DNA from: an uncultured Bacteroidales bacterium
GTDB lineage: Bacteria > Bacteroidota > Bacteroidia > Bacteroidales > UBA932
Reading direction: 5' to 3'
DNA: 64,000 bases
NCBI GenBank assembly: GCA_934680015.1
Contig: CAKUSP010000001.1
Span: 62,001 to 126,000 of the forward strand
In this document: piece by piece, positions 1-64,000 of the stretch
Numbering within the stretch: position 1 is the first letter of the stretch
Layout: the number at the start of each line of letters is the position of its first letter
Notes under the pieces: model-generated
What the model was told of the DNA's origin: nothing
The model's database searches: none
The model's input: only the letters and a program-made list of their open reading frames with translations
Translations under genes and position numbers: made by a program

Positions 1-459
1 CTGTTCTATGCACTGTTTTACTCCATAAATGCTCTCTTTTGTAGCTGCTTTTTTCTCTTCGCCAGTAGGGGTTACGGTTATAAGATTGCCATTCATCCTT
101 TTTGCCAATCCTAAGATTTTATTGACCATTACTTTCATATCTGGCCGTATGTGTCCGATTAGATCCACTAATGCCAATCCGTCTGCGCCACCATAAGGAT
201 GGTTACTTATAGTGATGAACGGCCCTTTAGGAAGTTTATCAAGGTCCATACCTCCTACGGTGTAATCGATACCGAATTTATCCATGAAGGCTCTTGCGAA
301 ATCGGGGCCCTCATATAGACTGCATTCTCGGTATGCTTTGTTTAACTTATCAAGTTTAGTTAGTTTTTCTACAGCGTTAAAAACGACAGAACCCCCTTTC
401 GTCTTGAAAAAGGGGGCAGCTGCATATATTATTTCTTTTGTGTATAAGTCTTCAGCCAT
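1..459 (-). CDS. Lysophospholipid acyltransferase family protein (C-terminus outside window)
   Basis: Partial gene: the ATG is at 459 and the frame stays open through base 1, giving 153 N-terminal residues. The key motif is NHPYGGADG (N86, H87, D93), the acyltransferase block of PlsC-like enzymes. It has five residues between His and Asp (HX5D) rather than the usual four. From family knowledge, HX5D is typical of the Bacteroidetes and ornithine/glycine-lipid branch of the family. The likely role is transfer of an acyl chain to a lysolipid or lipoamino acid at the inner membrane. It starts 4 bp after the stop of the CDP-alcohol phosphatidyltransferase gene, so the two are probably one lipid operon. 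The exact acceptor cannot be read from this fragment. Confidence 0.75.
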   Translation of the reverse strand, partial: MAEDLYTKEIIYAAAPFFKTKGGSVVFNAVEKLTKLDKLNKAYRECSLYEGPDFARAFMDKFGIDYTVGGMDLDKLPKGPFITISNHPYGGADGLALVDLIGHIRPDMKVMVNKILGLAKRMNGNLITVTPTGEEKKAATKESIYGVKQCIEQ

Positions 460-463
460 TGAG

Positions 464-1162
464 TTACTTTTTACGAGGGTCTATCTTAGCATAATATTTC
501 GCATCATGGTAGATGGTAGTTAAATAAACGAATAATAATAAGACTACGATTACACCTCCGACTATATCAAATAAACCTAATTCAATTGGCATTCCGAAAA
601 GGGAAGTGCTCAAAGAAAACTCACGAAGTGGATGTATTAGCACTAAGAGAGTGTTGATTATGACCATGATGATCCTTAATTCTGTAGGACCTAGTTTTAT
701 GTAAGTTAACTTAAATTCTCCTTTAAGGTGCGCATTTACATCTACGTTCATGCTTAAAAGTAGATAGAGTATTAGTGCCGCAATGGCAATACCTGGATGA
801 TGGAGCAGAGCAGAAAATCCTATGCCCAAGAACATGATACATTCATTGATTCCATCAATTGTATGGTCCAAATAGAATCCATATATAGGCCTTTGCTGAT
901 TTCTAACTCTCGCAAGTGTTCCATCTAAGGAGTCTCCATACCAATTAACAAAAAAACCAAAACTACTTAACCACAGCCAATTGATATTCCAATTAGTAAG
1001 AATATAACCGGTACCTATTATTAGAGCTCCTATGAATCCTAAAAATGTAAGATGATCGGATGTTACCCATTTAGGCTGTTTCCCTGCTAAATAAACCAAT
1101 GCTTTTTTCTCAGCAGCGTTGATAATAGATGTTTGAATTCTATTGGATTGTTTTATCTCCAT
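464..1162 (-). CDS. CDP-alcohol phosphatidyltransferase family protein
   Basis: Integral membrane enzyme of 232 aa that would join a CDP-diacylglycerol-type donor to an alcohol. The family signature DGxxAR...GxxxDxxxD is present: D80, G81, A84, R85, G95, D99, D103. The gap between AR and the next Gly is nine residues rather than the commoner eight. Several hydrophobic helices follow, including residues 40-60, 110-135 and 160-215. It lies 4 bp upstream of the acyltransferase gene on the same strand, which supports a shared role in membrane lipid synthesis. Phosphatidylserine, phosphatidylglycerol phosphate and phosphatidylinositol synthases share the motif, so the acceptor alcohol is unknown. 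Confidence 0.8.
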   Translation of the reverse strand: MEIKQSNRIQTSIINAAEKKALVYLAGKQPKWVTSDHLTFLGFIGALIIGTGYILTNWNINWLWLSSFGFFVNWYGDSLDGTLARVRNQQRPIYGFYLDHTIDGINECIMFLGIGFSALLHHPGIAIAALILYLLLSMNVDVNAHLKGEFKLTYIKLGPTELRIIMVIINTLLVLIHPLREFSLSTSLFGMPIELGLFDIVGGVIVVLLLFVYLTTIYHDAKYYAKIDPRKK

Positions 1163-1291
1163 TATTCTGTATGTTAATAAGTTACAAATAGTAATATGTA
1201 AGTATACATGGACTCATATTCGACCCTGCGAAACTTTGACGACAAAACCAAGAGTCCCGCATATAGGCGAAATCAGCATGTCACTTTGTTA

Positions 1292-1299
1292 CAAAAGTA
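1292..1299 (-). promoter_or_regulatory. Candidate -7 box for the lipid operon
   Basis: CAAAAGTA on the plus strand reads TACTTTTG on the minus strand, matching the Bacteroidetes TAnnTTTG -7 consensus. No clear TTTG -33 partner is seen, and the leader would be about 125 nt. Confidence 0.35.
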
Positions 1300-1349
1300 C
1301 TACAAAAAATGTGCATTAACATAATTCTTCGTAAAAAATGTACCAAACA

Positions 1350-1385
1350 TTTAATAAAAGCTACCGATTTGTAACTTTTATTAAA
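1350..1385. repeat. Perfect 11-bp inverted repeat, possible operator
   Basis: TTTAATAAAAG (1350-1360) is repeated as its reverse complement CTTTTATTAAA (1375-1385) across a 14-nt spacer. It sits midway between the two divergent operons. The arms are AT-only apart from one G/C, so a protein-binding site is more likely than a stable terminator. Which operon it serves is unknown. Confidence 0.4.
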
Positions 1386-1563
1386 ATGATAATGATTCAG
1401 AACATTTCTTATTTGAAACCGAATCTATCCTCGAAAATCTACTATAAATCTTTACCAACTTATTTTTACGCTTACTTATTAAGATGATGTAGGTTATTAT
1501 TTGAAAGTTTCTAAAGATAAATCTGAAACAATTTTAAGTGTTCTTAAAGCGATAAATATTTAG

Positions 1564-1571
1564 TATTTTTG
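1564..1571 (+). promoter_or_regulatory. Candidate -7 box directly before the mur operon
   Basis: TATTTTTG fits TAnnTTTG exactly and ends 6 bp before the ATG at 1578. If it is used, transcription would begin at or next to the start codon, giving a leaderless or nearly leaderless mRNA. No good -33 box is seen about 20 bp upstream. Confidence 0.4.
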
Positions 1572-1577
1572 TAAACT

Positions 1578-3047
1578 ATGATGCATGATTTTCCTTTATT
1601 TTGGTTCGTGGTAGTGTTTGTAGCATACACTGCGGTATTGTTCGCAATATCCTATTACACAAGTAGGAATGCAAGTAAAAATTCTTTTTTCGGAGCAGAG
1701 CATAAAGCTCCTTGGCCTTTGGTAGCTTATGGTATGGTAGGGGCTTCAATATCGGGTGTTACATTTATCTCTGTGCCTGGCAATGTGTGGGTGCAGAATT
1801 TTTTCTATATGCCCCTTGTTCTAGGGTTTGTGGGGGGATATATTGTTATAGCTAAGGTGTTGCTACCGTTGTATTATAAAATGAATTTGACTTCCATCTA
1901 TACTTATTTGGGGGAAAGATTTGGCGCAAAAACTTACAAAACAGGAACTACGGTGTTTATGATATCTAGAATCCTAGGGGCCGCAGTCAGGATTTTCGTG
2001 GTGATAGTGGTGTTATTTTCCTTTTTGCCAAGGCATCTTCAGGAATCAGGAGTGTGGGCCTTTGCTTTGCTAGCTTTGATTTTCCTTACATTGCTCTATT
2101 TATATACATACAAAGGAGGGGTGAAGACAATAATATGGACAGATGCTCTTCAGACTACTTTTATGTTACTCGCTGTAGGTCTTACAATATATCATATATG
2201 CAAGAGTATGGATTGGAGTGCAAAAGATATGGTAGATGGCGTAGCATCTTCCTCATATGTCGCGATGTTCGACTGGAATTGGGGACATGCCACTAATGCG
2301 GTGAAGCAGTTCGTGTCGGGAGTATTTGTCACTATAGCTATGACTGGACTTGACCAATCCATGATGCAAAAAAATCTGGCATGCAAAGATATAAAGGCAG
2401 CTCAAAAAAATATGTATACTACATCTATAATAATAGTAGTGGTCAATTTCTTCTTCCTCCTTTTGGGTGCACTTTTATGTGTGTTCGTCTCTTCTCATGG
2501 CGGTTTTGAGGCTATGGGCATTACTAAGACAGATGAGATGTTTCCTACTATCGCCAGTAGGTATTTTGGCGTAGGTTTGGGCGTGTTCTTTCTTATAGGA
2601 CTTATATCAGCAAGTTATCCGTCGGCAGGAGCTGCTCTTACTTCATTGACAACATCTTTTTGTGTGGATTTTTTGCATACAAAGGAGGAACGAACTAGAA
2701 AAAGAGTTCATGCTGCCATGGCTGCAGTTTTTTTCGTCCTCTTGGTGGTGCTATATGTGTTAAGTAATGATGCAGTGGTTAATTTAGTATACAAATTAGC
2801 ATCATATACTTATGGTCCTTTGTTGGGTATGTTTTTCTTCGGTATTTTAACGAAGCGTAAAGTTAGAGACGGAGCATCGCCATATATAGCGGCTGCATCA
2901 CCATTGGCATGTCTAGCATTAAATGTGTTGCTACGAAAAGTAGTTGGGTTTGATTTGGGTTTTAGTTTATTGATAATCAATGGAGCCTTGACTTTTATCG
3001 GGTTGTGGCTTGTAAGTAAAAAGAGTAATGATTTTAATAGCAGATAG
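1578..3047 (+). CDS. murT: Sodium:solute symporter family transporter, probable N-acetylmuramic acid importer
   Basis: Inner-membrane SSS-family symporter of 489 aa with many hydrophobic helices along its length. The first helix (about residues 6-26) starts almost at Met1, and no later Met could serve as start. The gene overlaps the next kinase gene by 20 bp and is followed by murQ. The order transporter-kinase-etherase is the one described for MurNAc scavenging in Tannerella forsythia (murT-murK-murQ); the symbol follows that usage and is not the Gram-positive MurT of MurT/GatD. The inferred job is sodium-driven import of unphosphorylated MurNAc. SSS proteins also carry sialic acid and other sugars, so substrate rests on context. 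Confidence 0.7.
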   Translation: MMHDFPLFWFVVVFVAYTAVLFAISYYTSRNASKNSFFGAEHKAPWPLVAYGMVGASISGVTFISVPGNVWVQNFFYMPLVLGFVGGYIVIAKVLLPLYYKMNLTSIYTYLGERFGAKTYKTGTTVFMISRILGAAVRIFVVIVVLFSFLPRHLQESGVWAFALLALIFLTLLYLYTYKGGVKTIIWTDALQTTFMLLAVGLTIYHICKSMDWSAKDMVDGVASSSYVAMFDWNWGHATNAVKQFVSGVFVTIAMTGLDQSMMQKNLACKDIKAAQKNMYTTSIIIVVVNFFFLLLGALLCVFVSSHGGFEAMGITKTDEMFPTIASRYFGVGLGVFFLIGLISASYPSAGAALTSLTTSFCVDFLHTKEERTRKRVHAAMAAVFFVLLVVLYVLSNDAVVNLVYKLASYTYGPLLGMFFFGILTKRKVRDGASPYIAAASPLACLALNVLLRKVVGFDLGFSLLIINGALTFIGLWLVSKKSNDFNSR

Positions 3048-3870
3048 TGGTAGTACCAAGGTAGATTGGGCATATTTTACTTCTAAAGGAGAAGAAGGTA
3101 GAGTGAAAACCATGGGAATTAATCCTGCCCATGTCAGTGATGAGGCTATAGTAGCCGTGTTGTCAGGAGAAATTCTTCCGCTGGTTTCCGAAGTGGATTC
3201 TATTCATTTTTTTGGAGCCGGAGTTGTGGGAGAGCAGATGTGCACTAGGCTCAAGGATTGTTTTCATGCTGTGTGGCCAGATGCTAAGGTTGAAATTCTT
3301 TCTGATGTATTGGCAAGTGGCTTGGCTTTATTTGGAAAAGGCCGTGGTATTTCATGCATTCTTGGGACTGGCTCTAATAGTTGTCTTTACGAAGATGGTA
3401 AGATTTTATCAAGCGTGAAAGCAGGGGGATTTATCTTAGGCGATGAAGGTGGAGGCGTTTGGATAGGGAAAGAATTGATTAAGGATTATGTTAAGGGTAT
3501 AATGCCTACACACTTGTTTAAGAAAATGGAGGACGAATATAAGCTCTCATATCCTGAAATAGTGAGCAGGGTTTATCGTGAGGAGAGACCAGCTGCATAT
3601 TTGGCAGAGTTTTGCATGTTTGCTGCACAAAACTCTACAGACCCTTATATAGAGGCTCTGGTAAAACGCGGATTCAAGGAATTTTTAGTTCGCAATGTCA
3701 TGCGTTACGAAGGATTTTCCGATGAACAGGTTGGCTTCGTGGGCTCTGTTGCATTTAATTTTCAGGATTGGCTTTTAGATGTATGTGCCGCTGAGAATGT
3801 GAAGGTTAAAAAGATTATAAAGGCGCCTATAGATGCGTTGATAGAGTACTATAAAACACAAGGGGAATGA
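3028..3870 (+). CDS. murK: BadF/BadG/BcrA/BcrD-type sugar kinase, probable MurNAc kinase
   Basis: ASKHA-fold kinase of 280 aa. The phosphate-1 loop DSGSTK is at residues 6-11, the second loop GTGSNSC lies near residue 113, and a glycine-rich stretch GDEGGG follows. The family includes N-acetylglucosamine kinases. Placed between the symporter (20-bp overlap) and murQ (4-bp ATGA overlap), it most likely phosphorylates incoming MurNAc at C6 in the cytoplasm, making the MurQ substrate. Activity on GlcNAc or glucosamine is possible. This matters because no other amino-sugar kinase is visible in the window to feed nagA. Confidence 0.75.
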   Translation: MILIADSGSTKVDWAYFTSKGEEGRVKTMGINPAHVSDEAIVAVLSGEILPLVSEVDSIHFFGAGVVGEQMCTRLKDCFHAVWPDAKVEILSDVLASGLALFGKGRGISCILGTGSNSCLYEDGKILSSVKAGGFILGDEGGGVWIGKELIKDYVKGIMPTHLFKKMEDEYKLSYPEIVSRVYREERPAAYLAEFCMFAAQNSTDPYIEALVKRGFKEFLVRNVMRYEGFSDEQVGFVGSVAFNFQDWLLDVCAAENVKVKKIIKAPIDALIEYYKTQGE

Positions 3871-4676
3871 AAGTAACTGAAAGTTCGTCTAGATATTCTA
3901 ATCTGGACAAGATGTCTGTTCGCGAATTGTTGGAGGGTATAAACAAGGAAGACTGTAGTGTGCCTATCGCTGTGGGCAAGTGTATACCTCAAATAGAGAA
4001 GTTGGTAGATGGTGTAGTTGAGCGCATGAAAAGGGGTGGCAGAGTATTTTACATAGGAGCCGGGACATCTGGAAGGCTAGGTATAGTGGATGCTTCTGAA
4101 ATTCCTCCCACTTATGGGGCCCCATTTGATTTATTCATAGGCCTTATAGCAGGAGGCGATAGTGCTATAAGGAAGGCTGTAGAAGGTGCTGAAGATGAGA
4201 GAGATGGCGCGTGGAAGGACTTGGAGACTTATTCTCCTAGGCCTGAGGATACATTAGTGGGCATAGCTGCAAGTGGAAGTACTCCATATGTAGTGGGGGG
4301 AATAGAAACTGCTAGAAAACATGGACTTCTCACTGCTTGTATTTGTTGTAATCCTGATTCTGCAGTAGCTGAGGCAGCTGAAATACCTATAGTCGCGGTC
4401 GTAGGGCCTGAATTCGTAACAGGAAGTACTAGAATGAAGTCTGGAACTGCCCAGAAACTGATACTGAATATGATATCTACTTCAGTTATGATTCGGATGG
4501 GCCACGTTCATGGAAATAAGATGATAGATATGCAGTTATCTAATGCGAAACTAGTGGACCGTGGCACCAAGATGATTATGGATGAGTCGGGTATTACCGA
4601 GTATGAATATGCTAAAGGGCTGCTTTTAAAGTATGGTTCTGTGCGTGCTGCGTTAGATTCCCTGTCAAACAAATAA
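3867..4676 (+). CDS. murQ: N-acetylmuramic acid 6-phosphate etherase
   Basis: Cytoplasmic SIS-domain lyase of 269 aa that cleaves the D-lactyl ether of MurNAc-6-P to give GlcNAc-6-P and lactate. Family landmarks are GAGTSGRLG (residues 64-72), DASEIPPT with E78, and AVEGAEDE with E109. The two Glu match the catalytic pair known from E. coli MurQ. It ends about 30 residues short of the usual 300, lacking most of the small C-terminal helical domain. It overlaps the kinase gene by 4 bp (ATGA), so translation is probably coupled. Its product can enter NagA/NagB, which are encoded 40 kb downstream. Confidence 0.93.
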   Translation: MKVTESSSRYSNLDKMSVRELLEGINKEDCSVPIAVGKCIPQIEKLVDGVVERMKRGGRVFYIGAGTSGRLGIVDASEIPPTYGAPFDLFIGLIAGGDSAIRKAVEGAEDERDGAWKDLETYSPRPEDTLVGIAASGSTPYVVGGIETARKHGLLTACICCNPDSAVAEAAEIPIVAVVGPEFVTGSTRMKSGTAQKLILNMISTSVMIRMGHVHGNKMIDMQLSNAKLVDRGTKMIMDESGITEYEYAKGLLLKYGSVRAALDSLSNK

Positions 4677-4774
4677 TATGTCATCTTAAGATCATTTCTA
4701 GGACTGAAAGGAATGCTCTTAAAAAACAGGGTGGCGAATGGGGATGAAAAAGGTTTTTAAAAATGTAAAATTAA

Positions 4775-7567
4775 ATGGGTGGAGATAGCATTATAATAAA
4801 GAATGCAAGGGTAAATAACCTGAAAAGTATTTCCCTATCCATACCACGCGGTAAATTGGTTGTCGTTACCGGGGTTTCTGGCTCTGGCAAATCCTCTCTG
4901 GCTTTCGATACTCTTTTTGCTGAAGGGCAACGCCGGTTCGCTCAAAGCATGAGTTCTTACGCCAGACAGTTTTTAGGAAGGATGAGTAAACCTGACGTGG
5001 ATTATGTTGAGGGGATACCTCCTGCTGTGGCTATCGAACAGAAGGTGAATATAAAAAATCCGCGCTCTACAGTAGCCACTACAACAGAGATTTACGATTA
5101 CCTCCGCTTGATATACGCTAGAATAGGCAGGACTTATAGCCCGATTTCAGGTCAGGAGGTGCGAAGTGATAGCCCATCGGATGTTATAGCATGGCTCCAC
5201 GAGCACGAATCGAATATCAGCACAGTTTATGTGCTTTCGAAAGGGGAATGGGGAGAAGACCCTGTGTCTCGGCTTTTGTATTTGAAAGAACAAGGATATA
5301 GCCGATTGTTAATTGGTGCTGAAGTGGTGCGTATAGATGATTTCCTAGCAAGCGGACAGCATGTATTCCAACAGGAATCTTTCTTGTTGATAGATCGTTT
5401 TAAAGACCTTTCCGATAATACCAGACTTTTGGCATCTATAAACGATGCCTTTAAGGTGGGGAACGGTGAGATGTTTCTAAGTGTGGATGGAGAGATAAAG
5501 CGTTTTTGTGAAAGATTTGAAAGAGATGGGATGGTCTTTTCTCGGCCCAATGACTACATGTTCAGTTTCAATAGTCCTTTGGGTGCGTGTCCTGTATGTG
5601 GCGGTTTGGGAAAAGTTATAGGCATTAGCGAGGATTTAGTTATCCCAGATAAAACTAAAAGTATTTATGATGGAGCGATAGCTTGTTGGAGGGGAGAGAA
5701 GATGGGCTGGTTTAAAGATTCGCTCGTAAATAATGCATCTCGTTATGGGATAGATATTTTTGCTCCATATTGTAAATTGGACGAAAAGTCTAAGGAAGTG
5801 ATTTGGAATTCTCGAAGCGAAAAGGATAATCCTAATACTATAGTAGGGATAAATGAATTTTTCGAATGGGTTGAAACTCAGAAGTATAAAATACAATATA
5901 AGTACATGCTCAGCAGGTTCAGTGGAAAGGCTGTATGCCCTGCGTGCCATGGATCTCGCTTGAAAAAAGAGGCGTTATATGTAAGAGTCGGTGGAAAAAA
6001 TATCAGCGAGGTTTTGTCTATGAGTGTAGAAAAGGCCTATGAATTTTTTACTCAATTGGCCTACAACGACAGTGAATGGAAGATAGTTAAGGAAGCTCAT
6101 AATGAGATAACGGATAGGCTAAAGTGTCTTGAAGATGTGGGCTTGGGATACCTCACGCTTAATAGAAGTTGTAATACATTATCAGGTGGAGAAAGCCAAC
6201 GCGTTAATTTGGTTTCTGCATTGGGAAGTTCGCTTGTCGGATCTATGTATGTGCTAGATGAACCATCGGTGGGGCTTCACCCGCGAGATACTCGAAATCT
6301 TTTGAAAGTGCTCATCAGGTTACGAGATTTGGGTAATACTGTCATAGTTGTCGAACATGACGAAGAAATAATTCGTGCAGCTGATATCCTGATAGATATG
6401 GGCCCTCTGGCTGGTGTCAATGGTGGCGAGATTATGTTCGAGGGACATTATTCTGATAATTTGCCTCAAAATGTTATAGACAAATCTCTTACGCTTCAGT
6501 ATCTTCAAGGTAAAAGAGAAAGGTATCATCGAGAAAAACGACAACCTAATTATTTTATCGAGGTAAAAGGAGCCATGGAGCATAATTTGAAGAATATCGA
6601 TGTGCGTATCCCTTTGGGGGTGCTTACGGTGGTAAGTGGCGTGTCAGGCTCTGGCAAATCTACTTTGGTAGGAGATATTCTTTATCCTGCTTTATTCAGA
6701 TATTTTAATGACAGTGGAGATAATCCTGGAGCATTTCGCTCTCTTGATGGCAGTCTAGATAGAATAAATTCGGTGGAGTATGTGGATCAAAATCCTATAG
6801 GTAAAAGTACAAGGAGCAATCCGGTTACATATTTGAAAGTATATGATTTAATCCGTAAGCTTCTTTCAGATCAGCCTCTTGCTCGACTCTCTGGTTTTGG
6901 CCCATCGTGGTTTTCCTTTAATCAGGATGGAGGGCGTTGCTCAGAATGTCAGGGTGAAGGAGTGGTTACTATACCCATGCAGTTTATGCCAGATGTAACT
7001 ATGGTGTGCGAAGAATGTGGAGGGAAAAGGTTTAAGTCGGATATATTGGAGGTTAGATATAGAGGGAGAAATGTAGACGATATTTTGAATATGTCTATTG
7101 CACAGGCGATTGATTTCTTTGGAAGTGCCCCAGAGGGCGAGGCAAAAGAGGTAGCACTTCGCCTGCAGCCATTGGTAGATGTGGGGCTGGACTATTTGAA
7201 ATTGGCTCAGAGTTCATCTACTCTCTCGGGAGGCGAAAGCCAAAGAATAAAATTAGCCTACTTCCTTTCTCTTGGAAAGGAAAAATCACGCAAAGGTAAG
7301 ACTTTGTTTATTTTCGATGAGCCTACAACAGGACTTCACTTTTATGATGTGGACAAGTTGCTGAAGAGTTTTGATGCTTTGCTCGAAATGGGACATTCTA
7401 TTTTAGTCGTTGAGCATAATCCGGATGTTATAAAGTCTGCAGATTATATTATTGATTTAGGTCCAGAAGCAGGGGAGCGAGGTGGCGAAATCGTATATGC
7501 TGGCCCGCCAGAGGGAGTAGGACCATACCTTGAGGATAATCCACCGCTTAAGATAATCTTTGGATAG
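4775..7567 (+). CDS. uvrA: Excinuclease ABC subunit A
   Basis: DNA-damage recognition ATPase of nucleotide excision repair, 930 aa, close to normal length. Two ABC modules are clear. The first has Walker A GVSGSGKS (residues 33-40) and signature LSGGESQR near residue 470. The second has Walker [10 protein letters not shown] near residue 627 and a second LSGGESQR near 820. Zinc-binding cysteines are present as CPVC and CPAC in the first half and CSEC/CEEC in the second. It follows murQ by about 100 bp without a clear promoter, so its transcription could be partly shared. Bacteroidetes often carry two uvrA genes; I cannot tell which type this is. Confidence 0.96.
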
Positions 7568-7618
7568 GGCTGGTACTGTTATTTGGAATACGGATGAAAA
7601 ATGAGTATGTTTGCACCT

Positions 7619-8254
7619 ATGAATAAATTACATCTAATGTTACTATCACTTTGCGCGTTAGTTAGTTGCGCTCAAAGTAAAAATGAAAATGCAGATATGG
7701 AAAATCCAGTAGTCGAAGCTATCATGTCCAGACGTTCCATCCGTCATTATACGGAACAGCCTGTAGAAAGAGAAAAATTATTGAAGATTGCCCAGTGTGG
7801 TGTAAACGCACCTAATGCTATGAATAAGCAGGAATGGGAGGTGAGAATAGTTGATAGTCAGGAGTATTTCACTGCCCTTACAGAGCTTATGAAAAAGAAG
7901 ATGCCGCAGATGATAAGAACTGATGAACCAGGCTTTCGTAATGCATTCCGTAATGCCACTGCAGCCATATTCATTGCATCTCCTGCTGATGATCCTTCAG
8001 GCATGCTTTTACAGAATGTAGGGCTTATGAGTGAGAATATATGTCTTGCTGCTCAGTCTTTAGGACTTGGCACATGTATAATGGGTAGTCCTGCCATGTA
8101 TATGAATTCAGACCCTGCAGCAAAGCCGTATTTGGATAAACTCGGATTTAGTGAAGGCTATCGTCTTCAAATTGTTATAGCAGTAGGATATCCTGACGAG
8201 GCTCCAGAGGCTAAGCCACGGGATTATAGCAAGATAAAGTTCGTAGAGAATTAA
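7619..8254 (+). CDS. Nitroreductase family protein with lipoprotein signal
   Basis: FMN-dependent nitroreductase fold of about 211 aa. The family pattern is clear: SRRSIRHYTEQP near the N-terminus, NAPNAMNKQEW, and a C-terminal LGLGTCIMGSP block. Unusually, the catalytic domain follows a signal peptide ending in ALVSC, a good lipobox, so the enzyme would be a periplasmic or outer-membrane lipoprotein instead of cytosolic. I chose the ATG at 7619 (Met-Asn-Lys) because it gives a standard signal peptide; the frame is also open from 7601. Its 3' end overlaps the convergent fimbrial gene by 4 bp. The substrate is unknown. Confidence 0.8.
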   Translation: MNKLHLMLLSLCALVSCAQSKNENADMENPVVEAIMSRRSIRHYTEQPVEREKLLKIAQCGVNAPNAMNKQEWEVRIVDSQEYFTALTELMKKKMPQMIRTDEPGFRNAFRNATAAIFIASPADDPSGMLLQNVGLMSENICLAAQSLGLGTCIMGSPAMYMNSDPAAKPYLDKLGFSEGYRLQIVIAVGYPDEAPEAKPRDYSKIKFVEN

Positions 8255-9957
8255 AAAGCACACACAGGGTACATCGCAGTTACTGTAAAACCACCTGGAA
8301 AGTAGGGTTCTTTAGTGGTTGCAACAATATAAGAGCGATAATCACTAAAATCCAAAAAGTAGGCTACATTTTGGACACTTTGAGTGTTAGGACATTCAGT
8401 AGAGGATATGTATTTTAAAGTCTGATATAAGTATTGGCTATCTTGGGGGTTTAACTTAAGGTATGAGTCTCTGATAATAGTAGCAGTCTCGACTTCCTTT
8501 AGGGCTCTTGAGATGTGGTATGCGTCATCTACATCTTTATCAGCTAACATGTGTAGTTCCTTTATGGACGGGATATACCATCCTGTGCTTGTGGACGGAG
8601 CAGGGTATGTGCTGATAAAATCGTTTAGATCTTCGGCACTTTGTACTATGGAGCCTTTTCCTGACGCTCTGCACCATTCGTTGTAGGCGAAAAGAATCTG
8701 TGTGTTCTGGTACCCCAGTATTCTATTTAAATCGTCTTCTGTCATTTCAAGTGAAGCGATAGATGCGAACTCGGATTTGTCTTTGCGAGAAAAATCGCCA
8801 CCTTTTTGAAAATTCATTATAAGCTCGTCGTTTGTAAATTCACCACTTGGTTTTTGCCAGTATGTATTTTTTTTATAATATAATGCTACTGCAAGTCCGT
8901 GTGTGCAATATGGATAATCTTTCGATCTAATTTTATCGTCGCCAAGTGAGGCCGGAGTAATGCGCCCAGAAGGGTCTGTATCGGAAGGCGTCCAAAAGAC
9001 TATGGCTCTAACCTTTGCTTTTTGTTCTTCGGTAAGGGTGGCGTCTTTAGAGATTAAAGTGCCATCATCTAATAGAAAGTCACCGCGTTGGATAGTGTAG
9101 TCGATTTCGGTAACTGAAGCTCCTTCTACATTATATTTATTATATGCACCTGCATTGATGTTCTTAGGAACAATCGTGAACACTTTGTTAGGACCATAGA
9201 ATCCTTCGATGGTAGGTGTGGTTGCGGATTTAGGATTGATTATATATCTATATGAATCACCCATGAACCTCGGTATGGCATTTCCCTGAAAGTCAATATC
9301 TGGAAGAATTGTATAATCAGGAACTTTCGTGTCTGTAAACTTATAAACTGTTTTAGGCAGATCGATTACGGCAAGCGACATTCTGTGTGTCATAGAGAAG
9401 GAAATGCGAAGGAGCTTATCTTCTCCTATGATGGCAGTCCCTTTAGCGGTCATAAGGTCGGAATCGTCATAAGATTCAGCAGAACTTTGATTTTCAGAAG
9501 GCTGCCATGAATCTATAAGGGGAGAGAAAAACTCTATGTCGGTAAGGGCAGCACCAGAAGATGTATCTGATGTTTTCCCTTGCATGTCCTTGCTGTAAGG
9601 GTAATAGAGGAGGTATTGTTCGTTTGGGAGTCCGGCAGCTAATTCTATCGTATCGTCTGCGTATGGCTTCCAGACTATTTCCTGTGATACTGCATCTTTT
9701 TCCGCGATTAATTGAATGTTATTATAAATGACTTTTCCGTCTCTAATGATATATAATCCGCAACAATCTCCTGCCGTGAATTCAGTGGTGTAGCCTTTAT
9801 CCATCGAACGGGTGGAAATTGAAGATGAGTAGCCATTGTCTGCTATTTCGAAAGAAACTCTGCACTTGTTTTCTTGTGGTATAGGACTTATGTTATCGGT
9901 GCATGAATATATAAGTGAAACCGATAAAGATATGAGTATAAGCAGTTTTTTGTTCAT
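8251..9957 (-). CDS. Fimbrillin-like lipoprotein with DUF1566-like C-terminal domain (copy 2)
   Basis: Surface lipoprotein of 568 aa with signal peptide and lipobox IYSC. The N-terminal half resembles Mfa/FimB fimbrillin family proteins. The C-terminal half shares the blocks SGRITPASL.DDKI, THGLAV.LY and LGYQNTQI with its upstream neighbour. It then has GWYIPSIKELHML.DKDVDD and a terminal PVCAF, a pattern like DUF1566/C-type-lectin-like domains. The expected YWTSTE block is altered to YISSTE. It is last in the fimbrial operon, 51 bp after its paralogue. I infer a fimbrial tip or accessory subunit that could bind a ligand. Confidence 0.7.
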   Translation of the reverse strand: MNKKLLILISLSVSLIYSCTDNISPIPQENKCRVSFEIADNGYSSSISTRSMDKGYTTEFTAGDCCGLYIIRDGKVIYNNIQLIAEKDAVSQEIVWKPYADDTIELAAGLPNEQYLLYYPYSKDMQGKTSDTSSGAALTDIEFFSPLIDSWQPSENQSSAESYDDSDLMTAKGTAIIGEDKLLRISFSMTHRMSLAVIDLPKTVYKFTDTKVPDYTILPDIDFQGNAIPRFMGDSYRYIINPKSATTPTIEGFYGPNKVFTIVPKNINAGAYNKYNVEGASVTEIDYTIQRGDFLLDDGTLISKDATLTEEQKAKVRAIVFWTPSDTDPSGRITPASLGDDKIRSKDYPYCTHGLAVALYYKKNTYWQKPSGEFTNDELIMNFQKGGDFSRKDKSEFASIASLEMTEDDLNRILGYQNTQILFAYNEWCRASGKGSIVQSAEDLNDFISTYPAPSTSTGWYIPSIKELHMLADKDVDDAYHISRALKEVETATIIRDSYLKLNPQDSQYLYQTLKYISSTECPNTQSVQNVAYFLDFSDYRSYIVATTKEPYFPGGFTVTAMYPVCAF

Positions 9958-10008
9958 GACCTGTCTTGTTTAATAATCAGTGTGTAATACTGAGGGTGAA
10001 AAAATATG

Positions 10009-11721
10009 TTAAAAGGCACAGACTGCACGAACTTTATATTCGATACTTTTATACATATTCCATGAATACGAATATTTAAAACCTTGTATAAAAGCGTAAT
10101 TGTTGTGGAAGAGTTCTGTTGATGTCCAATACCATTCATTGTCAGAATTGATGCCTAAAATATCTTGACTTCCTGCGGCGGAAATGGACGAGTTGACAAT
10201 ATCTCTATTTTCAGTAAGTTTCTTTTCTTCACATCTTTCGTATATGTCATCTACATCTTTGTTACCGAGTATATATAATTCTTTTGCAGATGGGAGAAAC
10301 CACCCGGTGCTATTAGCAGGTGCTTGATGTTCTATGGTATAACCTTCAAGTTGTCCAACAGGCAGAACTCTATTAACGGATGAACTGCGATTTAGGCGGT
10401 TGTATTCTTTAATGATTTTCGTGTTTTGATATCCAAGAATCAGATTTATATTACTTGTCTTTTCTATATATGAAGATATTGCTTTGTAGTCTCCTTTATC
10501 CAGAGGAGTGAAATCATCTGATTCTAGAAAGGCTTGAATGTTTGTATTTTCATTATGGGACCACACGGTTTTGGTAGATACATCATAAAGCGATACAGCC
10601 AATCCGTGTGTGCAGCTAGGGAAGTCTTTAGCCATAATTTTATCATCCGTTAAAGATGCTGGCGTTAGTCTGCCTTCGCTTGGGCTATCTTTAGGTACCC
10701 AAAACACGATTCCTGCAACTGTTTTTCCTGAAATTGGCTGGGGTTTTGGTTCTGCTATTACGGGTTCCTTGCTTCCGGAATACCTTCTGCGTAAACCACC
10801 ATCCGAGATGCTTCCATCTTCGTAGATATAGTCTCCGGCTTTCACTTCATCCGCGCTATAATCGATATATGTTTGAGCTTGCACATCTTCATTACCTCCT
10901 GAATTCCAATCTATTATCGGCGTAGACTCAACTTCGAGCCCTGTTGCCTTCACAGTGATTGAATATCTGTTGCATACGCCGCCCTGGAGATTACCTTCGT
11001 TTTCTGCCTTAGGCGTATAGGAGAACTCTTTTCCTTTAATGCCAATTATTATAAGGGTTTTGCCTGTCATGTTTTGTGGAACCAAAACGGCTTCGTATGC
11101 CTTTGTGGTGGCATTATAATATGGAATAATCTCTCCGTCTGATTGTGCTGCTGTACATAGCATGCCGAGATTGAAAATTGGATTCGGATCTCCGAGCACT
11201 TTTACAGAAGCATTCTTTAATTCCTCTTTGCTTATTCCATCGCCATGGGTGAGAGTGAATTCAACTTTAGCCATCTTATGATGGAAACGAAGACAAGTGC
11301 TTTGATTGTAAGCTCCTGATTCTATTGCATATAAGAAATCGTACTCTGCATATCCATTGCTTTGATCCGAAATGTCCACATTTGCCTGTATATTATCAGG
11401 ATACCATGCTCTTATGTAGGCTCTATCTGTGTTTTTCCAATAGATAGTATTATCGTTATCAATAGGCTCTAACGATCCAGAGGAATTTATTTTATATTTC
11501 TTATAGTCCAGCATGCCTTCCATGGTGACACCGACAATCTCACCACCAGACCACGAATCCTTACCAGCGGAGCGAGTCTGCATTCGGGCTAGTTCAGATG
11601 TCAGATTAAGTGGGTAATTTTCGTACGGAAGAATCGATGAGTTTTCATTTTTTGTGCATGAAAACATGATTCCAAGTGTAAGACTTATCCGCAAAATGGG
11701 GCTGGTATGTTTAATTGGCAT
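10009..11721 (-). CDS. Fimbrillin-like lipoprotein with DUF1566-like C-terminal domain (copy 1)
   Basis: Lipoprotein of 570 aa, lipobox IMFSC. Residues from about 35 to 290 look like a fimbrillin family domain (ISTR-type Thr/Arg-rich start, IRAWYP, FHHKMAKVEFTLT). From about residue 340 it has GIVFWVPKDSPSEGRLTPASL, then GWFLPSAKELYIL, EWYWTSTEL and terminal VRAVCAF, the standard layout of DUF1566/lectin-like domains. It is clearly paralogous to the following gene. The fusion of pilin-like and lectin-like parts suggests a tip adhesin of the fimbria encoded here. The ligand is unknown. Confidence 0.72.
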   Translation of the reverse strand: MPIKHTSPILRISLTLGIMFSCTKNENSSILPYENYPLNLTSELARMQTRSAGKDSWSGGEIVGVTMEGMLDYKKYKINSSGSLEPIDNDNTIYWKNTDRAYIRAWYPDNIQANVDISDQSNGYAEYDFLYAIESGAYNQSTCLRFHHKMAKVEFTLTHGDGISKEELKNASVKVLGDPNPIFNLGMLCTAAQSDGEIIPYYNATTKAYEAVLVPQNMTGKTLIIIGIKGKEFSYTPKAENEGNLQGGVCNRYSITVKATGLEVESTPIIDWNSGGNEDVQAQTYIDYSADEVKAGDYIYEDGSISDGGLRRRYSGSKEPVIAEPKPQPISGKTVAGIVFWVPKDSPSEGRLTPASLTDDKIMAKDFPSCTHGLAVSLYDVSTKTVWSHNENTNIQAFLESDDFTPLDKGDYKAISSYIEKTSNINLILGYQNTKIIKEYNRLNRSSSVNRVLPVGQLEGYTIEHQAPANSTGWFLPSAKELYILGNKDVDDIYERCEEKKLTENRDIVNSSISAAGSQDILGINSDNEWYWTSTELFHNNYAFIQGFKYSYSWNMYKSIEYKVRAVCAF

Positions 11722-11736
11722 AACTGAAAGGGTGGA

Positions 11737-12717
11737 TTATTGCATTTTTGCGTCTGCTACATAGCTGCCACCATCGTTCCAATCCTCAATGGTGTTCTCA
11801 CTTATCGATAGACTTGTTTTCTTTAAGGTAACAGTGTATGTATATGAATAGCCTGGAACAAGTGATGGCTTAATCATATTATTATTGGAAAAGGTCTGGG
11901 CATCACTGTCGTTAAGGGTTATTTCGAAGTTGAGGTTATCACTCAACGCTTGCGGAAGCAGAAGCATCGTCAGAGTCATTATTCCATTCGTCGCGTCGAA
12001 TTCTGCCGCGCAGTTAGAACGCAAATCCCATCCATTTATAACGTTACCAATAGCTGAGGCTGAACCAGAAGTAACGTCAAAGACCCCTTCGTGTATAAGG
12101 CCACCCAGTTTGTAAGTAGCATCTTTGAGCAAAGCAGCGTTTGTAAAACCATCTTTATCTGATACTTGGACTTTTAAGATAAGCCTGGACATTTTGTGTT
12201 TAAAACTGCAGTTTTCTCCGCCTTTTGCTGTGTTGTCGGTAAAACTTATCAGTGGAGAGTTTTTACTTGCCTTTGCTCCAGTAGCGTAAAGAATGTCCAA
12301 GTTTTTTTGAGCTGCTTTAGATGCTTGAGACAGGGTATTTACAGTTATTTTACCATTATCGCCAGGTAGGGTAGAGTTGTTTTCACTTGCTACAAAAGGT
12401 GCATAGGCGGCAAAAGTGTAGTCTTCATCGGCTTTTTCGAAGAATATGCCATCAGCGATAGGCGAGAAGTCTGCTTGAGCTTCAATGCTGCTTGTCTGAT
12501 ATCCTACATTTTTATACTTGCTACACATGGTAGAGCCTTGTGGCAATACAGCCATGACGCCTATTTTATCAGAATTCCAAGTGCTATTGGCGTATCGTGG
12601 CGATTGGCTACCGATCTCTGCAGTAACCGAAACTCCCATCGCTCTATTTTCTTCTTTAGTACATGCGGCCAATAGAATTACTAAGGCCGAAGCGAGGATA
12701 AATGTGCTTTTTTTCAT
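11737..12717 (-). CDS. Fimbrillin family (Mfa-like) lipoprotein
   Basis: About 326 aa when started at the Met at 12717, which gives a clean signal peptide ending LLAAC; an upstream in-frame Met at 12741 would overlap the previous gene. Hallmarks of Bacteroidales type V fimbrillins are visible: an early arginine-containing segment (SPRYANSTW) that could be a gingipain-like cleavage region, FKHKMSRLILKVQV in the middle, and a C-terminal IEDWNDGG. By family knowledge these subunits are lipidated, exported to the surface, cleaved and polymerised by strand exchange. It is the best candidate for the shaft subunit of this locus. Confidence 0.78.
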   Translation of the reverse strand: MKKSTFILASALVILLAACTKEENRAMGVSVTAEIGSQSPRYANSTWNSDKIGVMAVLPQGSTMCSKYKNVGYQTSSIEAQADFSPIADGIFFEKADEDYTFAAYAPFVASENNSTLPGDNGKITVNTLSQASKAAQKNLDILYATGAKASKNSPLISFTDNTAKGGENCSFKHKMSRLILKVQVSDKDGFTNAALLKDATYKLGGLIHEGVFDVTSGSASAIGNVINGWDLRSNCAAEFDATNGIMTLTMLLLPQALSDNLNFEITLNDSDAQTFSNNNMIKPSLVPGYSYTYTVTLKKTSLSISENTIEDWNDGGSYVADAKMQ

Positions 12718-12730
12718 GATATTCATTTCT

Positions 12731-13576
12731 TTAATATGCATCTATATTACCTTCAAATATTTCATTCCAATCGATGATTCCAGCGCCTGCAACACTTGCT
12801 TCTACCGGCAGGGATAGTGTTCCCTTCAGTTGAAGTGGCTGTGTCCTATAGTTGAATTCTTTTAGAAATTCCGTAAGGTCACTTTTAACACTAAGAGAAC
12901 TTCCGTCGGTAAACAGTATATCCACAGTGAGAGTCTGGTTTTGATCAGGTATAATTCCTAAAAGGCGGAAGAAAAGGGAGAACTCTTTTCCATTTCTTGA
13001 AAAAATGTTCTTTGCTTGTGCCGGTTTACTTCTATTTTCTGTCTTTATATCTATGGCTGAGGCTATTCCGCTTAAAGTCGCTGTGGCTTTTTGTACCCGA
13101 GAGTAGTCTCCATCAGTTGCTGTCAGCTGAACATCAAGTCTTCGCACCAATTGCTTCATCGGAGCGGTAACGCGCAGCGTGTCATCTGCATTTATGTAAA
13201 TGTTTCTTGTGAATGAGAAAAGATAACCAGGCGTCGCCGGAATGCATTCATCCGAATCTACATCTGCGGATGCTGATGTCCCTTTAAAAGAGATATGCTC
13301 AGGTTCATTGTATATTGCCAATGTGTGTTCTCCCTTGGATAACAGCTGGTTAAAAATATTGGTATTTTTATTTACGACCTGTTTGTAATTATCGGTAAGG
13401 ATAACATATTCTTTGGGAATATCTGCCTCACTGCTTGAATGGCTCCAATCTACGTTTATTTCAAGAGCCCCCTTGAACGGATGTGGAGTGTTATAAAGAA
13501 TATCTTTTACACAAGAGGTGATGACAAGAATGGAAATCACCGCTATGACCTTACTATATAATGGCTGTCTTTTCAT
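12731..13576 (-). CDS. DUF5119 (FimB/Mfa2-like) fimbrial anchor lipoprotein
   Basis: About 281 aa from the ATG at 13576; an earlier in-frame start at 13627 would overlap the DUF3575 gene by 49 bp and delay the signal peptide. The signal ends ILVITSC (lipobox). The body has the DUF5119 features YNTPHPFKGALEI and VDWS near the start and IIDWNE at the end. Such proteins accompany fimbrillin genes in Bacteroidales and are thought to anchor or cap the fimbria at the outer membrane. The start lies 2 bp after the stop of the DUF3575 gene, so the two are translationally close. Confidence 0.78.
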   Translation of the reverse strand: MKRQPLYSKVIAVISILVITSCVKDILYNTPHPFKGALEINVDWSHSSSEADIPKEYVILTDNYKQVVNKNTNIFNQLLSKGEHTLAIYNEPEHISFKGTSASADVDSDECIPATPGYLFSFTRNIYINADDTLRVTAPMKQLVRRLDVQLTATDGDYSRVQKATATLSGIASAIDIKTENRSKPAQAKNIFSRNGKEFSLFFRLLGIIPDQNQTLTVDILFTDGSSLSVKSDLTEFLKEFNYRTQPLQLKGTLSLPVEASVAGAGIIDWNEIFEGNIDAY

Positions 13577-13578
13577 AA

Positions 13579-14643
13579 CTAATCTATATTCCAAACGAGC
13601 GATATCCCGATATTGTTTACTCCCCAAATGCCTTTATCCTCATTTCCTTTACGGACTCTTGTGCTTTCGATCACGGCGTATTTGTCATAATTCACATGCA
13701 TGTAGCCTGCACCAATGCTGAAATCAAGAGAAAGAGATGATGTTAAGTGAAGCATATACCCGCATGTAACTCCAGCTCCAAGCAGATCCCCTTGTTTTCC
13801 GGTATTGTCGAATTTATAATTGAACTGGCCAATCCGCGCATTTGCCCCGATATAAGCTATCTTGCTGGTTCCTAAATAATACCTGACTTCAGGGGATACT
13901 TCCCATAAAGCATATCGCTTGTCTATGCCTTCCCATGTCCAATTCGTCCATGCTCCATTCAATAACAAGCCCCAGCCGCTATTTGAGCGCCATTCTATGC
14001 CAATATCAGGGGTCATGGTAATCATGTGCAACAGATTGGTGCGCAGATAGAATTTATGCGCAGGCTTTTCTTTTGCTAATACTGGAGCAGGGGATACTTC
14101 AGTTTTGACGGGTTCTTCTATTATTATAGATGTGCTGTCATTTGTTTCAGTACTTTGCTGCTCGAAAGTGACAGGCTCTTCTACTATTTCTATGTCTGTT
14201 TCTTGCACTGGGATCGGAGGACAAATGCTGTCTGTGACTGTGCGAGATGGTATACAGATGCGCACAATGACGCAATTTCCTTTCAGTGTGCTGTTTCGTG
14301 TTATAAAATCTGCCTCTTTAAGGCCTTTCTGTATTATTAATTCTGATTTGACGCGGTTCGAGCGAAGTTTTGCTATTTTGAGGCTTTCGCTCTTACTACT
14401 GCCAGAATCGCAAAAGCCTTCCACATATATGGGAAGTATTCCGTTTTGTATATCTTCAATATTATTCTCTACGCTCTCTAAAAGTCTTTCCAATTCTGCC
14501 CCATTCCCATTCCACGGGGTGTAGAACATGTCATTGCCTGCAATGAAGCGAAAAGTGAATATTGAATCGGTTTGGGATTCCTTCGATACGGCGAGGAATG
14601 CAGTAAGACACAGGAATAAGGGAATAAGTAGAATTTTCTTCAT
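13579..14643 (-). CDS. DUF3575 outer-membrane protein with OmpA-like N-terminal part
   Basis: 354 aa with a Sec signal peptide (residues 1-20). Residues 28-140 contain an OmpA-C-like pattern (YVEGFCDSGS, KLRSNRVKSEL), suggesting peptidoglycan contact. A Thr/Glu-rich linker (about 150-200) leads to a C-terminal DUF3575 domain of alternating aromatic beta strands (TNLLHMITMTPDIGIEW to the C-terminal VWNID), probably a small barrel. DUF3575 proteins commonly open Bacteroidales fimbrial operons and this one is first here, followed by DUF5119 and fimbrillins. The likely job is outer-membrane assembly or anchoring of the fimbria. Confidence 0.78.
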   Translation of the reverse strand: MKKILLIPLFLCLTAFLAVSKESQTDSIFTFRFIAGNDMFYTPWNGNGAELERLLESVENNIEDIQNGILPIYVEGFCDSGSSKSESLKIAKLRSNRVKSELIIQKGLKEADFITRNSTLKGNCVIVRICIPSRTVTDSICPPIPVQETDIEIVEEPVTFEQQSTETNDSTSIIIEEPVKTEVSPAPVLAKEKPAHKFYLRTNLLHMITMTPDIGIEWRSNSGWGLLLNGAWTNWTWEGIDKRYALWEVSPEVRYYLGTSKIAYIGANARIGQFNYKFDNTGKQGDLLGAGVTCGYMLHLTSSLSLDFSIGAGYMHVNYDKYAVIESTRVRKGNEDKGIWGVNNIGISLVWNID

Positions 14644-14767
14644 TATGGTTTGTTTGTACTACTTTACTAGATTTAGCAATGCAAATAAACCAAAATATTT
14701 TTGAATAGAATATGGTTATGAGAGTGGCGAAGTTGGTTCTTTGTTGGAATCGCACTTCTTTGTCTTT

Positions 14768-14797
14768 TAGTCTATTTGATTTTTGTTAAATAGTCTA
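14768..14797. repeat. Direct repeat TAGTCTA with 23-bp period, possible AraC-type operator
   Basis: TAGTCTATTTG (from 14768) and TAGTCTAATTTTTG (from 14791) form a direct repeat about two helical turns apart. They lie upstream of the fimbrial operon and just past the 3' end of the AraC-family gene. AraC proteins usually bind such direct repeats. A regulatory link is inferred only from position. Confidence 0.3.
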
Positions 14798-14813
14798 ATT
14801 TTTGTGATTTATG

Positions 14814-15914
14814 CTATTTTGCCATTAACTTTCGCCACTTGGCAGGAGTGTATCCTGTGTTCTCTTTAAATAGACGAATGAAGTGGCTTGAAGACAGAAA
14901 TCCCGATTTTTCTGCAATATCGGAGATTATCAATTTGGGATATTGTGCCATTATATTTTTAGCATAATCTATCCTAAGTCTAGTGATCCAGTCACAAAAG
15001 CTTATCCCGTAAGTTGTTTTTATGTATTCGGACAAATATGTGCGGTTGCTAAGCAATGTATCGGCTAATTCTTTAATTGTAAGGCCCGAGTGTAGATATC
15101 CTTCTGTTTCTATCCATTCCGATATTCTTTTTGCCAATTCATTATGGTAGGCTGGTTTTTCATTTGGAGTGCAAATTGAAGATTCCAATTCTTCTGAGGT
15201 GATGGCCTTTTCGACTTGTTCGTAAAATAGGAGATAATTTTGATAGCAGCAAAATAGATATACATAAAATGGGACAGAGGATAATATCCAAACAGGTATA
15301 TATTTATCCGGAAGGAATGTAAGCAAACTGCATCCTATACCGAATATGATAGCCCAATATGTAAATATAGAAAGCCAATGGATATAGTTGCCGATATCAT
15401 CGGCTTGAGTTTCCCCGAAAGTTTGGATAGCCGTATGATATGCTTTTAAAAGTCCGCGTGAGAGGATAAGTCCGTAAATCAATAATAACCCAGAGAGAAT
15501 GTAAAGAGCTATTATTTCTGTACGCCCTTGCGGAAGAAAGAATAGTATAATGCAGGCCAATGCGGAGAAAACTAGCCAAGAGCCTATATTTGCAAATAAA
15601 TTTTTGCGTGTTAGGTATCCATGCTTTAAAAGAATATTTAGTGCGGTACTGAATAGCCAATAGCATAGGAAGTAAGTGGAAATGTTGAGTAAAACTGCAG
15701 CATCAGGGTTAAAGAATCGGATTTTAAAAACGAAATGTGCCATATAGTTAAAAGATAGCAACAATACGGCGACCCCCATGATACGGCGTGAGCGTAGATA
15801 GTTGTCAAAAGTAGATCTAGGCGGAACTTTCGCAAATAAAAAGTAAAACCCTATAAAAAACATCAGCGGTAGGGCTATACAAAGAGAATAGTTATATATA
15901 GATGATTCTATCAT
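14814..15914 (-). CDS. Membrane-anchored AraC family transcriptional regulator
   Basis: 366 aa. The first 230 residues are mostly hydrophobic, with about seven membrane helices (for example residues 9-28, 48-66, 75-97, 108-126, 132-150, 185-202, 210-228). The C-terminal 100 residues are an AraC double helix-turn-helix: LTIKELADTLLSNRTYLSEYI, then ISDIAEKSGFLSSSHFIRLFK and TGYTPAKWRK. The protein would sense a signal in the membrane and bind DNA from there. It is encoded directly upstream of, and on the same strand as, the fimbrial operon, which makes it the prime candidate regulator of the fimbriae. Length and layout appear complete. Confidence 0.85.
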   Translation of the reverse strand: MIESSIYNYSLCIALPLMFFIGFYFLFAKVPPRSTFDNYLRSRRIMGVAVLLLSFNYMAHFVFKIRFFNPDAAVLLNISTYFLCYWLFSTALNILLKHGYLTRKNLFANIGSWLVFSALACIILFFLPQGRTEIIALYILSGLLLIYGLILSRGLLKAYHTAIQTFGETQADDIGNYIHWLSIFTYWAIIFGIGCSLLTFLPDKYIPVWILSSVPFYVYLFCCYQNYLLFYEQVEKAITSEELESSICTPNEKPAYHNELAKRISEWIETEGYLHSGLTIKELADTLLSNRTYLSEYIKTTYGISFCDWITRLRIDYAKNIMAQYPKLIISDIAEKSGFLSSSHFIRLFKENTGYTPAKWRKLMAK

Positions 15915-15934
15915 GAGGTGTTTTATTATCTACG

Positions 15935-15942
15935 CAAATTTA
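15935..15942 (-). promoter_or_regulatory. Candidate -7 box for the AraC gene
   Basis: CAAATTTA on the plus strand is TAAATTTG on the minus strand, an exact TAnnTTTG match, 21 bp before the AraC ATG at 15914. No clear -33 box is seen. Confidence 0.4.
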
Positions 15943-16094
15943 GTAAAATTTAATGTCTATCTTCATATTCACGCCATTTGGCCTTTGCTTCTCATTGTGA
16001 ACGGCGGCGAGTGGGATAAAGCGTTAGCGAATGCTATAAAAGAAAATTAAATATAAATCGGAAGAAGGTTATTTTTTTACGTTTCTAAAAAGAG

Positions 16095-16102
16095 TATCTT
16101 TG
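16095..16102 (+). promoter_or_regulatory. Candidate -7 box for glnS
   Basis: TATCTTTG matches TAnnTTTG and sits 28 bp before the glnS ATG, a normal Bacteroidetes distance. The -33 region is a T-run without an exact TTTG. Confidence 0.5.
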
Positions 16103-16130
16103 TAAATTTTAGAACTAATATGTATTTGAT

Positions 16131-17792
16131 ATGGAAGAAGCAACAAAAAAATTGAATTTCCTTGAGGAGATTATCGAGGATGATTTAAAAAGTGGAAAGA
16201 TAGATAGCGTTTTGACGCGTTTCCCTCCTGAGCCTAATGGATATTTGCACCTTGGACATGCTAAGAGTCTGTGCATCAATTTCGGATTGGCCCAGAAATA
16301 TGGGGGAAAGACGAATCTTCGTTACGATGACACTAATCCGACTAAGGAAGATACGGAGTATGTTGACGCTATAAAAGAAGATATCAAATGGCTCGGTTAT
16401 CAATGGGAGAAGGAACTCTATGCTTCTGATTACTTCGACCAGCTATACCAGTGGGCAGAGGATATGATAAAAAGAGGATTGGCCTATGTAGATGACCAGA
16501 CTCAAGAGGAAATCTCAGCAGGCCGCGGGACTGTGGATAAGCCAGGTGTTGAAAGTCCATATAGAAACCGTAGTGTAGAAGAGAATCTCAGACTCTTCCG
16601 CGAAATGCGCGACGGAAAATATGCCGATGGCGAGAAAGTGCTCCGTGCCAAGATAGATATGGCGAGTCCTAATATGATGTTCCGCGATCCGCTGATGTAC
16701 CGTATAAAGCATGCTCATCATCATAGAACAGGAGACAAGTGGTGCATTTATCCTATGTATGACTACACCCATGGACAATGCGACTCTATAGAACATATAA
16801 CACATTCAATCTGTACTTTGGAGTTCGATGTACATAGGCCTCTATATGATTGGTTCATTCAGACACTTGGTATATATCCTTCTCACCAGTACGAATTTGC
16901 CCGTTTGAACCTTACATATACGCTTATGTCTAAGCGCAAACTCCTTGAACTTGTACAGAAAGGTTTAGTTAGTGGGTGGGATGACCCTCGTATGCCAACT
17001 CTTTGTGGAGTGCGCAGAAGAGGTTACACTCCACAGGCTCTAAAAATGTTCTGTGATAAGATAGGAGTAACTAAGCGTGACCAGCTTATCGACTTGCAAC
17101 TTTTAGAGTGGTGTGTACGTCAGGACCTTAATGCTCGATCTAATCGATATATGGTTGTTTCTAATGACCCTATTAAGGTGACAATTACGAATTGGCCTGA
17201 AGGAAAGGTGGAATGGTTCGAAGCTCCGCTCAACCCGGCAGAGCCGGAAGGTGCTTCCAGAAAAGTTCCTTTTACTGGTGAACTTCTTATCGATAGAGCT
17301 GATTTTATGGAAGATGCACCTAAAAAGTTCTTCCGTCTTAAGCCAGAGGGCGAAGTAAGGTTGAAATACACCTATATTATTAAATGTGAGGAAGTTGTTA
17401 AGGATGAAAATGGAAAGGTAGTCGAATTAAAGTGTTCTTATGATCCTTCTACCAAGCCTGGCGCAGGAGAATGGCGTTCGGTTAAAGGGACGATACACTG
17501 GGTTTCTACTCAGTTCGCAAAAGAAGTGGAACTTCGCCAGTACGATAAATTATTTACTCTTGCGGACATGAGTCAAGTTCCTGAAGATAAGGACTATAAA
17601 GATTTTTTGAACCCAGATAGTCTTATAGTGGAAAAAGGTTGGGCTGAACCTGCTCTGCTTGAGGATAATTCTGGTATCGCAGTTCAGTTCGAACGTGTAG
17701 GCTATTATATGAAGGATAAGGATAGTACAGAAGAACGTCCTATATTCAATAAGACTACAGCGCTTAAAGATTCGTTTAAGATAGATGCCTAA
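16131..17792 (+). CDS. glnS: Glutaminyl-tRNA synthetase
   Basis: 553 aa, essentially the length of E. coli GlnRS (554). It charges tRNA-Gln with glutamine in the cytosol. The class I HIGH motif is PPEPNGYLHLGHAKS (HLGH at residues 40-43) and the KMSKS-like loop is MSKRK (266-270). The N-terminal catalytic and C-terminal anticodon-binding beta-barrel parts are both complete. The gene stands alone with its own -7 box and converges on a minus-strand hydrolase gene; the two stop codons overlap. Confidence 0.97.
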   Translation: MEEATKKLNFLEEIIEDDLKSGKIDSVLTRFPPEPNGYLHLGHAKSLCINFGLAQKYGGKTNLRYDDTNPTKEDTEYVDAIKEDIKWLGYQWEKELYASDYFDQLYQWAEDMIKRGLAYVDDQTQEEISAGRGTVDKPGVESPYRNRSVEENLRLFREMRDGKYADGEKVLRAKIDMASPNMMFRDPLMYRIKHAHHHRTGDKWCIYPMYDYTHGQCDSIEHITHSICTLEFDVHRPLYDWFIQTLGIYPSHQYEFARLNLTYTLMSKRKLLELVQKGLVSGWDDPRMPTLCGVRRRGYTPQALKMFCDKIGVTKRDQLIDLQLLEWCVRQDLNARSNRYMVVSNDPIKVTITNWPEGKVEWFEAPLNPAEPEGASRKVPFTGELLIDRADFMEDAPKKFFRLKPEGEVRLKYTYIIKCEEVVKDENGKVVELKCSYDPSTKPGAGEWRSVKGTIHWVSTQFAKEVELRQYDKLFTLADMSQVPEDKDYKDFLNPDSLIVEKGWAEPALLEDNSGIAVQFERVGYYMKDKDSTEERPIFNKTTALKDSFKIDA

Positions 17793-18430
17793 GGGCGTCT
17801 ATCTTTTTTTACATCGAGGCGTATTCCAGTATCTGTAAGCTCAGTAGAGTGGGAAAGATCCTGTGGATTGGTTCCAGGTTGTCCCTGTGGCACGGGAGTA
17901 TGTAAATTTTCAAATAGTTCTTTCCAGAATATAGGAAGATGGCCATCTTTATCCATAAAGTTCATGGGTGTTTGATCAAATATGTGCTTTTCGCTTGGTC
18001 GTGTATAGCATTCCCAGACTAGTTCTGAGCAGTAGTATTTGTCGTTTTCCTGCGAAAAATACCAATCATACCCTTTTCCCACAAGGCTTTTGGCCTTTCT
18101 CACGGACGCGTCTATCCCACTGGTATCTCGTAGCCTATACACATATATATCTTCTTTTTTCTCTTTTGCCAATTTTTCTTTCACTGGAACTCTGCTTACA
18201 CCATTTTGAGGAGTAGCATCAATCACCCAGATACGCTTGTCTTTATCGACTTCTATTATAGCTACATGTACGAATTCTTTCCCTGTAGAGCGAGATATAG
18301 CCTGATCCATGTCGCTTCCTTGTGGCTTGAAGAAAAGTAAATCCCCATTGTTTAGAGCCGTAGTGGCCTGCGGCTTGCAAGATGTTAGAATAGTTAAGAC
18401 TATGAGAAACATTAATTTGTATAGCAACAT
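17789..18430 (-). CDS. YiiX/YebB-like NlpC/P60-type cysteine hydrolase, lipoprotein
   Basis: 213 aa. The signal peptide ends LTSC with the lipid Cys at 18. The family core is GDLLFFKPQGSD, FVHVAII with H55, and YYCSELVWE with catalytic Cys134. This circularly permuted papain-like fold occurs in cell-wall or acyl-amide hydrolases. It would act in the periplasm or at the outer membrane. The start is 2 bp after the stop of the SGNH hydrolase gene, so the pair forms an operon. The substrate is not evident. Confidence 0.8.
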   Translation of the reverse strand: MLLYKLMFLIVLTILTSCKPQATTALNNGDLLFFKPQGSDMDQAISRSTGKEFVHVAIIEVDKDKRIWVIDATPQNGVSRVPVKEKLAKEKKEDIYVYRLRDTSGIDASVRKAKSLVGKGYDWYFSQENDKYYCSELVWECYTRPSEKHIFDQTPMNFMDKDGHLPIFWKELFENLHTPVPQGQPGTNPQDLSHSTELTDTGIRLDVKKDRRP

Positions 18431-18432
18431 GT

Positions 18433-19068
18433 CTATAGATTTAGGTCCTTTTTTAACCTTTCATAAATGGTCGTTGCGATAATCCTTGCGCCTTCTCTGT
18501 TTGGATGTATTCCATCATTATATTGTGTAATGTCCCCTATAGCAGAGTTTATGTCTATAACGGGTAGTCCCTTTTCTTTAGCAATTTGGCGGATTATGGG
18601 GATTACTCCATTAATAAGGATGTCGTTATTTAGGGATAACATGGCAGGATCGAATCGGTTGATTTCCAGTCCTTCTTTTATTTCTATTCTATTTAGGACT
18701 GGAGGTGGCGTCATTAGATATACTTTAGAGGCGCATTTGGTGAATGTGTCAACTATATAAGTGTAACCTTCGCGGTATTTCTCTGGTGACCAATTAATTC
18801 TTTTTGTGTCATTGGACCCTAACATTATAAGAGCTACATCTGGAAGAAATTTTTGAGCTTGAGAAAAAACGCGTTTTTTTACATATGGAACTTCCGAATC
18901 GATCCGCGCCGTAGAGTCGTTATAGCCATAGTTATTTACTTTGAATTCTTTTTCCGTGAAGCCATTGTTTAGTAATTCTTCCAGTACGGCAGGGTAGCCG
19001 TATTTTTGTCTTCTAATTATGGTAAATCCCCAAGTTATGCTATCACCTATACATGCTATCTTTTTCAT
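18433..19068 (-). CDS. SGNH/GDSL-type hydrolase
   Basis: 211-aa esterase/lipase-fold protein. All four SGNH blocks are visible: CIGDSITWG with nucleophile S10, a Gly in NNYGYND, GSND with N86, and DGIHPN with D185 and H188. No signal peptide precedes the first block, so the enzyme is probably cytoplasmic unless exported otherwise. Family members deacetylate sugars or act as lysophospholipases. It is the first gene of a two-gene operon with the YiiX-like lipoprotein and has a good promoter upstream. Its substrate cannot be assigned. Confidence 0.82.
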   Translation of the reverse strand: MKKIACIGDSITWGFTIIRRQKYGYPAVLEELLNNGFTEKEFKVNNYGYNDSTARIDSEVPYVKKRVFSQAQKFLPDVALIMLGSNDTKRINWSPEKYREGYTYIVDTFTKCASKVYLMTPPPVLNRIEIKEGLEINRFDPAMLSLNNDILINGVIPIIRQIAKEKGLPVIDINSAIGDITQYNDGIHPNREGARIIATTIYERLKKDLNL

Positions 19069-19106
19069 ACTATTTTAGTTTGATCCCACCAAGTCGATTT
19101 CTACTA

Positions 19107-19137
19107 CAAAAATAATGCGTATATTCGCATAGTGCAA
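19107..19137 (-). promoter_or_regulatory. Promoter of the SGNH/YiiX operon with internal palindrome
   Basis: On the minus strand the -33 TTG (19137-19135) is followed after 20 bp by TATTTTTG (19114-19107), a good Bacteroidetes promoter 39 bp before the ATG. The spacer contains the inverted repeat ATGCG-TATATT-CGCAT (19115-19130), well placed for a repressor. Confidence 0.5.
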
Positions 19138-19207
19138 GTATTTGCCCTCTCAATTGGTCTTGCATATAAAATAGCAGCATGGGGGTAATGCTGTTAAGTG
19201 AGTTTAG

Positions 19208-19234
19208 TTGATAAAGACACACAAAGATTATCAA
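19208..19234. promoter_or_regulatory. Inverted repeat TTGATAA-N13-TTATCAA, candidate operator
   Basis: TTGATAA (19208-19214) and TTATCAA (19228-19234) are perfect 7-bp inverted arms with centres 20 bp apart, two helical turns. They lie 70-96 bp upstream of the hemerythrin gene. Each half resembles the FNR/CRP half-site TTGAT, but the 13-bp spacing is too wide for a standard FNR box (N4). A LuxR- or Crp-type site controlling the operon below is possible. Confidence 0.4.
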
Positions 19235-19303
19235 GTTATTTTTTGAAAGTTACTAGGTGCGAAAGCCCATTAAATGTTTAAAAAGTGATGTTTATAAAGT
19301 ATT

Positions 19304-19984
19304 ATGACTATTAGACCAAATATGAAACTTGCAGATTTGATAGATTTAAATCATAATCTGCTTTCCGTTCTTTCTCGTTTAAATGTTAGCTTAGGTTTCG
19401 GAGAACATACTATAGAACAAGCCTGCAAATTATCTGGCGTAAATACAGCGTCTTTTACTTTAATATGTGAAGTATATAATAATGATGAGTATATACCGAC
19501 AACTTCTCTTTTGGAAGAAGCGGACGTTCGGGACATAGTAAAGTATCTTCACAATTCACATATTGATTATATGACCGTTTCTTTAAAGGAATTGGAGTCT
19601 TTAATGGGGAAAATGCTCCAGAATTGCAGTGAAGCACAAAAAAAGATTATCGACAAGTTTTTCATCGATTATCGAGAAGAAGTACATAATCATTTTAAAT
19701 ACGAAGAAAATATCGTATTTCCTTATGTAAAAGCACTTTTAGAACATAAGGATGTTAACGGATATTCGATAGATACTTTTGAGAAGAATCATGGTAATAT
19801 AGAAGAAAAACTATGTGATCTTAAAAATATCGTGATGAAGTATCTGCCACAAACATGCGATCAAACTTTACGATATGATGTTTTGCATCAAATATATCAC
19901 CTCGAGAACGATTTAAAAAGACATACTCTTATAGAGGATAATGTGCTCGCACCTTTGGTATCTCGTATGGAGGAAAATCTATGA
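19304..19984 (+). CDS. Hemerythrin domain protein (Ric/YtfE-like)
   Basis: 226 aa. Residues 5-70 resemble the N-terminal helical segment of Ric/ScdA proteins (MKLADLIDLNHNLLSVLSRLN), but the CxxC-type thiols of that segment are not obvious. Residues 80-225 form a hemerythrin-like bundle with metal-ligand candidates in HNSH, HNHFKYEE, KNHGNIEE and RHTLIEDN. It would bind a di-iron centre and sense or buffer O2 or NO, or repair iron-sulfur clusters. Its last 4 bp overlap the LuxR regulator gene (ATGA), implying coupled translation. A hemerythrin-LuxR pair of this kind exists, from memory, in other Bacteroidales, including the CdhR locus of Porphyromonas. Confidence 0.8.
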   Translation: MTIRPNMKLADLIDLNHNLLSVLSRLNVSLGFGEHTIEQACKLSGVNTASFTLICEVYNNDEYIPTTSLLEEADVRDIVKYLHNSHIDYMTVSLKELESLMGKMLQNCSEAQKKIIDKFFIDYREEVHNHFKYEENIVFPYVKALLEHKDVNGYSIDTFEKNHGNIEEKLCDLKNIVMKYLPQTCDQTLRYDVLHQIYHLENDLKRHTLIEDNVLAPLVSRMEENL

Positions 19985-20568
19985 AAAATGTACTTGTGAT
20001 AAGTCCATCGCAGGTTTTGGCTTGTGGGCTGAAATTTATTTTTGAGCAGCATAGTGAATTTAGAATAATAGAGCATTTTTCTGAAATGCCCCATAATATC
20101 TCGTTACTTAGAGATAAAGAAGTGGATTTAGCTATAGTAGATCCATGTGTTTTAGATTATTCCACTAGGGCCAACATTCGTGGTATGCTTGGTAATATTG
20201 TCCAATCGCCTGTATTGGCCATAAGGTCTATTTTTGCAGAAGAAGAATTTTGGAAATGCTTTGATGGGGTGATAGGTATATATGATTCTCCTTCAACTAT
20301 TATTAATGAATGTAGGAAAGCATCTCAAATGGAGTTGGAGAATACGAAGAGCGACACTGGAGAATTGTCTGCAAGAGAAAAGGAGATCCTAGTGAAAGTA
20401 GCTCAAGGAAAATTGAATAAAGAGATTGCTGATGAACTAAATCTATCGGTATATACGGTAATGACTCATCGAAAAAATATAACAAAAAAGACAGGCATAA
20501 GGACGGTAGCTGGTCTGGTGGTATATGCTATGCTCAATAATCTCTTAGATGCTCCTTCTACGAAGTAG
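19981..20568 (+). CDS. LuxR/NarL-type helix-turn-helix regulator with degenerate receiver
   Basis: 195 aa. The N-terminal 115 residues have the alternating fold of a response-regulator receiver, but the acidic pocket and phosphorylatable Asp context are not convincing, so it is probably a pseudo-receiver. The C-terminal LuxR HTH is clear: LSAREKEILVKVAQGKLNKE, IADELNLSVYTVMTHRKNI. It is coupled to the hemerythrin gene by a 4-bp overlap. I infer that the pair forms a redox- or gas-responsive switch; target genes are unknown, but a LuxR of this type controls fimbriae and haem uptake in Porphyromonas gingivalis (family knowledge, from memory). Confidence 0.8.
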   Translation: MKNVLVISPSQVLACGLKFIFEQHSEFRIIEHFSEMPHNISLLRDKEVDLAIVDPCVLDYSTRANIRGMLGNIVQSPVLAIRSIFAEEEFWKCFDGVIGIYDSPSTIINECRKASQMELENTKSDTGELSAREKEILVKVAQGKLNKEIADELNLSVYTVMTHRKNITKKTGIRTVAGLVVYAMLNNLLDAPSTK

Positions 20569-21481
20569 CATTTTTTTCAGTTACTAGGAAAATAACTGCA
20601 CCCACGCAGATGGCGATACCTAAGCCAATACTTATAGTTAGTTTTTCCCCATAGACTAAAAGTCCGATTAGTATAGCCGTGAGAGGTTCAAATACACCTA
20701 GAACAGCTGTTTTCGTCGCTCCTATTTGTCTAGTAGAAATGGCAAGCGCTAGCATGGATATAAGGGTTGGAATGAGTGCTAATCCGACGATGCAACCCCA
20801 ATCAACAGCCCCCTTAATGGCACCTACAATTCTTTCGCCTTTGAATAAAGTTATTCCCATAAATAGCACTGCTCCGAATATTAGTGCATATAGGGTGATG
20901 GTGTGAGCCGATAGCCCGCTTATCCTTTGATTATTGTTTACAATCACTAAATATATAGCGTAACTCATTGCAGACCATACGGCTAGGCTTAGGCCTATGG
21001 TGTTAAGGACGAACCCGGAACTGGGCATACATATAAGACCTACCCCTGCCAATGTCGCTACTATACTGCACCAAGTGCGTGTTGATGGCTTTTTATGAAG
21101 AAACAGCATTACGAGTGCTGTGAATACAGGATAAAGGTAACAAAGTGTTGTGGCTAATCCTGCGGGTATATAATTGTAAGCTTCGAATAGCCCCATACTA
21201 CTAGATGCAAATAGTAATCCGAGCAGTATCAAAATGGGCAACTGTGAAGTCTTTATCTTAAATGATTCTTTTGAGCATAACATCCACAATCCCATGAATA
21301 CAGCGGCTATGGCGTACCGAAGGAATAGCATAGAATATATAGGGACATTATCTACAAGAAGATGCTTGGCGAATAAAGGGTTGAATCCGTAAGAAATACC
21401 AGCCACGATACCAGCCATGTAGCCGATAAGTCGAATTTTTCTAGCGTTCATTTCAAAATGACTCCTTAGATTGTTTCTCAA
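20558..21481 (-). CDS. EamA/DMT family transporter
   Basis: 307-aa inner-membrane protein with about ten hydrophobic helices arranged as two EamA repeats. The pattern YIPAGLATTLCYLYPVFTALVM closes the first half and GATKTAVLGVFEPLTAILIGLL the second, both typical of the drug/metabolite exporter superfamily. Starts at 21481 and at an internal Met at 21451 are both plausible. It follows the Na/Pi cotransporter gene by 14 bp (or 44 bp) and converges on the LuxR gene with an 11-bp overlap. The exported metabolite is unknown. Confidence 0.85.
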   Translation of the reverse strand: MRNNLRSHFEMNARKIRLIGYMAGIVAGISYGFNPLFAKHLLVDNVPIYSMLFLRYAIAAVFMGLWMLCSKESFKIKTSQLPILILLGLLFASSSMGLFEAYNYIPAGLATTLCYLYPVFTALVMLFLHKKPSTRTWCSIVATLAGVGLICMPSSGFVLNTIGLSLAVWSAMSYAIYLVIVNNNQRISGLSAHTITLYALIFGAVLFMGITLFKGERIVGAIKGAVDWGCIVGLALIPTLISMLALAISTRQIGATKTAVLGVFEPLTAILIGLLVYGEKLTISIGLGIAICVGAVIFLVTEKNATS

Positions 21482-21495
21482 AAGTGGCTCCTTAA

Positions 21496-23181
21496 TTAGT
21501 AAGTAAGACTCTTAATAGACTTGGCCATATTTATGAGATGGTCAGCAATTCGTTCCGTGTTCGATGATAGTTCTAGGTAATGAGCTCCCACATTAGGTGT
21601 GCACACACCAGCACTTAATCTAGAGATATGATTGTCTTCCATCATCTTGGTAAAATCGTCGATCTGCTCTTCGATGACATTCGCTTCATCCATGAGTGAA
21701 AGATCTTCATTTTTATATGCTTCGATAGCTTTATTATATAGTTTATGCACCAGTATTTTCAGCTCTTCGATTTCACTCAGCGCTTCTTGAGAGAATTTGT
21801 CCCCACTTTCTTTTAAATCGTCTGCATATTCAACGATATTTTCAGCATAATCGCCTACACGTTCTATATCCCGAATGGTGCGGAATGTCGTAGAAAGGTA
21901 AACATGATCATGCTCATCAAGTCCTGTTTTATCCGAAAGTTTTACCACGAAATCTACAAGTGCCCTATTTATGAAGTTAATGTCATTCTCGGTCTTGTCG
22001 AAGTCGGCCCTTTCTTTAAAGTCCATTGTGGTTATTATATTCATGGCTCTATCGAAATTCAGCATGGCCAATTCTGACATCCATATAATCTCCTTCTTCG
22101 TCTGGCTTACTGCAAGAGGTGGAGTTCTAAGCATGTTTTCATCGACAAAACGCAAACGATTCGTATCGCTATCTTCTGTATCGGCATTATCAGGAATGGC
22201 TTTACATACTAATTTAACCATTAAGTCATTAAGCGGAAGTATGATAAGTACGGTAGTTACATTGAAAAATGTGTGGAACATCGCAAGCTGAGTTTGCGGA
22301 ACTCCAGGGAATAATTTTTCAAATATAGACCCAAACCCCAGGGTGCCTCCACTTACCAGACTCATTATATAACTTGCAATTAGGAATATAATGACTCCAG
22401 AACAATTGAAAAGAAGATGAATTAGAGCAGTTCTCTTAGCATTCTTTCCACTGGTAAGCCCTGCTATTATGGCTACAATACAAGAACCTATGTTAGATCC
22501 CATTGTTAGAAAAATGCCCTGATCTAGTCCTATAAGTCCAGTTACGACCATGGCAAGTGCCACGGAGGTCATAACAGAAGAACTTTGTATGATAGCGGTA
22601 AGGACGGCTCCTATAAGAACTAAAAGAATGGGGTTGCTGATGCTTGCGAGAAAGTTTTTCACTCCGTCAAGTGCGGCGAAGTCTTCCATGGAATTGCTCA
22701 TTAACGATAGACCTACGAACAACATACCGAATCCAGCCAGAATCCCTCCCCATGTTTTGACATTGCTTGACTTGGCAAATAAACTCATGAAAGCGCCTAT
22801 CCCAGCAAAAGCAGAAAATATTATGGTTGTGGATATGGTGTTGCTTCCGAACATACCCAGTGCCACTATTTGCGCCGTTACTGTGGTGCCGATATTGGCA
22901 CCATATATTATGGTTGCTGCTTGAGATAGGGAGATGATGCCAGCGTTGACAAATCCTATGGTCATCACGGAAGTCGCTCCAGAACTCTGTATGGCTGCTG
23001 TCCCTATAGTGCCAATGCCTACGCCAAGCATTTTGCTTCTGGATGCCTTTTCGAATAGTTTTTTAAGCTTGCTGGAACTTGCCGATTCGAGATTTGTACT
23101 CATCATCTGACAAGCTATTAAGAAGATGCCTATACCTGCCAATAAAACCAGTATGGCGGAAAGCGCTGCGGTTGTACCCAT
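21496..23181 (-). CDS. Na/Pi cotransporter family protein with PhoU-like C-terminus
   Basis: About 561 aa from the ATG at 23181. The frame also opens with a TTG at 23211, but a strong -7 box overlaps that position, so the ATG is the better start. The two Na_Pi_cotrans repeats carry QSSGATSVMTIGF and QSSSVMTSVALAM, the QSS motifs that bind sodium and phosphate. After about residue 340 a helical, acidic PhoU-like domain follows. It would import phosphate with sodium at the inner membrane, or act as a regulator of phosphate uptake. It appears to head a two-gene operon with the EamA transporter. Confidence 0.88.
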   Translation of the reverse strand: MGTTAALSAILVLLAGIGIFLIACQMMSTNLESASSSKLKKLFEKASRSKMLGVGIGTIGTAAIQSSGATSVMTIGFVNAGIISLSQAATIIYGANIGTTVTAQIVALGMFGSNTISTTIIFSAFAGIGAFMSLFAKSSNVKTWGGILAGFGMLFVGLSLMSNSMEDFAALDGVKNFLASISNPILLVLIGAVLTAIIQSSSVMTSVALAMVVTGLIGLDQGIFLTMGSNIGSCIVAIIAGLTSGKNAKRTALIHLLFNCSGVIIFLIASYIMSLVSGGTLGFGSIFEKLFPGVPQTQLAMFHTFFNVTTVLIILPLNDLMVKLVCKAIPDNADTEDSDTNRLRFVDENMLRTPPLAVSQTKKEIIWMSELAMLNFDRAMNIITTMDFKERADFDKTENDINFINRALVDFVVKLSDKTGLDEHDHVYLSTTFRTIRDIERVGDYAENIVEYADDLKESGDKFSQEALSEIEELKILVHKLYNKAIEAYKNEDLSLMDEANVIEEQIDDFTKMMEDNHISRLSAGVCTPNVGAHYLELSSNTERIADHLINMAKSIKSLTY

Positions 23182-23208
23182 TAAAAAGATTTTAAGCGAA
23201 TTTGGCTG

Positions 23209-23240
23209 CAAATTTATATAAAAATATAAAAGTGTCCAAA
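23209..23240 (-). promoter_or_regulatory. Strong promoter of the Na/Pi cotransporter gene
   Basis: On the minus strand TTTG (23240-23237), a 20-bp spacer and TAAATTTG (23216-23209) form a full Bacteroidetes promoter. It ends 27 bp before the ATG at 23181, which supports that start over the upstream TTG. Confidence 0.6.
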
Positions 23241-23363
23241 GAATAATTCAGAAGGGGCTTAAGAAGCAGTTTTTGAAGAATCCTCGTAATAAAATTCTGG
23301 AACCATTTCAAAACAGCATCTGATATTTTTTTCTAAACAAATGTTCTTTTGATTGTTTTTTAC

Positions 23364-23377
23364 ATTAATTTTGTGCG
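23364..23377 (+). promoter_or_regulatory. Shared 14-bp promoter element, copy upstream of the NAGPA gene
   Basis: ATTAATTTTGTGCG contains the -7 box TAATTTTG (23366-23373). The identical 14-mer recurs before susC at 26284-26297. It is 90 bp upstream of the lipoprotein ATG. The GTGCG part beyond the -7 box may be part of an operator for the XylR-like regulator encoded between the two sites. Confidence 0.5.
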
Positions 23378-23466
23378 ATAAAGAAAAAACGCATCAAAGG
23401 ATATTTCTCACGATGTACGAAATCTTGTTGAAGTAAGCTTAAAAAATTAAACAAAATAATAACACG

Positions 23467-25092
23467 ATGAAAATCCGATTAATAACTCCTACCCTTTTTC
23501 TCGCTTGCACTTTATGCGCTTGTGAGCCCAAAGAAAATGTAAACAATCCTGATGACACCCCTCTTACTGCTCCATCTGAAGTGAGTGTTACACAAGTAAG
23601 TGAAGACACCTTTGATGTAAGTTGGAAAGATAATAGTAAGACAGAAAAAGGATTTGCCATTTATCTTATAAATCCTAAGGATATAGATAATAAAAGAGAG
23701 ATAGCTCAAACTGAAGCAGATATTGTCTCTTATCAATTTGTCGATAAGACTTTAGAATCAGGAAAAAGTTATTATATAGGAGTTCAGGCAAAAGCTGAAA
23801 ACTCCCAGTTTGATTCTAAAATAACAAAGGTTTTATTTACCACTGAACTTCCACCAGACCCGAACGCTCCTAAATTGGCCATAAAAAAGATAGAGAGCCA
23901 CGACGTATGTGTAACTATCGAATACGAAATGGCTAATCTTAGTAAATCCGCAGTATGTGGAGTATGTTGGAGTGAAAACGGCCAGCCAGATATAAAGTCT
24001 GAGCATCAACAGGCCCCACCTATGAGTGAAGGTGATCTAACTTCTCGTTATCAGGTTATATCAAATGTGCTTCTCGATTACGGCAAGGACTATTTTTTTA
24101 GAGCCTATGCTCAGGTAGGGAAGGAGGTATATTATAGCGAACCTATTACATGCTCTTTGGGTAAAGAGATGGATGCCATTAAATTACAATGGACTAAGGA
24201 GGAAGGTTTGTCGTTGCCGTCAAGTGTTCAATTATACAAATATTCAGGCCTTATGAATGGACGTAAATGCAATGCATGGTATGCTAGTGCCGATCTTTCG
24301 CAAGGCGATGTGGAATTTCGTGTTACGGTACCATCTAAAGCTATTACGATAGACGAGCAGTTCGCATCCTCAAAAAATTGCCTAGTAATGGTAAATGGAG
24401 GATATTTTTATAATGGAAAGAATACAGGCTTGGCTTGTGTAGACGGAATTATTTCTGGCGGTGTTTCTGCAGTAAGAGGTTCTCTTAAATCTGAGGATGA
24501 AGAATATAATGTAATGTATAATGTGACGCGTGGTGTCTTTGGTGTGGATAAAGATCAAAAGCCTTCAGTCTTTTGGACCGGTATGGATGCCTCGGGCAAA
24601 AGCTTTTTTTACACAAGGCCTCTTCCTTCTTTAAAGGGAGGTGATAAATACGCTTCTGTCAGCGATGGAAATCCTACAAATGCATTTGCATGGACACCGC
24701 TTTATGCTCAGAGTGCAGGGCCTGTGCTTCTAATGGGTGGTAAGTGCCCTTTCGATTTTGAAACCACTTCTGATGGAGCAGATTACTATCTCTCTAATTA
24801 TGAGATTATGCCTTATGATATCTATGGGACTACTGTAAAGCCAGATCGCACTGCGGCTGGATATACAGCTGATGGAAAAGTCATACTGCTTATTATAGAT
24901 GGGCGCATAGAAGAAAGTGATGGTGCGACCCTAATGGAATTGGCCGCGATTATGAAGGGATTAGGTTGCGTGGGGGCAGTTAACTTTGATGGTGGTGGCT
25001 CTACCGGTATGGTAGTAGATGGAAATCATCTAAATGACCTTACAGGAGGCAATCGACCGGTTGTTTCTACACTTGGTTTTTATAGGAAGTAG
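23467..25092 (+). CDS. Lipoprotein with FnIII domains and NAGPA-type phosphodiester glycosidase domain
   Basis: 541 aa, lipobox LCAC. One fibronectin type III-like domain spans about residues 35-125 (APSEVSVTQVSEDTFDVSWKD) and a second lies near 135-230. The C-terminal half is an NAGPA domain (PF09992): VMVNGGYFYNGKNTG near residue 305 and AVNFDGGGSTGMVVDG near 505. The human homologue removes GlcNAc from GlcNAc-1-phospho-mannose; bacterial members are mostly untested. Sitting at the head of an amino-sugar PUL and probably at the cell surface, it may cleave a sugar-phosphate diester decoration on the target glycan. The XylR-like gene follows after 5 bp. Confidence 0.8.
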   Translation: MKIRLITPTLFLACTLCACEPKENVNNPDDTPLTAPSEVSVTQVSEDTFDVSWKDNSKTEKGFAIYLINPKDIDNKREIAQTEADIVSYQFVDKTLESGKSYYIGVQAKAENSQFDSKITKVLFTTELPPDPNAPKLAIKKIESHDVCVTIEYEMANLSKSAVCGVCWSENGQPDIKSEHQQAPPMSEGDLTSRYQVISNVLLDYGKDYFFRAYAQVGKEVYYSEPITCSLGKEMDAIKLQWTKEEGLSLPSSVQLYKYSGLMNGRKCNAWYASADLSQGDVEFRVTVPSKAITIDEQFASSKNCLVMVNGGYFYNGKNTGLACVDGIISGGVSAVRGSLKSEDEEYNVMYNVTRGVFGVDKDQKPSVFWTGMDASGKSFFYTRPLPSLKGGDKYASVSDGNPTNAFAWTPLYAQSAGPVLLMGGKCPFDFETTSDGADYYLSNYEIMPYDIYGTTVKPDRTAAGYTADGKVILLIIDGRIEESDGATLMELAAIMKGLGCVGAVNFDGGGSTGMVVDGNHLNDLTGGNRPVVSTLGFYRK

Positions 25093-25097
25093 TAAAA

Positions 25098-26246
25098 ATG
25101 ATAAGGGTCATTCTTATGATAGATTATTCCAGCGAGTTCGATAGGACTTTGTTACGTGGAATAATGCGTTATTCTAAAGAGAATGGCCCTTGGTCTTTTT
25201 ATAGGATATCCGCAGATAGCGCTACGGGAGATGAACGGTGCCGAGAGGTTATTCGGATTGCTAAAAAGTGGAAAGCGGATGCTATAATAGGCAGATGGAG
25301 TGATAGGGAACTGGCGTCGCTTGATGGCTTGCATATTCCCATCGTACTTCAGAATTATCATCATCGTTCCACGATATACTCTAATATAACAGGTGATTAT
25401 AAAGGAACGGGTGCTCTTGCCGCTGATTTTTTCTATGACAGAAGATATAGTAACTTTGCTTTTTTCGGGATAAAAGGAGTGGTATGGTCTGATGAACGCT
25501 TGTCTGGGTATAAAGATGCAATACAGCGCAAGGGAGGTTTTTTATTTTCCTATGAGATGTTAGATGCCGTCAGTATGGATCGCTCACGAATTGCTTCGTG
25601 GCTAAGAACTCTTCCGCATGGGACTGCACTTTTTTGTTGCGATGATGAGAGGGCGCTGACTATAACGGAAATATGCCGAGCCGAGGGGATAGATATCCCG
25701 AGTGAACTCTCTGTTTTGGGAGTGGATAATGATGACTTAATATGCTGCATTTCCGACCCTCAAATTTCTTCTGTGCAATTAGACGTGGAACAAGGTGGAT
25801 ATATGCTTTGTAAGCGTCTTCATAATCAAATACTTAATCCCGATAGTGGTCAGTTTAGTATTGTTATTAACCCTATAGCGATAAAGGAACGTAATTCTAC
25901 GGCTTTTCAGATTCTGGATCAGAATGTGCTAAGACTTGTACAGTATATAAACGACCATTATACTCAGCATCTAACTATTTCTAAATTGCTTGACGATGTA
26001 CCCTTATCACGTCGTAGTATAGAGTCTCGGTTTAAGAAAGTTATGGGCATGGGAATCTATCAATATGTCCTTGACTGCAGGATTAGTCGCGTGGCTCAAC
26101 TTCTTGTAACTACTGAACGAAGTCTATCTGATATTGCCTCAGAGGCTGGTATTCAAGATAATAATTCGCTCACTAAATTATTTAAGAAAAAGATGAATTG
26201 CACTCCTGCTGAATATAGAAGAAAATTTTGCGCTTTTTCGAGCTAA
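25098..26246 (+). CDS. XylR-like LacI/AraC hybrid transcriptional regulator
   Basis: 382 aa. Residues 1-275 resemble a periplasmic-binding-protein/LacI-type sugar sensor (MIDYSSEFDRTLLRGIMRYS, FFGIKGVVWSDERLSGY, SELSVLGVDNDDLICCI). Residues 285-382 form an AraC HTH (LTISKLLDDVPLSRRSIESRFKK-like first helix pair, then SDIASEAGIQDNNSLTKLFKK and CTPAEYRRKF). This layout is that of XylR family activators, which bind a free sugar in the cytoplasm. It lies 5 bp after the NAGPA gene and 131 bp before susC, so it most likely controls this PUL in response to a released monosaccharide, in place of the more usual HTCS or ECF-sigma systems. Confidence 0.88.
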   Translation: MIRVILMIDYSSEFDRTLLRGIMRYSKENGPWSFYRISADSATGDERCREVIRIAKKWKADAIIGRWSDRELASLDGLHIPIVLQNYHHRSTIYSNITGDYKGTGALAADFFYDRRYSNFAFFGIKGVVWSDERLSGYKDAIQRKGGFLFSYEMLDAVSMDRSRIASWLRTLPHGTALFCCDDERALTITEICRAEGIDIPSELSVLGVDNDDLICCISDPQISSVQLDVEQGGYMLCKRLHNQILNPDSGQFSIVINPIAIKERNSTAFQILDQNVLRLVQYINDHYTQHLTISKLLDDVPLSRRSIESRFKKVMGMGIYQYVLDCRISRVAQLLVTTERSLSDIASEAGIQDNNSLTKLFKKKMNCTPAEYRRKFCAFSS

Positions 26247-26283
26247 TTCTGCGTAAATTTGCGGTAAAGTGTGTATAATTACG

Positions 26284-26297
26284 ATTAATTTTGTGCG
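26284..26297 (+). promoter_or_regulatory. Shared 14-bp promoter element, copy upstream of susC
   Basis: Identical to the element at 23364-23377; the -7 box TAATTTTG is 26286-26293 and lies 81 bp before the susC ATG at its far edge. TTTG at 26258-26261 could be the -33 box, though the spacing of 24 bp is long. TGCGTAA occurs at 26250-26256 and again at 26294-26300, a possible direct-repeat operator. Confidence 0.5.
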
Positions 26298-26377
26298 TAA
26301 CATGTGCAGTGAGTGATTTTTCCTGAGAGGGAGAGCCGCTGTATAACACAAAAACTAATTGTTTAATTATATACCAA

Positions 26378-29300
26378 ATGAATTCTAACGCTAAAAGTAA
26401 TTCTCGGAAGACATTTATGGCAGGAAAGAAATTGCTTTCCTCACTAGTGCTTTTCTGCGTTTTTGCAGTAGGCTCTTTCGCTCAGAATGTCATTACAGGT
26501 AGGGTGACAGATGAATCTGGTGCTCCTATGCCAGGAGTAAGCATCTACATCAAGGGTACTACGCGAGGCGTAGTTAGTGAACTTGACGGATCTTACTCGA
26601 TATCAGTATCGAAATCTGATGTTATAGTTTATAGTTCAATGAGCTATATCACCGAAGAAGTTAAAGTTGGCAATCAAAAAGTCATCGATGTAGTATTACG
26701 TGAAGATGACAATGCTCTTGACGAGGTCGTCGTAGTCGGATATGGTGCGCAGAAAAAGGCGCATTTAACTGGATCTGTGGCAGCTGTAAATCAGGAAGAA
26801 ATCCTTAAAACTACATCCAGCAATGTCTCTCAAGCCCTTGTAGGAAAGCTACCAGGTATAGTTTCGCAACAGTCTGTCGGTCAGCCAGGTTCGGATGATG
26901 TTACTATGCTTGTTCGTGGTTATTCGTCATATCAAGGCACTTCGCCTCTTGTTCTTGTCGATGGAGTAAAGCGTACTATGCGTAGTGTAGATGCTCACGA
27001 TATAGCCTCTATTTCTGTTCTTAAGGACGCTGCTGCTTGTGCCGTTTATGGTATGGATGGTGGTTCAGGTGTTATCCTTATTACTACCAAGAGTGGTACT
27101 GAAGGAAAGGCTACCATTAATTATAGTGGTAGTATGACTCTTTCACATGCTACGGCTCTTCCTAAGATGATGACGGGAACACAATACATGGAGTACTACA
27201 ACCTAGGTCGTGTTCTTGATGGTAATGATCCGTATTTTACTCAGGAACAAATCGATATGACTTCTAATGGAGACCCTAACGATGGACTTGAAAATACAGA
27301 TTGGACGGCACCTCTTTACCGCACTACCACTATGCAGCAGCATAGCGTGTCGGTGAATGGAGGAAATAAGAAAGTAAGGTATTTTATAAGTGGAGGCTAT
27401 CTTAGCCAAGATGGTATTATCGAAGGACATAATTATTCTAAGACGTCTTTCCGCTCTAATGTTGAGGCTACTCCTATAGAAAACATGAAGATAGCTCTCA
27501 ATTTAGGTGGTTGGGTGTCAAATAATTATATTCCTGGTGGTTATTCTTATGAGAATCAAAAGTCTTATAGTATTTTCCATCAGATGCTTTATTCACTTCC
27601 TTTTGTCCCTCAAGAGATTAATGGTCAGCCTGTTTCTGGTTATCGCACGAAAAATACAGCGGCTAATCCGCTATATGGTTCCGCTCACTCAGGATTTCAG
27701 GAGACTAAGACTGTGAAGATAGAGACTTCTGCCAGAGCAGAGTATTCATTCCCATTTCTTAAAGGATTGAAAGCATCGATGTTTTTCAGTTGGGACTGGA
27801 AGAATCAAAATGGAAAGACATTCTCATATAGTTATAAGGTCTTAGCTCCAGATTCGTTCGGAAGTACATCTTATTCATTGCAGGATGCAGCAAATCTGCT
27901 AAAGGACGGAAATATGTATAAAGGCGAGACCATGGTTCAACAGGTCGTTATTCGCCCGCAGATATCTTATAATAATACATTTGGAAAGCATACAGTAGGT
28001 GCTTTGCTTCTTTACGAACAGACTGAAGACAAGAGCGAATCTTTCACTGGATCTCGTCGTACTTTTGCTTTCTTTGACCTCCCTTACCTTAATCTTGGTG
28101 ATGCAGGATCTGCACAGAATTCTGAATCATTTGGACATGGCGCTCAAGCTGGTTATGTAGGTAGGTTGAATTATATTTATGACGACAAATATCTAGTAGA
28201 ATTCTCTGGTAGATACGACGGCTCTTATCTTTTCCATAAAGATCACAGATGGGGATTTTTCCCTTCAGCATCTTTGGGATGGGTTATGTCGAAGGAAAAA
28301 TTCTTTTCAGATGCTTTCCCTCAGGTTGACATGTTTAAAATACGCGGATCGATTGGTGAGTTAGGTTCGAAAAATGTATCTGCATATCAATATAGAAAGA
28401 GTTATAGTTGGTCTGCAAATAGTGTTGCTTTCGGAACTACTCCTACTGCGCAAAATACCTTATATAATGCAGTTACTTATCCTTTCGAGGAACTTACATG
28501 GGAGCGTATGCGCTCTTCAAATGTAGGATTTGACTTTAGTGCATGGAAAGGAAAATTAAGCGTGGAGGCAGACTTCTTCTACAAATACACTTATAACATT
28601 CTTAATTCTATTGGAAGTATATTCCCTCCATCTTTGGGAGGACACTATCCTTCACAGGAGAATTCAGGTGCATTTGATAACACTGGTGTAGATTTGATAG
28701 TTCGTCATCGTAACAGAATTAACAAATTCAATTACGGATTTACAGGAACGTTCACTTACGCACATAATCGTATCCTAAGTAAAAAACAGAGTGATAACAT
28801 TTTGCCTTGGCAGAGTGTGTTAGGTTCTTCTGTAGGTGCTATATGGGGTTATAAGTCAGATGGTTTGTATCAAAGCCAGGAGGAAATAGATAATGCTCCT
28901 AAGCCAGCTAATGTAACACCTCGACTTGGAGATATTAAGTATGTGGATATCAATGGAGATGGTCAGATTAATTCAGAGGATATGGTACGCATCGCGCGTA
29001 GTACTATGCCTGAGATGATGTTTTCTTTCCAATTCGATGCCGATTATGCGGGATTCGATTTCTCTCTTCAGTTCCAAGGGGCTGCTCTTTGTGATAAAAT
29101 GCTTATGGGTGCGTGGTCTAATCTAAATGGAGTTACTGACCTTACACCTCTAACCGTCCCTTGGTATGCTAACTATGACAATGCTCCACTTTATCTCGTA
29201 GAGGGTAGTTGGCGTCCAAATAATACAGATGCTCAATTCCCACGTTTATCAGTGGACAAGGCTTCTTATAGGAATAATGGATTGCAGTCTGATTTCTGGA

Positions 29301-29527
29301 AAAGAGATGGTGCGTATCTTCGTTTGAAGAATGCTACCTTGGGTTATACTTTCCCAGCTAAGTTATTGAATAAGATTCGAGTAGATAGGCTTCGCATTTA
29401 TGTTACTGGAACTAATCTTCTTACTTTCACGGACTTTAAATATATGGACCCGGAAAGTCAGAATGTAATTACTGGATATTATCCTCAACAGAGAACTTTC
29501 AGTTTCGGTGTTAATCTATCGTTTTAA
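26378..29527 (+). CDS. susC: SusC-family TonB-dependent outer-membrane transporter
   Basis: 1049 aa. After a signal peptide come a CarboxypepD-like domain (VITGRVTDESGAPMPGVSIY, about residue 38 on), the TonB box region LDEVVVVGYG (about 115), a plug with VLVDGVKRTMRSVDAHDIAS, and a long 22-strand barrel ending in FGVNLSF. There is no N-terminal STN domain, so it should not signal through an anti-sigma factor, in keeping with control by the XylR-like protein. It imports oligosaccharides across the outer membrane with SusD as lid. It is the first gene of the main PUL transcript; susD follows after 18 bp. Confidence 0.96.
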   Translation: MNSNAKSNSRKTFMAGKKLLSSLVLFCVFAVGSFAQNVITGRVTDESGAPMPGVSIYIKGTTRGVVSELDGSYSISVSKSDVIVYSSMSYITEEVKVGNQKVIDVVLREDDNALDEVVVVGYGAQKKAHLTGSVAAVNQEEILKTTSSNVSQALVGKLPGIVSQQSVGQPGSDDVTMLVRGYSSYQGTSPLVLVDGVKRTMRSVDAHDIASISVLKDAAACAVYGMDGGSGVILITTKSGTEGKATINYSGSMTLSHATALPKMMTGTQYMEYYNLGRVLDGNDPYFTQEQIDMTSNGDPNDGLENTDWTAPLYRTTTMQQHSVSVNGGNKKVRYFISGGYLSQDGIIEGHNYSKTSFRSNVEATPIENMKIALNLGGWVSNNYIPGGYSYENQKSYSIFHQMLYSLPFVPQEINGQPVSGYRTKNTAANPLYGSAHSGFQETKTVKIETSARAEYSFPFLKGLKASMFFSWDWKNQNGKTFSYSYKVLAPDSFGSTSYSLQDAANLLKDGNMYKGETMVQQVVIRPQISYNNTFGKHTVGALLLYEQTEDKSESFTGSRRTFAFFDLPYLNLGDAGSAQNSESFGHGAQAGYVGRLNYIYDDKYLVEFSGRYDGSYLFHKDHRWGFFPSASLGWVMSKEKFFSDAFPQVDMFKIRGSIGELGSKNVSAYQYRKSYSWSANSVAFGTTPTAQNTLYNAVTYPFEELTWERMRSSNVGFDFSAWKGKLSVEADFFYKYTYNILNSIGSIFPPSLGGHYPSQENSGAFDNTGVDLIVRHRNRINKFNYGFTGTFTYAHNRILSKKQSDNILPWQSVLGSSVGAIWGYKSDGLYQSQEEIDNAPKPANVTPRLGDIKYVDINGDGQINSEDMVRIARSTMPEMMFSFQFDADYAGFDFSLQFQGAALCDKMLMGAWSNLNGVTDLTPLTVPWYANYDNAPLYLVEGSWRPNNTDAQFPRLSVDKASYRNNGLQSDFWKRDGAYLRLKNATLGYTFPAKLLNKIRVDRLRIYVTGTNLLTFTDFKYMDPESQNVITGYYPQQRTFSFGVNLSF

Positions 29528-29545
29528 TCAATAAGGAGACTATAT

Positions 29546-31246
29546 ATGAAAAATATTATAAAAAATACTTTGTTCGGAGCCATTATGGCAGGAGCGACTC
29601 TAGTCTCTTCATGTAATTCACTGGATTACGATCCTACAGGATGGTATAGTGAGAAAGTGGCTTACGCTTCAGTTGAGAACATGGACTATTATGTGAAAGG
29701 TTTTTATTCTCTTCTTTATGCCAATGCTGATATAGCGAATGGTTATATAATGGACGATGGCGTTTCTGAACTTCTTAAATATTCATGGTGGGGAGATAAG
29801 GGACAGATAAATCAAGCCTTTTACAACACTAATTATGTGACTGTGGATGCCAATTATCGCAGTAATTGGTCTTCGATGTATACTTATATCCGTAGATTAA
29901 ATGAGTATTTCTATGATTTAAGTACTGGGCGTGCTGATGCTTTAGATCAGGAGGAAGTGAAGAAAAGGACAGCTGAAGTGCGTTTTCTAAGGGCATTTGC
30001 TTATCAGGAACTTGTCATTAGACATGGAGGTGTCGTTCTAAGAATAGATGAAGACCATGTGGATGGTCCTAACGAAAGGGCGAAAGCTCGTTCTACAGAG
30101 CAGGAATGTTATGATTTTATAATTTCCGAATATGCTAAAGCTGCAGAAGATCTCCCAGAAGTATGGGATAGTCCTGCAACAAACTTCGGACGTGTAACCA
30201 AGGCAGCAGCGATTGGCATGAAGGCTAGAGCTTGTCTATATGCAGAGCGTTGGGATGATGCGATCAAGGCTTGTGAAGATGTGCTTGCACTTGGATATGA
30301 TATGCTTCCTGTAAATAATGTAGACGATTATAATAAGATTTATACGGTGGTTGGGAATAGGGAAGTTATACTTGCAGCTTATTTCCAGCAGGGAACAGGG
30401 AATGCCAGTGCTAAACAGCATAACTTCAATACCTATTTCTGTGCTCCAGGAGACCCTGCAGTACTTGGCCTAAAGAGTTATGATGCCGGAGTGTGCGCAA
30501 CTCCTTCAGATGAATATGCTTCCATGTTTGACATTAAGGTAGGTGAGGAGTGGCAGGCATTTGACTGGGATAATATAGCCGCCTATGGTAATGAACCATA
30601 TCAGAACCGTGATCTTCGCTTCTATGCTTCAATCCTTTACAATGGGGCTGACTGGCTAGGAAGAAAACTGGATCTTACTAAAGATAGCGGAAACTATATG
30701 ACATTTGCTACCAGTGGTCAGGATAATGTTCACAAGACGACAACTGGCTATGTAATTCGTAAGTTCCTTAGTAACAGTACTAAAATTAATTTTACTAACA
30801 TTTTGAGTGGCCAATATTGGATCGAGATGCGTGCTGCCGAGATTTATCTTATTCGTTCAGAGTCTTACGCTAAAAAAGGCGAGTGGGATAAGGCTTATGC
30901 CGATCTTAATCATGTGAGAGAGCGTGTCGGAATGCCAGCAAGAGGCCAGAAAGGTACCTGGGATGAATACCTTTCAGATTTGAATCAAGAGAGAGTATGC
31001 GAACTCGGTATGGAAGGACATCGCTATTTTGATCTTGTAAGGTGGGGTATCGCTACTGAGACACTTGATGGAAAACGCCTGCATGGTATTGAAATCACTA
31101 AGAATGCTGATGGTACTCTTTCTTATAATAGGGTAGAGTGTGATACTCAAGATCGTCATTTTGAAAAGAGGATGAATATTTTCCCTATCCCTAAGGCTGA
31201 ACTTAGGAATAATAGTCTCTGTGAGCAAAATGAAGAATGGCTATAA
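29546..31246 (+). CDS. susD: SusD/RagB-family surface glycan-binding lipoprotein
   Basis: 566 aa, lipobox VSSC near residue 23. The RagB/SusD fold is indicated by EVRFLRAFAYQELVIRHGGV, TKAAAIGMKARACLYAE and the C-terminal LNHVRERVGMP, ERVCELGMEGHRYFDLVRWG and FPIPKAELRNN. It forms the outer-membrane lid on the SusC barrel and binds the glycan. It begins 18 bp after susC and ends 13 bp before the first extra surface lipoprotein, so all are one transcript. Confidence 0.95.
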   Translation: MKNIIKNTLFGAIMAGATLVSSCNSLDYDPTGWYSEKVAYASVENMDYYVKGFYSLLYANADIANGYIMDDGVSELLKYSWWGDKGQINQAFYNTNYVTVDANYRSNWSSMYTYIRRLNEYFYDLSTGRADALDQEEVKKRTAEVRFLRAFAYQELVIRHGGVVLRIDEDHVDGPNERAKARSTEQECYDFIISEYAKAAEDLPEVWDSPATNFGRVTKAAAIGMKARACLYAERWDDAIKACEDVLALGYDMLPVNNVDDYNKIYTVVGNREVILAAYFQQGTGNASAKQHNFNTYFCAPGDPAVLGLKSYDAGVCATPSDEYASMFDIKVGEEWQAFDWDNIAAYGNEPYQNRDLRFYASILYNGADWLGRKLDLTKDSGNYMTFATSGQDNVHKTTTGYVIRKFLSNSTKINFTNILSGQYWIEMRAAEIYLIRSESYAKKGEWDKAYADLNHVRERVGMPARGQKGTWDEYLSDLNQERVCELGMEGHRYFDLVRWGIATETLDGKRLHGIEITKNADGTLSYNRVECDTQDRHFEKRMNIFPIPKAELRNNSLCEQNEEWL

Positions 31247-31259
31247 AATACACAAGAAT

Positions 31260-33170
31260 ATGAAAATAAGTAAAATAATATTTCCTATTATCGCTTTCTC
31301 TACCATTTTCAGTGCTTGTCATAAGCCAGATGAACTTATTAGAGAGAATAACGATAATGTGATGCACCTTAGTGTTAGGGCTACTTTGGTTCAAAATGGG
31401 GTAGAGTATGACTCAGTCGTAATAAATGATGAGGATCACACGATTACCATCAATATGCCTTATTATATAAGTGACACTGAAGAGATAATGTCTGATTTGA
31501 CAGGCATAAAGCTAAGAGCAACGATGCCACTTGGCGCTAAATTCGAGCCTAGTATAAGTGGTATACATGATTTTTCTGACGGACAGGTCTTTGTAAGCAC
31601 ACTTGTCTATGAAGATGGAACTCGTAATCCTTATACTTTTAAAGCGGTACGTAAGAAATCGGATAATTCATCTCTTTCTAAAGCGGCGCTTACCGATGAG
31701 GATGTGCGTGCTGTATTTAGTATAACTGAGCCTACCGCGGATGATCCTAAAGGAAAACTCACAGTTTTGAAAACATCCGGTGCTGTCGAGGCTGCATTAG
31801 GCTCAGTAAAACTCACTCCCGCGCCATGGGCTAGTATACAGGCTCCGGGATATGATCCGCAAACGGGGGTGGTAAATCTTAATTCCATTAAGGAAATAAA
31901 GGTCATATCTCAGGATGGTGTTACTAGCACAATATATGAGGTAGTAATAGAAACGCCTTCAGTTGTGCCTGCAGGCAGAGTTGGATATATCTCAAATCTT
32001 TTTGGTCTGCAGTGTACCGCTGTGAACACTCTTGGTTTTGAGGCCGATGCTAACTGTTCTATGGCAGCTGTAGATAATTATCTTATTATCAGTAATAAAA
32101 ATAACTTTAATAAGATGGCTGTTCTTAATCGTTTCTCTGGAAGAGTTATTACTGATTTAACGATAAATACTAGTGGAATAGATGCAGATAGAGAGCTTCG
32201 TGCCATATCTACTGACGATGAAGGCCATCTTGTAGCTGCTACATATACTTGTCTAAAGGAGCCTACTGAAACGACGGTAAATGCCGGATGGGACTATGTG
32301 GTTACAGACCCTTCTATTAAGGTTTATCTATGGGAGAATGGACTAGCTGCCGCACCGAAATTGATTATGGATCTTGACATAAAGAGTGCTGAAATGATGG
32401 CTCTTCCTTCTAAGGCCAATGAACTTTTCAATGTAATGGGTGTTAAAGGAAGCCTTACAAGTGGCAGCGCAGTGATTACTTCAACCGAAGCTGGTGTAGG
32501 CCGTGTTTTCGCATTCTATTTTAATAATGGAGCGTTCCAGAAGGTAGAACAATACTGCCCATACGATATTAATGGAAAGAAATTCTGGCTTTCTACGAAA
32601 AATTCCTCTAAGGCTATTCCTATTAATGCTGAATCGCCACTTAAGTATTGCATTATAGGAGATTTTCGTCCACAGATAGGCTGGAATTCTGGAATAGAGA
32701 CTGGTTCTTTCATTTTCGATGCTCCTACCTCGCATTGGTGGGTATCAAATGGTAACTATGACTACGCTAAAGATATGCGAAGCGGGGATGTCGTGGAGTT
32801 TAATGGAACTTATCTGCTTGCAGTTCAGAATGGAAACCTTTCAAATGGTATTTGGGCCCACCGACTTTATGTATCCAATATAGGAATAAGCCCGTCTCCT
32901 TCTTCCCTTCAAAGCGGATTGCTCTTCGACACAAGAGAAGGAGATGCTGTAAGTGGAGAGGGTAGTCCTGAAGGAACAGGGTATGGACCATCTGGTATGA
33001 CATCCACATATCCTTATAATCCTGCAGATGGCAAATTCGACGGTGACAACCTAACAAAGCGTGGAGATGTCATCTTCGTAGAAAGTGCGGATGGTAATGT
33101 CGTTCAAGTCTATATGTTCACTTGTAATGCTGGTGTATTAGGATACGAAATTACTCGTTATGATATGTAA
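31260..33170 (+). CDS. DUF5018-type surface lipoprotein, putative glycan-binding protein A
   Basis: About 636 aa from the ATG at 31260, chosen because it gives a signal peptide ending FSAC; an in-frame Met at 31221 lies inside susD. The N-terminal 200 residues (VVINDEDHTITINMPYYISD, KFEPSISG) look like DUF5018. From about residue 235 on is a domain shared with the next gene: LFGLQCTAVNTLGFEADANC, DRELRAISTDDEGHL, SHWWVSNG, FDTREGD, PEGTGYG. The position right after susCD is that of a surface glycan-binding protein. The shared domain has propeller-like spacing, which is inference. Confidence 0.75.
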   Translation: MKISKIIFPIIAFSTIFSACHKPDELIRENNDNVMHLSVRATLVQNGVEYDSVVINDEDHTITINMPYYISDTEEIMSDLTGIKLRATMPLGAKFEPSISGIHDFSDGQVFVSTLVYEDGTRNPYTFKAVRKKSDNSSLSKAALTDEDVRAVFSITEPTADDPKGKLTVLKTSGAVEAALGSVKLTPAPWASIQAPGYDPQTGVVNLNSIKEIKVISQDGVTSTIYEVVIETPSVVPAGRVGYISNLFGLQCTAVNTLGFEADANCSMAAVDNYLIISNKNNFNKMAVLNRFSGRVITDLTINTSGIDADRELRAISTDDEGHLVAATYTCLKEPTETTVNAGWDYVVTDPSIKVYLWENGLAAAPKLIMDLDIKSAEMMALPSKANELFNVMGVKGSLTSGSAVITSTEAGVGRVFAFYFNNGAFQKVEQYCPYDINGKKFWLSTKNSSKAIPINAESPLKYCIIGDFRPQIGWNSGIETGSFIFDAPTSHWWVSNGNYDYAKDMRSGDVVEFNGTYLLAVQNGNLSNGIWAHRLYVSNIGISPSPSSLQSGLLFDTREGDAVSGEGSPEGTGYGPSGMTSTYPYNPADGKFDGDNLTKRGDVIFVESADGNVVQVYMFTCNAGVLGYEITRYDM

Positions 33171-33175
33171 TCATG

Positions 33176-33203
33176 GTTTCGCAAGGTCAACCCCTTGCGA
33201 AAC
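33176..33203 (+). terminator. Perfect 11-bp hairpin between the two surface lipoprotein genes
   Basis: GTTTCGCAAGG (33176-33186), a 6-nt loop, then CCTTGCGAAAC (33193-33203). There is no T-run after it, so full termination is unlikely. It may halt or stabilise transcripts and set the ratio between susCD and the downstream genes. Confidence 0.5.
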
Positions 33204-33245
33204 TTAAAGATTGAATGTTACTTAAACACTAAAACACATATAAAA

Positions 33246-35594
33246 ATGAAAAGATTATTTTATTTTGCTGCTGCCGCACTGCTTGCTTTTTCATGCCAGC
33301 AGTACGACGACACTACACTAACGGACAGGGTTACTAACCTTGAAAATAGGGTTACGGCTCTAGAGAAATTGCAAGCCCAGATGGATGAGCTTCAGACTCT
33401 GGTAAAAGCTATTGAGAATAAGGATTATGTTACGGGCGTTACTCCGATTATGGAAGACGGTGTTCAAGTAGGCTATGCCATTATGTTTACACAAAGTGGT
33501 ACTGTCGAAATCCGTAACGGAAAGGATGGCCTTGATGGTGCTGCTGGAAAAGATGGCGAAGCAGGGAAAGATGGATCTGTAGTTAGTATAAAAGAAGATA
33601 CTGACGGAGTTTATTATTGGACCATCGATGGTAAATTCACAGATCCTAAACTTAGAGTTGATGGTGCAACTCCTCAGTTTAAGATAGATGAGGAAGCCTA
33701 TCTATGTGTGTCTTACGACGGAAAGACATGGGAGCGTCTCGGAAAGACCGGTGCTACAGTTTCTTCTAACTATAAGGTTGAATATGACGAAGATAATGTT
33801 TATATTACATTTGTAGATGAAGATAACTATAAGGTGACCATCCCTCGCTACAAAGAATTTGCCCTTTCTATTGCCCGTTCAGGTGGAATTGGTGTAAAGG
33901 CAGGGTCTTCTATAACCATTCCATACGTGCTTACAAATGCTGATAACACAGTAGTCGTTGAAACTATATCAGAGAATGGCTATGCCGCAGAGGTCGTTAA
34001 GACTTCAGATTCTGAAGGAAATATCAAGGTTACGGCACCATCACCTTTCGTTGCAGGGAAAGTTCTGGTATTTGCCAATAAGGGAGATAAAACTTGTATG
34101 AAGGCTCTTCATTTCGAGGCAGAGGAATTCACTATGGCTACTACAGCTTATAACACAAGCAAGTATGGTGAAAATGTGGAAATAAAGTTTGTAACTAATG
34201 TAGAATTCAAGGTCGAAATTCCTGTTGATGCAGCAGAGTGGATTTCTCTTGTTCAAACCAAATCTGCAGAGCATTCAGCAATACTTAAAGTCGCAGAAAA
34301 TACCGGTGGGGCTCGCAGTGCAATCGTTATTATAAAGAACGCAGAAGATGTAGAACTTCAAAAAGTTACTATTACTCAAGAGGCTTTTAAAGAAGATGCT
34401 ATTGAAGCACTTTTCGGATTCCAGACTTATGCTGATGACACTCATGGATTCACAAAGGATGCTAACTGGACTATGGCTGTGGTAGGAAATTATCTTATAC
34501 TTTCAAACAGCAAGAATATAGACGAGATGCCAGTTTATGATCGCATGACAGGCGAACTTCTTTCTGATGTAAAGGTCAATACTGAAGGAATTGATTGTAA
34601 GGATAGAGAATTCCGTGCTATTACTACTGACGATGCAGGACATCTTTTCGCTGTGGCATATACTACTACAAAGGATGAAGATACTTCTAACGATGTGGTT
34701 CGTGCTTATGTGTGGAAAAATGGTATAGACCAGAAGCCTACATCATTTATATATGCTGCGTTTACTGGGGGTACTTATGCAAATGCTCCTTATGGGGTTA
34801 ATGGTGCCAAGAAGATAGATATCTATAACACTGTTAAAGTATATGGTGACCTTACTAAGGATGCCGTTATTGCTACTTGTTCATGGGGTGCTTATCGTCC
34901 TGTATTTCAGTTCGTAAAGGACGGTAAATTGCAGTCTAAGGCTTATGTTTACTGGCCGGGAGATAAGGCTGTAGTATCTTTTGGCGCCATGACTACTGTG
35001 GTCCCTCTTAGCTATCCTAATGATTTGACGGCTCCGACCAATCTTGAATATCTATATAGCACAGGTAATCATAATCAGCAGGTTATTTATGTAAATAATT
35101 CTACCACAGCATTCCCATTCAACCGTCCTTCCACTCACTGGTGGTCATATAGCCAAGCTGTTCCGTATCAGAGACCATGTCTTGGAATGGATGCTCTTAG
35201 AATAAATGGAACTATAATTTTAGCTGCTCATAATGGTGCATATCAGCAGGAGTCTCCAGCTAAAGCTTTCCGCTATGCTTCGCGTATGTACGTGGCCAAT
35301 CTTGGCAACACTCCTACTGCAGAGTCTATGGTAAATGGATTCATTTTCGATACTCGTGAAGGTGACAAGACTGGCGATGCTTCAAAGGGTGGTCCAAAAG
35401 GCACTGGTTATGGTGTAACAGGACTTACCTCTCCTTTCGTTTTCGAGACAGGAAAGACTATTTTAGGGGATAATGATAATTGCGCATTCTATGTGCTACT
35501 TGCACCAGGTGCCGATGGACATAGCGTTCAGGCATACATGCTCGCTCAGAACAACGGCTTGATAGCTTATAATATTCCTTTTAGTAAATTTTAA
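33246..35594 (+). CDS. DUF4988/BACON surface lipoprotein, putative glycan-binding protein B
   Basis: About 782 aa from the ATG at 33246 (Met-Lys-Arg signal ending LAFSC). A short coiled coil (TDRVTNLENRVTALEKLQ) leads to DUF4988 with collagen-like GKDG repeats (about residues 95-120 of this start). A BACON-like domain (AAEWISLVQT, ILKVAENTGGARSAIVIIK) lies near 310-400. The C-terminal half repeats the domain of the preceding protein: GFTKDANWTMAVVGNYLI, DREFRAITTDDAGHL, THWWSYSQ, FDTREGD, PKGTGYG. The coiled coil and collagen-like part could act as a stalk that holds the binding domain away from the surface. Confidence 0.75.
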   Translation: MKRLFYFAAAALLAFSCQQYDDTTLTDRVTNLENRVTALEKLQAQMDELQTLVKAIENKDYVTGVTPIMEDGVQVGYAIMFTQSGTVEIRNGKDGLDGAAGKDGEAGKDGSVVSIKEDTDGVYYWTIDGKFTDPKLRVDGATPQFKIDEEAYLCVSYDGKTWERLGKTGATVSSNYKVEYDEDNVYITFVDEDNYKVTIPRYKEFALSIARSGGIGVKAGSSITIPYVLTNADNTVVVETISENGYAAEVVKTSDSEGNIKVTAPSPFVAGKVLVFANKGDKTCMKALHFEAEEFTMATTAYNTSKYGENVEIKFVTNVEFKVEIPVDAAEWISLVQTKSAEHSAILKVAENTGGARSAIVIIKNAEDVELQKVTITQEAFKEDAIEALFGFQTYADDTHGFTKDANWTMAVVGNYLILSNSKNIDEMPVYDRMTGELLSDVKVNTEGIDCKDREFRAITTDDAGHLFAVAYTTTKDEDTSNDVVRAYVWKNGIDQKPTSFIYAAFTGGTYANAPYGVNGAKKIDIYNTVKVYGDLTKDAVIATCSWGAYRPVFQFVKDGKLQSKAYVYWPGDKAVVSFGAMTTVVPLSYPNDLTAPTNLEYLYSTGNHNQQVIYVNNSTTAFPFNRPSTHWWSYSQAVPYQRPCLGMDALRINGTIILAAHNGAYQQESPAKAFRYASRMYVANLGNTPTAESMVNGFIFDTREGDKTGDASKGGPKGTGYGVTGLTSPFVFETGKTILGDNDNCAFYVLLAPGADGHSVQAYMLAQNNGLIAYNIPFSKF

Positions 35595-35602
35595 TTTTTT
35601 TG

Positions 35603-35630
35603 CCGGCAGGGAGGTGATACTCCCTACCGG
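35603..35630 (+). terminator. GC-rich hairpin between surface lipoprotein B and the GH20 gene
   Basis: CCGGCAGGGAG (35603-35613) pairs with CTCCCTACCGG (35620-35630) with a single C/A mismatch and a 6-nt loop. It is far more GC-rich than its surroundings. T-runs lie before it rather than after it, so on the plus strand it is more likely an attenuator or RNA-stability element than a full terminator. Confidence 0.5.
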
Positions 35631-35653
35631 TTCCAATTATAGATATTACGCTT

Positions 35654-37270
35654 ATGTTTAAGAACTTAATTAGAACTCTTGCAATTACTTTGTTGGTGGT
35701 TTCGTGTAGAGGGAAGAATGTAACACCGGATGTTATCCCGCTTCCCAATACGGCAGATACTTATTCTTCTGAAACTAATATCTCACATATAGATAAGATT
35801 ATCTATCACGAGCCTATTTTAAGTTCGGATGCGCAATATCTAAAAGTAGCCCTTGCTGATAAAGGGTATAAATTGGCAATATCATCTGAAGGCAAGCAAA
35901 ATGCCTGGACTATAAACCTTAGTATAGATGAGACCTTGCCAGACGAAGGGTATGTGTTAAAGACTGGAAGGAATTCCGTGTCTATTACAGGGGGACGCGA
36001 TGGAGTATTTTATGGCATCCAGACTTTTTTGCAAGAACTTAACAATGGCGCGGTAAGGCGTGGCGTAATAGAAGATGCTCCACGTTATGGGTGGAGGGGC
36101 TTTATGCTCGATGAAGCAAGGCATTTCTTTGGAAAAGAGACTGTTAAGCAACTGCTGGATATAATGTCTTATTATAAGTTAAATAAGTTCCATTGGCATT
36201 TGACAGATGCGCAAGGGTGGAGAATAGAGATTAAAGCATATCCGAAACTTACTGAAATCGGAGGAATTGGTACGCATAGTGACCCGGATACTCCTGCTCA
36301 GTTCTATACGCAAGATGATATTAGAGAGATAGTTGCCTATGCAGCCTCAAGGCACATAGAAATTATACCGGAAATAGATATGCCAGGCCATGCATCAGCA
36401 GCCAATCGTGCTTATCCAGAATATAATGGTGGGGGAACGCCACAATTTGCAGATTTTACCTTCAACGTAGGAAAAGAAGGAACATATACGTATTTAACCA
36501 ATATACTTCGCGAGGTGGCAGACCTATTTCCTTCAAAATATATCCATATTGGAGGGGACGAGGTTTTCTATGGAAGTGATGCGTGGAATCGTGACCCTTA
36601 TGTTCAGAGTCTAATGCGTCGCCACGGGCTAAAGACCATAAAGGATGCAGAAGGCTATTTTATCAATCGTATGACCGATTCTTTGAAAATGCTAGGAAAA
36701 AAAGTTATAGCATGGGATGATGTACTTGATTTCAAATTAGATAAAGAAGAGAATATTATCTGCTGGTGGCGTCATGACAGGCCTCAATCTTTAAGAAAGT
36801 CTTTGAACGAGGGTTATAAAACTATTCTATGTCCACGCAAGCCTATGTACTACGATTTTATACAACACGAATCACATAAATGTGGTCGTATATGGGATGG
36901 ATTTTGTCCTCTGGAAGATGTATATGCTTTTCCAGATGCTTGGTATGAGCAGTGGGGATTGACAGATTCTGATATGTCGCCGGTGATGGGCATTCAGTCT
37001 AATCTATGGACAGAACTTGTACATAATCGCGACAGGTTTGACTTTATGATTTTCCCTCGTCTATGTGCCCTTGCCGAAGCGGCTTGGACTCTTCCTCAAA
37101 ATAAAGATTTTGACGATTTTTCTTCAAGACTTGAATCTGCATACGAGATGTTCGATGCTATGGGCATTTACTATTTTGATGCTCGTAATCCAGAGCATCA
37201 TACTGAACCTGTTGGTCCCGTGATTAAGAAAAAGGGAGAGTCTAAACCTAAGATGGATTATAGAGACTAA
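35654..37270 (+). CDS. GH20 beta-N-acetylhexosaminidase, lipoprotein
   Basis: 538 aa, lipobox VVSC near residue 18. The GH20b-like N-terminal domain spans about 25-140. The catalytic barrel has RGFMLDEARHFF, NKFHWHLTDAQGWRIE, IPEIDMPGHASA and HIGGDEVFYG with the Asp302-Glu303 pair that acts in substrate-assisted catalysis. It removes terminal beta-linked GlcNAc or GalNAc from oligosaccharides, probably in the periplasm or on the surface. It follows the GC-rich hairpin and starts the enzyme part of the operon; the next gene begins 6 bp on. Its product would pass to the MFS transporter and then NagA/NagB. Confidence 0.93.
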   Translation: MFKNLIRTLAITLLVVSCRGKNVTPDVIPLPNTADTYSSETNISHIDKIIYHEPILSSDAQYLKVALADKGYKLAISSEGKQNAWTINLSIDETLPDEGYVLKTGRNSVSITGGRDGVFYGIQTFLQELNNGAVRRGVIEDAPRYGWRGFMLDEARHFFGKETVKQLLDIMSYYKLNKFHWHLTDAQGWRIEIKAYPKLTEIGGIGTHSDPDTPAQFYTQDDIREIVAYAASRHIEIIPEIDMPGHASAANRAYPEYNGGGTPQFADFTFNVGKEGTYTYLTNILREVADLFPSKYIHIGGDEVFYGSDAWNRDPYVQSLMRRHGLKTIKDAEGYFINRMTDSLKMLGKKVIAWDDVLDFKLDKEENIICWWRHDRPQSLRKSLNEGYKTILCPRKPMYYDFIQHESHKCGRIWDGFCPLEDVYAFPDAWYEQWGLTDSDMSPVMGIQSNLWTELVHNRDRFDFMIFPRLCALAEAAWTLPQNKDFDDFSSRLESAYEMFDAMGIYYFDARNPEHHTEPVGPVIKKKGESKPKMDYRD

Positions 37271-37276
37271 TACTAC

Positions 37277-39487
37277 ATGTCACCTACATTTTTTAAGCAT
37301 GCGCTCGGGCTTTTAGTTGCATTCCTGCTGGCAAGTTGTCTAAACGTGTCAGCTTCACAGCGTGTTGTCTTAGAAAATGACTCAATGCGACTTATTCTTG
37401 ATACTAATGGATATGCTATTAGTCTTATCGACAAATACAGTGGGGAAGAGTGTCTTGATCTGGATGCTGGTATTGTGCCGTTTTGCACTCTTACGCAGTA
37501 TCGTCCCTATGACAATGAGAATTTTCTAATGTATCCGGCGAAGCCTAAAGTGTTTCCATCTAATAAAATTAGTTTCGATGGAAATAGGCTTTTGGTGGAA
37601 TTCGAAAATACTTTCGATATTGCTTGCATAGATGTAAAGATAGCAGACAACTATCTGTCATTTAATCTTTCGGAGATAGATTATAGAATAGAATCTATTG
37701 GAGTGAAACGCAGAACTGAGATAGACGAATTGGCTTTTATTAGGCTTCCTGTGAAAAAGCGTGAGCATTTCGGTGAGTGGCTGAATACTACTTGGGATGA
37801 GAACAGCGGAGTATGCCTTATTGGCACTTCAGAAAAGACACGTATTGATTCCTATTCGGATAGAGCCGGTTTGGTCATGTGGGCAGGATCCGATGCCGAA
37901 GTGTCACTTACTGGAGTCGGAGCTGCGCTTGTGGTTGCTTCTGGAGCGAGGATACTCGATATTATCGATAAAGTAGAAGAGGATTTCGATTTGCCTCGTG
38001 GAGTTAAAAGCCGTAGAAGTGAACAGTATCTATATTCATACTACGAGCTTCGCGATGTTACTGTAGATAATATAGACGAACATATCCGTTATGCCTTGAA
38101 AGGCGGCTTTAGGACCATGGTCGTTTATTATCCGGATTTTGCCAATACCTGTGGTACTTTTCTTTGGAATGAGCGCTATCCCAATGGAATAGAGGATTTA
38201 AAAACAATTACTTCCAAGATAAAGAAGGCAGGTTTAATACCTGGTTTCCATATTCACTACTCGAAAGTATCTAAAGACGATCCTTATGTTTCTGATCCCA
38301 GAGTTAATTATGTGTTGGAATTGCTACTTAACGATGGAATCGGCACAGAACAGAAGGAGATTCCTTTTGACGGATTCGCTTGTGGACTTCAATCTGAAGA
38401 TGGGCGTCGAATAGTTCGAATAGACGATGAATTGATAGAGTATGGTTCGTTCACAAAAGAAAGACCGTATTTGTTAAAAGATTGTAAGAGAGGTATTTTG
38501 GGAACAAAACCTGCTGAACATAGTAAGGGCGCTGCAGTTCGTCTTTTAGATGTTGACACATGGCCTCGTTTTATTAGGGTAGATCAAAACACTACTATTC
38601 AAGATGAGATAGCAAGTAATATAGCTGACATATATATAAATGCAGGCTTTAGTTTCGTGTATTTTGATGGGGCAGAAGATGTGCCACAACCATATTGGTA
38701 TAACGTATCAAGAGCTCAATTAGGCGTATATAATAGACTCAATCCTGAACCGCTATTTTGTGAGGGTGCGCTTAAATCGCATTTTGGCTGGCATATACTT
38801 AGCCGTGGCAATGCATTTGATCTTTTCCGTCCAGAGGATATACGTACGGCGATGAAAAAATACACACTACCATGTGCCAGGCGTATAGCTGATGATTTCA
38901 CCTCGGTTAATTTCGGATGGGTTGATTATCTGGCGCCAAGTGAAAAGACTATCGGGATGCAGCCTGACATGTATGAGTATATTTATAGCAAGGCATTGGC
39001 ATGGGATAGCCCTGTATCTGTGATGGGAAAACTCGATGAGATAAGAAGTCATCCACTTTCCAAAGATAATTTTGAAGTGATGCGTAGATGGGAAGAGGCT
39101 AAGCTACATGGAGTGTTTTCGCAAGAACAGAAGCAGATGCTTAAGAACACGGAGAAAGAGTTTATTCTTCTTTACGATAAGAAGGGGAAAGCTCAATTGT
39201 ATGAATATAAGATACTTCCAATAGCAGATAACGCAGGAATTAGAGCTTTTACTTTCGAAAGAAATGGTAAGAATTGTATAGTGTATTGGGCCAATGGACT
39301 TAATGATATAAGCGAAGTATCGTTGCCTTGCAAGGTGAAAGTTATAGATATTAATGGAAAGCCTGTACGATATAAAAAAGGAGACGGAATAACAATCATT
39401 CCTGTGGGAGAGCGTCGAATCATTGAGCCGGAAGAGGCTATAAATGAGATTTTTGTAAATGTTGTTAATAATATAAATAATAGATAA
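37277..39487 (+). CDS. Exported protein of unknown function, possible TIM-barrel glycoside hydrolase
   Basis: 736 aa with a signal peptide ending FLLASC, a lipobox-like end. I do not recognise a named family. Residues 28-240 look like an N-terminal beta-sandwich. Residues 245-560 resemble a TIM barrel: FRTMVVYYPDFANTCG, GLIPGFHIHYS, then FSFVYFDGAEDV with D464, and FGWHILSRGN. A short C-terminal beta domain (VYWANGLNDIS) closes it. This is the layout of clan GH-D-like and GH101-like hydrolases, with D464 a possible nucleophile. It is joined to its neighbour by a 1-bp TAATG overlap, so the two are probably made together. The function is open. Confidence 0.55.
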   Translation: MSPTFFKHALGLLVAFLLASCLNVSASQRVVLENDSMRLILDTNGYAISLIDKYSGEECLDLDAGIVPFCTLTQYRPYDNENFLMYPAKPKVFPSNKISFDGNRLLVEFENTFDIACIDVKIADNYLSFNLSEIDYRIESIGVKRRTEIDELAFIRLPVKKREHFGEWLNTTWDENSGVCLIGTSEKTRIDSYSDRAGLVMWAGSDAEVSLTGVGAALVVASGARILDIIDKVEEDFDLPRGVKSRRSEQYLYSYYELRDVTVDNIDEHIRYALKGGFRTMVVYYPDFANTCGTFLWNERYPNGIEDLKTITSKIKKAGLIPGFHIHYSKVSKDDPYVSDPRVNYVLELLLNDGIGTEQKEIPFDGFACGLQSEDGRRIVRIDDELIEYGSFTKERPYLLKDCKRGILGTKPAEHSKGAAVRLLDVDTWPRFIRVDQNTTIQDEIASNIADIYINAGFSFVYFDGAEDVPQPYWYNVSRAQLGVYNRLNPEPLFCEGALKSHFGWHILSRGNAFDLFRPEDIRTAMKKYTLPCARRIADDFTSVNFGWVDYLAPSEKTIGMQPDMYEYIYSKALAWDSPVSVMGKLDEIRSHPLSKDNFEVMRRWEEAKLHGVFSQEQKQMLKNTEKEFILLYDKKGKAQLYEYKILPIADNAGIRAFTFERNGKNCIVYWANGLNDISEVSLPCKVKVIDINGKPVRYKKGDGITIIPVGERRIIEPEEAINEIFVNVVNNINNR

Positions 39488-41502
39488 TGAAAAGAATTAC
39501 ATCTGTGTTATGTGCATTGTTGTTTGGAGTTGGTATTATAAATGCGCAGCCACTTCCAAACGATATTGTGTTGAAAAACGATCATGTGGAACTTCGTTTT
39601 GGCGGGTCCGAGAAGAATTTTTTCTTCCGCTACTTTTACTTTGATGGAGTAAATATTCTTCCAAGCACTGGAAGTATAACTCATCCATGGGAAGTGACTC
39701 TTTTAGGCCCTAATGGGGAGAATCCTGTGCTCCAGCCTAAGTTTACTTACTATAAAGGTGGTAAATTCGAAGAAAATGAAGGCGTTCAGAAAGCTACATT
39801 TACGTGGAATCTTGTAATAGAAGCACAAGAGTGGCCGCTAAATATACATGTCACGCTCGCTCCAGACGATGAGATGCCGCATTGGACCATGGATGCATCT
39901 ATGCCTCAAGGATGGATTCTTACACAAGCTGATTATCCACGCATCATGGTGAAAAGACTTGAAGGTCAGACAAAAGGAATTCTGCCTTATGGATATGGTG
40001 TAGAGTACGATATGCCTACAAATAGTCATCTTCAGATGCGCTACCCTTCTGTAACGGGAATGATGGAGATGGTGATGATGCATAATGGCAGTTCCACGGT
40101 GTATTTTGCAGCAGAGGACAAACAGGGCTGTAATAAACTGCTCACCATGAAAGGAGAAGGTAATAATGTTGTCTTTTATCAGTCAGTTACCACATCCTAT
40201 GCATGGAGTGAAGGTGGACATTTTGAGCTACCTTGGTCTGTAGTTATGGGCTATAATCCACAGAATTGGCAGAAAACAGCCGTGAAATGGTATCGTCCGT
40301 TCTCTTTTACTACTAAATGGGGCGAAAAGACACTTGCTCAGAGGCAAATTGCACCATGGATAAAAAACGCTGATATGTGGCTTCGTCCTATAGATGTTAC
40401 TCCGGAGATGAAAGATGCTCTTTATAAGGCCCTTTCATATTATGGAAAAGGCGTGGGGCTTCACTGGTACTTCTGGCAGCATCTACCTTACGATACTAAT
40501 TATCCCGATTATTTCCCAGCTAAAGAAGGCTTTAAGGAAGCTATAGAAAAAAGCCAAAAGATGGGTGCATTCGTTACGCCATATATCAATGGACGTTTAT
40601 GGGATACTGCTAACCATACTTATGAAGAATTGGATGGAAAGGCAGCATCAGCGCGTAAGACTGATGGAAGTCTTTATACAGAGGTATATAGTTCTAAAGT
40701 GATAAATACTGTAACCTGTCCGTCATCTCCTATATGGCATAAAATCATACACGATCTTAACGGACGAATACTTAACGAACTAGGTACAGATGGTGTTTAC
40801 ATTGATCAGATAGGCTGTGCTGCCAGTGTTCCGTGTTATGATCCGGGTCATGATCATGCTCCAGGCGGAGGCGATTGGTGGCCAGAATCTTATAGAGAGA
40901 TGCTTACTCACATTAGAGAAGACCTTTACGGAACTAAGAACCTTGCTATTACTACAGAAGAGAATGTAGAGTGTTATATGGATCTTTTCGATATGATGCT
41001 TGTCGTAAATTCTCCTCACACGCCTTACACTAAGATGATTCCTCTTTTCCCACTGATCTATTCAGATAGATGCGTTTATAGTGGATTTACTTATGTTCCA
41101 TGGAAACTTAACGATGGTTCATTTAATTATATAACGATGAAGAGTCTTCTCTGGGGTTCTCAACTCGGATGGGTTAGTCCGGAACTACTTATGAGAGAGG
41201 AAAATAAGAACGAACAAGTATTTCTGAAAAACTTGGCTGCATTCCGAAAGGGTCAGCACGACATTTTCCTGGGAGGCAATTTCGTAGATGAGTTCATCCC
41301 GAGTGGTGATAACCCAGTTGTGGATATTCCTAACTATCAGAAAACTAATGTAGTTATGGGCGCACAGTGGACTAGCATAAAAGGGAAAACAGTTTATATT
41401 CTATCTAACATGTCTACAGAAGACCGCGTTGTCAGTCTTCCGGATGGCAGACAAGTAGAAGTGAAGGCCTTGAGTGCATTAAGAGTTAACGGAAAAAGGT
41501 AA
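39487..41502 (+). CDS. DUF6259-like exported protein, putative glycoside hydrolase
   Basis: 671 aa with a Sec signal peptide (cleaved after about INA, residue 20). Residues 22-280 form a beta-rich domain. A probable TIM barrel follows with GVGLHWYFWQHLPYDTNYPDYF, FVTPYINGRLWD, ELGTDGVYIDQIG with D440, and ITTEENVEC near 480. The C-terminal part (VYILSNMSTEDRVVSLPDG) is a small beta domain. The pattern matches, from memory, DUF6259 proteins of Bacteroides PULs, thought to be retaining glycosidases but largely unassigned. It overlaps the previous gene by 1 bp and abuts the next. Confidence 0.65.
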   Translation: MKRITSVLCALLFGVGIINAQPLPNDIVLKNDHVELRFGGSEKNFFFRYFYFDGVNILPSTGSITHPWEVTLLGPNGENPVLQPKFTYYKGGKFEENEGVQKATFTWNLVIEAQEWPLNIHVTLAPDDEMPHWTMDASMPQGWILTQADYPRIMVKRLEGQTKGILPYGYGVEYDMPTNSHLQMRYPSVTGMMEMVMMHNGSSTVYFAAEDKQGCNKLLTMKGEGNNVVFYQSVTTSYAWSEGGHFELPWSVVMGYNPQNWQKTAVKWYRPFSFTTKWGEKTLAQRQIAPWIKNADMWLRPIDVTPEMKDALYKALSYYGKGVGLHWYFWQHLPYDTNYPDYFPAKEGFKEAIEKSQKMGAFVTPYINGRLWDTANHTYEELDGKAASARKTDGSLYTEVYSSKVINTVTCPSSPIWHKIIHDLNGRILNELGTDGVYIDQIGCAASVPCYDPGHDHAPGGGDWWPESYREMLTHIREDLYGTKNLAITTEENVECYMDLFDMMLVVNSPHTPYTKMIPLFPLIYSDRCVYSGFTYVPWKLNDGSFNYITMKSLLWGSQLGWVSPELLMREENKNEQVFLKNLAAFRKGQHDIFLGGNFVDEFIPSGDNPVVDIPNYQKTNVVMGAQWTSIKGKTVYILSNMSTEDRVVSLPDGRQVEVKALSALRVNGKR

Positions 41503-42693
41503 ATGAAAGGATTGAAATTAGTCATATTATTTCTCGCAGGTGCACTTATCTGCGCTTGCGAGAGTAATAGGCCTGCCGATGTCCCAGATTGGCGGGACTT
41601 TATAGGAGAAAAACCCGGAGAAGACGATGTCCCAGAAGTATCCAAGGATAAAGTACCATCTGATATGGTGCTTATTTACGGGGGAAGTGCTCATCGTAAC
41701 CCCGTTAAATGGAGTGGCAACTACCTTAAGGAATATGTGATTTATAATGATAGGAGTGGGAAGAAGCATTGGCTTTTCGATGGTTTTTTATGCCTTGAGT
41801 TTATGTATGTCAATGTCCCTACTGGAAATAAGACCTTTATTACTGGTTATTCCTATAATGGAGTGAAGCTTCCTTCAGCCACTAAGTATGAGTGGCAATC
41901 CTTGATAGATTATTATTTCGAAATGGATGGAGGTCTTAATGCTATAGAAAAAGCGGTGGAATTGGCATCGGAAGAAATGGGATCTGCCCCTAAGACTAAA
42001 CGAAAAGTGGTCATCGGTATCCCGGAACCTATAACTAACGAGTATTATTCGAATACTTCGAGTTCTACTATGTATTGGGGGAAATTAAATGGGAAGGAAT
42101 TGGACTTTTCTCTAACTTCAGATAGACTCTCTGCATGCAAATGGTACATAGATGAGATCGCTACGCGCTTTAAAGCACAAAAGTATAAGTACATCGATTT
42201 GGTAGGGTTTTACTGGGTAGCGGAAAAGGCGACTAACACTAGGGATCTTATGAATAAAGTGGGAGAGTATCTTAATGCTAATGATTTCACTTTTAATTGG
42301 ATACCATACTTTAATGCGGATGGATTTTCAGAATGGAAGAAATACGGATTTAATGTAGCATATCTTCAGCCTAATTATTTTTTCAGTGATACAGTTCCGG
42401 AGGGTCGCTTAGATGAAGCCTGCGATTATGCGAAGCGTTATAATATGGGCATGGAAATAGAATTCGATGGTAATGCCTTAGAAGCTAATGGAAAAGGTTA
42501 TAAACTAGAGAATTATATGAAGGCTTTCAAGAAAAATGGAATTTGGGAGTCTTGCCCTATTGCGTATTATCAGGGAAGCTGGGCGCTTAAATGGTTAAGA
42601 GGTTCGGTCAATTCCGAGTATAATCAGAGGCTATATCACGATTTCTGTGAATTTGTAATAACAAGACCATATAGAACTAAAGATGATGAATAA
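41503..42693 (+). CDS. DUF4855 lipoprotein
   Basis: 396 aa, lipobox ICAC near residue 18. DUF4855 blocks are clear: SDMVLIYGGSAHRNPVKWSG, HWLFDGFLCLEF, KVVIGIPEPI, LSACKWYIDEIATRFKA, LVGFYWVAEKATNTRD, YFNADGF and GMEIEFDGNAL. The family has no firm activity but is frequent in glycan-degradation loci and has the look of a TIM-barrel hydrolase. It starts 1 bp after the DUF6259-like stop and overlaps the transporter gene by 11 bp, which ties these genes tightly together. Confidence 0.82.
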   Translation: MKGLKLVILFLAGALICACESNRPADVPDWRDFIGEKPGEDDVPEVSKDKVPSDMVLIYGGSAHRNPVKWSGNYLKEYVIYNDRSGKKHWLFDGFLCLEFMYVNVPTGNKTFITGYSYNGVKLPSATKYEWQSLIDYYFEMDGGLNAIEKAVELASEEMGSAPKTKRKVVIGIPEPITNEYYSNTSSSTMYWGKLNGKELDFSLTSDRLSACKWYIDEIATRFKAQKYKYIDLVGFYWVAEKATNTRDLMNKVGEYLNANDFTFNWIPYFNADGFSEWKKYGFNVAYLQPNYFFSDTVPEGRLDEACDYAKRYNMGMEIEFDGNALEANGKGYKLENYMKAFKKNGIWESCPIAYYQGSWALKWLRGSVNSEYNQRLYHDFCEFVITRPYRTKDDE

Positions 42694-43993
42694 AACTAAA
42701 ACCAATATAGGCGCAATGGTCATACTCGCCGTGATGTTTTTTATCTTTGGCTTTGTCTCATGGGTGAATTCCATACTAATTCCTTATTTTAGAATTTCCT
42801 GTGAATTAACTCATTTCGAGTCTTATTTTGTGACTTTCGCTTTTTACATAGCCTATTTTATAATGGCTATACCATCGAGCATACTCCTAAAAAAGACAGG
42901 ATTCAAAAACGGCATTATGGTGGGCTTTATGATTATGGCTCTCGGTATGTTCGTATTCGTTCCTGCCGCATTGGTAAGGGAGTTTGCGCTTTTCTTGACA
43001 GGACTTTTCCTTATTGGTACAGGTCTAGCCATACTTCAGACAGCTGCCAATCCTTACGTTACCATTATCGGGCCAATCGAGAGTGCGGCACGTCGCATCA
43101 GCGTAATGGGTATATGCAATAAGGTAGCAGGTATCATATCGCCTCTTGTCTTCGCTGCGGTCATCCTTAACCCTTCGGATAGCCAGATGTTTGATCTTAT
43201 CGAATCAGGAACTCTTGACCAGATAAGTAAAAACGCTATTCTGGATGATTTGATACGCAGAGTAATAGTTCCTTACGCCATTTTGGGCACGGCGCTTTTG
43301 ATTTTCGGCGTATTTGTTAAATTCTCTTCGCTTCCAGAAATTGATACGGAAGAAAGTAATGGTGAGGCTAAAGGCGATTCTTATGAAAATCGCAAGAGTG
43401 TCTTTTCCTATCCTTACTTGGTGTTAGGTGCTATCGCTATATTCTTTCATGTAGGTAGTCAGGTAGTTGCGATAGATACTGTAATTAATTATGCAGGCTC
43501 CATGGGCGTGAATATGTTGGAAGCCAAGGTGTTCCCTTCGTATACATTGGCCTGTACGATGATAGGCTATATCATAGGTATTTTCTTGATCCCGAAGGTG
43601 ATTTCGCAACGCACCGCTCTTGTAGGTTGTTCTGTGCTAGGATTGATACTATCGTTGTGTGCTGTTTTGGTGGATGTTCCGGTAGTTTTTATGGGCCATC
43701 ATGTGAATCTGTCGCTTTTGTTCTTGTGTGCTTTGGGCTTTCCGAATGCTCTTATTTATGCTTCGATCTGGCCACTATCCATACATAATTTGGGCAAATT
43801 TACCAAGACTGGATCTTCTCTTCTTATAATGGGTCTTTGTGGCAATGCTATAATGCCTCAGATATACGGGCTTATCGCACAGCATAGTACATTTAGAAAT
43901 GGATATTGGGTGCTTATCCCATGCTTTTTGTATTTGATATTCTTCGCCGTTAAAGGATATAAGATTAATTATTGGCATAAAAAGAGAGCTTAA
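42683..43993 (+). CDS. MFS sugar transporter (FucP/NagP-like)
   Basis: 436-aa inner-membrane protein with about 12 hydrophobic helices. It shows the fucose/glucose/galactose-MFS pattern FGFVSWVNSILIPYFRISCEL and LIGTGLAILQTAANPYVTIIGP, plus FPNALIYASIWPLSIHNLG in the second half. The start is either of two adjacent ATGs at 42683 and 42686 and overlaps the DUF4855 gene. Immediately upstream of nagA and nagB, its best-guess cargo is GlcNAc or GalNAc released by the GH20 enzyme. A uronate cargo cannot be excluded. Confidence 0.85.
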   Translation: MMNKTKTNIGAMVILAVMFFIFGFVSWVNSILIPYFRISCELTHFESYFVTFAFYIAYFIMAIPSSILLKKTGFKNGIMVGFMIMALGMFVFVPAALVREFALFLTGLFLIGTGLAILQTAANPYVTIIGPIESAARRISVMGICNKVAGIISPLVFAAVILNPSDSQMFDLIESGTLDQISKNAILDDLIRRVIVPYAILGTALLIFGVFVKFSSLPEIDTEESNGEAKGDSYENRKSVFSYPYLVLGAIAIFFHVGSQVVAIDTVINYAGSMGVNMLEAKVFPSYTLACTMIGYIIGIFLIPKVISQRTALVGCSVLGLILSLCAVLVDVPVVFMGHHVNLSLLFLCALGFPNALIYASIWPLSIHNLGKFTKTGSSLLIMGLCGNAIMPQIYGLIAQHSTFRNGYWVLIPCFLYLIFFAVKGYKINYWHKKRA

Positions 43994-43998
43994 GAGAG

Positions 43999-45195
43999 AT
44001 GGATAGACTAATAATAAAAGGAGGAAAAGTCGTTCTACCTGATGCTATTTGCAGTGGTTTGGATATAATCTGCGACAAGAAAAGTGGAAAGATAGTTGAT
44101 ATCGTTTTTAATTCAGATATCCAACCGGAAAGCACGGATGAAGTTATAGATGTGCATGGTAATTATGTCAGTCCAGGCTTTGTGGATATTCACGTGCATG
44201 GTGGTGGAGGCTATGATTTTATGGATGGTACTGTTCAGGCTTTTTTAGGAGCTGCTCGCATGCATGCCGTTCATGGTACCACATCTATGATTCCGACCAC
44301 ACTAACATGTACTGACGAGGAGCTTTTTAGAGTTTTCGATGTCTTTGAGATGGCTCGAGGGCTTAATAAAGATGGTGCTCAGATGTTAGGCTTGCATCTT
44401 GAAGGGCCTTTTTTCTCTGCAGCGCGTAGTGGAGCGCAGGACCCATCATATCTTAAGAATCCTGTACCAGAGAATTATATGAAGTTTCTAGATGCTACAG
44501 ATAAGATAATGAGATGGAGTGTGGCTCCAGAACTGGAAGGGGCTATGGAATTTGGTGATGAATTGTCAAAAAGAGGCATTCTTGCTTCCATAGCGCATTC
44601 GGATGCTATATGTGAAGTGGCTCAAGAAGCTTATCGCCATGGTTATACTCATGTCACGCATCTATATTGTGCTATGTCCACAATAGTGAGAAAGAATGCA
44701 TTCCGCTATGCCGGTGTTCAGGAAGCGGCTTATTTGGTGGATGATATGACAGTAGAGATCATTGCAGATGGGGTTCATCTTCCTAAATCGTTGCTCCAAT
44801 ATGCTTACAAATTTAAAGGACCAGATAAAACGGCATTATGCACTGATTCTATGCGTGCCGCCGGTATGCCTGATGGAGAATACATGTTAGGCAGCCTAGA
44901 GAAGGGGCAAATGGTAATAGTGGAGGATGGCGTTGCGAAACTTCCAGACAGAAGCGCATTTGCCGGAAGTGTGGCCACTACAGATAGGCTAGTTCGCACC
45001 ATGATAGAATTGGCCGATGTTCCATTAGAACATGCTGTTAAGATGATGACACTCACCCCATCACGTATTATGCATATAGATGATAGAAAAGGTTCTCTCA
45101 AGGTGGGAAAAGATGCAGATATAGTGGTGTTTGATGAAGGTATAAATGTAAAATACACCATCTGTGCTTCGAAAATAATTTATAAATCAGAATAA
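43999..45195 (+). CDS. nagA: N-acetylglucosamine-6-phosphate deacetylase
   Basis: 398-aa cytoplasmic amidohydrolase that removes acetate from GlcNAc-6-P. Metal-site motifs are HVHGGGGYDFMDG (His65, His67), LHLEGPFFS with the Glu ligand, IAHSDA and THLYCAMS, and the catalytic Asp lies in CTDSMRAAG. The start is 5 bp after the transporter stop; nagB follows by 9 bp. It could also process GlcNAc-6-P made by the MurQ branch. I see no amino-sugar kinase in this operon to make its substrate. Confidence 0.93.
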   Translation: MDRLIIKGGKVVLPDAICSGLDIICDKKSGKIVDIVFNSDIQPESTDEVIDVHGNYVSPGFVDIHVHGGGGYDFMDGTVQAFLGAARMHAVHGTTSMIPTTLTCTDEELFRVFDVFEMARGLNKDGAQMLGLHLEGPFFSAARSGAQDPSYLKNPVPENYMKFLDATDKIMRWSVAPELEGAMEFGDELSKRGILASIAHSDAICEVAQEAYRHGYTHVTHLYCAMSTIVRKNAFRYAGVQEAAYLVDDMTVEIIADGVHLPKSLLQYAYKFKGPDKTALCTDSMRAAGMPDGEYMLGSLEKGQMVIVEDGVAKLPDRSAFAGSVATTDRLVRTMIELADVPLEHAVKMMTLTPSRIMHIDDRKGSLKVGKDADIVVFDEGINVKYTICASKIIYKSE

Positions 45196-45204
45196 TACAT
45201 AGAT

Positions 45205-45963
45205 ATGAGATCTTTTATGAAAGACCAGTTGATGGTCAAGATATATGATACGACACAGCAAATGGGCGAGGCTGCAGCGTGTGAAGTGTCCGAGTGTATA
45301 AAAAGTATGCTCTCTGAAAAAGAAGAGATAAATATGATATTTGCTGCCGCGCCATCGCAAAGTGCTTTCCTGTCTTCTCTTATAGAGGATAAGAGCATAG
45401 AATGGCAGAGGGTAAATGCATTCCATATGGATGAATACATAGGAATAGATGGAAGTAAACCACAAAGTTTCGGTAATTTTCTTTATAGAAGCATTTTTTC
45501 AAAGGTACCTTTTAAAACGGTTAATTATCTTAATGGCGTGGCACCAGATATAGAGGCTGAATGCCATCGTTATGCCTCTTTACTTAAAGATTACCCTGTG
45601 GATATCGTTTGCTTAGGTATAGGAGAAAACGGACACATCGCTTTTAATGACCCGGCTTTTGCCGATTTTAATGATCCTAAGCTGGTTAAAGTAGTGGAAT
45701 TAGATAATATTTGTCGTACACAGCAAGTGCACGAGAAGTGTTTTCCTACGCTCGACGATGTGCCTAAGAAGGCTATGACACTGACGATTCCAGCTCTTCT
45801 CAGAGCAGAGAGGATGTTCTGCATTGTGCCTTTTACTAACAAGGCCAAGGCTGTAAAACGTATGCTCGAAGGCGAGATTTCCGAAGAATGTCCTGCAACT
45901 ATTCTGCGGAAAAAACAGAATTCTTGCTTATATTTGAATAATGAAAGTTCATCACTTTTATAA
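45205..45963 (+). CDS. nagB: Glucosamine-6-phosphate deaminase
   Basis: 252-aa NagB/RpiA-fold enzyme that converts glucosamine-6-P to fructose-6-P and ammonia. Motifs are RVNAFHMDEYIG (D76, E77), the active-site LGIGENGHIAFNDP, and MTLTIPALLRAERM near the C-terminus. It is slightly short compared with E. coli NagB (266 aa). The first Met at 45205 and a second at 45217 are both possible starts. It completes the NagA-NagB route to glycolysis and is followed after 9 bp by the first oxidoreductase. Confidence 0.88.
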   Translation: MRSFMKDQLMVKIYDTTQQMGEAAACEVSECIKSMLSEKEEINMIFAAAPSQSAFLSSLIEDKSIEWQRVNAFHMDEYIGIDGSKPQSFGNFLYRSIFSKVPFKTVNYLNGVAPDIEAECHRYASLLKDYPVDIVCLGIGENGHIAFNDPAFADFNDPKLVKVVELDNICRTQQVHEKCFPTLDDVPKKAMTLTIPALLRAERMFCIVPFTNKAKAVKRMLEGEISEECPATILRKKQNSCLYLNNESSSLL

Positions 45964-45972
45964 CACTACTAC

Positions 45973-46989
45973 ATGAAACGGATTATTGCTTCTGCCATTA
46001 CGGCGCTTATGTTCTCCTTCGTGCTAAATGCGCAGGAAGATGTCATAAAGATTGGTATCATAGGATTGGATACCTCACATTCTACAGCTTTTACTCAATT
46101 GCTTAATAGCGATGAGGATAACCCTTATGTAAAAAAATTCGAGATAGTGGCTGCTTACCCTTATGGTTCGCAAACTATAGAGTCAAGTTATAAACGCATT
46201 CCGGGGTACATCGAAGAAGTGAAAAAATATGGGGTTGTCATTACCGAAAGCATTGCGCAGATGCTTGACATGGTGGATTGTGTGCTACTCGAAACAAATG
46301 ACGGACGTCTTCACTTGGAGCAAGCTATAGAGGTGTTTAAATCAGGCAAATTATGCTATGTAGATAAGCCTGCTGGGGCTACCCTAGGTGAAACTATTGC
46401 ACTTTATCACGCGGCTGCAGAATACGGTATTCCGATTTTTTCTTCATCTGCTCTTAGATATTCTCCAGAAAATGTAAAGATAAGAAACGGAGAGTATGGA
46501 ACTGTATTGGGAGCCGATTGCTATTCGCCACACCACCCGGAACCGACACATCCGGATTTTGGATTTTATGGAATACATGGAGTTGAAACTCTGTACACTG
46601 TTATGGGATGTGGATGCGAAAGTGTAAGTAGAGTGCATTCAGAGTATGGAGATATAGTTTCAGGTGTGTGGAAAGATGGCAGATTGGGCACTTTTAGAGC
46701 TGTTTCAAAGGGACCTAATATCTATGGCGGTACTGTCATTACAGAAAATGGAACTATACAGGCTGGTGGCTATGCTGGATATATGGTGCTGTTAGAGCGT
46801 ATCTTAGATTATTTTCAAAGTGGTGTGGCCCCTATAAGTCCTGAAGAGACAATAGAGATTTTCGCTTTCATGAAAGCTTCAAATATGAGTCTAGAAAAAG
46901 GCGGAAAGCAAGTCACACTTGAACAGGCCTATAAAATGGGCGAAAAAGACGCTAAAAAACTTTTGAAAAAATATGGCATTGAATTATAA
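45973..46989 (+). CDS. Exported Gfo/Idh/MocA family oxidoreductase 1
   Basis: 338 aa. A Sec signal peptide ending LNAQ precedes an NAD(P)-binding Rossmann-like start KIGIIGLDTSHSTAF, in which the usual GxGxxG is changed to GLDTSH. CYVDKPAGATLGE contains the conserved Lys of the EKP-type motif, and the second domain follows (FGFYGIHGVETLYTVMG). With the altered glycine motif, cofactor binding is uncertain. It overlaps oxidoreductase 2 by 17 bp, so the two may form a heteromer. It is the first of four exported paralogues in 6 kb; the substrate is unknown. Confidence 0.78.
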   Translation: MKRIIASAITALMFSFVLNAQEDVIKIGIIGLDTSHSTAFTQLLNSDEDNPYVKKFEIVAAYPYGSQTIESSYKRIPGYIEEVKKYGVVITESIAQMLDMVDCVLLETNDGRLHLEQAIEVFKSGKLCYVDKPAGATLGETIALYHAAAEYGIPIFSSSALRYSPENVKIRNGEYGTVLGADCYSPHHPEPTHPDFGFYGIHGVETLYTVMGCGCESVSRVHSEYGDIVSGVWKDGRLGTFRAVSKGPNIYGGTVITENGTIQAGGYAGYMVLLERILDYFQSGVAPISPEETIEIFAFMKASNMSLEKGGKQVTLEQAYKMGEKDAKKLLKKYGIEL

Positions 46990-48301
46990 GAAAAGTATAG
47001 GGCTTTTCTTAATGCTCTCATCCATTATATCCTGTAAGGATAAAAGCGTGACACTTAATGTGATAGACCCGGGGCATTTTCACGCTTCGCTGCTTCAAAA
47101 AAGTAGCCTTGAAGGGGTTGATCATAAGGTTAATGTTTATGCTCCGCAGGGAGTGGAATTAGATCAATATCTAATGGCTATCGACGGGTATAATATCCGT
47201 GTAGATAATCCCACATCATGGCAGGAACAGCTTTATGTGGGCGATGATTTTATAGCTCACCTGCCAAAGGGCTCAGGACACGACGTAGTAATGCTGGCAG
47301 GAAATAATCGCAGGAAATCAGACTACATCTTTGCGTCAGTTGAAAAATACTATAATGTCCTATCCGATAAGCCAATGGCTATAGACCAGGAAGGGTGGAA
47401 GAAGTTGAAATCATCATATGATGCGGCAGATAGAAAAGGGCTTGTGCTATATGACCTTATGACTGAGCGATATGATATTTTGAATGTCATAGTACGTGAT
47501 ATCATAAAAGACAGAAATGTTTTCGGAGAGTTCGAAGCACAAAATGGGTCGACTGTAAGCATGAGAAGTGTCCATCATTTCTATAAAGAGGTGGGAGGAA
47601 GCGCTTTAAAGCGCCCGCAGTGGTATTACGATGTGACTCAACAGGGCGAAGGCATAGCAGATGTAACTACGCATCTAATCGATTTGGTCTTCTGGCAATG
47701 TTTCCCAGAGCAGTGTATAGAGCCTAGTAATGTCAGTGTACAAGAAGCTTCTCATTACCCGACGTGGATAAGCCGGAATCAATACGAACTTTCTACGGGA
47801 GCCGATGATTTCCCTTCATATTTAAAGCCGATAGAGGAAAATGGTTCTATCCCGGTAATGGCTAATGGTTGCATTGATTTTAAAGTTTTTGACATGCCAG
47901 TGCGTATGGAAGTAAAGTGGAATTGGACTCCAGAAAGTGGTTCAGGCGATACTTTCGAGGCTGTATATTATGGAACTAAGACTGATGTGGTGGTTCGCCA
48001 AGACGCTTCAACTGGTTTTGTTAAGAACATTTTCCTGACAAATAATTCTCAGTCAACATATAATGCTTTAAAAGATATCTTGAAAAAGTATCCTGGAGTA
48101 AGAGCTGAAAGCCTGGAGCATGGGATAGCTGTTATAGTGCCTATGGAATGTAGGATAAGCCATGAGGATCATTTTAATATGGTGGCTTCGCAGTTTTTAA
48201 AATATGTTAGAGGGGAAGAAAAGATGCCTTTATGGGAGAAGAGCAACACCTTAACCAAATACTACATTACAACTAAAGCGGTGGAAATGGCTTCATTATG
48301 A
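46973..48301 (+). CDS. Lipoprotein Gfo/Idh/MocA-like oxidoreductase 2 (putative oxidoreductase C-terminal domain)
   Basis: 442 aa. The ATG at 46973 overlaps oxidoreductase 1 by 17 bp and gives a signal peptide ending SIISC, a lipobox. The Rossmann part lacks a clear GxGxxG (VIDPGHFHASLLQKSS), but SDKPMAIDQEGW keeps the DKP block. The second half matches the putative oxidoreductase C-terminal domain seen in Bacteroidetes (GGSALKRPQWYYDVTQQGEG, VEVKWNW-like VRMEVKWNWTPESGSGD). It would be held in the periplasm or on the surface. It overlaps the ApbE-like gene by 4 bp (ATGA). Confidence 0.75.
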   Translation: MALNYKKSIGLFLMLSSIISCKDKSVTLNVIDPGHFHASLLQKSSLEGVDHKVNVYAPQGVELDQYLMAIDGYNIRVDNPTSWQEQLYVGDDFIAHLPKGSGHDVVMLAGNNRRKSDYIFASVEKYYNVLSDKPMAIDQEGWKKLKSSYDAADRKGLVLYDLMTERYDILNVIVRDIIKDRNVFGEFEAQNGSTVSMRSVHHFYKEVGGSALKRPQWYYDVTQQGEGIADVTTHLIDLVFWQCFPEQCIEPSNVSVQEASHYPTWISRNQYELSTGADDFPSYLKPIEENGSIPVMANGCIDFKVFDMPVRMEVKWNWTPESGSGDTFEAVYYGTKTDVVVRQDASTGFVKNIFLTNNSQSTYNALKDILKKYPGVRAESLEHGIAVIVPMECRISHEDHFNMVASQFLKYVRGEEKMPLWEKSNTLTKYYITTKAVEMASL

Positions 48302-49113
48302 GTTTGACGCAGGAAGTGGTTTACTATGACGATTGTCATCTTTTTCATGGAAGCATTCCGCGTGTGATGGGGACCCGCTTCGATCTTTTGATAACGGATA
48401 CTCCTAAAAGTCATGCCTTGAGTATATGGAATAGGGTAAAGGATTTGCTCGAAAAAGAAGAGACAGTTTTTAACCGCTTTTCTCCTGATAGTGAAGTAAG
48501 TGCTGTAAATAAAGCGCTTAAAGAGAACGGAAAGGTAGTGTTAAGTGAGGAACTATGCGAATGTATAAGGCTCAGTTTAGAATACAAAAGAAGAAGCGAA
48601 GGGCTATTTGATATAACTCGAAATAGTGCTTTTAATTTAAGCCTAAACGGGAATCTACTTAATGTTGGCATGACAGGTTGCGATTTAGACTTTGGGGGCT
48701 TTGCAAAGGGATGGTCATTGAAAAAAGTAGTCGAACTTTTAGTAAGTGAGGATGTTAGGTCGGCATTTGTGGATTTCGGAAAAAGTTCCATTTACGCTTT
48801 AGGACATCACCCGGCGGGGGATTGCTGGATGGTAGAAGTGACATCTCCTTTCGATGGTCATGTGGTTGACACCTTTAGGCTTAATGATCAGGCACTTTCT
48901 ACATCAGGAAATACGCCAGGATATACAGGTCATATAGTGAATCCACTTAATGGCAGGGCCAATGCACTAGCGATGATGACTTCGGTGCTGAGTTCAGATG
49001 CCCTTGATGCAGAGGTTTTAAGCACCGCATATATGCTATGTGATAGCGAAGAGAAAAGGTGTAATATAAAGAAAGAATTCAGCGAGGCTGAGTTTAAAGT
49101 ATATTGTTTTTGA
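48298..49113 (+). CDS. ApbE-like FAD:protein FMN transferase without signal peptide
   Basis: 271 aa, shorter than the usual 330-350. The ApbE core is present: PRVMGTRFDLLI, FNRFSPDSEVSAVNK, LDFGGFAKGWSLKKV (about 128-142), LSTSGN near 200 and DAEVLSTAYML. Known members attach FMN to Thr in exported redox proteins. Two oddities are visible: there is no signal peptide or lipobox, and the Asp four residues before the conserved Thr243 appears to be Glu239. No obvious flavinylation partner with a DGxxGAT-type motif is seen nearby. Its position among exported oxidoreductases hints at electron transfer, but this is inference. Confidence 0.75.
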   Translation: MSLTQEVVYYDDCHLFHGSIPRVMGTRFDLLITDTPKSHALSIWNRVKDLLEKEETVFNRFSPDSEVSAVNKALKENGKVVLSEELCECIRLSLEYKRRSEGLFDITRNSAFNLSLNGNLLNVGMTGCDLDFGGFAKGWSLKKVVELLVSEDVRSAFVDFGKSSIYALGHHPAGDCWMVEVTSPFDGHVVDTFRLNDQALSTSGNTPGYTGHIVNPLNGRANALAMMTSVLSSDALDAEVLSTAYMLCDSEEKRCNIKKEFSEAEFKVYCF

Positions 49114-49115
49114 TA

Positions 49116-50441
49116 ATGGAATATAAAGAGAAGTTGGCCCTGGACATGGGCAGAAGAGAATTTATCAGAAATCTGGGATATTTGACCGGAGGCGCGGCAT
49201 TACTGTCATCTATGCCTTGGCTTTCGTCATGTACGCCCGAAAGGTTGAAAGAAACCGCAGGTCAAAAGGCCCGACTCGCGCTCATTGGCACAGGCTCAAG
49301 AGGCCAATATCACATTCATAATTTAAAGCTTTTTCCTCATGCGCAGATAGTTGCCCTCTGCGATATCTATGAGCCTAATCTTAAGCAAGCAGCCGAGTTA
49401 TGCCCAGAGGCAAGACTCTATACAGATTATAGAAAAGTTCTAGAATGTAAAGATATAGATGGAGTTATAATCTCCACCCCGCTAAGTGTTCATGCTCCGG
49501 TCACCCTTGATGCTTTATCTGCAGGAAAGCATGTCTTCTGTGAAAAAGCTATGGCAAGGACGCTCGATGAATGCAGAGCTATTTACGATGCCTATCAAAG
49601 AAGCGATCGTGCACTATATTTTTGTATGCAACGCATGTATGACCCTAAGTACATAAAAGGTATGCAGCTTATACGCGATGGACTGATAGGCGAGGTCGTA
49701 GGAATGAGGTGTCACTGGTTTAGAAATGCCGATTGGCGTAGAGAAGTGCCTTCGCCGGAACTTGAAAGAGCGATTAATTGGCGTCTTTACAAAGAGTACT
49801 CTGGTGGACTTATGACCGAACTTGCTTGCCATCAGTTAGAGGTATGTAACATGGCAGCGGGTAAGATCCCTGAAAGTGTCACTGGTATGGGTGATATTGT
49901 GTTTTGGAAAGACGGACGCGAGGTGTATGATGCCGTAAATGTCATTTATAGATATAAAGACGGGCGGAAGATTAATTACGAATCGCTCATTTCTAATAAA
50001 TTCAACGGCATGGAAGATCAGATTCTCGGTCATAAAGGGACGATGGATTTGACAAAAGGTGTTTATTATCTGGAAGAAGATAATACCCGCTCCGGCATAG
50101 AAACGCTTATCGGCAGTGTAAGAGATAAGGTATTTTCATCTGTTCCGCTAGCAGGACCGAGTTGGAGGCCAGAAGTAAAAGGCAATGCCATTCCTCACGC
50201 AATAATAGAGGGAAAGGTAAGTGTTAACGGCGGACAGAATATGATAGGGGTGGATAATGACGCTTCGGATACTATCCTGTCTGCATTCTGCACTTCATGT
50301 ATTACCGGTGAAAAGGCTAAGGATGTAGTGGAAGAAGCTTATTGCTCTACAGTGCTATGCCTTTTGGGAAATATGGCCATGGAACAGCAACGTACTATAC
50401 ATTTCCCAGATTATTATAAGATTCCATATATGAAGTTTTAG
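49116..50441 (+). CDS. Tat-exported Gfo/Idh/MocA oxidoreductase 3 (GH109-like)
   Basis: About 441 aa from the ATG at 49116; the frame reaches back to a TTG at 49104 inside apbE. A twin-arginine signal (GRREFIRNLGY) ends near LSSC, so it may be a Tat lipoprotein. The Rossmann motif is ALIGTGSRGQYHIHN, followed by CDIYEP and FCEKAMART. The second domain has YSGGLMTELACHQLEVCN and GMGDIVFWKDGREVYDAVN. Tat export implies folding with bound NAD(H) in the cytoplasm. Related proteins include the NAD-dependent GH109 alpha-N-acetylgalactosaminidases, a plausible activity in a hexosamine PUL. Confidence 0.85.
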   Translation: MEYKEKLALDMGRREFIRNLGYLTGGAALLSSMPWLSSCTPERLKETAGQKARLALIGTGSRGQYHIHNLKLFPHAQIVALCDIYEPNLKQAAELCPEARLYTDYRKVLECKDIDGVIISTPLSVHAPVTLDALSAGKHVFCEKAMARTLDECRAIYDAYQRSDRALYFCMQRMYDPKYIKGMQLIRDGLIGEVVGMRCHWFRNADWRREVPSPELERAINWRLYKEYSGGLMTELACHQLEVCNMAAGKIPESVTGMGDIVFWKDGREVYDAVNVIYRYKDGRKINYESLISNKFNGMEDQILGHKGTMDLTKGVYYLEEDNTRSGIETLIGSVRDKVFSSVPLAGPSWRPEVKGNAIPHAIIEGKVSVNGGQNMIGVDNDASDTILSAFCTSCITGEKAKDVVEEAYCSTVLCLLGNMAMEQQRTIHFPDYYKIPYMKF

Positions 50442-50443
50442 CT

Positions 50444-50680
50444 ATGAAAGATATAATATTGAAAGGAAATGTCATTAGACGGGAGTTGTTAGTGGCTTTG
50501 TGCTGCTTTCTACTGTCATTTTGCATAAACATCGTGGCAGTGATAGTATATGTAAAGCCATGGACGGAGATTTTTACCCAGATCGGGTATGTAGTGATTA
50601 TAGGCGCAGTTTTTTACTGTATAATGTGGGCGTTCAGATTACTTTATCTGGTTATTAGAAAATTAATTGTAAAATTATAA
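50444..50680 (+). CDS. Small two-helix membrane protein
   Basis: 78 aa with two strongly hydrophobic segments, about residues 14-36 and 44-68, and positive ends (RR near 12 and RK near 70). It begins 2 bp after oxidoreductase 3 and precedes oxidoreductase 4. I do not recognise a family. Position and tight spacing suggest that it anchors or assists the neighbouring Tat-exported enzymes, for example as a membrane subunit; there is no haem-binding His pair to suggest electron carriage. Confidence 0.65.
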   Translation: MKDIILKGNVIRRELLVALCCFLLSFCINIVAVIVYVKPWTEIFTQIGYVVIIGAVFYCIMWAFRLLYLVIRKLIVKL

Positions 50681-50804
50681 ACCTAAGACTGGCGAAAGTG
50701 GCCATAAGAGAAGAAACGAATTATTTCAATACAGCTTCTAAATGATGCGGCTTAGTATGAAGGTTTTTTAACAAGTTGAATTTAAACACGAAAAAGACAA
50801 TATT

Positions 50805-52148
50805 ATGACTTCAAGAAGAGATTTTATCAAAAATGCAGCTCTCGCTACAGCATCGCTTTCTCTTTCAAGCGTGCTTCCGAGCTTTGCGATTTCAAGAAAA
50901 GGTTCGCCCATTATCGGGGCCAATGATCGTATCCGCATCGGTGTGATAGGTGTCAATTCCAGAGGTAGTGCATTGGCACAAGGCTTTGCCAAGATGCCTA
51001 ACTGCGAAGTTACCTTTCTGTGCGATTGCGATAAGAACGCGCTCGAAAGATGCCGTCAGCAAATCAAAGATCTAACTGGAAAATCCCCTAAAGTGGAGGT
51101 GGATATTCGCCGAATGTTAGAATCAAGCGAATTCGATGCTGCGGTAATAGCCATGCCTGACCACTGGCATGCTAAAGCGGCTATTATGGCCATGAAGGCT
51201 GGAAAGCATGTATATCTCGAGAAACCTACAAGTCATAATCCTGCTGAAAACGAACTGCTTATACGTGCGGCAGTGAAATATGGAAAAGTCATCCAGGTAG
51301 GAAATCAAAGGCGATCTTGGCCTAATATAATAGCCGCTATAGATGAAATCAAGGCCGGTAACATCGGTAAAGTGCACTACGCTAAATCGTGGTATGTGAA
51401 TAACCGCCCATCTATCGGTACAGGAAAGGTGGTGCCTGTTCCAGCTAATCTAGATTGGAATCTCTGGCAGGGACCAGCTCCGCGTACCGAATATAAGGAC
51501 AACATAGTGCATTACAATTGGCATTGGTTCTGGAATTGGGGAACGGGAGAGGCTCTTAACAATGGAACGCACTTCGTAGATTTGATGCGTTGGGGATTGG
51601 ATGTGGAATACCCTACACTAGTAAGTTCGGTAGGAGGGCGTTATCGCTATCAAGACGATTGGCAGACCCCAGACACCCAACTTATTACCTATCAGTTCGG
51701 AGATCGTGCCGCAGGGTCTTGGGAAGGCCGTAGCTGTAACAATTCTCCAGTTGACGGCGATGGCGTAGGTGTGGCTTTCTATGGAGAAACTGGAACACTA
51801 TATCTTAATGGAGGTAATGAGTATAAGATTAAGGACCTCGGTGGAAATATCGTAAAGGACGTAAAGAGCGAATTGAAATTCGAAACAGGTAACCTTCTCA
51901 ATCCTAGCGAACAACTGGATGCATTCCATTTCGAAAACTGGTTCAATGCTATCCGTAAGGGCGAAAAATTACATTCTGACATAAACGAAGCCTGCATAAG
52001 CACTCAGCTCGTTCAGCTTGGTAATATAGCACAGCGTGTGGGACACTCTTTGAAAATAGAACCGGTCAGCGGACATATTATCGATGATCCAGATGCTCAA
52101 AAACTCTGGGGAAGAGAGTATGAACCAGGTTGGGGTATTGAGATATAA
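50805..52148 (+). CDS. Tat-exported Gfo/Idh/MocA oxidoreductase 4
   Basis: 447 aa. The Tat signal is SRRDFIKNAALATASLSLSS, ending around SFA. The Rossmann motif is IGVIGVNSRGSALAQGF, with CDCDKNALERC, AAVIAMPDHWHAKAA and VYLEKPTSH. The second domain carries NWHWFWNWGTGEALNNGTHFVD, rich in aromatic residues and His. This is the best-conserved NAD-dependent member of the four. A gap of 124 bp precedes it, without a clear TAnnTTTG box, and the uronate gene kdgK follows 4 bp after its stop. The substrate is unknown; linkage to kdgK suggests a uronate-containing sugar. Confidence 0.87.
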   Translation: MTSRRDFIKNAALATASLSLSSVLPSFAISRKGSPIIGANDRIRIGVIGVNSRGSALAQGFAKMPNCEVTFLCDCDKNALERCRQQIKDLTGKSPKVEVDIRRMLESSEFDAAVIAMPDHWHAKAAIMAMKAGKHVYLEKPTSHNPAENELLIRAAVKYGKVIQVGNQRRSWPNIIAAIDEIKAGNIGKVHYAKSWYVNNRPSIGTGKVVPVPANLDWNLWQGPAPRTEYKDNIVHYNWHWFWNWGTGEALNNGTHFVDLMRWGLDVEYPTLVSSVGGRYRYQDDWQTPDTQLITYQFGDRAAGSWEGRSCNNSPVDGDGVGVAFYGETGTLYLNGGNEYKIKDLGGNIVKDVKSELKFETGNLLNPSEQLDAFHFENWFNAIRKGEKLHSDINEACISTQLVQLGNIAQRVGHSLKIEPVSGHIIDDPDAQKLWGREYEPGWGIEI

Positions 52149-52152
52149 TGCT

Positions 52153-53184
52153 ATGCATAAAATAGTTACTTTCGGAGAGATAATGCTTCGGCTTGCGACA
52201 CCGGAGCATCTTCGCTTCGGCCAATCATCCAGTTTCGATGCCACTTTCGGTGGTGGAGAGGCTAATGTGGCCGTATCCCTCGCGCAGTTCGGACACGATG
52301 CCGAATTCGTAACAGCACTTCCTGCCAATGCCATCGCGCAGGCTTGCCTTCGAGAGTTACGTGGTTTCGGAGTCGATGTGCATAATTGTAAGGAGAGTGA
52401 GGAGCGAATGGGCATATACTTCATAGAAAAAGGCGCTGTAAACAGGCCAAGTAAGGTAATATACGATAGGGCACATTCTGCTATCTCTCAAGTTAAGACT
52501 GGGGATTTCGATTGGGAAACTATATTTAAAGGAGCGGATTGGTTCCACTGGACAGGCATAACACCTGCCATAAGTCAAAACGCCGCTGATGTTTGTCTAG
52601 AAGCAGTAATGGCTGCCACAAGAGCTGGTGTGAAGATTTCTTGTGATCTGAATTACAGAAAGAATCTCTGGAAATACGGAAAAACAGCATCGGAAGTGAT
52701 GCCACAGTTGGTTTCTTATAGCGATGTGATAATTGGCAATGAAGAAGATGCCCAGAAGGTTTTCGGAATAAAGGCTAGTGGATTTGATGCGCAGAGCGGT
52801 TATATAGACAGTTCTAAATATGAAGAAGTGGCATCCGAGCTTATGAAGCTATTCCCGAAAGCTCAAAAAGTAGCCATCACTCAGAGAGGATCGATTAATG
52901 CCGACCATAATACATGGGCAGCAGTACTTTACGATGGCTCTAAGTTAAAAGTATCACGCCGCTATGATATTACCGATATCGTGGATAGAGTAGGCGGAGG
53001 CGATTCATTCGCAGCAGGCTTAATCCATGGACTTTTAGAGTATGACGATGATGCGAAGGCTTTGGAATTTGCCGTGGCGGCTTCTGCTCTCAAGCACACG
53101 ATAGAAGGCGATTTCAACAGAGTTAGTGCAGAAGAAGTGTTAGCCCTAGTCAATGGTAATGGCTCAGGAAGAGTATCAAGATAG
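52153..53184 (+). CDS. kdgK: 2-dehydro-3-deoxygluconokinase
   Basis: About 343 aa from the ATG at 52153, 4 bp after the oxidoreductase 4 stop; the frame is open from 52084 but that part overlaps. PfkB/ribokinase-fold enzyme that phosphorylates KDG to KDPG in the cytoplasm. Motifs are [13 protein letters not shown] at the N-terminus, [16 protein letters not shown], and the anion hole/base [12 protein letters not shown] with D284. It is the kinase step of the hexuronate pathway completed by the three genes that follow. Confidence 0.92.
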
Positions 53185-53188
53185 AAAT

Positions 53189-53863
53189 ATGGCACGATTT
53201 GATAAGTTAAAAGTAATATCCCAAGCCGAGACTACAGGATTGGTCCCGGTATTTTATAATTCTGACTTGATCACATCAAAGGAAGTTTTAAAGGCTTGTT
53301 ATAAAGGAGGAATTCGCGTTTTTGAATTCACCAATAGGGGCGATTTCGCACACGAGGTTTTCGCGCAACTATCACACTTCGCCGCTACAGAACTTCCCGA
53401 TATGATATTGGGCGCAGGCTCTATAGTGGATCCTGCCACTGCTGCTATCTATATTCAGGATGGAGCTAATTTTATAGTAGGTCCTTTGTTTAATCCACAG
53501 ATTGCAAAGATCTGTAATCGACGTCGTATAGCATATATTCCGGGATGCGGTACAGTCAGCGAAGTGGGGGAAGCTCAAGAAGCCGGGTGCGATGTATGTA
53601 AAGTTTTCCCTGGAGATGTCTTGGGCCCTGCTTTTGTTAAAGGTCTCAAAGCTCCTATGCCATGGTCTAAACTGTTGATTACAGGAGGGGTAAAGCCGGA
53701 AGTGGATAATCTAAGCGCATGGTTTAAGGCTGGGGCATCATGCGTGGGGATGGGAAGTAATCTTTTCCCTAAAGAGATAGTAGCTACGCAGGATTGGGAC
53801 GAGGTGAGCAGAAAATGTGCTATGAGTCTACAGACAATAGCGAAAGTAAGAGAAAACCTTTAG
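53189..53863 (+). CDS. eda: KDPG/KHG aldolase
   Basis: About 224 aa from the ATG at 53189, 4 bp after kdgK; an upstream in-frame start at 53153 would overlap. Class I aldolase that splits KDPG into pyruvate and glyceraldehyde-3-P. Motifs are [18 protein letters not shown] with the catalytic Glu, [14 protein letters not shown] and DVCKVFPGD with Schiff-base Lys138. Bacteroidetes annotations often call it a bifunctional 4-hydroxy-2-oxoglutarate aldolase. Confidence 0.92.
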
Positions 53864-53873
53864 AGAACGACTT

Positions 53874-55058
53874 ATGGTAAGAATGACAGAAAGCTGGCGC
53901 TGGTACGGCCCGAATGATCCAGTGAGTCTGAGTTATATAAAACAGGCTGGTGTAACGGATATAGTGCATGCTTTACACCACATCCCTAATGGCGAAGCGT
54001 GGAGTGTGGAAGAAATACGTGCTCGTCAGAAGATGATCTCTGATGCCGGTCTAAGATGGAGTGTAGTGGAAAGCGTACCGGTTCATGAGCATATTAAAAC
54101 CAGAGAAGGAGATTATCTTCGCTACATAGAGAACTATAAGCAGTCCATACGGAATCTTGCAGAGTGTGGAATTAAGTGCATTACATATAATTTCATGCCG
54201 GTAATCGATTGGACTAGAACGGATTTGGCTTTTACTATGCCAGATGGTTCCAAGGCCTTGCGATTTGAACGCGATGCCTTTATGGCGTTCGACCTGTTTA
54301 TCCTATGTCGTGAAGGGGCCAGAGCTGATTATACTGAAGAAGAGATTAACAGAGCCCGAAAGCGATATGAATCCATGGACGCTGATGAAGTGGAACTGAT
54401 TACGCGCAATATGATAGCTGGTCTTCCTGGAAGTGAAGAAAGTTTTACTCTTGAGCAGTTCCGTTCGGCTCTTTCTCGTTATAAAGATGTAAGTGCGGAT
54501 ACGCTTAGGGAAAATCTTATATTTTTCCTGCAACAGATATGCCCGGTGGCAGATGAGTGCGGCTCTGTAATGGTTATTCATCCTGACGATCCGCCATATT
54601 CACTTCTCGGGCTTCCCCGTATTCTTTCTACTGCAGAGGACTTTAGAAAGCTGATCTGCGCTGTACCTAATGCTTCAAACGGGCTTTGCCTATGTACAGG
54701 GTCTTTCGGTGTGCGGCCTGATAATGACTGTGTTTCGATGATGCGCGAGTTCGGAGATAGAGTGGGATTTGTACATCTTCGCACGACTAAACGCGACTCT
54801 CAAGGGAACTTTTATGAGGCCAATCTTCTCGAGGGCGATGTCAATATGTATGGCATGATGCTGGCTCTTCTGGAAGTGGAGCAGAGACGTGGAGTAAGTA
54901 TACCTGTGCGTCCGGATCATGGGCATCAGATGTGTGATGACCTTTATCGTAAATCTAATCCTGGTTATTCTTGCTATGGGCGTATGCGTAGCCTTGCAGA
55001 ACTGCGTGGTTTACAGGAAGGTATAATTAGATCTGGGGTTTTAGGAAAGAGTTTTTGA
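53874..55058 (+). CDS. uxuA: Mannonate dehydratase
   Basis: 394 aa, the same length as E. coli UxuA. TIM-barrel metalloenzyme that dehydrates D-mannonate to KDG. The N-terminus [20 protein letters not shown] and [18 protein letters not shown] are nearly diagnostic, and [18 protein letters not shown] and RPDHGHQM carry metal-site residues. A second Met at 53883 is an alternative start. It lies 10 bp after eda, in the uronate part of the PUL. Confidence 0.95.
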
Positions 55059-55107
55059 TATCGTCAGAATATTTTTGACATAGAGAAGAAAGTTAGATAT
55101 CGATTTT

Positions 55108-55115
55108 TAATTTTG
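55108..55115 (+). promoter_or_regulatory. Candidate internal -7 box before the mannonate oxidoreductase gene
   Basis: TAATTTTG lies 7 bp before the ATG at 55123 in the 64-bp gap after uxuA. No -33 box at normal spacing is seen. If it is used, the transcript would be almost leaderless. Confidence 0.3.
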
Positions 55116-55122
55116 TAGGGAT

Positions 55123-55944
55123 ATGAAAGAGAACCTGTTTGATATAAAAGATAAGGTAGTGGTAATGACCGGTGCTTGTGGCGTGCTCGGCGGAACCATA
55201 GTAAAGTATTTCGCTTCTCAAGGAGCGAAGGTCGTGCTTTTGGATCTTCAAAGGGCATCACAGATAGGGGAGGACTTGGTAAAAGAGATAGAATCCGAAG
55301 GTGGAGAAGCTATATTTTTAGCTACCAATGTTTTGGATAAGGCGGCGCTTGAAGATAATTATGCTACAGTTATGAAACGCTTCGGAAGGGTGGATATATT
55401 GCTTAATGCTGCGGGTGGTAATATGGCATCTGCTACTGTTCCACCGGATAAGACGATTTTTGATCTTGACGTGGAGGCTGTTAAAAAGGTAACAGAGTTA
55501 AATCTGTTTGGAACCATTATCCCTACTATGGTATTCGCGCGTTCAATGGCGCAAAGTGGCAAGGGATCCATTATAAATTTCGCATCGGAATCGGCTCTTC
55601 GTCCACTTACTCGTGTGGCTGGATATGGGGTTGCCAAGGCTGCTGTGGCCAATTGGACCAAATATCTTTGTGCGGAATTGGCCATTAAATTCGGAGAGGG
55701 AATCAGAGTTAATGCCATCGCTCCTGGGTTTTTGTTGACTAATCAGAATCGCTCGCTTCTAACCAATGAAGACGGCTCTCTTACTGAGCGTTCGCACATC
55801 ATCCTAGCTCACACTCCATTCGGAAGATTCCTAGAGCCTGATGAATTGGTGGGCACACTTCATTATCTCGCTTCAGATGCATCTAAGGCAGTAACTGGAA
55901 CAGTGTGCGTGGTCGATGGAGGGTTCGACGCCTTCTCGATATAG
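55123..55944 (+). CDS. uxuB: SDR-family D-mannonate oxidoreductase (fructuronate reductase)
   Basis: 273-aa short-chain dehydrogenase. The cofactor loop is TGACGVLGG, the NAAGG block is present, and the catalytic Tyr168-Lys172 is in GYGVAKA. It would reduce D-fructuronate to D-mannonate with NADH. This SDR type is common in Bacteroidetes and unrelated in fold to the long-chain E. coli UxuB, so the symbol denotes function only. It ends the PUL; uronate isomerase (uxaC), the preceding enzyme of the classical route, is not in the window. Confidence 0.85.
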   Translation: MKENLFDIKDKVVVMTGACGVLGGTIVKYFASQGAKVVLLDLQRASQIGEDLVKEIESEGGEAIFLATNVLDKAALEDNYATVMKRFGRVDILLNAAGGNMASATVPPDKTIFDLDVEAVKKVTELNLFGTIIPTMVFARSMAQSGKGSIINFASESALRPLTRVAGYGVAKAAVANWTKYLCAELAIKFGEGIRVNAIAPGFLLTNQNRSLLTNEDGSLTERSHIILAHTPFGRFLEPDELVGTLHYLASDASKAVTGTVCVVDGGFDAFSI

Positions 55945-55956
55945 GAACTAATTCCG

Positions 55957-56033
55957 GAAAATGTGAAATTTTCGTTATTTTTGCCTCAGAAAATGTGAAA
56001 TTTTCGTTATTTTTGCTTCCGAAAATGTGAAAT
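55957..56033 (+). repeat. 32-bp tandem repeat (2.4 copies) with palindrome and -7 boxes
   Basis: A 28-bp block starts at 55957 and 55989, and a 13-bp third copy starts at 56021; the period is exactly 32 bp. Each full unit holds the palindrome GAAAAT-GTGAA-ATTTTC and the -7 box TATTTTTG (55976-55983 and 56008-56015). The repeats end at the start of the ATPase gene, so they are probably two promoters with operator-like palindromes in series. Confidence 0.75.
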
Positions 56034-56038
56034 CATAT

Positions 56039-57376
56039 ATGGAACTACTTAAAAGAAAGATAGATGCGTTTTTGAGCACATGGAAGTCTGATGTAAACAG
56101 AAAACCACTAATAGTAAAGGGAGCAAGACAGATTGGAAAAACACAATCAATTCTGTCCTTTGGTAGGAACAATTACGAGTCTGTAATAGAAATTAATTTC
56201 GTATTGAAGAAAAAATTCCGCGATATATTTAATGATGGTTATGAGGTTGATACTGTCATAAAAAATATATCATTACTCGAGCCATCGTGGAGTTTTATAC
56301 CGAATAAGACGCTCATCTTTTTCGATGAATTACAAAAATGTCCGGATTGTGCTACATCGCTTAAGTCTTTTTGCATAGATAAAAGGTATGATGTCATTTG
56401 TTCAGGCTCTCTAATGGGAATTTACTACGAAGAGATTGAGTCAAATGCTGTCGGCTTTAAAGAAGATTATGAAATGCATTCTATGGACTTTGAGGAGTTC
56501 CTTTGGGCAAGAGGTTATCACTCTGAGCAGATTGATGATCTCTATGACCACATGGTTTCTTTAAATCCATTTTCTGATCTCGAATTTGATACGATTATGG
56601 GTGTATTTAAAGACTATATGATAGTAGGGGGTATGCCAGAGGTCGTTATGAGATATGTTGAAAATGGTAATTTCAGTGGAACATTGGCACTTCAAAGACA
56701 ACTTCTTCACGACTACGAAGAGGATATTACAAAATATGCAAAAGAAACAGATAAGGCGAGAATTTTGGCTGTCTACAAGCATATTTCCACTTTTTTAGCT
56801 AAGGAAAATAAAAAGTTTCAAGTAACAAAGGTCGCAAAGAATGCTCGTAGTAGAGATTATATAGGTAGTGTTGAGTGGTTAAAGGAGGCAGGAGTTATAA
56901 ATGTTTCTTATTGCCTTTCAAATGTAGAATTACCTTTAAAAGGCAATTACGATGCGTATAATTATAAGGTCTATTATCACGATACGGGCTTGTTGATAGC
57001 TTCTTTAGATGAGGAATCTCAGGAAGATCTTCGTGCTAATAGGAACTTCGGTACATATAAGGGTGCGATTTATGAGAATGTGGTAGGTGAGATGCTTGTA
57101 AAATCCGGATATGAGCAACTTTACTTTTATAAGAGAGATAATCCATCGATAGAAATGGATTTTTTTGTAAGGGATAAGGATTCACTTGTGCCAGTAGAAG
57201 TAAAAGCTAGAGATGGTGCAACGGCTTCTTTAAATAACCTTATCAACTCGAAACAATACCCTGATGTGCACTATGGAATCAAGTTGGGGTATAAGAATAT
57301 AGGCTGGAATGGTAGTTTCTATACATTTCCATATTTTCTGGCTCCGTTTTTAAGGCGTTTTTTAATGTATAAGTAA
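56039..57376 (+). CDS. AAA_14/DUF4143-type ATP-binding protein
   Basis: About 445 aa from the ATG at 56039; a GTG at 56027 inside the third repeat is also in frame. The Walker A is KGARQIGKT near residue 29, the Walker B is LIFFDELQKC, and the C-terminal DUF4143 part has YHDTGLLIASL, YENVVGEMLVKSGY and FFVRDKDSLVPVEVKA, which resembles a nuclease-like restriction fold. Such genes are scattered in many copies in Bacteroidales, often as lone islands. The function is unknown. The tandem promoter repeats in front of it and its place between two operons suggest an independent insertion. Confidence 0.88.
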   Translation: MELLKRKIDAFLSTWKSDVNRKPLIVKGARQIGKTQSILSFGRNNYESVIEINFVLKKKFRDIFNDGYEVDTVIKNISLLEPSWSFIPNKTLIFFDELQKCPDCATSLKSFCIDKRYDVICSGSLMGIYYEEIESNAVGFKEDYEMHSMDFEEFLWARGYHSEQIDDLYDHMVSLNPFSDLEFDTIMGVFKDYMIVGGMPEVVMRYVENGNFSGTLALQRQLLHDYEEDITKYAKETDKARILAVYKHISTFLAKENKKFQVTKVAKNARSRDYIGSVEWLKEAGVINVSYCLSNVELPLKGNYDAYNYKVYYHDTGLLIASLDEESQEDLRANRNFGTYKGAIYENVVGEMLVKSGYEQLYFYKRDNPSIEMDFFVRDKDSLVPVEVKARDGATASLNNLINSKQYPDVHYGIKLGYKNIGWNGSFYTFPYFLAPFLRRFLMYK

Positions 57377-57382
57377 TAAATA

Positions 57383-57413
57383 TTTGTAATTCAATAAAAA
57401 ATGATTAAATTTG
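57383..57413 (+). promoter_or_regulatory. Full promoter for the capsule locus
   Basis: TTTG (57383-57386), a 19-bp spacer and TAAATTTG (57406-57413) fit the Bacteroidetes -33/-7 consensus very well. Transcription would start near 57420, leaving a leader of about 108 nt before the GTG of the antiterminator gene. Confidence 0.65.
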
Positions 57414-57439
57414 TACGCTTTCAGGTGAAGCGTTGAGTC

Positions 57440-57448
57440 GGGGGGGGG
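57440..57448 (+). repeat. Homopolymer tract of nine G in the capsule leader
   Basis: G9 in an AT-rich leader, about 20 nt after the predicted transcription start and 80 nt before the antiterminator start. It lies outside the coding frame, so slippage would change leader length or structure rather than the protein. Confidence 0.8.
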
Positions 57449-57517
57449 TATAAAATACTTAAATCTTTTAAGTAGTTAATGTTTAGCTATTTAAATGCGA
57501 TTTGAGGAGCTAAGGTA

Positions 57518-57541
57518 ATGTCTTGTTGTGCTAAAATCTAA
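57518..57541 (+). other. Possible 7-codon upstream ORF overlapping the antiterminator start
   Basis: ATG at 57518 reads Met-Ser-Cys-Cys-Ala-Lys-Ile-stop, and overlaps the GTG start at 57528 in another frame. AGGAG at 57495-57499 is upstream. It may couple or dampen translation of the antiterminator, or may be chance. Confidence 0.25.
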
Positions 57542-58067
57542 AAAAGATGATGTTTGCTGGTACGCTATGAGCGCAATTTATCGTAGCGAACTAAAAGTTA
57601 AGGAGTATCTCGATTCACGTAATATTGAATGTTATATTCCTATGATAGAGGTACTAAGGACTAGAAGAGGACGAAAAATCAAGGAATCAGTTCCAGCAGT
57701 TTGTAATCTGATATTCGTGCATTCTACGTCTGATATAATAAATGATGTAAAGATATATCAACCACGACTTCAGTTCAAGACCATGGTAATAGATGGCCGT
57801 AATGAACGCATTAAAGTTCCTGATGCTCAGATGGAAGCCTTTATTAAAGCATCTTCTGACGTAGGACTTGAAAAAAAATACGTTGATCCTTTGAGCTTAA
57901 ATCTCCGTGCTGGACAGAGGGTTAAGGTTACGCTTTCTAATGGAACTGAAGTGGTAGGAGTTATAATTTCCCATAAAAAAAACAAGAAAACGATCGTTAT
58001 TAATGCCGGGAATGTCATAGCTCTCACATTCGATGGAGAAGATAAGGCGCTAGAAATATTGGAATAA
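57528..58067 (+). CDS. UpxY-family NusG-like transcription antiterminator
   Basis: 179 aa with a GTG start; no in-frame ATG lies upstream. The N-terminal NGN-like domain has CWYAMSAIYRSELKVKEYLDSR and IECYIPMIEVLRTRRGRK. The C-terminal KOW-like part has LRAGQRVKVTLSNGTEVVGVI. In Bacteroides, UpxY proteins bind the leader of their own capsule operon and let polymerase read through the long gene set. As the first gene after a strong promoter and leader here, it should do the same for the downstream sugar-nucleotide genes. Confidence 0.85.
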   Translation: MLKSKKDDVCWYAMSAIYRSELKVKEYLDSRNIECYIPMIEVLRTRRGRKIKESVPAVCNLIFVHSTSDIINDVKIYQPRLQFKTMVIDGRNERIKVPDAQMEAFIKASSDVGLEKKYVDPLSLNLRAGQRVKVTLSNGTEVVGVIISHKKNKKTIVINAGNVIALTFDGEDKALEILE

Positions 58068-58126
58068 ACCACACATTTTAAGTGACTTATAACTTTGACT
58101 TTTCTATATGTTTTAGGTGTAACAGT

Positions 58127-59275
58127 ATGAGTAGTAGAACTATCATAGTGACAGGAGGTGCGGGGTTTATAGGTAGCCATGTGGTGCGGCGTCTAGTTAC
58201 ACGCTATCCAGATTATCACATAATATGTTTAGATAAGCTTACTTATGCTGGGAATTTAGCTAATCTGACAGATCTTCATGCTCATTTTGATTCTTCTTTT
58301 GACACAGCTCATCTCCCTTTTAATGGAGAGAAAGTCAATGATATTCAAAAAAATAATAATGACTGTCGGAATTTATCCTTTGTCCGTATGGATATATGCG
58401 ATACGACTGCAGTAAATGAACTCATTGTAAATGAAAATGTAGATGGAATAATACATCTTGCTGCGGAAAGCCATGTGGATCGCTCGATTGAAGATCCACT
58501 TGCATTTGCACGGACCAATGTTATCGGCACACTCTCTCTATTAGAGGCAGCAAGGCAAGCATGGCTGAAAACTGGATTCGAAGGGAAGAGATTTTACCAT
58601 ATATCCACCGATGAAGTGTTCGGGGCATTAGAACTAGTTGATAATAAAAAATTTAGCGAAAATTCTCCATACGCACCGCATAGCCCTTATAGCGCATCGA
58701 AAGCAAGCGCGGATCATTTTGTGAGGGCATTTGCCGATACATATCGTCTTCCCGTGGTTATAAGCAATTGCTCGAATAATTACGGGCCTAATCAGTTCCC
58801 CGAGAAGCTCATACCGCTTGTCATTAACAATATACTTCATAAAAAGGATATCCCGGTATATGGAAAAGGGGAAAATGTGAGGGACTGGCTTTATGTGGAG
58901 GACCACGCGGAGGCGATTGATGAGATCTTTCACAAAGGCACTAATGGTAGTACTTATTGTATAGGCGGCGGAAATGAGATAAGCAATATCGACCTTGTAC
59001 GAAAGGTGATAAAAGTGACAGATAAGGTGTTGGGACTGGATAATGGAGAGGATGAAGGTCTTATAAAGTTCGTAAAGGACAGGCCGGGGCACGATATGAG
59101 GTATGCCATAGACGCTACACGATTGGCCAGAGAGATAGGATGGAGAGCTAAAACAGGGTTCGAGGAAGGGTTAGAAAAGACGGTGAGGTGGTATCTTGCT
59201 AATGAAGAATGGCTTAGAGGCGTGACAAGTGGAGAGTATCTAAAGTATTACGATAAGATGTATTCTGGAAGATGA
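58127..59275 (+). CDS. rfbB: dTDP-glucose 4,6-dehydratase
   Basis: About 382 aa from the ATG at 58127; the frame opens with a GTG at 58082 but the Rossmann start [15 protein letters not shown] fits the ATG. Extended SDR enzyme that makes dTDP-4-keto-6-deoxyglucose. Motifs are ISTDEVFG and PYSASKAS with Tyr188-Lys192. The ORF overlaps rfbA by 4 bp (ATGA). The rfbC and rfbD partners needed for dTDP-L-rhamnose are not in the visible part of the locus. Confidence 0.92.
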
Positions 59276-60141
59276 AGGGGATAGTTCTGGCAGGAGGCTC
59301 TGGAAGTAGGCTTTATCCTATAACTAAGGGAGTTAGTAAGCAGTTACTGCCGATATATGATAAGCCTATGGTTTACTATCCGATAAGCGTGCTTATGAAT
59401 TCTGGAATAAGGGATATCCTTATTATCTCCACGCCAGCGGATTTGCCCGGATTTCGAAGGCTACTTGGCGATGGCAGAGAATTAGGTGTAAGGTTCGAAT
59501 ATGCCGAGCAAGAGAAGCCGGAAGGATTGGCCCAGGCATTTACGATAGGAAAGAGTTTTATCGGGAGTGATAATGTGGCACTGGTGCTAGGAGATAATAT
59601 CTTTCATGGAGCAGGCTTTGAGGAAAAACTATCACTGGCGGCTGAGGCTACCGATAATGGAAGAGCTGCGATTTTCGGGTATTGGGTAAATGATCCCGGA
59701 AGGTATGGGGTAGCCGAATTTGACAATGAGGGAAAGTGCTTAAGCATAGAAGAAAAACCTAAGACTCCGAAGAGTCACTATGCTGTAGTCGGTCTTTATT
59801 TTTATCCTAACAGTGTGGTCGATGTAGCTGCAAGTGTGGAAAAGTCGGCTCGTGGGGAGTATGAGATAACTTCCGTTAATCAGTATTACTTGGCAGAGGG
59901 GCTTCTTGATGTTCAAAAACTGGAAAGAGGATTTGCTTGGCTTGACACCGGAACTTTTGAATCGCTTTCGCAAGCTTCGAACTACATAGAGACCATAGAG
60001 AAACGTCAGGCTTTGAAAGTGGCATGTTTAGAGGAGATTGCATTTGAAAAGGGCTGGATTGACGCCGCACAACTTCGTCACCTCGCTGAGCCTATGGCCC
60101 ATAACGAGTATGGACAATATCTTCTGGAGATGGTAAAGTAA
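59272..60141 (+). CDS. rfbA: Glucose-1-phosphate thymidylyltransferase
   Basis: 289 aa, normal length. Nucleotidyltransferase that makes dTDP-glucose from glucose-1-P and dTTP. Motifs are [20 protein letters not shown] at the N-terminus, [10 protein letters not shown] with the metal-binding Asp, and [19 protein letters not shown]. It overlaps rfbB by 4 bp and the dehydrogenase gene follows by 3 bp, showing one operon of nucleotide-sugar genes. Confidence 0.95.
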
Positions 60142-60144
60142 GAG

Positions 60145-61392
60145 ATGCGAAAATACGAGGACATAAAGATAGCGGTGGCAGGGGCCGGTTATGTGGGAAT
60201 GAGCATAGCCGTTCTTCTCTCGCAGCATCATAGTGTTACTCTCGTAGATGTGGTGCGCGAAAAGGTCGATCAGATAAATGCTGGGAAATGCCCTTTTGAC
60301 GATGGGTTTATAGATAAGTTTTTGTCCGAAAAGCGCTTGGCGTTAGGGGCGGAAATGGATAGAAATGGGGTTTATTCAGATAGTGATATAGTGATAGTAG
60401 CTACTCCTACTAATTATGACCCGCAGCGTAATTTTTTCGATACACACCTAATAGAGGATGTCTTACAGCAGGTATTGGCAGTAAATCCAGGCGTACTTAT
60501 AGTGATAAAAAGCACTGTTCCTGTCGGTTACAGTGAGCACCTTCTAGAAAAATATAAAGGAATAAAACTCCTCTTCAGTCCGGAATTTCTAAGGGAAGAT
60601 AATGCTCTATATGATAATCTCTATCCGAGCCGAATCATAGTAGGACGAACCCACGAAAATGAAAAAGAAGCCTGTCTGTTCGCAAGTCTTCTTCAGGAAG
60701 GCGCTGTAAAGCAGGATATTCCTACGCTTTTTATGGGTCTAAAGGAAGCTGAGGCGGTAAAGCTTTTTGCCAATACCTACCTTGCACTCCGTGTTAGCTA
60801 CTTCAACGAGCTCGATACATACGCCGAGATTAAAGGACTTGACACTCAGGCTATTATCGATGGCGTCGGGCTTGACCCCAGAATTGGCACGTATTATAAC
60901 AACCCATCGTTCGGATACGGCGGTTACTGCCTTCCGAAGGATACAAAGCAGCTTCTGGCCAATTATGCCGATGTCCCAGAGAACCTGATCGGGGCTATAG
61001 TTGAGAGCAACCGTACACGAAAAGACTTTATAGCAGATCAAGTGCTGAAAAAGGCGGGATATTACGACTATTATAGTAAGAACGATTATTGCGATTCTCG
61101 CGAGCAGTCGTGCGTGATAGGGGTTTTTAGGCTTGCGATGAAGACCCATTCGACCAATTTTCGCCAGAGTGCCATTCAGGGCATAATGAAACGTATTAAG
61201 GCGAAGGGAGCGGAGGTTATTATATATGAACCTACTCTTGAAGACGGAACTACATTTTTCGGCTCCAGAGTGATTAATAACCTTGACGAATTTAAGTCTT
61301 TAAGTCGAGTCATCATCGCTAACCGCTACGACCACTGCCTTGACGATGTAAAAGATAAGGTTTATACAAGGGATATTTTTAGGCGGGACTAG
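60145..61392 (+). CDS. ugd: UDP-glucose/UDP-sugar 6-dehydrogenase
   Basis: 415 aa. NAD-dependent oxidation of a UDP-hexose to a UDP-uronic acid. The Rossmann motif is [16 protein letters not shown], and the central block is [17 protein letters not shown]. The catalytic Cys262 lies in [14 protein letters not shown]. The acid product would be a building block of the surface polysaccharide. UDP-ManNAc and UDP-GlcNAc dehydrogenases share the fold, but the length and YGGYCLPKD context favour Ugd. Confidence 0.88.
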
Positions 61393-61400
61393 TCTTGGTG

Positions 61401-61499
61401 TAAAGTATAGTTTCATATATTCTGAAAATATTATAAAGTATAGTTTGAAATATTTTCGAGAAATCACAAAGTATATCGTGTAATTTTATCGAACTAATT
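61401..61499. repeat. Degenerate 33-bp tandem repeat, three copies
   Basis: The word AAAGTATA begins at 61402, 61435 and 61468, a constant 33-bp period. The first two copies share TAAAGTATAGTTT; the third is more diverged. It fills much of the 179-bp gap between ugd and capE. Its length and AT-rich palindromic words recall the 32-bp repeat before the ATPase gene, but the sequences differ. Confidence 0.55.
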
Positions 61500-61571
61500 C
61501 ACGAGTAAACTTTATTATATTAGAATTTAGATGGTTTATTTAGCTGATAATAAGTAAAAAAGAATATAGTT

Positions 61572-62621
61572 ATGAGTATTTTTGCAGGAAAGACACTGAT
61601 GATTACCGGAGGAACTGGTAGTTTCGGTAATGCGGTTCTTAACCGTTTTTTGTCTACAGATATTAAAGAGATTCGTATTTTTTCTCGTGATGAGAAAAAA
61701 CAGGATGACATGCGTCACGAATATCAGGCCAAATTTCCCGAGTACGCTAGTAAAATAAAATTCTACATAGGAGATGTAAGAAGTCTTGAAAGCTGCCGTA
61801 GCGCTATGCCAGGAGTGGATTACATTTTTCACGCCGCTGCTTTAAAGCAGGTTCCGAGTTGCGAGTTCTTCCCGATGGAAGCCGTTAAGACCAATGTCAT
61901 CGGCACGGATAATGTGCTTACCGCAGCAATTGAGAATAAGGTGGAGTGTGTAATCTGCCTTTCTACCGATAAGGCTGCATACCCTATTAATGCAATGGGT
62001 ATCACCAAGGCTATAGAAGAAAAAGTGGCTGTGGCAAAGAGCCGTAATAGCCGTCATACTAAAATCTGCTGCACTCGTTATGGTAATGTGATGTGTTCGC
62101 GCGGTAGTGTGATTCCACTATGGATAGAGCAGATAAGAAGCGGTCTTCCTATAACTCTTACCGAGCCTAAGATGACTCGCTTCATAATGTCCCTTGAAGA
62201 GGCAGTTGACCTCGTGCTCTTTGCATTTGAACACGGGCAGAATGGTGATATCCTAGTGCAGAAAGCGCCGGCTTGCACGATTGGCACACAGGCAGAGGCC
62301 GTATGCGAACTCTTCGGTGGAAAGAAAGAGGATATCAAAGTGATCGGAATTCGTCATGGGGAGAAGATGTATGAGACGCTTCTTACGAAGGAAGAATGTG
62401 CCAAGGCTGAGGATATGGGTAATTTCTACCGTGTTCCTGCTGATAATCGTACACTGAACTACGATAAGTTCTTTACCGAGGGAAACAAAAAGGCTGTGAC
62501 TATAGATGAGTTTAACTCAGACAATACCTATCGTCTTAACCTTGAGGAGACTAAGGCTAAGATTGCAAGCCTTGAGTATATCCAGAACGAACTTAACGGA
62601 GTCGCCAATCTCGTGAAATAA
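61572..62621 (+). CDS. capE: UDP-GlcNAc 4,6-dehydratase/5-epimerase (CapE/FnlA)
   Basis: 349 aa. First enzyme of UDP-N-acetyl-L-fucosamine synthesis. The Rossmann motif is ITGGTGSFGNAVLNRF, followed by HAAALKQVPSCEF. The usual SDR Tyr is replaced by Met in AMGITK (Met142, Lys146), a known hallmark of CapE-type enzymes. The stop overlaps the next start (TAATG), and the two following genes are capF and capG types, so the assignment is firm from context. Confidence 0.92.
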   Translation: MSIFAGKTLMITGGTGSFGNAVLNRFLSTDIKEIRIFSRDEKKQDDMRHEYQAKFPEYASKIKFYIGDVRSLESCRSAMPGVDYIFHAAALKQVPSCEFFPMEAVKTNVIGTDNVLTAAIENKVECVICLSTDKAAYPINAMGITKAIEEKVAVAKSRNSRHTKICCTRYGNVMCSRGSVIPLWIEQIRSGLPITLTEPKMTRFIMSLEEAVDLVLFAFEHGQNGDILVQKAPACTIGTQAEAVCELFGGKKEDIKVIGIRHGEKMYETLLTKEECAKAEDMGNFYRVPADNRTLNYDKFFTEGNKKAVTIDEFNSDNTYRLNLEETKAKIASLEYIQNELNGVANLVK

Positions 62622-63826
62622 TGAAAATTCTCGTGACGGGAGCAAAAGGATTTGTAGGAAAGAATCTTTGTGCTCAACTAAATAATATAAGAACTGGTAA
62701 GGCCAAGTGCTATGGCGATCTTGTAATCGATGAGGTCTTCGAGTACGATATTGACTCTACACCAGAGCAACTTGACGCGTGGTGCAGTGAATGCGATTTC
62801 GTATTCAACCTTGCAGGAGTAAACCGCCCTAAGGATCCTAAAGAATTTATGGAAGGAAACTTCGGATTTGCCAGTGTTCTTCTCGATACTCTTAAAAAAC
62901 ATCATAACACTTGTCCTGTAATGATTTCCAGCTCTATCCAGGCTACTCTTGCAGGACGCTTTGGAAACTCCGAATATGGCAAGAGTAAAAAGGAAGGCGA
63001 GGAACTGATGTTCCGTTATGGTGAAGAAACAGGAGCAAAGGTGCTTGTATATCGTTTCCCTAACCTTTATGGCAAATGGTGCCGTCCGAATTATAACAGT
63101 GCCATAGCTACTTTTTGTAATAACATAGCAAATGAACTCCCTATCCAAGTCAACGACCCATCGGTAGAACTCGAAGTACTCTATATAGACGATCTTGTCG
63201 AAGAGATGATATGCGCTCTAAAGGGACAGGAACATCGCTGTGAGTTTGAAGGCGTGGACACTATCTTGACTTCTTCTGGGCGCTATTGTGCGGCTTCGAT
63301 CACGCATCATGTGACACTTGGCGAAATCGTAGCGTTGCTTCACCAGTTCCATGATATGCCTAAGACCCTCTTGATTCCAGAGATTCCTGCGGATAGTTTT
63401 GCCAAGCGGTTATATAGTACTTATTTGAGCTATCTTCCTAAGGATAAGGCTGTTTTTGACCTTAAGATGAATGTCGATGCTCGCGGCTCCTTTACCGAAC
63501 TTGTGCACACTTTAAATTGCGGCCAAGTCAGCATTAATATCAGTAAGCCAGGCGTGACGAAAGGGGAGCATTGGCACAATACCAAGTGGGAACAGTTCAT
63601 CGTGGTAAGCGGTCACGGACTTATTCAGATGCGAAAGGAGGGCACAGACGAAGTTCTGGAGTACGAAGTCAGTGGAGATAAAATCCAGAGCGTGATTATG
63701 CTCCCGGGCTATACTCATAACATCATTAACCTGTCAGAAACAGAGGACCTTGTGACGGTTATGTACTGTAACGAAGTCTTTAACCCCGAAAGACCAGACA
63801 CTTATTTCGATAAGGTGGTGAAATAA
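62621..63826 (+). CDS. capF: CapF/FnlB bifunctional epimerase-reductase with cupin domain
   Basis: 401 aa. N-terminal SDR domain (ILVTGAKGFVGKNLCAQL, ISSSIQATLAG, YGKSKKEGEEL) and C-terminal cupin (KGEHWHNTKWEQFIVVSG, LPGYTHNIINLSE) with metal-binding His residues. CapF converts the CapE product by C3 epimerisation and C4 reduction toward UDP-N-acetyl-L-talosamine. It is joined to capE by a 1-bp overlap and is followed by the 2-epimerase gene. Confidence 0.93.
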   Translation: MKILVTGAKGFVGKNLCAQLNNIRTGKAKCYGDLVIDEVFEYDIDSTPEQLDAWCSECDFVFNLAGVNRPKDPKEFMEGNFGFASVLLDTLKKHHNTCPVMISSSIQATLAGRFGNSEYGKSKKEGEELMFRYGEETGAKVLVYRFPNLYGKWCRPNYNSAIATFCNNIANELPIQVNDPSVELEVLYIDDLVEEMICALKGQEHRCEFEGVDTILTSSGRYCAASITHHVTLGEIVALLHQFHDMPKTLLIPEIPADSFAKRLYSTYLSYLPKDKAVFDLKMNVDARGSFTELVHTLNCGQVSINISKPGVTKGEHWHNTKWEQFIVVSGHGLIQMRKEGTDEVLEYEVSGDKIQSVIMLPGYTHNIINLSETEDLVTVMYCNEVFNPERPDTYFDKVVK

Positions 63827-63848
63827 AGTAATATATTGGTTTTGTATT

Positions 63849-64000
63849 ATGGAACAGAAAAATCCGAAGTTCGATTATAGTGATATACACTGGAAAGAAA
63901 ACGGCAAATTAAAGCTCTGTATCGTTGTAGGTACACGCCCAGAGATAATTCGCCTAGCAGCAGTGATTACAAAATGCCGTCATTATTTTGACGTGATTCT
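63849..64000 (+). CDS. capG: UDP-GlcNAc 2-epimerase family protein (CapG/FnlC/WecB), 5' part only
   Basis: The first 50 codons are visible from the ATG at 63849; the gene runs off the window. The segment LKLCIVVGTRPEIIRLAAVI is the conserved N-terminus of non-hydrolysing UDP-sugar 2-epimerases. After capE and capF it should be the C2 epimerase that completes UDP-N-acetyl-L-fucosamine. WecB for UDP-ManNAc starts the same way, so context decides. Confidence 0.85.
   Translation, partial: MEQKNPKFDYSDIHWKENGKLKLCIVVGTRPEIIRLAAVITKCRHYFDVI

Follow-up and report, generated by a model that had tools for sequence, protein, structure and literature searches.

A conserved core of ApbE, a Gfo/Idh/MocA protein and a small membrane protein in a Bacteroidales PUL suggests a flavinylated sugar oxidoreductase

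The window analyzed here, a 64,000-nucleotide stretch of DNA from an uncultured Bacteroidales bacterium, carries within a PUL a run of six genes for four Gfo-fold or Gfo-related proteins (GFO1 to GFO4), an ApbE-like protein and the small protein TM78 (Table 1). An earlier note had proposed this layout from the letters alone, and the open reading frame list and Pfam searches confirm its reading frames, overlaps, gaps and family matches: GFO1 and GFO2 overlap by 17 bp and GFO2 and ApbE by 4 bp, 2 bp separate ApbE from GFO3 (ATG 49116) and GFO3 from TM78, and 124 bp lie between TM78 and GFO4. Of the export signals that it had read, a Sec-like start in GFO1, a lipobox in GFO2 and G-R-R-E-F in GFO3 are seen by eye, and GFO4 passes the Tat model TIGR01409 at 23 bits. 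The longest GFO3 frame opens at TTG 49104, and translation from ATG 49116 yields a 441-aa protein with 100% identity to database entry P0241, so that the predicted acceptor serine discussed below is Ser353 in the former numbering and Ser349 in the latter.

Table 1. Features of the locus, in window coordinates
Feature	Position	Strand	Description
MFS carrier, NagA-like deacetylase, NagB-like deaminase	42683..45963	+	profile matches
GFO1	45973..46989	+	338 aa; secreted Gfo-fold protein; PF01408 (Pfam)
GFO2	46973..48301	+	442 aa; lipoprotein-type Gfo relative; sole Pfam match PF16490
ApbE-like	48298..49113	+	271 aa; putative dedicated FAD:protein FMN transferase; PF02424
GFO3	49116..50441	+	Tat-type Gfo/Idh/MocA oxidoreductase, predicted covalent FMN; PF01408
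Thr238 codon of GFO3 (from TTG 49104)	49815..49817	+	second residue tracking ApbE
Predicted FMN-acceptor Ser codon in A-G-P-S-W of GFO3	50160..50162	+	computed from gene start; in a loop modeled with pLDDT under 50
TM78	50444..50680	+	78 aa, two hydrophobic stretches; no Pfam match
GFO4	50805..52148	+	Tat-type Gfo/Idh/MocA protein, BT2158-like; PF01408

Gene content in other genomes indicates that the conserved unit splits in two: a core triad of ApbE, GFO3 and TM78, and a HexNAc variant, to which the window belongs, that adds NagA, NagB, GFO1, GFO2 and GFO4. The commensal Bacteroides xylanisolvens is one species with the triad. In a sample picked by ApbE (55 of Bacteroidota), 42/57 loci have ApbE and GFO3 as immediate neighbors in the same orientation; when 247 Bacteroidales genomes were searched with GFO3 instead, ApbE lay beside it or within about 4 kb at 15/17 places. 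By these counts the pairing exceeds chance. A wider list holds 42 places, of which 29 new ones were taken in as DNA; of the 12 entered without a locus, one is L063. The six genes proposed earlier as a module are conserved together elsewhere, but not as an indivisible unit: all six co-occur in 11/57 loci, while 19/57 hold solely ApbE, GFO3 and TM78 among NagA, NagB, GFO1, GFO2, ApbE, GFO3, TM78 and GFO4, the gene sets being read from pruned lists that undercount. TM78 is present in all 16 loci from L058 to L073 and beside GFO3 in most triads, and is probably its membrane partner. RR.F occurs in only 36/67 triad-type GFO3s, including the window protein (GRREF), with [LNK]R.F in a further 28/67, and export of GFO3 is therefore not certain.

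The window ApbE matches PF02424 at 128 bits against a cut-off of 25.6, and profile A1 matches solved ApbEs at up to 100.7 bits. Its sequence leaves no space for a signal peptide, in which it resembles the cytosolic ApbE known in Klebsiella (PMC12052999, in excerpt). The catalytic histidine of the H-I-x-[DN]-P segment, whose role is taken from His257 in the same excerpt, is kept as His212, as it is in 71/72 triad-clade and 26/26 other ApbEs. Alignment with solved ApbEs places Glu239 at the Asp of the ordinary D-x-[LA]-[SA]-T segment; the position is Glu in 71 and Gln in one of the 72 triad-clade proteins (a set with the window protein and those of all 55 loci from Bacteroidota, some with no detected GFO3), and Asp in 24 of 26 ApbEs from the 15 genomes searched (among them L148, L160 and L161, which lie beside a GFO3 homologue, and a few over-long reading frames). 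That Asp presumably has a metal role. Triad ApbEs form one clade (100/100) in a tree of 73/105 rows, comprising 44/72 triad-clade proteins, 22/26 others and 7/7 of the rest, and ApbEs of other lineages also adjoin GFO3 homologues. Because the triad ApbEs form a single clade, the glutamate and the loop motif described next may reflect one event, which counts against the explanation that we come to prefer.

The ApbE acceptor motif published as D-x-x-[ST]-G-A-[ST] (PMC12052999, in excerpt) lies in one loop of 12/13 GFO3 homologues that lack an ApbE within flanks of about 1.5 kb. All 15 genomes searched hold an ApbE, including those of the 13; in G331 it lies about 11 kb away, and L105, with ApbE just upstream of its GFO3 homologue, is not among the 13. 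The same loop reads [AGS][GS][APTS][ST]W in 67/67 triad-type GFO3s versus 0/13 of these homologues, and the strict motif is found in 0/67 triad-type proteins (the window reads L-A-G-P-S-W). These counts cover the 67, the 13 and 11 distant homologues with an adjacent ApbE, with the fragments L090, L091 and L093 excluded; the Fisher p computed from them takes no account of kinship. In database searches, [AG]G[PAST][ST]W recurs in 120/120 close GFO3 homologues, and 120 homologues of one DGV-type protein carry the strict motif in 78 and D-x-x-[STA]-G-A-[ST] in 118; D[GASN].[ST]GA[ST] is found in 0/685 background proteins and in 0/66 GFO1, GFO2 and GFO4 proteins. P0122 is an example of a Gfo protein with DGVSGAT. 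The acceptor motif of the sister proteins, the triad motif in the same loop, the ApbE clade and its Asp-to-Glu change together lead us to predict that GFO3 carries covalent FMN, attached by the window ApbE acting as an FMN transferase. The suggestion of flavin involvement in the earlier note is thereby upheld in a more specific form, with acceptor-loop motifs and a dedicated ApbE, at the level of sequence. As other acceptors, TM78 was discarded because it has no Ser or Thr common to all rows, and GFO1, GFO2 and GFO4 because they are absent from many triads and lack the motif.

Several features of the loop count against this assignment. The triad motif is without the Asp of the published one, although an Asp-to-Ala change there had only a minor effect (PMC12052999, in excerpt), which counts in its favor. 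Ala takes the [ST] place in 40/120 DGV-type homologues, and among the 11 distant homologues with an adjacent ApbE only L116 has the strict motif. Direct alignments (MAFFT; hhalign of A2 versus A4) match the loops and set Trp on Trp, yet the triad Ser then falls two columns beyond the G-A-T threonine, an offset that also weighs against it; G-A-T falls on G-A-T only when intermediates (G-G-A-T-W) are included. The position of Thr238, in the active-site segment, tracks ApbE as well as the loop motif does (Thr or Ser in 67/67 triad-type rows, Ala in the 13/13 without adjacent ApbE), and this too tells against the loop. Distant homologues linked to an ApbE, however, have Ala or Gly there, and Thr238 is kept as the second candidate acceptor, after the loop Ser.

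The conserved change to Glu where solved ApbEs align an Asp, and the diverged acceptor motif, would also be expected if the triad ApbE had been repurposed, acting on some other molecule or serving as a partner without attaching FMN, with the loop motif making oligomer or partner contacts. We regard this as quite improbable, given the near-universal retention of the catalytic His, the ordinary acceptor motif in sister GFO3 homologues, and the pairing in L116 of a DGVSGAT loop with an ordinary ApbE gene.

The GxGxxG dinucleotide loop reads GTGSRG in GFO3 and GVNSRG in GFO4, but is replaced by G-L-D-T-S-H in GFO1 (residues 31–36, about 46063–46080; invariant in 22 aligned rows) and by P-G-H-F-H-A in GFO2 (residues 33–38, about 47069–47086), which makes the earlier proposal of four NAD(P) enzymes unlikely. 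GFO1 may rather be a lyase, hydratase or isomerase than a dehydrogenase. Its AF2 model (pLDDT 90.1) matches Gfo dehydrogenases; a search by sequence found no solved relative, and the model, an ordinary Gfo fold, gave no clue to a new activity. GFO2 has a solved relative in 4oo3 (332 bits), for which no function is assigned. GFO4 is probably a glycoside 3-dehydrogenase: its nearest solved structures are 8tdf and 8tdh, which we take to come from the work on BT2156–BT2160. Against BT_2158_fam, with a curated cut-off of 750 bits, GFO4 scores 162.9 and GFO3 86.7, both below it, and a member encoded right after the core in L020 served as positive control (821.8 bits).

Neighboring genes link GFO3 to 3-keto sugar chemistry, and a membrane FeS protein accompanies distant relatives. 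In 11 genomes a 3-keto-disaccharide hydrolase is encoded close to the core or to a homologue, and a membrane FeS/CCG protein is encoded just downstream in five (L118–L122). The earlier idea of a redox module inside a PUL is supported, both by co-conservation in other genomes and by the 3-keto glycoside enzymes near its relatives. Such chemistry could also be redox-neutral, with GFO4 oxidizing the glycoside and GFO3 reducing the 3-keto sugar once it is freed, or with these roles exchanged, so that NAD is recycled and any FMN aids stability or hydride exchange and passes no electrons to the membrane. GFO4 and GFO3 homologues are indeed directly paired without adjacent ApbE in 8/13 loci (L100–L103, L106, L108–L110), the EK-motif Lys and the His are retained in GFO3, and BT2156–BT2160, a cluster mentioned in PMC11501099, has been described as being of this kind. 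We nevertheless think it unlikely, since it leaves unexplained the dedicated ApbE and membrane protein of most triads and the FeS/CCG protein of L118–L122.

The MFS carrier, NagA and NagB probably serve uptake and catabolism of released HexNAc, and their order is the same in L003, L005, L013, L016, L020, L053 and others. Their position directly before GFO1 in many loci, and the 19 core-only loci without window-type PUL enzymes, would fit a periplasmic interconversion of HexNAc (for example GalNAc or ManNAc to GlcNAc) through keto intermediates ahead of uptake and NagA and NagB, in which no glycosidic bond is opened. The 3-keto-disaccharide hydrolase and BT2158-type neighbors of relatives point instead to glycosides, and we regard such epimerization as quite improbable.

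The explanation we prefer, to which we give slightly better than even credence from sequence comparisons, is that the neighboring cytosolic ApbE attaches FMN to a Ser or Thr of the flexible [AG]-G-[PAST]-[ST]-W loop before folded GFO3 is exported by Tat and held at the membrane by TM78. GFO3 would accept hydride from sugars or from a partner's NADH, the partner being GFO4, and its FMN would relay electrons to the membrane chain, allowing NAD-bound oxidation of sugars to keep turning over away from the cytosol. Within this PUL, the core would act in a 3-keto route adapted to HexNAc: GFO4 may oxidize a HexNAc glycoside at C3, GFO1 and GFO2, without NAD loops, may carry out elimination, hydration or isomerization, and freed HexNAc would pass through the MFS carrier to NagA and NagB. 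Beyond the loop, further results count against it: L064, counted as triad-type, has no ApbE in the 20 kb that L081 covers; GFO3 was not detected in the loci of the triad-clade ApbEs L014, L041, L044 and L049; TM78 rows have no invariant His or Cys; and window-type loci yielded nothing beyond a 31-bit match in L010 for the 3-keto-disaccharide hydrolase. As hidden eliminases, U736 (37277–39487) and the DUF6259 protein were set aside, neither having a useful structure match by sequence.

In known ApbE flavinylation systems (NqrC, RnfG, fumarate reductase, DUF2271, DUF3570, Flavodoxin_4 and FMN_red), apbE likewise lies beside its presumed target, and their acceptor motif is the one found in GFO3 sister proteins. 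Here, by contrast, a sugar oxidoreductase of the Gfo/Idh/MocA family would receive the flavin, the triad motif has diverged and Glu replaces Asp in the triad ApbE; the word "Gfo" appears 0 times in three ApbE papers (PMC8238504, PMC11334425, PMC12052999). On the broader proposal we are close to evenly divided, leaning toward doubt: that the Gfo/Idh/MocA proteins of Bacteroidota make up a class of ApbE target not described before, working with covalent FMN and NAD as extracytosolic glycoside or NADH:quinone oxidoreductases, and that in the Bacteroidales triad a cytosolic Glu-type ApbE has co-evolved with the rewritten motif into a second flavinylation code, in cells holding ordinary ApbE as well. 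If true, this would connect the respiration of Bacteroidota with the non-hydrolytic breakdown of glycans, and add a new ApbE substrate class and possibly another pairing of ApbE and motif that tags proteins with flavin.

Exported Gfo/Idh/MocA enzymes are shared with the 3-keto glycoside pathway BT2156–BT2160 of Bacteroides thetaiotaomicron, as is the 3-keto-disaccharide hydrolase of core relatives. Unlike that pathway, the window PUL shows no such hydrolase among the proteins scanned, GFO4 falls well under the family cut-off, and ApbE, GFO3 and TM78 are extra. In GFOR of Zymomonas mobilis, a Gfo/Idh/MocA protein is exported with its cofactor bound; we know of no ApbE or acceptor loop there, and GFO3 scores just 57.6 bits to 1evj. 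Exported NAD-bound sugar dehydrogenases pose the question of how NADH is reoxidized away from the cytosol, for which a same-fold partner bearing covalent FMN would offer one solution. BT2158 itself is called a periplasmic glycoside 3-dehydrogenase (PMC11300592, in excerpt). The proposed likeness to GH109 and GH188 NAD-dependent glycosidases reduces to a common fold with weak sequence matches to solved members (GFO3: 6t2b 48.6, 8qc2 47.3 and 2ixa 40.9 bits; GFO4: 2ixa 33.3 and 6t2b 29.9 bits), and GH109 membership was rejected on these scores; by structure, the GFO3 model resembles 8qc5, 8qc6 and 8qc8, which are NAD-dependent glycoside hydrolases.

ORF coordinates placed all six redox genes (four Gfo/Idh/MocA genes, GFO1–GFO4, an ApbE-like gene, and TM78, encoding a 78-aa membrane protein) with the positions and spacing reported in the earlier note, and Pfam matches on both sides confirmed that they lie inside a PUL. 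GFO1, GFO3 and GFO4 belong to PF01408, GFO2 to PF16490 and the ApbE-like protein to PF02424, while TM78 matched no Pfam family. NAGPA, SusC, SusD, GH20, DUF6259, DUF4855, MFS, NagA-like and NagB-like genes are found upstream, and KDG-kinase-like, KDPG-aldolase-like, UxuA and mannonate-oxidoreductase genes downstream. The protein U736 belongs to no Pfam family, and comparing its sequence with solved structures gave nothing useful; it lies between GH20 and DUF6259 here and in two further loci, L017 and L030 (L-numbers denote genome loci), which share the gene order GH20, U736, DUF6259, NAGPA, DUF4855, GFO1, GFO2, ApbE, GFO3, TM78, GFO4.

Coordinates of features in the window and in two genome loci
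Feature	Sequence	Position	Description
NAGPA	window	23467-25092	phosphodiester glycosidase with fn3 domain
U736	window	37277-39487	736-aa protein
GFO3	window	49116-50441	Tat-type Gfo/Idh/MocA
GFO3 alternative start	window	49104	TTG; used to number Thr238
GFO3 N-terminus	window	49104-49260	
Run headed by triad-clade ApbE	L024	9968-15645	sugar-kinase-like, Lar_N (lactate racemase-like), 6PGD, SDR
Run headed by triad-clade ApbE	L012	4361-10110	sugar-kinase-like, Lar_N (lactate racemase-like), 6PGD, SDR

Scanning the ApbE alignment A1 against genome contigs yielded 57 loci, 55 with Bacteroidota titles and two (L056 and L057) that are weak proteobacterial matches. GFO3 directly adjoins ApbE on the same strand in 42 of them. 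Eight genes (NagA, NagB, GFO1, GFO2, ApbE, GFO3, TM78 and GFO4) were scored in pruned gene lists that undercount; on these lists nine of the 57 loci carry all eight, six carry ApbE alone, and 19 carry only ApbE, GFO3 and TM78. The co-conserved redox module proposed earlier is real, with its heart in this three-gene unit, or triad, and not in the full set. Because the sample was picked by ApbE, we searched independently with GFO3 alone and obtained matches at E ≤1e-35 in 15 of 247 Bacteroidales genomes, at 17 places, two of which are pieces of a single genome, G063. At 15 of the 17, ApbE either adjoins GFO3 or lies no more than ~4 kb away; the others are L091, a contig-edge fragment with TM78, and L092, with neither gene. 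TM78 adjoins GFO3 in 16/16 loci L058–L073, five of them from genomes picked by ApbE, and was not detected in L096–L099. Phylum-wide, 36 of 296 Bacteroidota genomes have a GFO3 match, and 29 further places divide into 17 with ApbE next door (L105 included) and 12 without.

Distant second GFO3-TM78 copies occur in L080, accompanied by a 3-keto-disaccharide hydrolase and ApbE, and in L081, behind SusC and SusD with GH76, GH43 and GH88 and with no ApbE within 20 kb. In L008, L011, L019, L021 and L022 the core neighbours a gene resembling class II tRNA synthetases and lies apart from window-type PUL genes.

Judged from sequence, the triad resembles a system that flavinylates a member of the Gfo/Idh/MocA family. 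Among 13 GFO3 homologues with no ApbE within about 1.5 kb, 12 carry D-x-x-[ST]-G-A-[ST], given as an ApbE motif in the accessible text of PMC12052999, and the remaining one (L102) reads DGVAGAT; the 120 best database homologues of the L102 protein have the strict motif in 78 cases and a form tolerating Ala at the fourth place in 118. The pattern D[GASN].[ST]GA[ST] was absent from 685 proteins of at least 150 aa from the 57 ApbE-picked loci, and from 66 GFO1, GFO2 and GFO4 proteins. At the same loop, triad-type GFO3s carry [AGS][GS][APTS][ST]W (67/67) and never the strict motif (0/67), and [AG]G[PAST][ST]W recurs in 120/120 close database homologues of the window GFO3. The loop is modelled by AF2 at pLDDT <50 and yet is strongly conserved. 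Direct alignment, by MAFFT and by hhalign of the GFO3-family alignments A2 and A4, pairs Trp with Trp, setting the triad Ser (in A-G-P-S-W) two columns past the Thr, while hhalign of A5, which holds intermediates with G-G-A-[ST]-W, against A4 pairs G-A-T with G-A-T. Together these pairings firmly indicate a loop common to triad-type and DGV-type homologues (those with D-x-x-[ST]-G-A-[ST]), and make it likely that the triad Ser and the Thr of G-A-T are corresponding acceptors matching exactly in position. A second candidate acceptor, Thr238, likewise tracks ApbE presence. That GFO3 carries covalent FMN is the most likely reading, and one we consider reasonably probable.

The window ApbE has no signal peptide, because its start codon lies within the 3' end of GFO2 and the protein begins MSLTQEVVYYDD. 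When the N-terminal 45 residues were put through a rough hydropathy test, 7 of 72 triad-clade ApbEs were flagged, against 18 of 26 other ApbEs from 15 genomes; some flagged rows are ORFs with an early start. His212 is retained in 71/72 triad-clade members. Solved ApbEs have a metal-binding Asp, and the aligned position is Glu in 71 triad-clade proteins and Gln in one, compared with Asp (24/26) or Asn (2/26) in the other-group set. The triad ApbEs fall into a single clade supported at 100/100, outside which lie the ApbEs beside L104/L107, L115–L119 and L116; the last falls among ordinary ApbEs, next door to a GFO3 homologue reading DGVSGAT. All seven triad genomes examined contain further ApbE genes.

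Literature searches for a link between ApbE flavinylation and Gfo/Idh/MocA proteins returned nothing relevant by title, and 'Gfo' is absent from the accessible portions of PMC8238504, PMC11334425 and PMC12052999. According to its accessible text, the PMC8238504 survey left out genes without a signal peptide, so the window ApbE would be hidden there. As preprints and most subscription papers fell outside the search scope, this is no proof that Gfo flavinylation is new.

In L118–L122 the gene downstream of the GFO3 homologue encodes an FeS- and CCG-domain protein (Pfam assignment on L132, with relatives at the other loci) that has 4–5 hydrophobic stretches (L132, L133), a combination typical of electron transfer linked to quinones; two further members of the group, L115 and L117, lack this protein. 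Throughout L115 and L117–L122 (larger stretches L129, L131–L133) the EK motif is EA or ES, the catalytic Lys is lost, the His is lost in most, and ApbE is still next door. Loss of the catalytic residues with ApbE kept, together with the FeS/CCG protein, favours an electron-transfer role. In the triad, TM78 would fill the membrane place. At the GFO3 N-terminus the twin arginine is absent in many triad GFO3s; [LNK]R.F occurs in 28/67, and a lipobox-like Cys follows the arginine region in 41/67.

The earlier view of four NAD-using enzymes is unlikely to hold for GFO1 and GFO2: in aligned relatives GxGxxG is replaced by GLDTSH and PGHFHA respectively, from which we infer that neither is a dehydrogenase. 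GFO1 is still modelled as a Gfo fold. The structures nearest to GFO4 are 8tdf and 8tdh; it scores 163 bits on BT_2158_fam against a cut-off of 750, and is therefore not filed in that family. BT2158 is described in the available part of PMC11300592 as a periplasmic glycoside 3-dehydrogenase, and a family member (822 bits) stands in L020 behind ApbE, GFO3, TM78 and one esterase-like gene. Matches of the 3-keto-disaccharide hydrolase type (PF06439; Pfam-checked in L080, L082, L084, L134 and L135) occur in 21 of 163 loci. By our count 11 genomes have such a hydrolase near the core or a homologue, eight with a triad-type GFO3 and three with the D-x-x-[ST]-G-A-[ST] type (L112, L113, L116); in a twelfth case, L086, it is 6 kb distant. 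By profile, window-type NagA/NagB loci among the 163 have none except for a 31-bit match in L010. The full account, combining covalent FMN, electron export and HexNAc 3-keto chemistry, seems to us slightly better than an even bet, the substrate being its least certain part. The PUL opens with NAGPA, a hint that its substrate may contain a GlcNAc phosphodiester.
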